A stretch of DNA of 32,532 nt, taken from positions 1 to 32,532 of the forward strand of contig JAGMCH010000029.1 of NCBI GenBank assembly GCA_023129255.1, given 5' to 3'. This DNA comes from Dehalococcoidales bacterium (GTDB taxonomy: Bacteria > Chloroflexota > Dehalococcoidia > Dehalococcoidales > BS750m-G39). The notes beneath the pieces are model-generated. The model had not been told where the DNA came from. It made no database searches and was given only the letters and a program-made list of their open reading frames with translations. Below, piece after piece: positions 1 through 32,532 of the stretch (positions within the stretch are counted from its first letter, which is position 1; each line of letters begins with the position of its first letter). The translations under genes and the position numbers were made by a program.

Positions 1-200
1 TAAACAAGAGGAGTCTTAAAGGGGCGAAGCTTCCCCCCAACCCTTTTAGCTCTTTTCCCACCCACCACCCTCTAGGGTCGGCGGCTACTTTTTCTCCCCT
101 CCCCCCAAAAATTAGAGAGTTTTAGGAGTGAAACCCCTGTAGGGCGGGCAGGGTGGGAAGAAAAACATAAGTTAAATGGGGAGGGGACAGGGTCACCAAA
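1..200. repeat. GC-rich intergenic repeat, copy A
   Basis: This non-coding stretch at the left edge has a right part (about 111-197) with the pattern gagagtttta...gggtgggaagaaaaacata...ggggagggg. The same pattern recurs in the same orientation at 2162-2249 and, more loosely, at 12014-12095. The left part holds a second, more diverged unit with the core GGGGCGAAGC. I see no ORF or RNA gene in it. It lies downstream of the minus-strand SDR gene and may act as its transcript end, but no clean intrinsic terminator is visible. Confidence 0.6.
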
Positions 201-203
201 TTT

Positions 204-1118
204 CTACTTAGCTGGCTGGGGTGGTGCCGGGTTTTTATATCCCTCCAGCAGTACCTTAGGCACCTGGTCCATTAACTCCTCCACCGTCCACAGCCCTTCC
301 TCTTTAACGATGGACTTCTTCTTTACCGGCTCGGAGTAAATAGCAATACTGCCCCCGGTAACATCAAACACCTGCCCATTTATATCAGCCGCCTCGTCGG
401 TGCACAGATAGACGATTAGCGGAGTTACTGTTTCCGGACTCGGTGGATTGGTTAATTCCTCATACCGCTCCTTGGTCATAAGCCCTGCCTCATATCTCTT
501 CTTAAAACCAGCCACTATCTCATCGCTAAGGGTAAATCTGGTGGCGGCGGTTGGGGCATAGGCATTGCAGGTTACCCCATACCTGCCCATCTCCCTGGCC
601 ACTGCTCTGGTTAGACCAACGAGCCCGGCTTTAGCCGCACCATAATTGCAGTGCCCCACCGTGCCCAGCCAGGCAGTAGAGGTAGTATTTATTATCCGTC
701 CCCACCTCTGCTCCCTCATCAAGCCACAGGCAAACCGGGTACAATTGAAAGAGCCTTTAAGGAAGGAGTCCACACACCTATCCCAGTCCTCCTCAGTCAT
801 ATTCCAAACCATACGGGGAGCGTCGGCACCGGCGTTATTCACCAGAATATCCACCCTGCCAAAGCTATCCACTGCCGTCTGTATTATCTTCTCGGCCACG
901 TCAAACTCAGAGACACTGCCAAAGAAGGGCACCGCCTGACCACCCAGAGCCTCAATCTCCTTGGCGGCGGTCTCAGCGTCTCCGCCCTCAGTGCCGGGAC
1001 GGCGGTTATTAGTCACCACCTTAGCCCCTTCCTTAGCCAGAGCTACAGCGATTGCTTTACCGATTCCCTGTCCCGAGCCGGTAACTACGGCTACCCTATC
1101 CTTTAACCTAGCAGCCAT
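204..1118 (-). CDS. SDR-family oxidoreductase, probable 3-hydroxyacyl-CoA dehydrogenase
   Basis: A classical short-chain dehydrogenase/reductase of 304 aa. The NAD(P)-binding TGSGQGIG lies at residues 13-20, NNAG at 94-97, and the catalytic Ser, Tyr and Lys near S147, Y159 and K163 (YGAAK). It should be a cytosolic oxidoreductase acting on a hydroxy/keto pair. It is longer than the usual 250 aa, with an extra C-terminal segment of about 45 residues, as in SDRs related to multifunctional beta-oxidation enzymes. Two hot-dog hydratase-like genes lie just upstream on the same strand, so hydration of an enoyl thioester followed by oxidation of the (R)-3-hydroxyacyl product is the likely role. The substrate cannot be told from sequence. 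The start ATG follows a purine-rich ggaaagg region. Confidence 0.9.
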   Translation of the reverse strand: MAARLKDRVAVVTGSGQGIGKAIAVALAKEGAKVVTNNRRPGTEGGDAETAAKEIEALGGQAVPFFGSVSEFDVAEKIIQTAVDSFGRVDILVNNAGADAPRMVWNMTEEDWDRCVDSFLKGSFNCTRFACGLMREQRWGRIINTTSTAWLGTVGHCNYGAAKAGLVGLTRAVAREMGRYGVTCNAYAPTAATRFTLSDEIVAGFKKRYEAGLMTKERYEELTNPPSPETVTPLIVYLCTDEAADINGQVFDVTGGSIAIYSEPVKKKSIVKEEGLWTVEELMDQVPKVLLEGYKNPAPPQPAK

Positions 1119-1154
1119 TGGTCTAGCCTTCCTTTCCTATCTGTCTGATTATCA

Positions 1155-1586
1155 TCAGCCTCTGGAGGGCAAAATGACCATAGCCTTACCTGAGGCTGTC
1201 TTCTCACCCTTCGGATTCTCTGCCCACAGGCTACACTCCACAAAGTGTTGCCCATTCTGGACATACTTCTTGGTCACCTTACCCTTGCAGGTAACAGCCT
1301 CGCCGGGGTAGTTCATACCCTTATAACTACAACTCAGCTTCCTGAGACTGCCCCCCTCCCCTATCCAGTCGGTCATTAGCTGTCCCAGGAAAGCGCCTAT
1401 TAGCTGACCAGGAACGATGACGCCAGAAAGCCCCCGGCTCTGGGCAAAGTCCTTATCATAGTGAATAGGATTATAGTCACCTGATGCCCCAGCCCACATC
1501 ACCAACTGCATGGTGGTCGGCTGTTTGACCAGGGGGGTGATTTCACCGCCCACGGCGACATCTTGGTAATAGAGCTGCTCAGTCAT
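1155..1586 (-). CDS. MaoC-like (R)-specific hydratase, catalytic subunit
   Basis: A 143-aa hot-dog fold protein of the MaoC/hydratase-2 family. It carries the hydratase motif DYNPIHYD at about residues 37-44, with D37 and H42 as the expected catalytic pair, followed by the GLSGVIVPGQL segment that lines the acyl channel. Its ATG comes one base after the stop of the upstream partner gene, so the two are probably translated together. Size and pairing resemble HadB of mycobacterial HadAB dehydratases, where one subunit carries catalysis and the other binds the acyl chain. The probable reaction is reversible hydration of a trans-2-enoyl-CoA or enoyl-ACP. A dehydratase in a synthetic pathway is equally compatible. 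Confidence 0.85.
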   Translation of the reverse strand: MTEQLYYQDVAVGGEITPLVKQPTTMQLVMWAGASGDYNPIHYDKDFAQSRGLSGVIVPGQLIGAFLGQLMTDWIGEGGSLRKLSCSYKGMNYPGEAVTCKGKVTKKYVQNGQHFVECSLWAENPKGEKTASGKAMVILPSRG

Positions 1587-1587
1587 A

Positions 1588-2016
1588 CTAATAGCCGATA
1601 ATCATCTGGCGGCACTTGGCTACCAGCTCCTGTTTTTGATTCTTATAGCTGCTATCAAAGGTCATAAACGCCATCCTGCCCATCTTACCCTGCCGCTCAC
1701 GAAGGTTGCTGATTTTGAAAATAGTCGTTATCACATCGCCCAGCCCGATGGGCTGATAGCACTCAAGCTCAGTGCCACCCATAAGCACCGTGTTAAAGGG
1801 GGCTAAGGACATTAAGTCGTCGACAAACTGCTCAAAGCCGATAGCCAGAATAAAGGTCGGGGGAGCAATAGCGCCATCCTGCCACAGGGGGTTGGGGTCG
1901 CCCACGGCTCGGGCGAACCGCCGTATCATCTCCCGCCCAATCTCATATTCCCTGGGCTGCCACTCCACCCCAATCTTGCTCTTTAACTTCTCTATGCCCG
2001 ATGAAGCCTCAGTCAT
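1588..2016 (-). CDS. MaoC N-terminal/FAS1-like hot-dog subunit
   Basis: A hot-dog protein of the 'MaoC dehydratase N-terminal' type. I place the start at ATG 2016 (142 aa, MTEASSG...), not the TTG at 2043 used by the ORF track. A TTGACA-N18-TAAACT promoter ends seven bases before this ATG, so the TTG would not be transcribed. The region GDPNPLWQDG aligns with the hydratase motif but lacks the catalytic His. It therefore looks like the non-catalytic, substrate-binding subunit that pairs with the MaoC-like protein encoded next. This matches HadA/HadB organisation in mycobacteria (family knowledge). The complex itself is inferred from adjacency. Confidence 0.8.
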   Translation of the reverse strand: MTEASSGIEKLKSKIGVEWQPREYEIGREMIRRFARAVGDPNPLWQDGAIAPPTFILAIGFEQFVDDLMSLAPFNTVLMGGTELECYQPIGLGDVITTIFKISNLRERQGKMGRMAFMTFDSSYKNQKQELVAKCRQMIIGY

Positions 2017-2023
2017 ATCAAGA

Positions 2024-2053
2024 AGTTTACTTTGCCCCGACAAGCTGTGTCAA
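2024..2053 (-). promoter_or_regulatory. Sigma70-type promoter, probably leaderless
   Basis: On the minus strand the sequence reads TTGACA, 18 nt, TAAACT, then seven bases and the ATG at 2016. The -35 hexamer is a perfect consensus match and the -10 matches four of six. The spacing puts the transcript start at or next to the start codon, implying a leaderless mRNA for the hydratase pair and the SDR gene. Confidence 0.6.
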
Positions 2054-2060
2054 GAATTTT

Positions 2061-2249
2061 GTTTTTCTTCCCACCCTCCCACCCAATAGAGGTTTCACCT
2101 CTCTTAAACTTTCCTTTAGCCCCCCTCAGCCCCCCAATTAGTAAATAATCCCGGCGGGGTCTGGAGAGTTTTAGAGACGAAGCCTTTGAGGGTGGGTTAG
2201 GGTGGGAAAACAGACATAAATTAAAAACGGGGGGAGGGGTGGGGTCGAC
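2061..2249. repeat. GC-rich intergenic repeat, copy B (inverted pair)
   Basis: Two units of the same repeat lie here in opposite orientation. The right unit (2162-2249, gagagttttagag...gggtgggaaaa) matches copy A directly. The reverse complement of the left unit (about 2061-2112, aagtttaagagaggtgaaac...gggtgggaagaaaa) matches both. Together with copy A it brackets the SDR/hydratase cassette. The ORF drawn across it (2013-2264) is not credible. This covers most of the gap between the divergent hydratase and ABC transporter genes. Confidence 0.65.
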
Positions 2250-2291
2250 GCTATAGATAAACATTTAAACCAGCCCAGAAAAAGCCAAAGC

Positions 2292-2322
2292 CTTACACCA
2301 TAAACGAAAAACATGCTATTAT
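2292..2322 (+). promoter_or_regulatory. Possible promoter for the ABC transporter operon
   Basis: CTTACA and TATTAT lie about 19 nt apart, with the -10 ending 27 nt before the chosen ATG. The match to consensus is modest, but the position between repeat copy B and a strong ribosome-binding site fits the operon's promoter. Confidence 0.3.
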
Positions 2323-2349
2323 AACCCTAACATGGGAAAGGAGGCAGGA

Positions 2350-3318
2350 ATGACCTCACAAAATGTAAAAAGAGCCAAGGCGGGTGACGACTTCGCTATC
2401 CAGACTTTCAATCTGACCCGGAAGTTCAACAGTCTGGTAGCAGTAGATGGCATCGACCTTAATATTAAGCGGGGAGAACTATTTGCCCTGCTTGGTCCTA
2501 ATGGCGCTGGCAAAACCACTACCATCAATATGCTGTGCTGCCTCTTGAAACCAAGCGGCGGCACTGCCCAAGTACTGGGTTATGACATCCTCAAGCAGCC
2601 GTTTAAGATTAAGGAGACCATCGGCGTCTCACCCCAAGAGACGGTTATCTCCGAGCACCTTAACCCCCAGGAAAACCTCGTCCTGATAGGCAAGATTCAC
2701 GGCATAGATACCAGGGAGCTGAAGAGCAGGTCGCAGGAGCTGCTGGAAACAATGGGGCTTGAGGCACGGGCTAAAGACCAGGTGAGAAAATTCTCCGGTG
2801 GTATGAAGCGACGGCTCAACATAATGATGGCGCTGATTCACAACCCTAAGGTTCTATTCCTGGATGAACCCACTCTGGGTCTTGACCCTCAAGCCAGGCG
2901 AGCAATATGGGAATACATTATCAGGCTAAAGAAGGAAAAGACTATTCTGCTCACCACCCACTATATGGATGAGGCCGATTTTCTTGCCGACCGCATAGGC
3001 ATTATGGATGAGGGCAAAATCGTTGCCCTCGGCACCAGCAGGGAACTCAAAACAGGCCTACTGGACATACTGGAAAAGCACACCATAGTTATCCATGCTC
3101 AGAACTTTACCCAGAAAGTCATAAGTGAAATGCGAACCAGATATGCCGAGGTAGAGGTAACCGAGGATACCATGGTAATCAGCGATAAACAGCTTGGCTT
3201 CCAGGAAATCGTTGACCTCCTGCACATCTCCGGGGTTACGGTCAGCTCTGCCTATACGAAAGAGCCAACACTAGATGATGTCTTTCTAAACATAACAGGA
3301 AAGGAACTAAGAGAATGA
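2350..3318 (+). CDS. ABC transporter ATP-binding protein (ABC-2 exporter type)
   Basis: The 322-aa nucleotide-binding subunit of an ABC exporter. It shows Walker A GPNGAGKTT, signature FSGGMKRRL, Walker B VLFLDEPTLGLD and the H-loop His in TTHYMDEAD. A C-terminal extension of about 90 residues is typical of drug, antibiotic or polysaccharide exporters of the DrrA/NodI kind. I start at ATG 2350 because AAAGGAGG sits five bases upstream. The ORF track's ATG at 2332 would place that Shine-Dalgarno inside the gene. The stop overlaps the permease start by four bases (ATGA), so the two are translationally coupled. The exported substrate is unknown. Confidence 0.93.
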   Translation: MTSQNVKRAKAGDDFAIQTFNLTRKFNSLVAVDGIDLNIKRGELFALLGPNGAGKTTTINMLCCLLKPSGGTAQVLGYDILKQPFKIKETIGVSPQETVISEHLNPQENLVLIGKIHGIDTRELKSRSQELLETMGLEARAKDQVRKFSGGMKRRLNIMMALIHNPKVLFLDEPTLGLDPQARRAIWEYIIRLKKEKTILLTTHYMDEADFLADRIGIMDEGKIVALGTSRELKTGLLDILEKHTIVIHAQNFTQKVISEMRTRYAEVEVTEDTMVISDKQLGFQEIVDLLHISGVTVSSAYTKEPTLDDVFLNITGKELRE

Positions 3319-4412
3319 GGTTATTAGCCTTAGCCAGCAGAAATCTTAAAGAAACATATAGAGACCCACTGGCGCTGGGTTTCCTCCTGGGGTTCCCCTT
3401 AGTGTTTATGCTGCTTTTCGGCGCCATTTTTAGCGGCGACGAGACTCCGAATTACGCTATCGGCGTCATAGATGAGGACAATACACCGCTATCGCAAGCC
3501 TTCGTTGATGAAGCATTGGCACAGGTGCCGGTGCTTGAGGTTTCCACCTATGATGATACCGCCACCGCCCTCAGAGACCTCAAGTTCGGCGACCTTAAAG
3601 CCTATATTGTTATCCCCGACGGTTTCGGCCAGCAGGTGAACAGCAACTGGCAGGGTGATAAAGCCGATATCACCCTGAATATAACCTATGACGAAAGTGA
3701 CATTATGGTATCGGAGCAGATAGTTACCATCATCAATGCCACCACCCGCGCCTTTGCCCAGATAGAGGTACCAATAACCATTAACGCTGAGCCTATCTAC
3801 ATAGAAACCGAGATAGACTATATGGACTTTATTGGTCCGGGGATAATAGTCTTCGGCATACTGATAATAATACCTACCGCTGCCAGAACCATGGTCAGCG
3901 ATAAGGAAAAGGGGATGCTTGCCCGCCTGCTGACTACGCCGACTCGGCCGATAGACTTTATCTTAGGCTACTCTCTGGGTCTTGTCCTGCTAGCTGCCGC
4001 CCAGATAATAATAATCATGCTAGCTACCTGGCTACTCGGTCTCAATATGACAGGCAACCCGTTTCTGGCTTTCTTCGTCTTTCTGCTGACCAGCCTGTGC
4101 TGTATTGGCATTGGCATGGTTGTCGCCTCCCTGACCAAGACTGAAAATCAGGCAGAGCCCCTCTGCTGGCTTTTCGCCATGCCCTTAGCTGCACTCTCCG
4201 GCTGCTGGTTTTCAATAGAGCTGATGCCTTCATATCTCAGGACTTTTGCCAATGCCTTCCCCTTTGCCCACACCATTGAGGCCTCACGGGCAATCCTCAT
4301 CCGGGGAGTAGGGCTGGAGGCAATAAGCTATGACTTCTTCTTCCTCGTTGGCTGGGCAGTGGCTATCTTTGCCCTTGGCGTCATTCTATTCAGGAGGAGT
4401 ATGCGAAGCTAG
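3315..4412 (+). CDS. ABC-2 type transporter permease
   Basis: The 365-aa membrane subunit partnered with the ATPase just upstream. One transmembrane segment near residues 18-42 (LGFLLGFPLVFMLLFGAIF) is followed by a roughly 130-residue extracytoplasmic domain (NYAIGVIDEDNTPLSQAF...), then five or so hydrophobic segments from about residue 170 to the end. This is the usual ABC-2/DrrB/YhgE-like layout. The protein ends in a short basic tail (FRRSMRS). The four-base overlap with the ATPase and short gap to mtnA suggest co-transcription. Substrate class cannot be decided from sequence. Confidence 0.9.
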   Translation: MRLLALASRNLKETYRDPLALGFLLGFPLVFMLLFGAIFSGDETPNYAIGVIDEDNTPLSQAFVDEALAQVPVLEVSTYDDTATALRDLKFGDLKAYIVIPDGFGQQVNSNWQGDKADITLNITYDESDIMVSEQIVTIINATTRAFAQIEVPITINAEPIYIETEIDYMDFIGPGIIVFGILIIIPTAARTMVSDKEKGMLARLLTTPTRPIDFILGYSLGLVLLAAAQIIIIMLATWLLGLNMTGNPFLAFFVFLLTSLCCIGIGMVVASLTKTENQAEPLCWLFAMPLAALSGCWFSIELMPSYLRTFANAFPFAHTIEASRAILIRGVGLEAISYDFFFLVGWAVAIFALGVILFRRSMRS

Positions 4413-4418
4413 ACGTTT

Positions 4419-5456
4419 ATGAAAGCTATTGAATGGCTTGGCAATAGAGTAAGAATCCTGGACCAGACCAGGCTTCCCCAAGAAGAGGTCTATCTGGAGC
4501 TTAGCCGCTATCAGGATATAGCCTCAGCCATCGCAGAATTGAAAATCAGGGGCGCTCCGGCCATTGGAGTAGCTGGAGCCTATGCAGTGGCTTTAGGCGC
4601 CCTGGAAATCAAAGCTACAGCTAAAACTGAGTTCTTGCGAAAACTCCAAGCCATCATCCAGACCATTGCCTCTACCCGACCCACCGCCCGAAACCTGTTC
4701 CGCGCCCTGGAGCGAATGGGGCGAGCGTCGGAGTCGGGCAAAAACGTAGACCAGATTAAAACAGCCCTGGTCAATGAAGCCATCGCCATACATACTGGAG
4801 AGGCTGAGGCAACCAGAAGGCTGAGCCAGCTTGGCGCCGAGTTACTAAAAGATGGCTTTACCATCCTGACCCACTGTAATACCGGCGCCCTGGCTACCGC
4901 CGGCTACGGCACCGCCTTTGGAGTAATCAAAAAAGCCTGGGAGCGGGGCAAAAAGCTCAGGGTTTTCGCCACCGAGACCCGCCCCCTCCTCCAGGGGGCA
5001 CGAATCACCGCCTGGGAGCTAAACAAGGCTGGCATCCCGTTCACCCTTATCACCGACTCCATGACTGGCTATTTTATGAGCCGGGGGGAGGTTGACTGCG
5101 TTATTGTCGGCGCCGACCGGATTGCCTTAAATGGCGATACCGCCAACAAGATAGGCACCTACACTCTGGCGGTGCTGGCTAAGGAGCACAATATCCCGTT
5201 TTATGTTGCTGCCCCCACCACCACCATTGACCCCTCGCTGGCTTCAGGGGCTGAAATTCCCATTGAGCAGAGAAGTTCTGACGAGGTAACCCGTATTCAG
5301 GGAATAAGCATTGCCCCCGAAGGCGTTGATGTTGCCAACCCCGCCTTTGATGTTACCCCCCACCCCTATATAACCGCCATCATCACTGAGAGTGGTATAA
5401 TAAGACAGCCTTTTGGGGAGGGGATAAAGGAAATTTTTAGAAACCTATCCCCCTGA
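4419..5456 (+). CDS. mtnA: S-methyl-5-thioribose-1-phosphate isomerase
   Basis: MtnA of the methionine salvage pathway converts 5-methylthioribose-1-phosphate to 5-methylthioribulose-1-phosphate. It belongs to the eIF2B-alpha-like family, and 345 aa is typical. Diagnostic segments are MKAIEWLGNRVRILDQTRLP at the start, RGAPAIGVAGAYA, the catalytic Cys in THCNTGALATAGYGTA and the catalytic Asp in GADRIALNGDTANKIGT. It starts six bases after the permease stop and has no clear Shine-Dalgarno of its own, so it may be read through from the transporter genes. mtnP lies about 1.1 kb downstream. The last residues (IFRNLSP) are encoded by a sequence that also occurs as non-coding repeat near 8500, so its C-terminus appears to have been replaced or extended by repeat DNA. 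Confidence 0.95.
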   Translation: MKAIEWLGNRVRILDQTRLPQEEVYLELSRYQDIASAIAELKIRGAPAIGVAGAYAVALGALEIKATAKTEFLRKLQAIIQTIASTRPTARNLFRALERMGRASESGKNVDQIKTALVNEAIAIHTGEAEATRRLSQLGAELLKDGFTILTHCNTGALATAGYGTAFGVIKKAWERGKKLRVFATETRPLLQGARITAWELNKAGIPFTLITDSMTGYFMSRGEVDCVIVGADRIALNGDTANKIGTYTLAVLAKEHNIPFYVAAPTTTIDPSLASGAEIPIEQRSSDEVTRIQGISIAPEGVDVANPAFDVTPHPYITAIITESGIIRQPFGEGIKEIFRNLSP

Positions 5457-5560
5457 CCCCCTTCCCTTGGGAATTTATGAAGGGAAGGGGGGAGTGTGGG
5501 GAGAGGGGGCTTCGCCCCCTCTCCTGAACCTCTCCCCCAAAGGGTTAAGGTTTATATTAA
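5432..5560 (+). repeat. GC-rich palindromic repeat, copy D
   Basis: This begins inside the last codons of mtnA (atttttagaaacctatcc) and continues past its stop. It contains two strong hairpins: CCCCCTTCCCTT/AAGGGAAGGGGG (5457-5491) and GGAGAGGGGG/CCCCCTCTCC around CTTCG (5500-5524). The same order of elements recurs at 8497-8600. The hairpins could terminate or stabilise the upstream transcript, although no T-tract follows them. Confidence 0.7.
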
Positions 5561-5581
5561 GCTGAAGTGGGAGGGAATGGA

Positions 5582-6358
5582 ATGGCAATAAGTGATTGGC
5601 TTTCTGCAAATTTAATAACAATTATCTTCGTGCTCAGTATATTAGTCCTAATATATTTCATAATCGAAGTAGTACGAACAATACGTAGAAAACGTTCAGA
5701 TACTAGTCCGATTACTGCCATCCTCTTGATTTTAGGTCTTGCCGTCGCTGTGTTTCTAATCTTTCGTGCTCAAGATTTAGAATCAGCGGACTTGGCACAA
5801 GTAATTCTTACCATCGGGTTAATTGCGGTTACAGCGGTCTATGCTTCCTTCACAGAAAAACAGGCTAGAGCCAGCGCAGAAATAGCTGAAGAGACGAGAG
5901 AGCAAACAGTTGTGGCCTCACGACCAATAATAATTCAGAAGGCTTTGTATGAAAAAGACGTTTGGGTAGGTAATAATCAAGATTATTTTGCTCATTTTGA
6001 GATATCAAGTGTGGGAAATACCCCCGCTATAGAGGTAGTAAGCTCAATAGTGGATAATGAAGATAATAGCCTTCACAGTATCCGACAAACTTACCTAAAG
6101 AAGGATGATCCCCCTATTAAATTTCGCCCTTATAACATTGCAAATCTAGAGAAAAATAAAACGTATTATCTTGTATGCGATTATCAAAGCATCTTTTCTT
6201 ACGGCACACAAAAACCGCTCTATCAAACGCGCTTGCCCTTCAAGATAAGTAAAGCCGCCAAGGAAGACAAAATATACGTGATAGCCGGTGAGTTAGAATT
6301 CCCCGAAATTCAAGAAAAAGACCGTATTGATGCCTTTGGTAACGTTAAACCAAAATAA
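5582..6358 (+). CDS. Hypothetical membrane protein with soluble C-terminal domain
   Basis: I do not recognise the family. I start at ATG 5582 (258 aa, MAISDWLSA...) because GGGAGGG lies just upstream; the ORF track's GTG at 5567 would overlap that site. Three hydrophobic stretches lie in the first 100 residues (about 8-32, 44-62 and 72-92). A likely helical linker rich in Ala and Glu (KQARASAEIAEETREQT) follows, then a roughly 150-residue mixed alpha/beta domain probably facing the cytoplasm. The DNA is clearly richer in A+T than its neighbours, and together with the next small gene it forms an island between mtnA and mtnP, suggesting later acquisition. No catalytic motif is visible. Confidence 0.65.
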   Translation: MAISDWLSANLITIIFVLSILVLIYFIIEVVRTIRRKRSDTSPITAILLILGLAVAVFLIFRAQDLESADLAQVILTIGLIAVTAVYASFTEKQARASAEIAEETREQTVVASRPIIIQKALYEKDVWVGNNQDYFAHFEISSVGNTPAIEVVSSIVDNEDNSLHSIRQTYLKKDDPPIKFRPYNIANLEKNKTYYLVCDYQSIFSYGTQKPLYQTRLPFKISKAAKEDKIYVIAGELEFPEIQEKDRIDAFGNVKPK

Positions 6359-6371
6359 TCAAGGAGGCACT

Positions 6372-6557
6372 ATGAAGGTTAAGGCTACTTGTCGCAAGTG
6401 TGGGTATGCAATTGAGAAAGACTTGGAGATAGAGTTAGATACCAATAGGTTTGTAGAGGCTCTCAAGTTCCTACAACAACAGGCACAGGAACATCATCAT
6501 CCAGAGGTGAACGACTCTTTCAAATGGCGGCTTGGGTGGGAAAGTCCTGCACCCTAG
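6372..6557 (+). CDS. Small hypothetical protein with CxxC motif
   Basis: A 61-aa protein starting MKVKATCRKCGYAIE. The ATG at 6372 is preceded by AAGGAGG at a good distance, so the ORF track's start at 6327, inside the preceding gene, is wrong. One Cys-x2-Cys pair at residues 7-10 and a short His run (EHHHPEVND) could bind a metal, like half a zinc ribbon, but only two cysteines are present. Base composition matches the AT-richer gene before it, and the two probably form one unit. Function unknown. Confidence 0.6.
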   Translation: MKVKATCRKCGYAIEKDLEIELDTNRFVEALKFLQQQAQEHHHPEVNDSFKWRLGWESPAP

Positions 6558-6586
6558 CAACAATACCTCATAAGGAGACAACCTAA

Positions 6587-7456
6587 ATGCCAAACGCCAA
6601 AATAGCCGTTATCGGCGGGAGTGGGCTGTATGATATTGAGGGGCTGACCGATATTGAAGAGGTTAATCCAGATACCCCCTTCGGCAAGCCCAGCGATACC
6701 ATAACCATAGGCAGGCTGGGAGAAATTGGCATCGCCTTTTTGCCCCGCCACGGCAGAGGACACCGCATCTCCCCCACCGAAGTCCCCTATAGAGCCAACA
6801 TCTATGCCCTGAAGGGGCTGGGGGTGGAATGGATTATTGCCATTAACACCGTGGGTAGCTTCAAACAGAAAATAAAACCCGGAGACCTGGTTATCCCCGA
6901 CCAGCTAATCGACCGCACCCGGAGCCGGGCGAACTCCTTCTTCGGCGAGGGCATCGTCGTCCATATCCCCTTTGCCGAGCCCTTCTGCCCCGTCTTAAGC
7001 CAGATTTTGCTTGAGGCGGCCAAAGAGACAGGGGCTAGTGTCCACCCCAAAGGCACCTATGTAGTTATGGAGGGTCCCGCCTTCTCCACCAAAGCCGAAT
7101 CAAGGCTCTACCGCTCCTGGGGGGCTGACATTATCGGCATGACGGCACTGCCCGAAGCCAAGCTGGCACGGGAGGCGGAAATCTGCTACGCTATTATCGC
7201 CGGCGTTACCGACTACGATAGCTGGCAGGAGCAAAGCGAACCCCTCGTTGTTGACGTCATCTTGAACATCCTGCGCCAGAACGCCGATACCATCAAGAGA
7301 ATCATCAGGCTGGCGGTCAACAGAATACCTGAGGAGCGCCGTTGTGACTGTGCTACGGCGCTGAAGGCAGCCTTTGTTACTGCCCCCAGGTTTATGCCTC
7401 CGGAGCAGAAGCAGAAGCTAAACTTGCTAATTGGCAAATATTTAAAAGGAGATTGA
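6587..7456 (+). CDS. mtnP: S-methyl-5'-thioadenosine phosphorylase
   Basis: MtnP phosphorolyses 5'-methylthioadenosine to adenine and 5-methylthioribose-1-phosphate, the substrate of MtnA encoded upstream. At 289 aa it fits the family. Visible motifs are the phosphate-binding IGGSGLYD at residues 9-16, RHGRGHRISPTEV with the conserved His residues, and the purine/ribose-site segments MEGPAFSTKAES and GMTALPEAKLAREAEICY. AAGGAGA lies seven bases before the ATG. The stop overlaps the start of the methionine synthase gene (TGATG), so the two are coupled. A xanthosine/guanosine phosphorylase is a less likely alternative because the MTAP-type TALPEAKLAREAE segment is intact. Confidence 0.95.
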   Translation: MPNAKIAVIGGSGLYDIEGLTDIEEVNPDTPFGKPSDTITIGRLGEIGIAFLPRHGRGHRISPTEVPYRANIYALKGLGVEWIIAINTVGSFKQKIKPGDLVIPDQLIDRTRSRANSFFGEGIVVHIPFAEPFCPVLSQILLEAAKETGASVHPKGTYVVMEGPAFSTKAESRLYRSWGADIIGMTALPEAKLAREAEICYAIIAGVTDYDSWQEQSEPLVVDVILNILRQNADTIKRIIRLAVNRIPEERRCDCATALKAAFVTAPRFMPPEQKQKLNLLIGKYLKGD

Positions 7457-8478
7457 TGATTGAATTTGGTTGCCTGCCAACGATTATTGGCAGTATGCCC
7501 CACACCGACCCAGCGGAGGCATGCGCCCTGGTCAGCCACCACCTTAAAGACATTCCCGCCTGGCCCCAGCTACCCAAGCGCTCCTTCAAGGAGAATATGT
7601 ACGCCCAGTTCAGCCAGGGCTTCCCTGGAGCCGTCCTCAAAGACGATAGCCTCTATGTTGACCGCTCCCAGGACCTGGACAAGCCGCTGGAAAAGCTCTA
7701 TGCCGCCTATCTGGACAACGATGTTGATAAATACCCCATCAGCCCTGATTATGCCGCCGGTCTCCACAGCTTCTTAGGTTTGACCAACCTGTCGCCACTG
7801 GCGGTCAAAGGTCAAGTCACCGGACCGGTCACCTGGGGGCTAACCGTCGCCGACAACGAAGGCAAGGCTATAATCTATGACGATGTTCTGGCTGATGCCA
7901 TGGCTAAATTTCTCCGGCTAAAAGCAGGCTGGCAGGAAAAGGAGCTAAGCCAAATCTCTAAGAACACCATTATCTTCGTTGACGAGCCGTATATGGCTTC
8001 CTTCGGCTCGGTCTCAGTGCCCCTGTCCAAAGAAAAGGTCGTCAGCCTGCTGGACGAGGTCTTGGGCGGCATCGGCGGGCTAAAAGGAGTCCACTGCTGC
8101 GGCAACACCGACTGGTCAGTGTTACTCAGCACCAAGATTGATATCCTCAGCTTTGACGCCTACAACTATGCTCAGTCGCTGAGCCTCTATCCCTCGGAAG
8201 TAAAAAGCTTCCTGGACAGAAAAGGCAATATTGCCTGGGGAATTGTGCCAAATGACGAACTCTTGCTAGCCAAAGAGACCGCCGCCAGCCTAAAAGACCG
8301 CCTTGAGGAAGCAATGGCGCCCTTCACCAGAAAGGGCGTCCCCTTCAAGCAACTGATAGAGCAAGGGCTGCTTACCCCCAGTTGCGGGCTGGCACCGCTA
8401 AATACCACCGACGCCGCCGGCCGAGCCCTTGAACTGCTGGCTGAACTATCGGCAAAGATAAGAAAACGCTATATATAA
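7456..8478 (+). CDS. Core MetE-type methionine synthase
   Basis: A 340-aa protein of the MetE C-terminal/uroporphyrinogen decarboxylase-like fold. Zinc-site residues of methionine synthases are present: His and Cys in VHCCGNTDW (about residue 215) and the late Cys in PSCGLAPLN. It lacks the N-terminal half of classical MetE. Short 'core' MetE enzymes of this kind are known from Dehalococcoides and methanogens and take the methyl group from a corrinoid rather than polyglutamyl-folate (family knowledge). Here it probably methylates homocysteine. The start is ATG 7456, overlapping the mtnP stop by one base; the ORF track adds a spurious TTG. The genomic link to mtnP, ahcY and metK supports the assignment. 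The methyl donor is inferred. Confidence 0.8.
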   Translation: MIEFGCLPTIIGSMPHTDPAEACALVSHHLKDIPAWPQLPKRSFKENMYAQFSQGFPGAVLKDDSLYVDRSQDLDKPLEKLYAAYLDNDVDKYPISPDYAAGLHSFLGLTNLSPLAVKGQVTGPVTWGLTVADNEGKAIIYDDVLADAMAKFLRLKAGWQEKELSQISKNTIIFVDEPYMASFGSVSVPLSKEKVVSLLDEVLGGIGGLKGVHCCGNTDWSVLLSTKIDILSFDAYNYAQSLSLYPSEVKSFLDRKGNIAWGIVPNDELLLAKETAASLKDRLEEAMAPFTRKGVPFKQLIEQGLLTPSCGLAPLNTTDAAGRALELLAELSAKIRKRYI

Positions 8479-8496
8479 TTGAATTGTTTATGGGTA

Positions 8497-8652
8497 AGAT
8501 TTTTAGGAACCTATCCCCCTGACCCCCTTCCCTTAGTATTTGTTGAGGGAAGGGGGAGTGTAGTGAGAGGGGGCTTTGCCCCCTCTCCAAAATCTCTTCC
8601 CCCTCTCCAAGAGTGGAGAGGGGGATAAAGGGGGTGAGGTTGATAAACGATT
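8497..8652 (+). repeat. GC-rich palindromic repeat, copy E (uninterrupted)
   Basis: It begins with the same sequence as the end of mtnA in copy D (atttttaggaacctatcccc) but here in non-coding DNA after the methionine synthase stop. Hairpins follow in order: CCCCCTTCCCTT with its complement, GAGAGGGGGC/GCCCCCTCTC, and CCCCCTCTCC/GGAGAGGGGG. It ends with gataaagggggtgaggttgata. That last segment is contiguous here and in copy F but is split by a 35-bp palindrome in copies G and H. Confidence 0.75.
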
Positions 8653-8675
8653 CAACGGGAGGGAAAACCTACTAA

Positions 8676-8876
8676 ATGGAATGCCAGATTGAAGCCAATA
8701 AAGCCAAATGCCCCTGCACCTACGAGCCGTGCTCCAGAAAAGGCAAGTGCTGTGACTGCATTGCCTACCATCTTCAGTTTGACGAGCTTCCCGCTTGCGT
8801 GTTCCCACCTGAGGTGGAGAAAACCTACGACCGCTCTTTCGCCAGGTTCGTCCAGGTCTACTCTCACCAAGCTTAA
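8676..8876 (+). CDS. DUF6485-type Cys-rich small protein
   Basis: A 66-aa protein, [23 protein letters not shown]..., with eight cysteines in the pattern CPC...C...CCDC...AC. It then shows a [17 protein letters not shown] segment. I recognise this as a DUF6485-like family widespread in anaerobes; the cysteines suggest a metal site or Fe-S cluster, but function is unknown. The ATG sits just after repeat copy E, whose GGGAGGG tail may supply a distant ribosome-binding site. The larger ORF in another frame (8689-9006) is a shadow. Confidence 0.8.
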
Positions 8877-8914
8877 GGTGGCAAGACAAGCCGATTTAGG
8901 TTATATTACTAACC

Positions 8915-9016
8915 ATGAACAAGAGAAAAAGGGTAGCTGCCCTAAAACACAGGCGCCAGAGAAAGAAGCTGAAAAAGAAAGCTCAGGCAGAACCCCAAGG
9001 CGGTAAAAGCCGATGA
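8915..9016 (+). CDS. Very small basic protein coupled to the THEP1 gene
   Basis: A 33-codon ORF missing from the ORF track: MNKRKRVAALKHRRQRKK... and a Gly/Ser/Arg end. About half the residues are Lys or Arg, pointing to nucleic-acid or ribosome binding if it is made. Its TGA overlaps the ATG of the downstream NTPase (ATGA), the geometry of translational coupling. TATATT lies seven bases before the ATG, and no Shine-Dalgarno is evident, so it could be leaderless. It could instead be a leader ORF serving translation of the NTPase. I do not know a named family. Confidence 0.5.
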   Translation: MNKRKRVAALKHRRQRKKLKKKAQAEPQGGKSR

Positions 9017-9543
9017 AGCAAGTCTATCTGCTCACCGGGCAGCCGGGAACAGGCAAGACCACAATTATAAAGCAAGCCATAGCCGAGATGAAGGGCAAGG
9101 CCGGCGGCTTTTATACCGAGGAAATAAAAAGCCAGGGGGTAAGACAGGGCTTCAGGCTGGTTACTCTGGATGGACAAACTGCGGTACTGGCTCACCTCTA
9201 TTTCCACAGCCCACATCGGGTAAGCAAGTATGGTGTTGACGTTGAAAGCCTGGATAAGGTAGGAGTTTCTGCCATTAACCAGGCAATCAAGAAGTGCGAC
9301 TTAGTGGTCATTGACGAAATTGGCAAGATGGAGCTATTCTCGGCTAAATTCAGGGAAGCGGTGTTAAACATACTTAACAGCAGGAAGAGGCTGCTGGGAA
9401 CTATTATGCTCAGCCCCCACCCATGTGCCGATGCTATCAAGCGCCAGCCTCAAGTAAATCTGGTAACCGTCACCAGAACCAACCACCAGCAGGTGCTGGA
9501 GGAGCTGCAAGACTGGCTAGCCACCGAATCCCCCAAATTATAG
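9013..9543 (+). CDS. THEP1-type nucleoside-triphosphatase
   Basis: A P-loop protein of 176 aa matching the NTPase THEP1 family (KAP-type, present in archaea, thermophilic bacteria and as NTPCR in animals). It shows Walker A GQPGTGKTT at residues 8-16, the GFYTEEI segment, and Walker B LVVIDEIGKMEL at about residues 97-108. Members hydrolyse several NTPs slowly in vitro; the biological role is unsettled, with RNA or nucleotide metabolism suggested. The ATG overlaps the stop of the small basic ORF. The mannosidase gene downstream appears to have its own -10 element (TATAAT, 9544-9549), so these may be separate units. Confidence 0.88.
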   Translation: MKQVYLLTGQPGTGKTTIIKQAIAEMKGKAGGFYTEEIKSQGVRQGFRLVTLDGQTAVLAHLYFHSPHRVSKYGVDVESLDKVGVSAINQAIKKCDLVVIDEIGKMELFSAKFREAVLNILNSRKRLLGTIMLSPHPCADAIKRQPQVNLVTVTRTNHQQVLEELQDWLATESPKL

Positions 9544-9569
9544 TATAATTCCCTCAGACGGAGGTTAAG

Positions 9570-11969
9570 ATGCCAACGGCTTATCTTGTCCCACATACTC
9601 ATTATGATGTGGCTTGGGCTTTCTCCAAGGAAGAATATCTCAAGATAAATGAAGCCATTCTGGAGCAAGCTTTAAGGCTGATGAAGAAACCGGAATTTAA
9701 GTTCTGCTTGGAGCAAACCTTCCTGCTCAAAGAGATGGAGAAAAGGAACCCTCCCATCTCCAAACGCATCACGAAAATGATAAAGGAGGGCAAATGCGAG
9801 ATAGTCGATGGGCAATACCTTATGCCGGATGCTATGCTTCCCACTGGTGAGGTGCTGGTAAGGGATATCCTGGTTGGCAAAAGATACTGTAAGCAGAAAT
9901 TTGGCATTGAGGTGCCCGTGGCCTGGGCCGCCGATAGCTTCGGCATGAATGCTCAGCTTCCTCAAATTTATAAGAAAGCGGGGTACAAATGGCTCGCTTT
10001 CAGAAGGGGTGCCCGGGCAGAAATTACGGAGAGCGAATTCCTGTGGAAGGGGTTGGATGGAACCACCATCCTGACTCACTGGTTCCCCCTGGGTTACCGG
10101 GCTGGGCTGGATATTGATAAATGGGAAGAGTCATTTGCTGAGCTTAATAAATATGCCTCCACCCCCAATATCTTGATGCCCTGCGGCAGCGGCTCCATGC
10201 CCCCACAGCCTGAAACCATCCCGGCAGTAAAGAAGTGGAACCGAACCCACCCCGACATTCAGATGAAGATAGCCACCCCAAAGGAATTCTTCCAGGCACT
10301 GGAAAGCTCCAGCAAAAGGTTTGAAGTAATAGAAGGCGAGTTATACGATGACGAACTGGTTGCTGTCTTCCCCCAGGTATGCTCCAGTCGGACCTGGATA
10401 GTGCAGGGCACCAGGGAATGCGAAGGACTGCTCATCACCGCTGAAACCTTTGCCACCATCGCCTGGCTTCTTGGCGCTGAATATCCAACCGACGAGTTCC
10501 GGGAGGCGTGGGGAAAAGCCCTGTTCCTTGCCTTCCATGATGTAATCACCGGCTGCGGCGTGGATGAAATTTATGAAGAGGTAAGGGAGATTTTTGCCTT
10601 TCTCAAAAGCAAACTCAGCCAAATCCTGACCGAATCTTTAATCTACATAGCGGGAAAAATAAACACCAAAGGTAAAGGGACAGCGGTGTTCAACCCCCTC
10701 CCCTGGCCGACAAAGAACTGGGTTGAATCAGCCAAGGGCGGTTTTATTGCTGATGTCCCCCCGCTGGGCTATAAGGTGTATAAGTCTGTCCCCCTAAAAA
10801 AGAAGCCATCGGATAGGATAAAAATTGAAGGCAATGAGATAGAAACGCCATTTTTCAAGCTAAAAGTAGATGATAAAACCGGGATAATTGAGGTCTCCGA
10901 TAAAGCTGGAAATCGGTTACTAAGCGGAAATGAGATTATTATTGAGGATGAGGTTGGCGACCTCTATTATCATCGCACTAGGTTCTCCCCTGAGTTGATA
11001 AAGAGCGAATCAGGCGAAGGCATACAATATGGAAGTTTCAAGCCCAAAGGCTTCCGCATAAAGGAGGAAGGCTCAAGGGTAAAAGTAATCTTTGAAAACG
11101 AGTATTACTGCCTCACCTGGCCTTACAGACTACAGAAAAGGTTCCCCCCCATAATTTACAAGTATAAAACGCTGGATATCAGCAAAGAGGTGGTGATTTA
11201 TAGCGATATCCCCCGCCTGGAATTTATTACCAGAATTGATAATAAATACCCCAATATAAGGCTGAGGGTTAAGTTTGATACCATGATAGACAGGAACGTC
11301 TGCTTTCGGGAGACACAATTTGGGGTTATTCCCGAGCCAACCGAGTTCTTCACCAGAGACGAGGGAGCCAAACCATCGGGGATACCTAATTTTCTGAGCT
11401 GGTTTGATGTAAGCGATGGGACACGAGGGATAACCTTTATGAACAAGGGACTACCGGCGGTGGAAAAAGTGGGCACCGCTGCCTACATCACCCTTTTCCG
11501 GGGGGTCTACGGACTCTCCGCCGATGGCATAGCCGGACCTTTAGTCCCCACCCCGGATGCCCTGGAGCTGAAGTCCTATACCTTTGAATACGCCGTCCAA
11601 CCCCATGATGGAGACTGGCGGCAGGCTGAGATGTATAAACAGGCACAGGATTTTCACCATTTGCCCACCGCCATCCAGGCTAATGCCAAGGGAGATTTAC
11701 CCTCAGAATACTCTTTTCTAAAGCTTTCGCCCCATAACCTCATCTTCTCCGCCCTGAAGAAAGCCGAAGACAGCGACGGCGTTATCCTGCGCTTCTTTGA
11801 GACCACGGGAGAGGTTACACAGGCTGAGGTGGAGCTATTCAGAGCCATTAAAAGATTGACACTGGTGGATTTACTGGAAAGAGAAGAAGGCGAACTGCCA
11901 TTTGAAGGAACCCGATTCAGGCTTGAGGTAAAACCCTTTGAGATAGTGACCCTGAAGCTTGAGTTTTAG
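9570..11969 (+). CDS. Glycoside hydrolase family 38 alpha-mannosidase
   Basis: A 799-aa GH38 enzyme. The metal-binding motif HTHYDVAW lies at residues 8-15. The nucleophile region AWAADSFGMNAQLPQIYKKAG falls near residue 115, and the conserved FHDVITGCGVDEIY falls near residue 320. The C-terminal half is the beta-sandwich domain typical of the family. There is no signal peptide, so it should act in the cytosol on imported or recycled mannosides. GGAGG is six bases before the ATG, and a TATAAT element lies at 9544-9549 without a good -35. Bacterial GH38 enzymes include 2-O-mannosylglycerate hydrolase and general alpha-mannosidases; the substrate cannot be told here. The phosphohexomutase and PMI-like cupin about 9 kb away may belong to the same sugar economy. 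Confidence 0.88.
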   Translation: MPTAYLVPHTHYDVAWAFSKEEYLKINEAILEQALRLMKKPEFKFCLEQTFLLKEMEKRNPPISKRITKMIKEGKCEIVDGQYLMPDAMLPTGEVLVRDILVGKRYCKQKFGIEVPVAWAADSFGMNAQLPQIYKKAGYKWLAFRRGARAEITESEFLWKGLDGTTILTHWFPLGYRAGLDIDKWEESFAELNKYASTPNILMPCGSGSMPPQPETIPAVKKWNRTHPDIQMKIATPKEFFQALESSSKRFEVIEGELYDDELVAVFPQVCSSRTWIVQGTRECEGLLITAETFATIAWLLGAEYPTDEFREAWGKALFLAFHDVITGCGVDEIYEEVREIFAFLKSKLSQILTESLIYIAGKINTKGKGTAVFNPLPWPTKNWVESAKGGFIADVPPLGYKVYKSVPLKKKPSDRIKIEGNEIETPFFKLKVDDKTGIIEVSDKAGNRLLSGNEIIIEDEVGDLYYHRTRFSPELIKSESGEGIQYGSFKPKGFRIKEEGSRVKVIFENEYYCLTWPYRLQKRFPPIIYKYKTLDISKEVVIYSDIPRLEFITRIDNKYPNIRLRVKFDTMIDRNVCFRETQFGVIPEPTEFFTRDEGAKPSGIPNFLSWFDVSDGTRGITFMNKGLPAVEKVGTAAYITLFRGVYGLSADGIAGPLVPTPDALELKSYTFEYAVQPHDGDWRQAEMYKQAQDFHHLPTAIQANAKGDLPSEYSFLKLSPHNLIFSALKKAEDSDGVILRFFETTGEVTQAEVELFRAIKRLTLVDLLEREEGELPFEGTRFRLEVKPFEIVTLKLEF

Positions 11970-12013
11970 CCGGGGACTTTGTTTACTAAGGCGTCTCATT
12001 CCCACCAAAAGCG

Positions 12014-12095
12014 GGAATTTAAGGGCGAAGCCCCTGAGGGTGGGCCGGGTGGGAAGAAAGACACCTAAAAATGGGGGGTGGGGTTGATAAAAATT
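12014..12095 (+). repeat. GC-rich intergenic repeat, copy C
   Basis: Pattern gaatttaagggcgaagcccctgagg...gggtgggaagaaag...ggggggtggggttgata, related to copies A and B and sharing the GGCGAAGCCCCT core with copies F, G and H. It fills most of the gap between the mannosidase and the next gene. No other feature is seen in the gap. Confidence 0.6.
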
Positions 12096-12128
12096 CTCAC
12101 AACAAGGGCTAAAAGGAAGTAAACTCTA

Positions 12129-13124
12129 ATGCTGCCGGAAATGGTTAGAGCCCTATTAGAGCCCCAAGCCTATCCCCAGGCTCCAGGGAAAATAGAGCTG
12201 GTGCAGACCCAGATGTCATTCGTCTTCCTCACCGATGAATTTGTTTATAAGGTAAAGAAAGCGGTAAACCTGGGCTACCTGGACTATACTTCTTTGGAAA
12301 AGCGCCAGTTCTATTGCCAGCGGGAGGTTGAGCTTAACCGCCGTCTCTGCCCTGAGGTCTATCTAGGGGTGGTGCCCATAACCCGAGATAGAGGGGCTAT
12401 CTTGGTAGCCGGCAAAGGGGAAGTTATAGAGCATGCGGTAAAGATGCGCCGTCTCCCCCAGCAAGCAATGATGGATGTGCTGCTTGGTGATAACCAGGTA
12501 TCACCGGAAATGATAACCAGGGTGGCACAAAAACTGGTGGCGTTTCACCGAAAGGCGGAGACCAACGCCAATATCAGCACCTTTGGTGAAATTAAAGCCA
12601 TCACCCAGAACACTGACGAGAATTTTGACCAGACCAAAAAATACATAGGAACTACCCTTTCAAGAGAAAAGTATCAGCGTATCAAGGATTACACTGACGG
12701 CTTTATTGAGGAAAATGCCCCTCTATTTGGCAAGCGGATAGCCGATGGCAGGATAAAGGACTGCCACGGAGACCTTCATGCCGCCCATATCTGCTTCACC
12801 GACGACATCTGCATCTACGACTGTATAGAATTTAACGATAGGTTCAGATATTGCGATGTCGCCTCGGAGGTTGCCTTCCTGGCTATGGACTTAGACCACT
12901 ACGGGCGAGCCGACCTATCACGTAGCTTGGTCAACGCCTATGTAGCTGAGAGCCGGGATAGCCAGTTACTGGAGCTACTCAATTTCTACAAGTGCTACCG
13001 GGCTTATGTGCGGGGCAAGGTGGAGAGCTTTAAGCTCGACGACCCTTATATCTCAAAGGAGGAAAAGGAGAGACTCTTAGCTGTTGCCAAGAGGTATTTC
13101 GAACTTGCTGAATCGTATATATGA
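12129..13124 (+). CDS. COG2187-like aminoglycoside-phosphotransferase-fold protein
   Basis: A 331-aa predicted small-molecule kinase of the APH/choline-kinase fold. N-lobe residues include the VYKVKKAVNLGYLDY stretch. Catalytic and metal-binding motifs are HGDLHAAHI (about residue 218) and DCIEFNDRFRYCDVASEVAFLAMDL, which are hallmarks of the COG2187 group. In many bacteria this domain is fused at its C-terminus to a COG0645-type P-loop kinase. Here the polypeptide stops at AESYI, and the P-loop partner appears 1.8 kb downstream as a separate gene. AAGGAAG precedes the ATG by about nine bases. Substrate unknown; actual aminoglycoside resistance is not implied. Confidence 0.85.
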   Translation: MLPEMVRALLEPQAYPQAPGKIELVQTQMSFVFLTDEFVYKVKKAVNLGYLDYTSLEKRQFYCQREVELNRRLCPEVYLGVVPITRDRGAILVAGKGEVIEHAVKMRRLPQQAMMDVLLGDNQVSPEMITRVAQKLVAFHRKAETNANISTFGEIKAITQNTDENFDQTKKYIGTTLSREKYQRIKDYTDGFIEENAPLFGKRIADGRIKDCHGDLHAAHICFTDDICIYDCIEFNDRFRYCDVASEVAFLAMDLDHYGRADLSRSLVNAYVAESRDSQLLELLNFYKCYRAYVRGKVESFKLDDPYISKEEKERLLAVAKRYFELAESYI

Positions 13125-13132
13125 TATATTAT
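13105..13132 (+). promoter_or_regulatory. Possible promoter of the chrB-MFS unit
   Basis: TTGCTG, 16 nt, TATTAT, overlapping the end of the COG2187-like gene in an AT-rich patch (gtatatatgatatattatcg). It would give a leader of about 60 nt containing the AAGGAGG site before the ChrB-domain gene. Consensus match is moderate. Confidence 0.35.
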
Positions 13133-13202
13133 CGTGTAGGTCAAGAACAAAGCCGATTAGGCGGACCCTGTAATATCAACGACAATTTGAAGGAGGTGCT
13201 TT

Positions 13203-13637
13203 ATGAAATGGATAACACGGGAGCATGTGCATGTGGATAGGGTGGCCTGTCCCTGGCTCATCAAGAGGTTCGTCGATGCAGATGCCGAGTTCATCTTCGC
13301 CCCACCTGACGAGGTGATGGATAGAGCCAAGCGTGAAGGAGCTACCCCTTTCGACGCCAGGGGTCAGGCTGAACTCGATCACCACGAGGGCAGATGCAGC
13401 TTTGAGAGCATCATTAAGAAGTACGAGTTGACGGATCCGGCTCTACTGGGAGTAGCCAAAGTAGTACATGCGGCTGATGTCAGGGAAGACCGTGCTACCG
13501 CACCGGAAGCAGATGGGCTAGAGGCAATCGCTAGAGGATTCGGACTAATCTATAGTGATGACTTCGAGATTCTGGAGAAGCAGTTCCCTGTTTACGACGC
13601 CCTGTACGCCTACTGCAAATCTAAACTTGGTCAATAA
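13203..13637 (+). CDS. ChrB C-terminal-domain protein
   Basis: A 144-aa stand-alone version of the ChrB C-terminal domain. Typical segments are HVDRVACPWLIKRFVDADAEFIF at residues 8-30, the metal-ligand-like LDHHEGRCSFESIIKKYELTDPALL near residues 58-83, and a C-terminal VYDALYAYC. In chromate-resistance operons the full ChrB senses chromate, and this domain often occurs alone next to transporters. Here it precedes an MFS permease by about 100 bases, so a role with that transporter is likely. AAGGAGGTG lies a few bases before the ATG. Whether chromate is the real substrate cannot be said; no chrA gene is in the window. Confidence 0.85.
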   Translation: MKWITREHVHVDRVACPWLIKRFVDADAEFIFAPPDEVMDRAKREGATPFDARGQAELDHHEGRCSFESIIKKYELTDPALLGVAKVVHAADVREDRATAPEADGLEAIARGFGLIYSDDFEILEKQFPVYDALYAYCKSKLGQ

Positions 13638-13741
13638 AGCTGCCCTCAAACCATGTTGGAAAAGATCCAGTTACTCGTTAGAGAAGCAGATACACTGTAT
13701 TCTTATTTCAAGAAACAGTTATAGAGCAAGGTGAAGTAATT

Positions 13742-14952
13742 ATGAGCAAATGGCGTTCATTCATTAATATTTCATTAGTAGATTTTTCGGCAAGATTGAG
13801 CTACAACGTCGCCAGAACGCCATTGTTACCACTTTTTGCCTTGTATTTGGGAGCCCCCCTCTCACTAATAGGTATAATAGTCGGAGCATCCACGGTAACC
13901 GGTATTTTCTTAAAAGCCCCTTCAGGTGCCTTGTCTGATTACATTGGCAGAAAGAGGATGCTTCTTTTTGGTGCGCTCCTTTTTGCCGTTATGCCCTTTA
14001 GTTATTATTTCGTAGCTCTAGCCTGGATTCTTATTATCATAAGAATTATTCACGGAATGGCTACCTCGATATACGGGCCGGTAGCAAATGCAGTGGTTGC
14101 CAATATTGCTGGTAAAGAAAAGGGGAAGTATCTGTCAATTTTCTCCTTGATAAAAATCGGGACTAATGCTCTGGGAGGCGTAATTGGCGGCTGGCTATTA
14201 TACTCTCTGGCCAAGGGACAAGATTATACTATCAGTGATTTTCACAATGCTTATTTAATTTGTGGAATCTTAGGAATGATTGCCTTACTAGTAGCTTTCT
14301 TTGTACTGCCTAAAATAGAACCGTCTACCGAACGTAGAGGAATAAAAGATTCTTTTGGCAAAACCCTTGATGGATTAAGGGATACAGGCAGAAATTTGAA
14401 AATATTGATGACTTCGTCAATGGAATCGCTTCAAAATATGACAATGGGTGCAGCCATGGCATTTTTGCCAATATTGGCCGTAAAAGAATACGGTCTTTCC
14501 GTACTTCAGGCTGGAATTCTATGGTCGGTGGCAATGGGTGTTTCTGTAGCCTGCAAGCCTGTTATGGGTTATCTTTCAGATAGGATGAAACGATGGAAGC
14601 TTGTTTCATTAGGTATGTTTATTTGTGCTATTTCATTTGTAGGTTTCACATTAACCTCTGATTTTTATTTGTTGACAGTAGTAGCGATATTCTTTGGTTT
14701 CGCCGAGGCGATTGTTACCACTTCCACCATTGCTTATGTAGCTGAAGTGGCATCGGCAAAGCGACTTGGAGCCAGTCTGGGTGTATTTGGAACTATTGCC
14801 GATACAGGCCAGGCTTTGGGTCCAATAATTGTCGGGATTTTGCTTGCCTACATAAGTTATTTTAGCAGTTTTATGGTTGTTTCATTGTGTATAATTTTGT
14901 TGACAGTTTTATATGCTGCTATGCAGATAAAGGGAGAGAAGGAGGTGGTAAA

Positions 14953-14956
<4 letters not shown>
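13742..14956 (+). CDS. MFS transporter
   Basis: A 404-aa major facilitator with about twelve hydrophobic segments. The loop 2-3 signature is present as SGALSDYIGRKRMLLFGALLF (about residues 61-81), and a matching half-repeat, YLSDRMKRWKLVSLG, appears in the C-terminal half. It is probably a proton-coupled exporter of a small molecule, and it follows the ChrB-domain gene. The DNA is noticeably AT-richer than the flanking kinase genes, consistent with transfer of the ChrB-MFS pair. AAGGTGA precedes the ATG. Its TGA overlaps the TTG start of the following kinase gene, and the GGAGGTGG serving that gene lies within the last codons of this one. Confidence 0.9.
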
Positions 14957-16907
<1,951 letters not shown>

Positions 16908-16920
16908 AAAAGGAGAAAAA

Positions 16921-18129
16921 ATGTCAAGTAGCTTTAGCAGTTCACCAACCTATATGCTCACCTCAGAGTCAGTTACTGAAGGGCACCCCGATAAGCTATG
17001 CGACCAGATATCGGACGCCATCCTTGACGCCATTCTGGCGCAAGACCCCTATGCCAGGGTAGCCTGCGAGACAGCGGTAACCAATGGCATGATAATCGTC
17101 CTCGGTGAGATTACCACCGACTGCTATATTGAGATTCCTCAGATAGTGCGGGAGGTAGTCCGTGACGTAGGCTATACCCATCCCGAATATGGCTTTGAGT
17201 ATCAAGCCTGCGGGGTGATGGTCTCCATCAAGGAGCAGTCCAGCGACATTGCCCTGGGGGTAAATAAATCGTTGGAGGCAAAAGGAGCTTCAGCCGATGA
17301 CCTTGATAAGATTGGTGCCGGCGACCAGGGAATGATGGTTGGCTTTGCCTGCAATGAGACGCCTGAGCTTATGCCACTGCCTATTTCCCTGGCACATAAG
17401 CTATGCCGGCGCCTGGCTCAGGTGAGGAAGGATAATACCCTACCCTACCTCCGCCCCGATGGAAAATCACAGGTAACCATTGAATATAGCCATGGCATCC
17501 CCAAGCGAGTAGATAGTATAGTACTGGGAGCCCAGCACAACCCCGATGTCAACCAGGCTCAGATTGAAAAAGACATCATTAAGCAAGTAATCAGGGAAGT
17601 CATCCCGACCACACTAATAGATGATAAAACCAAGTATTATGTCAATGCTACCGGTCGATTTGTCATCGGAGGTCCGGTATCCGATACCGGCTTTACTGGG
17701 CGCAAAATCCTGGTCGATACCTACGGCGGTATTGCCCGGCACGGTGGTGGTTGCTTCTCGGGCAAAGACCCAACTAAAGTCGACCGCTCAGCAGCTTACA
17801 TGGCTCGCTACATAGCCAAGAATATTGTCGCCGCCGGTCTGGCTGAACGGCTGGAGATCCAGATTTCTTATTCCATTGGCGTTGCCCATCCCCTCTCCGT
17901 CTCCGTTGAGACCTTCGGCACCGCCAAGGTTGACCACGAGAGCATACTCAAGCTGATAGATAAGCACTTTGACCTCAGGCCAGAAGCCATTATCCGAAAC
18001 CTTGACCTGCGCCGTCCGATATATAGACCCACCTCTTGTTACGGGCACTTCGGCAGAGACGACCTAGACCTCCCCTGGGAAAAGACCGATAAAGCCGAGA
18101 TATTAAAGAAAGAGGCGCTGGGTAAGTAA
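16921..18129 (+). CDS. metK: S-adenosylmethionine synthetase
   Basis: MetK makes S-adenosylmethionine from methionine and ATP. Motifs are [16 protein letters not shown] (residues 21-36), the ATP/methionine loop [15 protein letters not shown], and the glycine-rich P-loop [22 protein letters not shown]. Length is 402 aa, normal for the family. The spacing from ahcY is 13 bases with AAAGGAG ahead of the ATG, so the two form an operon. With core MetE and ahcY this completes the cycle methionine to SAM to SAH to homocysteine to methionine, with MtnP/MtnA recovering the methylthio side branch. Confidence 0.97.
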
Positions 18130-18158
18130 TAGAAGCATAACTGGGAGGTGGCAAAATA

Positions 18159-18713
18159 ATGGAAACTTGGGCGATTGTGGCACTGGTGCTAGGGTCAAAT
18201 ATCATTATTGCTCTTTCCACGTTTTTCGCCACAAAAATGCAAGTAAGCCATTCTGACAAACGGTTAGACAAAGAACTCGAAAGAGCGAGGGAGGTAGATT
18301 ATCGGGAGAGGCGACGAGAAATTAGAGGTGAACCATTACTCAAACTAAGAGCTGAGCTGGCCCGTATGGCCAACAAACAAAACAGATTGGTGGACGCGGC
18401 ACATAAACAACACACCAGGTTTGGTTTTACGGACGAAGAAGCACAAGAGCTACTGCGAGAGGCTATCGACGATTGGAACAACTACGTCAGAGGTGGGGAG
18501 TGGTTGCAAACTCTTTTCATGTTAGACGATGCGGAACTTGGAGACAAGCTAGGAGATATATTAAAGGGTTACACAGAATCTTATGTTAGTGCTATATACC
18601 ATAAAGACCTAAAAGCAACAGAACTAGGAGAAGCTATGCAGGTCTTTGAAATAAACAAAAATAAGATTATTGAAGTCCAATCATTAATTAACAAACGCTT
18701 AGAGGAATTGTAG
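18159..18713 (+). CDS. Membrane-anchored hypothetical protein
   Basis: A 184-aa protein. A single N-terminal hydrophobic helix (about residues 4-28, WAIVALVLGSNIIIALSTFFA) precedes a highly charged helical region (DKRLDKELERAREVDYRERRRE...) and a largely alpha-helical remainder. It most likely faces the cytoplasm from a single membrane anchor. I know no named family, though proteins of this layout are common hypotheticals near mobile or variable regions. GGGAGGTGG is at a good distance from the ATG. The DNA is AT-richer than metK, and repeat copy G follows its stop. Confidence 0.65.
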   Translation: METWAIVALVLGSNIIIALSTFFATKMQVSHSDKRLDKELERAREVDYRERRREIRGEPLLKLRAELARMANKQNRLVDAAHKQHTRFGFTDEEAQELLREAIDDWNNYVRGGEWLQTLFMLDDAELGDKLGDILKGYTESYVSAIYHKDLKATELGEAMQVFEINKNKIIEVQSLINKRLEEL

Positions 18714-18722
18714 TTCATATAA

Positions 18723-18878
18723 ATAGGGAGTTTTAGAGGGGCGAAGTCCCTCTTATACAACTAATTCCCCCTCTCCTTTGAAGGAGAGGGGGACAAAGCG
18801 GGTTCCCAGGAAAATCGAAGATTTTTCTGGGTGCTTACAGGGGGTGAGGTAGAATAAATCCTATAAAATCTGGCACCG
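18723..18878 (+). repeat. 156-bp direct repeat, copy G (filled by palindrome)
   Basis: This copy matches 20479-20635. Over the last 113 bases (18766-18878 against 20523-20635) I count only three mismatches. It contains CCCCCTCTCC/GGAGAGGGGG, a 35-bp palindromic insert, gggggtgaggtagaataaat, and then the first codons of the phosphohexomutase (atcctataaaatctggcaccg), after which the match stops. It lies before the lipoprotein gene and therefore carries a stranded fragment of the downstream gene's start. Confidence 0.85.
18802..18836 (+). mobile_element. Miniature palindromic element, copy 1
   Basis: A 35-bp sequence beginning GTTCCCAGGAAAATC and ending GATTTTTCTGGGTGCTT, with near-perfect inverted arms around a three-base loop. 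It interrupts the segment acaaagggggtgagg, which is contiguous in repeat copies E and F. The left flank (aaagcgg) resembles but no longer equals the right flank (acagggg). Confidence 0.7.
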
Positions 18879-18893
18879 GATTTAGATAGATGA

Positions 18894-18922
18894 TTGACTT
18901 AACCAGCTTAATGACGTAATAT
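18894..18922 (+). promoter_or_regulatory. Promoter of the lipoprotein gene
   Basis: TTGACT, 17 nt, TAATAT. The expected transcript start near 18929 lies downstream of the ORF track's start at 18924 and upstream of AAGGAGG and the ATG at 18963, so it supports the later start codon. Confidence 0.55.
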
Positions 18923-18962
18923 TTTGCCAAATAGCGGTAGAGGAGCAAGGAGGCATCAAACA

Positions 18963-20345
18963 ATGTGGAAATCTAAAGGTATTAAATGGGTAGTTGCGGG
19001 CCTGGTTATCCTCACCATGCTTATGGGGAGCGGTTGTGGCTTGTTCAACAAGTCGCCGGAGATTACCAGCCTTACCCCCAGTGCCACAACGGTAGGGCCT
19101 GGGGGGAGCTGCACCGTAACCTGTACCGCCAGTGACCCCGACGAGGACGATACCCTTACCTATGCGTGGGCAGTCACCGGTGGGGCTATCTCAGGAACGG
19201 GTAACTCGGTTACCTGGACAGCGCCGGCAACTGAGGGAACCTACACCATCAGCGTGACCGTCAGCGATGGCGAAGGCGGAGAAGCCAGCGAGAGCTGCGC
19301 TATTGAGGTAACCAATACCCCACCGGTTATCGCCAGCCTTACCCCCAGTGCCACCAACGTGTTACCCAGCGGGAGTTGCACCGTAACCTGTACTGCCAGT
19401 GACGCCGATGGCGATATCCTTACCTATGCGTGGACAGCCACCGGTGGGGCTATCTCAGGAACGGGTAACTCGGTTACATGGACAGCGCCGACAACCGAGG
19501 GAACTTATACCATCAGCGTGACCGTCAGCGATGGTAAAGGTGGGACAGCCAGCGAGAGCTGCGCTATCATCGTCGAAATGAGATTCGGCTCCATCGACAT
19601 CAATTCTAGTCCCGCCGGAGCAACAGTCTACCTCGATGGGGTGGATACGGGAAATATAACTCCCTACGTCATAACCAATGCCCCCCCTGGCACCTATACT
19701 ATCAAGCTGGAGTTGTATCATTACAAAAATCGCCAGGCGCTGGTAACAGTCAATGCCGATGAGACCACCTATATTAATTGGTCGCTCAACTATGCCTCAG
19801 AGCAGACGATAACCATACAGCCTGACGCCACTGCCGGTAAAGATGCCGGTGTAGATACGTATTACCCGAATCAGAATTATGAAATCCACTATCAACTAGG
19901 TGCTGGTCATGGGACAGTAGACACCTGTAGAGCATACCTTCAGTTCAACCTCGCTTCAATTCCCGCTAATGCCGTAATAGTAAATGCTAGGTTGGGATTA
20001 TACTACTACTACACGGATAATTTGTCAGCGGCACTCATTGGAGCTTACTTAGTGCCGGGAGCCTGGAATGAAAGTACTATAACCTGGAATAACCAGCCGG
20101 CGGTGGTAACAACGCCAGAATATACCGTCAATGTGCCTGCTTTGGCAACAAACGCTTTTATCTACTGGTATATTAGCAACATGGTTAAGGGTTGGTGGGA
20201 TGGCAGCATACTAAATTACGGTGTAATGCTGAAAGATTACGATGAGAGCACCATAGAAGCCTGGAAAGGCTTTTACTCTTCCGACTGGGGCACTGCTAGC
20301 CAGCGTCCCGTACTAATAGTTACCTATTTCGACCCAACCTCCTAA
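18963..20345 (+). CDS. Surface lipoprotein with Ig-like, PEGA and DNRLRE domains
   Basis: A 460-aa exported protein. The start is ATG 18963 with AAGGAGG upstream. Basic residues and a hydrophobic helix end in a lipobox (LMGSGC), so Cys near residue 25 should be lipidated. Two tandem Ig/PKD-like repeats of about 89 residues follow (ITSLTPSATTV... and IASLTPSATNV..., each with GTGNSVTWTAP and TYTISVTVSDG). A PEGA domain (SSPAGATVYLDGVDTG) comes next, then a C-terminal DNRLRE-type domain of about 165 residues (AYLQFNLASIPANAVIVNARLGLY...WNNQPAV...VLIVTY). It is likely a cell-surface adhesive or carbohydrate-interacting protein. The DNRLRE domain is usually found in secreted proteins; its exact ligand is unknown. 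Confidence 0.85.
   Translation: MWKSKGIKWVVAGLVILTMLMGSGCGLFNKSPEITSLTPSATTVGPGGSCTVTCTASDPDEDDTLTYAWAVTGGAISGTGNSVTWTAPATEGTYTISVTVSDGEGGEASESCAIEVTNTPPVIASLTPSATNVLPSGSCTVTCTASDADGDILTYAWTATGGAISGTGNSVTWTAPTTEGTYTISVTVSDGKGGTASESCAIIVEMRFGSIDINSSPAGATVYLDGVDTGNITPYVITNAPPGTYTIKLELYHYKNRQALVTVNADETTYINWSLNYASEQTITIQPDATAGKDAGVDTYYPNQNYEIHYQLGAGHGTVDTCRAYLQFNLASIPANAVIVNARLGLYYYYTDNLSAALIGAYLVPGAWNESTITWNNQPAVVTTPEYTVNVPALATNAFIYWYISNMVKGWWDGSILNYGVMLKDYDESTIEAWKGFYSSDWGTASQRPVLIVTYFDPTS
19068..19565 (+). repeat. Tandem in-gene repeat encoding two Ig-like domains
   Basis: Two copies with a period of about 267 bases, starting at agccttacccccagtgcc (19068 and 19335) and both ending near gccagcgagagctgcgct. 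Long stretches are nearly identical at DNA level, including synonymous positions (for example gggctatctcaggaacggg), so the duplication is recent or kept uniform by conversion. The second copy is one codon shorter. Confidence 0.8.
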
Positions 20346-20359
20346 CCCGCAGCCAATCA

Positions 20360-20388
20360 GGAGAGCCTCCCTTTTAGGGAGGCTCTCC
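20360..20388 (+). terminator. Terminator-like hairpin after the lipoprotein gene
   Basis: GGAGAGCCTCCC, loop TTTTA, GGGAGGCTCTCC: a perfect 12-bp stem starting 15 bases after the stop codon. The following tcccttat is only modestly T-rich, so termination strength is uncertain. Confidence 0.65.
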
Positions 20389-20478
20389 TCCCTTATCTGG
20401 CAAGTAGATGAGCAGTAAAAGGGAAGTTTAAGAGGGGCGAATACGGGGTCCCCGCAAAGGGGTGAGAAGCCCCAAGTT

Positions 20479-20635
20479 ATAGGGAGTTTAAGAGAGGCGA
20501 AGCCCCTCTTTATAAAAAACCCTCCCCCTCTCCTTTGAAGGAGAGGGGGACACAGGGGGTTCCCAGGAAAATCGAAGATTTTTCTGGGTGCTTACAGGGG
20601 GTGAGGTAGAATAAATCCTATAAAATTTGGCACCG
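20479..20635 (+). repeat. 157-bp direct repeat, copy H (filled by palindrome)
   Basis: Partner of 18723-18878. A further partial unit (gggaagtttaagaggggcgaa) lies just upstream near 20422, so the locus holds one and a half copies. Here the repeat runs without a break into the phosphohexomutase reading frame, which identifies this as the junction natural to that gene. Confidence 0.85.
20559..20593 (+). mobile_element. Miniature palindromic element, copy 2
   Basis: The same 35-bp palindrome as at 18802-18836. Here the flanks are intact direct repeats: ACAGGGG at 20552-20558 and again at 20594-20600. This fits a target-site duplication of at least five bases, read against the uninterrupted copies E and F. 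Confidence 0.75.
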
Positions 20636-22032
20636 ACGGCTGGCGGGGGATTATCGCCCAGGATTTCACCTTTGACAATGTGCGGGCTTGCTCCCAGGCG
20701 GTGGCTGACTACCTCAAACAGGCAGGCTTAGCCAGCCGGGGGCTGATTATCGGCTATGACAATCGCTTTGCCTCCGAGGACTTTGCCTCAGCCGCCGCTG
20801 AGGTAGCTGCCGGCAATGAGATAAAGGTATACCTCTGCCCCAAGGCTACCCCAACGCCAGCGATAAGCTTTGGCACCCTAGCCAAAAAGGCGGGCGGGGC
20901 TATCGTCATCACTGCCAGCCACAACCCGGCTATCTGGAGCGGCTTCAAGTATAAGAGTGAGGAAGGGACTAGCGCCCCACCCCAGGTTACCGCCGAGATA
21001 GAAAAATACATCTCTCTTGCTCTAACCACGGGAGAAATAAGCCGCATACCGCTTTCTGAAGCGTTAGACCAGGGAATAGTAAACTACCTTGACCTGGCTC
21101 CAATCTACGTTCAACAGCTAGCCAAGCTCGTTGACCTGAACCAGCTACGCCAGGCTAAGCTTAAGGTGGTGGTGGACCCTATGTACGGGGCTGGCGCCGG
21201 CTACTTCCCCATGCTTTTAAGCGGAGGGGCTATGCAGCTGGTGGAGATAAACAGCGAGCGCAATCCCCTCTTCCCCGGCATACAACCCGAGCCAATTGCG
21301 GCTAACCTGGCTAAGCTCTCGGCGACAATCAAACAGCAGAAGGCAAATGTTGGCTTAGCTACTGATGGTGATGCCGATCGCCTTGGCATCGTCGATGAGA
21401 ATGGAGAATTCCTGACCCAGCTCCAGGTCTTTGCCCTGCTCTGCCTCTATCTCCTGGAAGTGCGCCGGGAGCGAGGGGCTATGGTCAGGACGCTCACCAG
21501 TACCACTATGGTTGACCGCTTGGGCGAAATATTCAACGTGCCGGTATATGAGACGCCGGTGGGCTTTAAATATGTTGCCCCCATAATGATAGAGAAGAAT
21601 GCCCTCATCGGTGGGGAGGAGAGTGGGGGTTACGGCTTCCGCGGTTACATGCCAGAACGAGATGGCATCCTGGCTGGCATCTATTTCCTTGACCTCATGC
21701 TCAAGACAGGTAAGACCCCTTCACAGCTCCTGGACTATCTCTACAGCAAAGTAGGTCCCCACTACTACCAGCGCCGGGATTTCACCTTCCCCGAAGACCA
21801 GCGCCAGGCGATAACCAAGCGTGTCAGCGATAATCTGCCCCAGTCCATTGAAGGGGTCAAGGTGGCCAAGATAAACACCACCGATGGCTTCCACCTTACC
21901 CTGACTGATACCACCTGGCTGCTCATCAGATTCTCCGGAACCGAGCCCGTGCTCCGCATCTATGCCGAAAGTGAGAGCCCGGCTCGAGTAGAGAGGCTGC
22001 TGGAAGTGGGCAAGGAATTGGCTGGGATCTGA
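20611..22032 (+). CDS. Phosphomannomutase/phosphoglucomutase (ATA start proposed)
   Basis: An alpha-D-phosphohexomutase interconverting hexose 1- and 6-phosphates. Motifs are the phosphoserine loop TASHNPAIWSGFK, metal loop DGDADRLGI, sugar-binding GGEESGGYGF and phosphate-binding RFSGTEPVLRIYAE. The ORF track starts at GTG 20680, which would remove the universally placed N-terminal FGTDGWRG. That sequence is encoded in frame just upstream (IKFGTDGWRGIIAQDFTFDN), and the frame is open from 20605. No ATG, GTG or TTG occurs there. The best candidate is ATA at 20611, four bases after GGGGTGAGG, giving 473 aa. A cupin related to mannose-6-phosphate isomerase follows at once, favouring mannose metabolism. 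Confidence 0.85.
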   Translation: MNPIKFGTDGWRGIIAQDFTFDNVRACSQAVADYLKQAGLASRGLIIGYDNRFASEDFASAAAEVAAGNEIKVYLCPKATPTPAISFGTLAKKAGGAIVITASHNPAIWSGFKYKSEEGTSAPPQVTAEIEKYISLALTTGEISRIPLSEALDQGIVNYLDLAPIYVQQLAKLVDLNQLRQAKLKVVVDPMYGAGAGYFPMLLSGGAMQLVEINSERNPLFPGIQPEPIAANLAKLSATIKQQKANVGLATDGDADRLGIVDENGEFLTQLQVFALLCLYLLEVRRERGAMVRTLTSTTMVDRLGEIFNVPVYETPVGFKYVAPIMIEKNALIGGEESGGYGFRGYMPERDGILAGIYFLDLMLKTGKTPSQLLDYLYSKVGPHYYQRRDFTFPEDQRQAITKRVSDNLPQSIEGVKVAKINTTDGFHLTLTDTTWLLIRFSGTEPVLRIYAESESPARVERLLEVGKELAGI

Positions 22033-22045
22033 GAAAGGATAAAAG

Positions 22046-22405
22046 ATGGAAGATAAACTTCCCCGGAAAATAGAGAAGCCCTGGGGGTTTGAGCTGCTAT
22101 TTGCTCGGACGCCAAAGTATGCCGGCAAGTTAATCTTCGTCAGAAAAGGGCACCGGCTCAGCCTTCAATATCATGAGAAGAAGGACGAAACCATGTATTT
22201 CTATCAGGGAAAGGCACTAATGGAAATTGAGGGCAGCGATGGGCAGCTGGTGCCGAACACATTTGAGCCCGGCCAGTGTATAAGAATTCCACCCCGCACC
22301 AAGCACCGCCTGAAGGCTATAGAGGACACCATATTCTTTGAAGTCTCAACCCCTGAGCTTGAAGATGTAGTAAGACTGGAAGACGACTACGGACGGGTCA
22401 AGTAG
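22046..22405 (+). CDS. Cupin, mannose-6-phosphate isomerase type II-like
   Basis: A 119-aa single cupin domain resembling the C-terminal isomerase domain of bifunctional ManC/AlgA proteins. It opens EKPWGFELLFARTP, has the metal-binding cupin 1 motif in SLQYHEKKDETMYFYQG and cupin 2 in GQCIRIPPRTKHRL. Metal ligands expected are the His/Glu of YHEKKDE and the His of TKHRL. It starts 13 bases after the phosphohexomutase with AAAGGAT upstream. The likely role is fructose-6-P/mannose-6-P isomerisation, supplying mannose-6-P to its neighbour. It converges on the minus-strand Fe-S gene only 14 bases away, with no obvious terminator between. Confidence 0.82.
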   Translation: MEDKLPRKIEKPWGFELLFARTPKYAGKLIFVRKGHRLSLQYHEKKDETMYFYQGKALMEIEGSDGQLVPNTFEPGQCIRIPPRTKHRLKAIEDTIFFEVSTPELEDVVRLEDDYGRVK

Positions 22406-22419
22406 TGATTATATAGCCG

Positions 22420-23061
22420 CTACTCTTTGAAAGTCAGGGCGCCGGTAGGACAACTAGCCACGCATTCACCACAATCTCGGCATCCCGACTCAGCCATTGG
22501 CTCATCACCAAAGGTGGTGACCATGCGCTTAAAGCCGCGATGGGCAAAACCAAGGGCGCCGATACCCAGACGCTCCCGGCAAATCCAAACACACCGGCCG
22601 CAGAGCACGCACCTGTTGGGGTCGTAGATAAACTCAGGGCTGCTGGAATCCACCGGGAGTTTCCGCAGAATCTTCCGGAAACGCCTCGTCTTAAGCTTAA
22701 CCTTCAGGTGAGCGGCTATCTTCTGCAACTCGCAGGAGCCGCTGGCAGGACAATGAGCACAGTCAACCACATTGCTCGCCAGAAGCAGCTCCAGGGCGGT
22801 GCGCGCCAGCCTTAAAGCCGCCGCACCCCTGGTATTTACCACCATGCCCTCTTTTGATGTCTCGGTGCAGGCGGTAACCGGCTGACTTTTGCCCTCCACC
22901 TCCACCCAGCACAGACGGCAGGAGGCGGCAGGCTCCGAAGCATCGCGCAGGGCGCACAGATTGGGTATATAAATACCGCTATCTAACGCCGCCCACAGGA
23001 CTTTCTCCCCCTCGGGGGCGGTTACTTTCTTACCATCAATGGTTAAAGATACCGTTTTCAT
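22420..23061 (-). CDS. NuoG-N/HoxU-like iron-sulfur subunit
   Basis: A 213-aa protein matching the N-terminal part of NuoG and HoxU-type subunits. In order: a plant-type [2Fe-2S] domain (Cys in IPNLCALRD and CRLCWVEV, then TACTE), a segment matching the His/Cys4 cluster site (VVDCAHCPASGSCELQ), and two [4Fe-4S] motifs (CVLCGRCVWIC and CRDCGECVASCP). The His ligand usually found four residues before the first Cys of the second site (NHPLDC in typical NuoG) reads Asn here (SNVVDC). It follows the NuoF-like gene by four bases. It should carry electrons between the NADH/flavin subunit and a catalytic partner that is not in the window. Confidence 0.88.
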   Translation of the reverse strand: MKTVSLTIDGKKVTAPEGEKVLWAALDSGIYIPNLCALRDASEPAASCRLCWVEVEGKSQPVTACTETSKEGMVVNTRGAAALRLARTALELLLASNVVDCAHCPASGSCELQKIAAHLKVKLKTRRFRKILRKLPVDSSSPEFIYDPNRCVLCGRCVWICRERLGIGALGFAHRGFKRMVTTFGDEPMAESGCRDCGECVASCPTGALTFKE

Positions 23062-23065
23062 CTCT

Positions 23066-24979
23066 TTACTTTGAAGCTGGCACCTGGCTGGGAGGTGATA
23101 GCCTTACCACAGCATTATACTGGGGAGGACAGGAGTCAACGCAGGTGCCACACTTAACGCACTTCTCCTGGTCGATAACCTTATATCTCTTCTTGGGGTG
23201 GCTGGATATGGCTTCCACGGTGCAGGTGCCAACGCAGGCATCACAGGAGCGTTCACACTTTTCCGGAATAATGTAAAAGGCGATGAGGTCGCGGCACATC
23301 AGTGCCGGGCACCGCCCCTCCAAGATATGTGCCTCATATTCGTCACGGAAATAACGCAGGGTGGATAGTATCGGATTGGGCGCCGTCCTGCCCAAACCGC
23401 AGAGCGAGCCAGCCTTTATGTCCTCGGCCAGCTCAACAAGCATATCCAGGTCTTTGATTTTCCCCTTGCCCTTGGTAAATTCATCCAGGACTTCCAGCAT
23501 CTGTTTCGTTCCCAGGCGGCAGAAGGTGCACTTGCCACATGACTCCCTCTGGGTGAACTCCAGGAAATAGCGGGATATCTCCACCATGCAGTCGTCCTCG
23601 TCAAGCACAATCATTCCGCCAGAGCCCATCATCGCCCCGGCATCGGTCAGGGAATCAAAGTCAATAGGCAAATCCAGAGCCGATTCCGGCAGGCAGCCGC
23701 CGGAGGGACCTCCTATCTGCACCGCTTTGAAACGCTTGCCCCCGGGAATACCACTGCCGACATCAAAGATGAGCTGGCGCAGGGTGGTACCCATGGGCAC
23801 TTCAGCCAGCCCGGTATTAACCACCTTGCCGGCAAGGGCAAAAACAGCCGTCCCTTTGCTCCCCTCAGTGCCAATAGCGGCAAACCTCTCCGCCCCATCC
23901 CCAATTATGTGGCGGATAAAAGCCAGGGTCTTCACATTATTGATAAGGGTCGGCTTGCCGTAGAGACCACTGGTTGCCGGGTAAGGGGGGCGGTAATGCG
24001 GATTCCCGGGTTCTCCCTCCAGCGAAGCGATAAGGGCTGTCTCCTCGCCGCAGACGAAGGCACCTGAGCCTTGAAACAGCTTGATATCAAAACTAAAGTC
24101 GCTGCCCAGGATATTCCTGCCCAGCAGGTTCAGCTTCCGCGCCTGTCGGAGGGCAATTCGGGTCCGGCGGACAGCCAGCGGATACTCAGCACGAACATAG
24201 ATATAGCCGTATCGGGCGCTGGTAGCATAGCCGGCAATGAGCATGCCCTCCAGCACTGAATGGGGGTCGCTCTCCAGAATAGCCCGGTCCATAAAGGCGC
24301 CGGGGTCACCCTCATCCCCGTTACAGATTACATACTTTGGCTTACCCTGGGCTTGACCACAGATTTCCCACTTCTCTCCGGTGGGAAAGCCAGCACCGCC
24401 CCTCCCCCTCAAACCCGACCTCTTGACCTCGCTTGCAACCTTCTCCGGCTGCATCTGGAGCGCCTTTACAAAAGCCGAATAGCCACCACTAGCAATGTAG
24501 TGCTCTATCTGTTCGGGGTCGATATGACCGCAGTTTTTCAGGATAACCTTTTGCTCAAAGCGGGCGCGGGGGAAATCGGAAAAGCTGGGAACAAGCTCAT
24601 TTTCTTCCAGAGCGCCAAGGACGAATTCAAGACAAGGGTCATCGCCGAGGATAAATTCCCTGACCAGCCTCTGGGCTATCACTGGATTGACCTGTCGGTA
24701 GCAAATAGGAGGATAGCCCGGCTTGCTTATGGTAACTATTGGTTCAGCGTAGCAATGCCCCATGCAGCCGACCTCAATGACGGGACAGTCAAGCTTATGC
24801 CTCTTAAGCTCCTTTTTTATTGCCTGGAGTACTTCCAGAGCCCCGGCAGCACGACCACAGGTGGCAGCACCCACCATAATTACCGGTTTGCCACCGTGGA
24901 GTTCCCGCCATTGGGATTCGGCTCGACTCTTTATCTCCCGGAAAGTTGAGGCCACCCTTTGATGCCCGGTTACTTTCAC
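23066..24979 (-). CDS. nuoF: NuoF-like NADH/FMN subunit with extra Fe-S domains
   Basis: A 637-aa fusion typical of soluble NAD(P)-linked hydrogenases and formate dehydrogenases (HydB/HndC type). The N-terminal domain is thioredoxin-like with [2Fe-2S] cysteines (GAATCGRAAGA and EVGCMGHC). The central NuoF core has the FMN/NADH segments GRGGAGFPTGEKWE, CNGDEGDPGAFMDR and GAFVCGEETALIASLEG, plus the [4Fe-4S] motif ESCGKCTFCRLGT with its distal Cys in SLCGLG. The C-terminus adds two ferredoxin-like clusters (CERSCDACVGTC and CVKCGTCVDSCP). The start is GTG 24979, overlapping the NuoE stop by four bases. It passes electrons between NAD(H) and ferredoxin-like carriers; bifurcation is possible but unproven. 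Confidence 0.93.
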   Translation of the reverse strand: MKVTGHQRVASTFREIKSRAESQWRELHGGKPVIMVGAATCGRAAGALEVLQAIKKELKRHKLDCPVIEVGCMGHCYAEPIVTISKPGYPPICYRQVNPVIAQRLVREFILGDDPCLEFVLGALEENELVPSFSDFPRARFEQKVILKNCGHIDPEQIEHYIASGGYSAFVKALQMQPEKVASEVKRSGLRGRGGAGFPTGEKWEICGQAQGKPKYVICNGDEGDPGAFMDRAILESDPHSVLEGMLIAGYATSARYGYIYVRAEYPLAVRRTRIALRQARKLNLLGRNILGSDFSFDIKLFQGSGAFVCGEETALIASLEGEPGNPHYRPPYPATSGLYGKPTLINNVKTLAFIRHIIGDGAERFAAIGTEGSKGTAVFALAGKVVNTGLAEVPMGTTLRQLIFDVGSGIPGGKRFKAVQIGGPSGGCLPESALDLPIDFDSLTDAGAMMGSGGMIVLDEDDCMVEISRYFLEFTQRESCGKCTFCRLGTKQMLEVLDEFTKGKGKIKDLDMLVELAEDIKAGSLCGLGRTAPNPILSTLRYFRDEYEAHILEGRCPALMCRDLIAFYIIPEKCERSCDACVGTCTVEAISSHPKKRYKVIDQEKCVKCGTCVDSCPPQYNAVVRLSPPSQVPASK

Positions 24980-25464
24980 CGCTTTTCTTTTCCCAGCTTA
25001 AACGAGAGCAGGATTCCATCTACCTTAGTCGGTTCAACTTTGCCTTGTGGCTTATCATCGACCACAGTTACCGGTGCCATAACACAGCAGCCTACGCAAG
25101 CGACAGTATCCAGGTCGAACTCCCGGTCAGGGGTGGTCTGCCCTCGGTCAATCTCCAGCCTTCTCTTCCAGGCATCCAGCGTGATGTAACCACCCTTCAT
25201 ATGGCAGGCGGTACCTAAACATACCCTTATTGAGTGCCTCCCAGGAGGAACGAGCCGGAACTGATTGTAAAAGGTAGCCACGCCATAAACATCTATCCCT
25301 GGCATACCAAGAAATTGGGCAATCTCCAGCATGGCTTCCCGGGGAAGATAGTCAAGCTTGCCCTGAACCTTTTGCAGGATGGGGATAAGATTGCCTCTTT
25401 TTCTGCCAAACCTGTTTAGAATCCGCTTTGTTTGCTGTTTGACTTTACCCTGTTTCTCAGCCAT
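24976..25464 (-). CDS. nuoE: NuoE-like [2Fe-2S] subunit
   Basis: A 162-aa thioredoxin-fold [2Fe-2S] protein with the four cluster cysteines in VCLGTACHMKGG and VACVGCCVMAPV, preceded by the helical KRGNLIPILQKVQGKLDYLPREAM region typical of NuoE/HoxE. It pairs with the NuoF-like subunit whose start it overlaps. I start at ATG 25464, not the adjacent GTG 25467. A strong promoter puts the -10 hexamer only eight bases upstream, so the mRNA is probably leaderless. It heads a three-gene operon. Confidence 0.93.
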   Translation of the reverse strand: MAEKQGKVKQQTKRILNRFGRKRGNLIPILQKVQGKLDYLPREAMLEIAQFLGMPGIDVYGVATFYNQFRLVPPGRHSIRVCLGTACHMKGGYITLDAWKRRLEIDRGQTTPDREFDLDTVACVGCCVMAPVTVVDDKPQGKVEPTKVDGILLSFKLGKEKR

Positions 25465-25472
25465 CACGTTGA

Positions 25473-25501
25473 ATTATATGATAGTGAGCCTATCTGTGCA
25501 A
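25473..25501 (-). promoter_or_regulatory. Promoter of the nuoEF-like operon, leaderless
   Basis: Minus strand TTGCAC, 17 nt, TATAAT, then eight bases to the ATG (five to an in-frame GTG). The -10 is a perfect consensus hexamer. No Shine-Dalgarno fits between it and the start codon. Confidence 0.75.
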
Positions 25502-25559
25502 GCCGTCGCCAACGCTCCCGAAGGCAAAGAGGAAAACATTGCAGGTGGGGTAAAGATAA

Positions 25560-25587
25560 GGGGGCTGGGCTTTAAAGCCCAGCCCCC
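25560..25587 (-). terminator. Terminator-like 28-bp palindrome after trpB
   Basis: GGGGGCTGGGCTTTAAAGCCCAGCCCCC is a perfect palindrome ten bases past the trpB stop. On the minus strand it is followed by TTATCTTT, a moderate T-tract. It separates trpB from the nuoE promoter on the same strand. Confidence 0.65.
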
Positions 25588-25596
25588 TATTGCTAT

Positions 25597-26964
25597 TTAT
25601 GACGGTACCTTGGGCAGTTCGAGCTGCGCCTTCCTTACCTCCTCCTCAGGATAGGCGTAATCCTCAAGTTTACCTGTTAGGTAGGCATCATAGGCAGCCA
25701 GGTCAAAGTGCCCGTGCCCGCTGTGAGCTATCAGGATGGTCTTTGCTTCACCTGATTCCTTGCACTTAAGCGCTTCATCAATAGCCACCTTGACATTGTG
25801 GCATGGCTCAGGACCGCTGATAATGCCCTCAATGCGGGCAAACTTTACCCCCGCGTCAAAGGCGGCAGTTTGAGGCACAGCCACGGCTTCAACCAAGCCC
25901 AGTTTATGGAGGTGGCATATAGTAGGTGCCATCCCATGATAGCGCAGTCCCCCGGCATGGATTGGTGGTGGGATAAAGCCGTGCCCCAGGGTATACATTT
26001 TAATCAGGGGAGTCATCCCGGACAGGTCACCAAAATCATAGGCATAAAGTCCTTTGGTCACGCTAGGGCAGCTTTCCGGCTCACAACAGACGATGCGCAT
26101 GTCTGGCTTCTTTCCGCTAATCTTATCCCGAATCCAGGGAAAGAATTGCCCGGCAAAGTTTGAGCCACCGCCAATGCAGCCCACGATAATATCGGGGTAG
26201 GCGTCTGCCATCTCCATTTGCTTCCGGCATTCCTCGCCGACGATGGTCTGATGAAGCAGGACATGGTTAAGCACGCTGCCAATCGAATATTTATAGTCTG
26301 GATGGTCTATCATATACTCTATTGCCTCGCTAATAGCCAGACCTAAACTACCGGGACAATCAGGCCATTTTTCCAGCATAGCTCGCCCTGATTTGGTCTC
26401 GGGGCTGGGGCTGGGGACACAATTAGCCCCCCAGGTCTCCATGGCGATGCGGCGATATGGTTTCTGGTAGTAACTGATGTTAACCATAAACACCTTGACC
26501 TCTAGACCAAAGAATGCCCCCGCCAGAGCCAGGGCACTGCCCCACTGCCCGGCACCGGTCTCAGTACATAAGCCCTTGAGTCCCTGTTTCTTGGCATAGT
26601 ATGCCTGAGCCGTTGCGGTATTGGGCTTGTGGCTCCCCGCCTGATTTGTTCCTTCATACTTATAGAAAATCTTGGCTGGCGTATCCAGAGCCTTCTCCAG
26701 CCGATATGCCCGATGCAACACCGTTGGTCTCCAAGTACGGTAAACCGCCTGTAGCTCCTCAGGGATTTCAATCCAGCGGTCTTTGGTGTTGAGCTCTTGC
26801 TCAGCACACGCCCTGGAAAATAGACCGGCGGCATCATCTACAGTCGCTGGCTTTCCCGTTCCCGGGTGCAGCACTGGCGGCATATCCCCGGGCATATCAG
26901 CCATAATGTTGTACCAATGAGTTGGCATGTCCTTCTGGTCAAGAAAATACATTCCTTTCTCCAT
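25597..26964 (-). CDS. trpB: Tryptophan synthase beta chain, TrpB2 type
   Basis: A 455-aa PLP enzyme condensing indole with serine. The PLP lysine is in AGSHKPNTA (about K113), and the glycine-rich phosphate site is CIGGGSNFAG. The length, N-terminal extension and HAGGLRYHGMAP motif mark the TrpB2 branch, which often works without TrpA or salvages indole. No trpA or other trp gene is in the window. AAAGGAGG lies six bases before the ATG. Expression should be controlled by the Trp T-box upstream. A short Trp-containing ORF lies between the T-box terminator and this gene. Confidence 0.95.
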   Translation of the reverse strand: MEKGMYFLDQKDMPTHWYNIMADMPGDMPPVLHPGTGKPATVDDAAGLFSRACAEQELNTKDRWIEIPEELQAVYRTWRPTVLHRAYRLEKALDTPAKIFYKYEGTNQAGSHKPNTATAQAYYAKKQGLKGLCTETGAGQWGSALALAGAFFGLEVKVFMVNISYYQKPYRRIAMETWGANCVPSPSPETKSGRAMLEKWPDCPGSLGLAISEAIEYMIDHPDYKYSIGSVLNHVLLHQTIVGEECRKQMEMADAYPDIIVGCIGGGSNFAGQFFPWIRDKISGKKPDMRIVCCEPESCPSVTKGLYAYDFGDLSGMTPLIKMYTLGHGFIPPPIHAGGLRYHGMAPTICHLHKLGLVEAVAVPQTAAFDAGVKFARIEGIISGPEPCHNVKVAIDEALKCKESGEAKTILIAHSGHGHFDLAAYDAYLTGKLEDYAYPEEEVRKAQLELPKVPS

Positions 26965-26994
26965 TTTGTCCTCCTTTTATTTTGAGTTCATAGG

Positions 26995-27051
26995 TTAGTA
27001 TCCTATTCCGCTCGGCCCCGCACGGGGCCACCTCCGTGGCAAAATAAACAT
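26995..27051 (-). CDS. Possible Trp-containing leader peptide upstream of trpB
   Basis: An 18-codon ORF, MFILPRRWPRAGPSGIGY, too short for the ORF track. AAAGGAGG sits five bases before its ATG, as good a site as trpB's own. A single Trp codon falls inside two partly overlapping hairpins, GCCAC-GGAG-GTGGC and GGCCCC-GTGC-GGGGCC. It ends 30 bases before trpB. It could be a second Trp-sensing layer, a translation coupler, or a chance ORF. Confidence 0.4.
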   Translation of the reverse strand: MFILPRRWPRAGPSGIGY

Positions 27052-27070
27052 ATCTACCTCCTTTAATTAA

Positions 27071-27400
27071 AAAACCCCTCGCCTCAAAGGGGCGAGAGGG
27101 TTACTCGCGGTGCCACCCTTCTTGGTCAGATCCACTGACCATCTCTTTCAGGTACGGAGGATTTTGCCTCAATACCCTGGGGTCTGATAACGCTCCCCCG
27201 GCGACAAAGCCTACTCGTCTTTCACTTGTGAAGGACTTTCGGTTTGCAGCTCCCAAGTCCATTCAGCCTCTGCTCAGGCATCGGCTCACACCTTAGACAC
27301 CCAGAAAAATCTTTGATTTTTCTGGGAACCCTTACCCGACTCTCTGTGCCTTGGCTTGAAGCCTACTAGTCTTGTTCACAGCCTTTACTTTATTTACTTT
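27071..27400 (-). promoter_or_regulatory. T-box riboswitch (tRNA-Trp) of trpB
   Basis: Read on the minus strand: Stem I with agagagtcgg and the distal GGTGTGAGCC motif; a specifier TGG followed by A at 27259-27261 (gaaTGGActtgg); a later region (gccgggggagcg...); the T-box AAGGGTGGCACCGCGA at about 27105-27120; and a terminator CTCGCC...GGCGAG followed by TTTTTT (27071-27100). The UGGC in the T-box bulge would pair with a GCCA acceptor end, as expected for tRNA-Trp with discriminator G. Uncharged tRNA-Trp should favour the antiterminator and allow trpB expression. Stem I is interrupted by a 34-bp palindromic insertion. Confidence 0.9.
27296..27329 (-). mobile_element. Miniature palindromic element, copy 3, inside the T-box
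   Basis: On the minus strand it starts GTTCCCAGAAAAATC and ends GATTTTTCTGGGTGTC, the same element as at 18802 and 20559 with a few changes. Exact direct repeats CCTTA (plus strand) flank it at 27291-27295 and 27330-27334. Removing the element and one repeat leaves tcgggtaaggtgtgagccga, a normal T-box Stem I tip. Confidence 0.8.
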
Positions 27401-27406
27401 CGCTCG

Positions 27407-27435
27407 ATTATATTCTAATATTCACCATCTGTCAA
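27407..27435 (-). promoter_or_regulatory. Consensus promoter of the T-box/trpB transcript
   Basis: Minus strand TTGACA, exactly 17 nt, TATAAT: a perfect sigma70 promoter. The expected start near 27400 marks the 5' end of the T-box leader. Confidence 0.85.
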
Positions 27436-27456
27436 TAGCTAACATAGCGGGGAAGC

Positions 27457-27485
27457 TTGCTAACCAGGCCGAGAGGGAATATAAT
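27457..27485 (+). promoter_or_regulatory. Promoter of the RAM-domain gene, leaderless
   Basis: TTGCTA, 17 nt, TATAAT, then eight bases to the ATG at 27494. There is no room for a Shine-Dalgarno. It is divergent from the T-box promoter. Confidence 0.7.
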
Positions 27486-27493
27486 ACCGCCAA

Positions 27494-27727
27494 ATGGTGA
27501 AGGGCTATCTTCTCATCAAGTTGGTTCCAGGGCTAGAACCCGATGCTATGTCCCAGATTCGTGCCATTCCCGGAATCATCGATTTAAACCTGGTGTTCGG
27601 ACAGTGGGACGCAATAGCCATAGCCGAAACTAAGAGCCTCTTTGAGCTAGCCAAGGTAATCGTTGGCGAAGTGCGTAGTATCCAGGGGGTCCAGGATACT
27701 ACCACGCTGGTGCAAGGTGAGCTATAG
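27494..27727 (+). CDS. Stand-alone Lrp/AsnC ligand-binding (RAM) domain protein
   Basis: A 77-aa protein consisting only of the alpha/beta RAM domain of Lrp/AsnC regulators: MVKGYLLIKLVPGLE, then IRAIPGIIDLNLVFGQWDAIAIAETKSLFEL and VRSIQGVQDTTTLVQ. There is no helix-turn-helix, so it cannot bind DNA alone in the usual way. Free RAM proteins form ring oligomers and bind amino acids (family knowledge). It lies 36 bases before mobB and shares its direction. The mRNA is probably leaderless. A role as an amino-acid sensor is inferred only from the family. Confidence 0.85.
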   Translation: MVKGYLLIKLVPGLEPDAMSQIRAIPGIIDLNLVFGQWDAIAIAETKSLFELAKVIVGEVRSIQGVQDTTTLVQGEL

Positions 27728-27763
27728 GCAACCCCTTTGTTTTTCGCCGAAAAGGAACAGGCA

Positions 27764-28438
27764 ATGCCGCCCATAGTCTCCATTGTCGGTAAATCAAAGT
27801 CAGGAAAGACAACCCTTATCGAAAAGCTGATTGGGGAGCTAAAATCAAGGGGCTACCGAGTGGCTACCATCAAGCACACTCCCCAAAACCTGACCTTTGA
27901 CGAGCCGGGCAAGGATAGCTGGCGCCATACCCAGGCAGGGAGCGAGGCGACGGTAATTAGCTCCGCGGATAAGATAGTGTTAATCAAGCCTATTAGCGGC
28001 GACTTCAGCCTTGAGCAGATAGCCCATCTCCTAGGCGAGGACTATGACATCATCCTGACCGAAGGTTTCAGGCGGGGCAATGCACCCAAAATAGAGGTAC
28101 ACCGCAAGCAAGCCGGCCCACCCCTTACCACCGTCAGGAAGCTCATAGCTATCGCTACCGATGAACCCCTGGAAACCAAGACCAGGCAGTTCTCTCTGGA
28201 AGACATCGAAGGTTTGGCTGACCTTCTGGAAAAGGGCCTCATAAAGCCGCAAAGGGAGCGCGTCTCCCTTTATGTAAACAATGCCCCCATAGTCTTAAGC
28301 AGCTTCCCCAAACAGATTATCAGCAATATCCTCCTGGCTATAGTCTCCACCCTGAAGGGAGTGAGAAAGGTCAGAAGCTTGGAGATTTTCCTGAGGAAGG
28401 AGCCCAAGCAAGCTGAAAATGACCCAGCCACTAAATGA
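27764..28438 (+). CDS. mobB: Molybdopterin-guanine dinucleotide biosynthesis protein B
   Basis: MobB, a GTP-binding P-loop protein assisting MobA in adding GMP to molybdopterin. Walker A is VGKSKSGKTTLIEKL near the N-terminus. It is followed by IKHTPQNLTFDEPGKDSWRHTQAGSEATV and LTEGFRRGNAPKIEVHRK, all typical. I start at ATG 27764 (224 aa, MPPIVSIVGKS), where homologues begin and AAAGGAAC precedes; the ORF track's TTG adds nine residues. The protein is longer than minimal MobB (about 165-175 aa), with an extra 60-residue C-terminal region of unclear role. A molybdenum or tungsten enzyme elsewhere in the genome is implied. Confidence 0.9.
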   Translation: MPPIVSIVGKSKSGKTTLIEKLIGELKSRGYRVATIKHTPQNLTFDEPGKDSWRHTQAGSEATVISSADKIVLIKPISGDFSLEQIAHLLGEDYDIILTEGFRRGNAPKIEVHRKQAGPPLTTVRKLIAIATDEPLETKTRQFSLEDIEGLADLLEKGLIKPQRERVSLYVNNAPIVLSSFPKQIISNILLAIVSTLKGVRKVRSLEIFLRKEPKQAENDPATK

Positions 28439-28676
28439 GGTGCACCTGCGCCAACTTACCATAGATGAGGCACTAATAAAGCTTGACCGATACTTAAACG
28501 ACGCCTTCATGGCTGGCCTTTATCAGGTAAGGATAATCCACGGTAAGGGGACAGGGACCCTGCGCCAAGCCGTCCGCGAGCAGCTAGCCCGGCACCCACT
28601 GGTCAAGTCATACCGACCAGGCGGCTACGGGGAGGGCGGTGCCGGGGTTACTATAGCCGAGCTAAGCCAAAAATAA
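28419..28676 (+). CDS. Smr-domain protein
   Basis: An 85-aa stand-alone Smr domain, as found at the C-terminus of MutS2. It has the leading VHLRQLTIDEALIKLDRYLNDA helix and the signature IIHGKGTGTLRQAVREQL, ending in YGEGGAGVTIAEL. Such domains bind or cleave branched DNA or, in other proteins, RNA. The usual first motif LDLHG reads VHLRQ here, so nuclease activity is uncertain. It overlaps the mobB end by 20 bases and should be co-translated. No MutS2 core gene is present nearby. Confidence 0.88.
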   Translation: MTQPLNEVHLRQLTIDEALIKLDRYLNDAFMAGLYQVRIIHGKGTGTLRQAVREQLARHPLVKSYRPGGYGEGGAGVTIAELSQK

Positions 28677-28679
28677 TCA

Positions 28680-28708
28680 TTGAAAGTAAAGCGGTTTTTA
28701 GCTATAAT
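28680..28708 (+). promoter_or_regulatory. Promoter of the tRNA pair
   Basis: TTGAAA, 17 nt, TATAAT, with the -10 ending 18 bases before the tRNA-His. It should drive both tRNAs as one transcript. Confidence 0.75.
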
Positions 28709-28726
28709 AGCTATACTTATATTTAT

Positions 28727-28804
28727 GGTGAGTGTCGCCTAGCGGTCTAAGGCGCCAGGTTGTGGCCCTGGAGAACGAGGGTTCAAATCCCTCCACTCAC
28801 CCCA
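28727..28804 (+). tRNA. tRNA-His (GTG)
   Basis: Acceptor arms GTGAGTG and CACTCAC pair fully. A preceding G (the -1 base peculiar to tRNA-His) faces the discriminator C. The anticodon stem CCAGG/CCTGG holds loop TTGTGGC with anticodon GTG. The T arm is GAGGGTTCAAATCCCTC. CCA is encoded. Confidence 0.95.
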
Positions 28805-28812
28805 CCAAGAAA

Positions 28813-28885
28813 GCGCCTATAGCTCAGCGGATAGAGCATCGGTCTTCGGAACCGAGGGTCGTGGGTTCGAATCCCTCTAGGCGCG
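28813..28885 (+). tRNA. tRNA-Arg (TCG)
   Basis: Acceptor arms GCGCCTA and TAGGCGC, D arm GCTC...GAGC, anticodon stem TCGGT/ACCGA with loop CTTCGGA (anticodon TCG) and T arm GTGGGTTCGAATCCCTC (one mismatch-like pair). CCA is not encoded, unlike the tRNA-His eight bases upstream. Confidence 0.93.
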
Positions 28886-28920
28886 TACCTGAACCGAGAC
28901 ACGCTTCTCCTCATACTCCT

Positions 28921-30258
28921 TCAGCCATCTCCTGACCCCAGTTTATCGATCAACCGGTGCAAGGGAGCAGCGACCTGGTCTTCCTGGACATGGGGCGAGT
29001 AACAGCTATCAATCTGCACTAGCTTCGCCAGGGGCATGCGACATGCCATAGCCACTGCCAGCTTGTCTACCGTGCCCGACACTATCTCCTCAGAGATTAT
29101 TTGGGCTCCAATTAGCGTTTTAGTTTTGGCATCGGCGATAAGCTTATAGTGTGCCGGCCTGCCATTAAATCTTTCCCTGAGCCGAGGAGTGTCGACAGCA
29201 ACTGAGACCGCATCCAATCCCCTTTCCCTAGCTTCCCTCTCAGTAAAACCTACGGCTCCTATTTGGTGACCAAATACCTTGGTGATAAAGGGCATGACCG
29301 TGCCTTCATAGGTGATATGATTGCCCAGGACTGTATTTCTGCCTGCAATGTAGCCAGTTCGGATAGCGTTGGTAGCTAGTTGGTGCCGTCTCTTCGAGCC
29401 GGTAATAATGTCCCAGTTTTCCATACAGTCGCCGATAGCATAAATATCGGGGGCACTGGTCTGAAGGTAGTGATTCACTGCTATGGCGCCTGTCTCACCT
29501 ATCTGTAGTCCAGCTTTTTGAGCCAGCTCTACATTGGGCTTAGCACCAGTGGCAAAGAAGATAAAGTCCACATCCAGCTCGCCGTCGGAAAGACCTACGC
29601 ACTTCTTGCCCCTTTTAGTGGCTATATTCTCTATCTTAGCCGGTAGAATCAACTCTACTCCATTCTGCCTAAGCACATCTTTCACTCTTTCCGCCATGTC
29701 TTCGTCAAGGTAAGACCGCAGGATTTCGCGTCTTACTAACAGGCAGACTTTGCTGAAGCCTCTTGCTTTCAGGGCAGCAGCTATCTCCAACCCGATAAAT
29801 CCCCCACCAATAATGGTTGCTTCAGTGGACCGGGCAACAGCGTTACTCAGAGCTACGCCGTCAGCTATATCGGTGCTCAGTGAAAACTCGTTTTTGCCAT
29901 CCAATCCCGGGACCGCGGGAATGACTGGGATAGCACCCAGAGCCAGAATCAGCTTGTCATAGCTATACTTTTCACTGTCGGCGATAATGCATTTTCTCCC
30001 TCTGTCAATCTCGGTAACCTCGGTGTTCAGGTGGACGGCTACCTTTCTTTTCTCCCAGAAGGAACTCTCCCGGAAGCCGCGAAAGAGTTCGTCCCAGGTG
30101 GCTATAGCGCCGCCGATTACCAGCGGCATCTCACAGGGCGGACACCCGAGCGAGCCTCTCTTACTGAAGACGTCAATTTGCGCTTCTCTATCCAGGCGGC
30201 GGATCTGATTAGCGGCTATTGCACCACCGTCACCAGCGCCTATAATGCAAACCCTCAT
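28921..30258 (-). CDS. FAD-dependent NAD(P)H disulfide reductase-like oxidoreductase
   Basis: A 445-aa flavoprotein of the CoA-disulfide reductase/NADH oxidase group. The FAD-binding start is CIIGAGDGGAIAA. The NAD(P)H-binding motif is IIGGGFIGLEIAAAL, near residue 147, and the second FAD motif is YAIGDCME. The redox-active Cys of the family aligns with the second Cys of GCPPCEMPLVIGG at about residue 43. Here it is part of an unusual CPPC pair, which could form a disulfide instead of a single Cys-SSCoA. GAGG lies just before the ATG. It ends the minus-strand run that includes an Fe-S domain protein, suggesting a redox partnership. The substrate (CoA-disulfide, polysulfide, oxygen, other) is open. 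Confidence 0.87.
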   Translation of the reverse strand: MRVCIIGAGDGGAIAANQIRRLDREAQIDVFSKRGSLGCPPCEMPLVIGGAIATWDELFRGFRESSFWEKRKVAVHLNTEVTEIDRGRKCIIADSEKYSYDKLILALGAIPVIPAVPGLDGKNEFSLSTDIADGVALSNAVARSTEATIIGGGFIGLEIAAALKARGFSKVCLLVRREILRSYLDEDMAERVKDVLRQNGVELILPAKIENIATKRGKKCVGLSDGELDVDFIFFATGAKPNVELAQKAGLQIGETGAIAVNHYLQTSAPDIYAIGDCMENWDIITGSKRRHQLATNAIRTGYIAGRNTVLGNHITYEGTVMPFITKVFGHQIGAVGFTEREARERGLDAVSVAVDTPRLRERFNGRPAHYKLIADAKTKTLIGAQIISEEIVSGTVDKLAVAMACRMPLAKLVQIDSCYSPHVQEDQVAAPLHRLIDKLGSGDG

Positions 30259-30281
30259 TTGCCTCCCCCTTGCTTGCCCTA

Positions 30282-30623
30282 TTATCTCCTTGCTTTCAGT
30301 TTTTCAATCCTAACCAGGATATCATCCACTTGCTTGGATAGCCTCCGTATCTCCTGTCCCAGGGCCTCTGGTGAAGCACCAATCCCTAGCGTGGGAAAGG
30401 AAGCAGGCTGCAACCCGTAACGGTATGACGGTACCTCCAGTCCCACAATTTCACTTATGGTGTAACCTGCCCATGGGTTCTGCCTGCAACCGAAAGGCGA
30501 AGCTCTTCCCTCGGCGACTGCTCTGGCAAACTTCCCGCAACTCTCGAATCCGCAAAGCCCGCAATCCATCCTAGGCAGAGCTTCATAAATTTTTCCTATT
30601 CTCTCCTTAGTGCTAACGTCCAT
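30282..30623 (-). CDS. Fe-S cluster domain protein (PF04060-like)
   Basis: A 113-aa protein with the four-cysteine 'FeS' domain near its start: MDCGLCGFESCGKFARAVAEG...FGC (Cys at about 21, 24, 29 and 46). This cluster form is found in CdhD/AcsC corrinoid proteins and RnfB. The remainder is a Pro/Gly-containing linker and a C-terminal helix (QEIRRLSKQVDDILVRIEKLKARR), likely a coiled coil. GGAG lies seven bases before the ATG, and the gene ends 23 bases before the flavoprotein. It may deliver electrons to or from that enzyme; this is inferred. Confidence 0.8.
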   Translation of the reverse strand: MDVSTKERIGKIYEALPRMDCGLCGFESCGKFARAVAEGRASPFGCRQNPWAGYTISEIVGLEVPSYRYGLQPASFPTLGIGASPEALGQEIRRLSKQVDDILVRIEKLKARR

Positions 30624-30672
30624 CCTTCTTCTCCGCCGGTCTCACAATATCCCTTTTAGTCCAACCAGCAAT

Positions 30673-30924
30673 CTACTCCTTGATGCCTTTCAAGGGCATG
30701 CTAAATGGGTCAACGGCACTGGGCATTTTGACGGGTATTTGAACTTGCTTACCGGGTTCCGCTTCAGAAGCGCCAGGGTTACTTCCCTTGGTGGCTCCCT
30801 CTGGCTTTTCCAAGCGCCCCCGATATTTCTTACTGAAACACAAGTAGTAGTGTCTGCCGCGGTAAAGGGCACATTCCCTGCATAATTTCCCAGAGAAGGG
30901 GCATATCATATCTTCCTTAGCCAT
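30673..30924 (-). CDS. Small Cys-containing protein of unknown function
   Basis: An 83-aa protein with four cysteines in the first 30 residues: MICPFSGKLCRECALYRGRHYYLCFSKKYRGRL. The pattern C-x6-C-x2-C-x9-C could hold a zinc or Fe-S centre. The C-terminal half is Pro/Gly-rich and probably disordered (GSNPGASEAEPGKQ). GGAGG at a good distance from the ATG supports translation. It belongs to the same minus-strand run as the Fe-S and flavoprotein genes. I do not know a named family. Confidence 0.65.
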   Translation of the reverse strand: MAKEDMICPFSGKLCRECALYRGRHYYLCFSKKYRGRLEKPEGATKGSNPGASEAEPGKQVQIPVKMPSAVDPFSMPLKGIKE

Positions 30925-30974
30925 GAATACTGCCTCCGGTCACGTATCAATTACCCCTCGTTTGCCTGCCACTA

Positions 30975-31157
30975 TTATCGTAAATCCGGCATTCGGGGAA
31001 TAGCCCTCCTTGCCTCCTCCAGCTCAGCCTCCAGTTCCTCCAGTTGCTGCCACATTGATGGCGGCACTGAGTGAGCTGGCCACCGAGCCTTCAGGTCAGC
31101 TATTTTGTCCTCAATCTCTCTTACTTTGTCTTTACTCATTCTATGGCTCATTTCCAT
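30975..31157 (-). CDS. Small coiled-coil hypothetical protein
   Basis: A 60-aa, strongly helical, charged protein: KDKVREIEDKIADLKARW, a PAHSVPPSMW break, then QQLEELEAELEEARRAI. This suggests a helical hairpin. No Shine-Dalgarno precedes either ATG (31157 or the internal MSKDKV). A TATGAC eight bases before the first ATG could be a weak -10 of a leaderless transcript. It sits between the radical SAM gene and the Cys-containing small gene on the same strand. Function unknown. Confidence 0.5.
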   Translation of the reverse strand: MEMSHRMSKDKVREIEDKIADLKARWPAHSVPPSMWQQLEELEAELEEARRAIPRMPDLR

Positions 31158-31228
31158 TGTCGGCTGTCATACTATTCAGCAAGGCTCTCAGCGAACTTTA
31201 CCCCCCCCATATGGGCGCAGGGTTCACG

Positions 31229-32197
31229 TTAAGGATGTAACAAACTCGCCTGGTATCCGGGCAATTTCCGCATGTAAAACTTATTTCCCTGATATTCCAG
31301 TTCTACAAGACTGCGGTTCTCGACCAGCTCCCGGACAGTTTCCCAACCGGTGTCGGCATTTTTCAAGAACTCCGCCAGAGCCTCTTCCCTCATCGGGTGC
31401 ACCGCGGTAATGCTAAGCAGATCTTCCTGAACGTTGCCCGTGCAAGCGAAGGCATTTCCTTCGTAGCCAATCAGGTATTCGACCCCGCCCAGCTTTTCTC
31501 TGAAGACCTGGTAGGCAGCATTGATGGTTTGCTCACTGGCAGGCATTACCCTCTCCGCCGGTGGTCTTGTCGGGACAGCCACATAAGCCTTGGTCGGCTT
31601 TAGCACCGCCAGGAACTCGGCTATCCTTTTTACCTCATCAAGGTCATCATTAACGCCCTTAACAAGCATTGTCTCTGTTGCCAGTTCGCCACGGAACGCC
31701 TGGGCAAATTCCAGCATTCCGTGCAGAATCGTTTCAAGCTTCAGCAATTTGTATGGCCTATTGGTCTTGTGCCATATCCCTTCGCTGACGGCATCTAATT
31801 TCAGCGACACCCAATCGGCCTTCCGCAGGTTCTGCTTCATATCTTCACGCCAGAGCAGCGACCCATTAGTGATAACCGCCACCCTGACCCCCAGTGTCTT
31901 CAAAACCTCAATCTCCCTACCAAGGTCTGCATCCAGAGTAGGCTCGCCGTCAGGCGCAAAGGTTAAATAGTCTACCGGCTCACCTTTATCTCTGGCTTGT
32001 TCGAGTTTCGTCCTGACCTCCTCCGCTATCTCAGCCGTCTCGTAGAAAGACACCGGCTCAACCTCCATCCTTGTCGTTCTCCCCAGCTGGCAATAGACAC
32101 AGGAGTAACTACATATTTTAGGAGGGACATTGTTTATTCCCAGGCTACGCCCTAAACGCCTGGATGGGACGGGGCCATAAACAATTGAACCGGTCAC
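31229..32197 (-). CDS. Radical SAM protein (COG0731-like)
   Basis: A 322-aa radical SAM enzyme. The cluster motif is CSYSCVYCQ (residues about 28-36), preceded by the family-typical VYGPVPSRRLGRSLGINNVPP. It is followed by FAPDGEPTLDADLGREIE, which holds the SAM-binding GEPTL. The C-terminal domain of about 80 residues is winged-helix-like (TAVHPMREEALAEFLKN...). The start is GTG 32197 with AAGGAGA six bases upstream. COG0731 proteins are mostly uncharacterised, with relatives of tRNA wyosine-forming TYW1 among them. Adjacent NifX-like and Fe-S genes suggest a metal-cofactor or maturation role rather than tRNA modification; this is inferred. Confidence 0.88.
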   Translation of the reverse strand: MTGSIVYGPVPSRRLGRSLGINNVPPKICSYSCVYCQLGRTTRMEVEPVSFYETAEIAEEVRTKLEQARDKGEPVDYLTFAPDGEPTLDADLGREIEVLKTLGVRVAVITNGSLLWREDMKQNLRKADWVSLKLDAVSEGIWHKTNRPYKLLKLETILHGMLEFAQAFRGELATETMLVKGVNDDLDEVKRIAEFLAVLKPTKAYVAVPTRPPAERVMPASEQTINAAYQVFREKLGGVEYLIGYEGNAFACTGNVQEDLLSITAVHPMREEALAEFLKNADTGWETVRELVENRSLVELEYQGNKFYMRKLPGYQASLLHP

Positions 32198-32214
32198 AAG
32201 TCTCTCCTTCTATC

Positions 32215-32532
32215 CTAGTGGTCGCATATATTATCGCCAGTATCCAGATTTCCATCCAGATAGCTGAGCACCGCCTTCTCGGGGTCACTCTCCAGGGCAC
32301 CGATGACCACCTCAATCTGGTTTTGCCGGAAAAGACTCTGAGCTCGTGAGCCTATGCCACTGGCAATGACCACCGATACTCCCTGCTCAGCCAGCCACTC
32401 TGGAAGCAGCCCTGGCTGGTGACCGGGCGACGGCACCAGCTCCTTGCTGAGAATCTGCTTCTGTTTCTCGTTGGCATCAATAAGGGCAAACTGCTCACAG
32501 TGGCCAAAGTGTGTTGACACCACACCACCGCT
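32215..32532 (-). CDS. NifX/NifB-C-like (Fe-Mo cofactor biosynthesis fold) protein, partial
   Basis: The reading frame stays open to the right edge (SGGVVSTHFGHCEQFALID...), and the family usually begins about 10-15 residues earlier, so the gene continues outside the window; the ORF track's GTG start at 32523 is internal. The visible part has the HFGHCEQFALID motif and VSVVIASGIGSRAQSLFRQNQIEVVIGA, typical of the dinitrogenase iron-molybdenum cofactor domain. Such stand-alone proteins bind metal clusters and, outside nitrogen fixers, commonly sit near radical SAM and Mrp/ParA genes. It precedes the radical SAM gene by 17 bases. No nif genes are in view, so nitrogen fixation is not implied. 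Confidence 0.85.
   Translation of the reverse strand, partial: SGGVVSTHFGHCEQFALIDANEKQKQILSKELVPSPGHQPGLLPEWLAEQGVSVVIASGIGSRAQSLFRQNQIEVVIGALESDPEKAVLSYLDGNLDTGDNICDH

Follow-up and report, generated by a model that had tools for sequence, protein, structure and literature searches.

A duplicated gene-start fragment at a dispersed repeat, and candidate AUA and AUU start codons, in a genome of the Dehalococcoidales

How does the beginning of one gene come to lie, severed from the rest, in front of its neighbour? The question is raised by a locus of a Dehalococcoidales bacterium (assembly GCA_023129255.1, contig JAGMCH010000029.1) in which a lipoprotein gene lies between two copies, G and H, of a direct repeat, with the phosphohexomutase gene following H. 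The window (the whole 32,532-nucleotide stretch that was analysed) is one contig (G000:C27) of the draft genome G000, which comprises 1.31 Mb in 104 contigs and is estimated to be 91% complete. The features concerned are as follows:

18159-18713, plus strand: ORF of 184 aa between metK and G, without a Pfam match; a 43% relative stands in the same place in G015
18723-18878, plus strand: copy G (core 18726-18803, extension 18804-18850, probable copied phosphohexomutase start 18851-18878)
18879-18893, plus strand: GATTTAGATAGATGA, possible remnant of the last DPH6 codons (GATTTA plus a stop before the lipoprotein promoter)
18894-18922, plus strand: putative lipoprotein promoter TTGACT-N17-TAATAT, kept in three relatives
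18963-20345, plus strand: lipoprotein, with lipobox, two PKD/Ig-like domains, PEGA and CBM96 (from Pfam and relatives)
20360-20388, plus strand: inverted repeat GGAGAGCCTCCC-N5-GGGAGGCTCTCC 3' of the lipoprotein gene, likewise present in G004 and G009
20479-20635, plus strand: copy H (core 20482-20560, extension 20561-20607, gene start 20608-20635)
20597-20606, plus strand: Shine-Dalgarno-like GGGGGTGAGG in copy H
20611-22032, plus strand: phosphohexomutase, with a probable AUA start at 20611; the first in-frame standard start is GTG at 20680, past the conserved KFGTDGWRG

The direct repeat announced in the preliminary description is real, as is the lipoprotein ORF that it encloses: G (156 bp) and H (157 bp) are 92% identical and, as had been stated, differ at exactly three positions across their last 113 bases. 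The identity falls into two blocks, with about six differences plus indels in the 13 bases preceding the last 113; a count over the last 126 bases gives nine differences. In its 5' part G has diverged from H to the same degree as other copies of the repeat have; in the 3' part the two are nearly identical. The last 28 bases of the shared stretch (AGAATAAATCCTATAAAATTTGGCACCG in H) correspond to the start of the phosphohexomutase gene and carry a single mismatch between the copies. That the repeat takes in the first codons of the next gene was therefore described correctly, except that no ATG is found there: the in-frame codons are ATA AAT CCT ATA AAA TTT GGC.

The first 79 bases or so of the repeat (20482-20560 in H) turned out to belong to a dispersed family, of which the genome has about 40 complete or partial copies, intergenic for the most part. 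Its core forms a strong hairpin with a 12-bp stem, CCCCCTCTCC pairing with GGAGAGGGGG (fold z = -2.6), and a few copies continue into the next 47 bp or so, the extension TCCCAGGAAAATCGAAGATTTTTCTGGGTGCTTACAGG. Since both parts occur elsewhere, only the gene start and the close 3' identity are special to G and H. When the whole genome was searched with H together with the gene start, the gene-start fragment was found on G and H only, and not on many copies of the repeat; the 28-nt fragment had no match elsewhere within six mismatches in the 411 kb of G000 scanned. That the fragment is a normal part of the repeat was rejected, because other copies stop at or soon after GAGGTAGATAA. No inverted repeats of at least 40 nt were found. 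A match to the GA-cis RNA family (RF02987) was rejected at 27.4 bits, below the Rfam gathering threshold of 34.7, and none of the copies in 136 kb pass it. A second repeat family is also present in the window, at 5433-5521 and 8499-8587, with copies that are 75% identical (ATTTTTAGAAACCTATCCCCCTGACCCCC...).

The history of the locus can be read from gene order in relatives. The order ahcY-metK-...-phosphohexomutase is kept, and the intervening genes vary. In G000 the series is metK, the 184-aa ORF, G, lipoprotein, H, phosphohexomutase; in G015 it is metK, the 184-aa ORF, repeat, a gene resembling the diphthamide synthase DPH6 (Pfam Diphthami_syn_2), repeat, phosphohexomutase; in G004 it is metK, an ORF, repeat, DPH6, lipoprotein, phosphohexomutase. 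G009 has DPH6, lipoprotein and phosphohexomutase, and G003 has DPH6 and lipoprotein followed by the contig end. The lipoprotein gene thus lies directly 3' of DPH6 in G003, G004 and G009, and in G004 and G009 it lies directly 5' of phosphohexomutase, with no repeat between the two. G001 (L101), the closest relative by phosphohexomutase (87% identity), carries that gene in a different neighbourhood, with neither metK nor the lipoprotein gene on the stretch examined; the repeat 3' end and the AUA are kept there.

These comparisons bear directly on the idea, put forward in the preliminary description, that the lipoprotein segment (about 18879-20478) was brought in through duplication or recombination at the repeat. 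Direct repeats on both sides of the gene speak for an arrival, as does its absence from most genomes in the order and several in the same family. Among 41 genomes, G003, G004 and G009, all of that family, are the only ones with full-length relatives (61-66% over 460 aa). Comparison of the metK-phosphohexomutase interval nevertheless found the gene between unrelated flanks in these three relatives, with the same promoter and neighbours and without flanking repeats. Their promoter reads TTGACT-N17-TAAGAT, so that TTGACT-N17-TAANAT directly 5' of the gene is common to all four genomes. The common synteny and promoter argue that the lipoprotein gene is an old neighbour, and arrival, largely refuted by these genomes, is an unlikely account. 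What survives of the first interpretation is a gene-start fragment stranded through recombination at the repeat; that the lipoprotein segment came with it is not supported.

Copy G occupies the place of DPH6 in G000, and a close DPH6 is missing from the assembly (91% complete, 104 contigs), which has only a 32% paralogue elsewhere; because this is a draft metagenome assembly, the gene could be present in the cell and unassembled. In G003 and G009 DPH6 ends GATTTA...TGA just before the lipoprotein promoter, and in G000 the promoter is intact immediately past the G junction. GATTTAGATAGATGA may tentatively be taken as what is left of the DPH6 end, the match being as short as six bases and a stop codon.

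The account that we consider probable is that an older repeat before DPH6 grew by copying of H as far as the first bases of phosphohexomutase, and that the new end was joined close to the end of DPH6, with loss of that gene. Many genomes of the order have repeat copies upstream of phosphohexomutase, which makes H the resident copy and G the derived one; the 3' end of H would supply the Shine-Dalgarno-like sequence just before the AUA start. The lipoprotein gene is the old neighbour, with its own promoter and the terminator-like inverted repeat. G stands where relatives carry another repeat copy, before the DPH6-like gene. Repair or replication starting from that copy could have used H as template through the shared hairpin, and G would thereby have gained its H-like 3' half, reaching 28 bases into phosphohexomutase. 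Joining of the copied end near the DPH6 stop would then have removed DPH6 and left G as a scar with no function. A point against this account is that the copy-and-join step has left no independent trace; moreover, the repeat before phosphohexomutase is missing in G004 and G009, and a second loss must therefore be assumed there. The scar is known from one draft genome.

The same junctions could be produced in two steps, in which crossing-over between the repeat before DPH6 and the one before phosphohexomutase deleted the whole block and a lipoprotein-repeat-phosphohexomutase block, from a relative or a sister chromosome, was rejoined at the gene start. Arrangements of the form metK-repeat-phosphohexomutase do exist, in G016, G033, G038 and G039, but this route requires two events, with the illegitimate join falling on precisely the same point, and we regard it as improbable. 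Short-read assemblies are known to go wrong at repeats of such length, and the structure might be a chimaera of the metagenome bin; the odd junction lies away from the repeat boundary, however, and G has private base changes, which makes an artefact a good deal less probable still. Recombination between G and H that removes the lipoprotein gene is possible in principle, and no recombined state without the gene was seen.

It could also be asked whether the fragment in G has a role, for example as a short leader ORF of 10 codons, from an AUA start to a stop, by which the lipoprotein is tuned. G does retain both the AUA and the Shine-Dalgarno-like end, but no such leader is seen in relatives, and the fragment ends where the lipoprotein promoter begins, which would place the ORF outside the mRNA made from that promoter. 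A function of this kind is very hard to credit, and the reading of G as a scar of repeat-primed copying is retained.

The absence of an ATG from the copied codons leads to the second question of this locus, namely where phosphohexomutase begins. The protein has all four Pfam PGM_PMM domains, and domain I starts at the K of KFGTDGWRG. Between the in-frame stop and this motif the G000 gene contains no ATG, GTG, TTG or CTG, and a standard start is likewise lacking in 10 of 29 genomes, this one included, from eight families (G000, G001, G005, G015, G016, G028, G030, G033, G035 and G038). In all ten an ATA precedes the K by four or five codons, at the position that ATG, GTG or TTG occupies in relatives, and the next standard start is codon 24 or later. 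In six of the ten, TAG-ATA follows directly behind a repeat-like end (GAGG or GAGT) with the Shine-Dalgarno-like GGGGGTGA or GGAGGTGA, and GGGGGTGA lies some 5-6 nt before the AUA, a spacing usual for Shine-Dalgarno sequences. The codons before KFGTDGWRG in the AUA genomes are mostly Pro-Ile with synonymous changes (CCT/CCC/CCG, ATA/ATT), and locus L142 has CTC. Initiation at the GTG at 20680 was rejected, as it would lose the conserved motif; a UAG initiator was also rejected, the TAG being out of frame and the ATA in frame in G000 and G028. From this comparison we infer that the AUA at 20611 is the start codon.

The end of the repeat suggests how such a start might spread. Copies end GGGGGTGAGGTAGATAA or GGGGGTGAGGTTGATAA, and the 36 occurrences of the pattern GGTGAGGTWGATA divide into 22 of the A form and 14 of the T form; the reversed control pattern occurs once. 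A-form ends open into ORFs of at least 70 codons 15 times in the ATA frame and 4 times in the other available frame, the third being closed by TAA; the 15 include several phosphohexomutase orthologues and several others with a standard start a few codons later. A third copy in the window shows a likely gene start of the UUG kind:

15563-15640, plus strand: repeat copy before ahcY, which probably starts with TTG 15645 at the end of the repeat

The ATG at 15618 that opens the ahcY ORF falls inside this copy, and the likely TTG start would be supplied by the repeat.

Candidates of the same kind are found in other genes. In G000, ATA stands behind the repeat in carA, ispD, hisG and probably a NUDIX gene; away from the repeat, ruvB, mdh and a response regulator have ATA, and L21 (rplU), purM and hflX have ATT. 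No ATG, GTG or TTG precedes the conserved N-terminus of ruvB (L125-), purM (L130-), mdh (L118+), the response regulator (L123-) or hflX (L128-), and in each an ATA or ATT lies behind a Shine-Dalgarno-like sequence. For carA in G002 and ispD in G009 only ATA is available, where most relatives have ATG. Of 47 genomes of the order, 45 have ATT at the L21 initiator position, nearly all with GGAGG before it; of the remaining two, one has ATC and one ATG. Outside the order, ATT was found in one of 34 sampled genomes, from a different order of the same class, and in the rest an ATG or GTG stands there or no more than a few codons away. The G000 rplU lies in the region G000:C44:2665-2799 (L117, minus strand), and the comparison loci are L379-L408, L409-L428 and L437-L447. 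A conserved ATA is also present near the likely start of infC throughout the order (L349-L378), with other non-standard codons nearby. Loss of IF3 was considered as a cause and rejected, IF3 being found in 33 of 41 genomes, G000 included.

Counts of codon by Shine-Dalgarno sequence over all N-terminal codons gave no signal, and the same count in ORFs without a nearby standard start was marginal (P = 0.05). Such unbiased counts are weak because background ORFs dominate, and the case for AUA and AUU thus rests on the homology-anchored starts. On balance, we judge it an even chance that AUA and AUU are regular starts of essential genes in bacteria of this order (AUU in L21 almost order-wide; AUA or AUU in phosphohexomutase, carA, ispD, ruvB, mdh, purM and others in some lineages), and that the dispersed repeat spreads one such start. 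In GGGGGTGAGG-TTG-ATA the repeat would offer a UUG start; a single change to GGGGGTGAGG-TAG-ATA would make this a stop and leave the AUA as start. Translation from both codons is deduced from homology and sequence context.

Repeat-mediated gene loss and gene conversion are known in bacteria, and the locus resembles them in having an identity tract between repeats and a gene missing at one of them; unlike those cases, the tract here leaves the repeat into the start of a neighbouring gene and ends in non-homologous sequence. The rearrangement is a neat but ordinary instance of repeat-driven gene loss, and the start codon is the more important finding. Since ATG, GTG and TTG are the only starts that gene finders commonly take, the N-termini of these proteins are probably miscalled throughout the order. 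If ribosomal and metabolic genes do start with AUA and AUU, the order would be a natural test of what limits start-codon choice, whether IF3 stringency, Shine-Dalgarno strength or deliberate low expression, and its cultured members would allow testing.

The element itself is comparable to dispersed palindromic repeats (REPs, GTAG-tagged REPs, which have been reported from Chloroflexi, and MITE-like elements; PMC3733652) in its many intergenic copies, strong internal hairpin and genome-wide scatter. It is longer than short REP stem-loops and than GTAG-tagged REPs (PMC3733652), and ends GGTAGATAA; where a GTAG-tagged REP is a short stem-loop with GTAG unpaired at one end, GTAG is here part of the 3' end GAGGTAGATAA, several bases off the stem, and the T-form copies have GTTG. 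Also unlike REPs or MITE-like elements, its 3' end abuts gene starts and supplies a Shine-Dalgarno-like sequence.

For the start codons, a literature search found nothing on AUA or AUU starts in Dehalococcoides. The nearest parallels are the fixed non-canonical starts of Staphylococcus aureus, AUA in infC, ccpN and citZ and AUU in cvfC1, in which mapped AUA starts with extended Shine-Dalgarno sequences gave roughly 10-30% of AUG expression (PMC13009471), and those of Listeria, ATT in infC and ATC in rnhC (PMC13068326). Common to these and the present cases are AUA or AUU at the initiator position, a usually strong Shine-Dalgarno-like sequence and conservation among relatives, and the ATA near the likely infC start agrees with the AUA of S. 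aureus infC (PMC13009471). The present cases differ in that the candidates are housekeeping genes, at least 10 of them in one genome, and in that a dispersed repeat provides, with its end, the putative ribosome-binding site of several.
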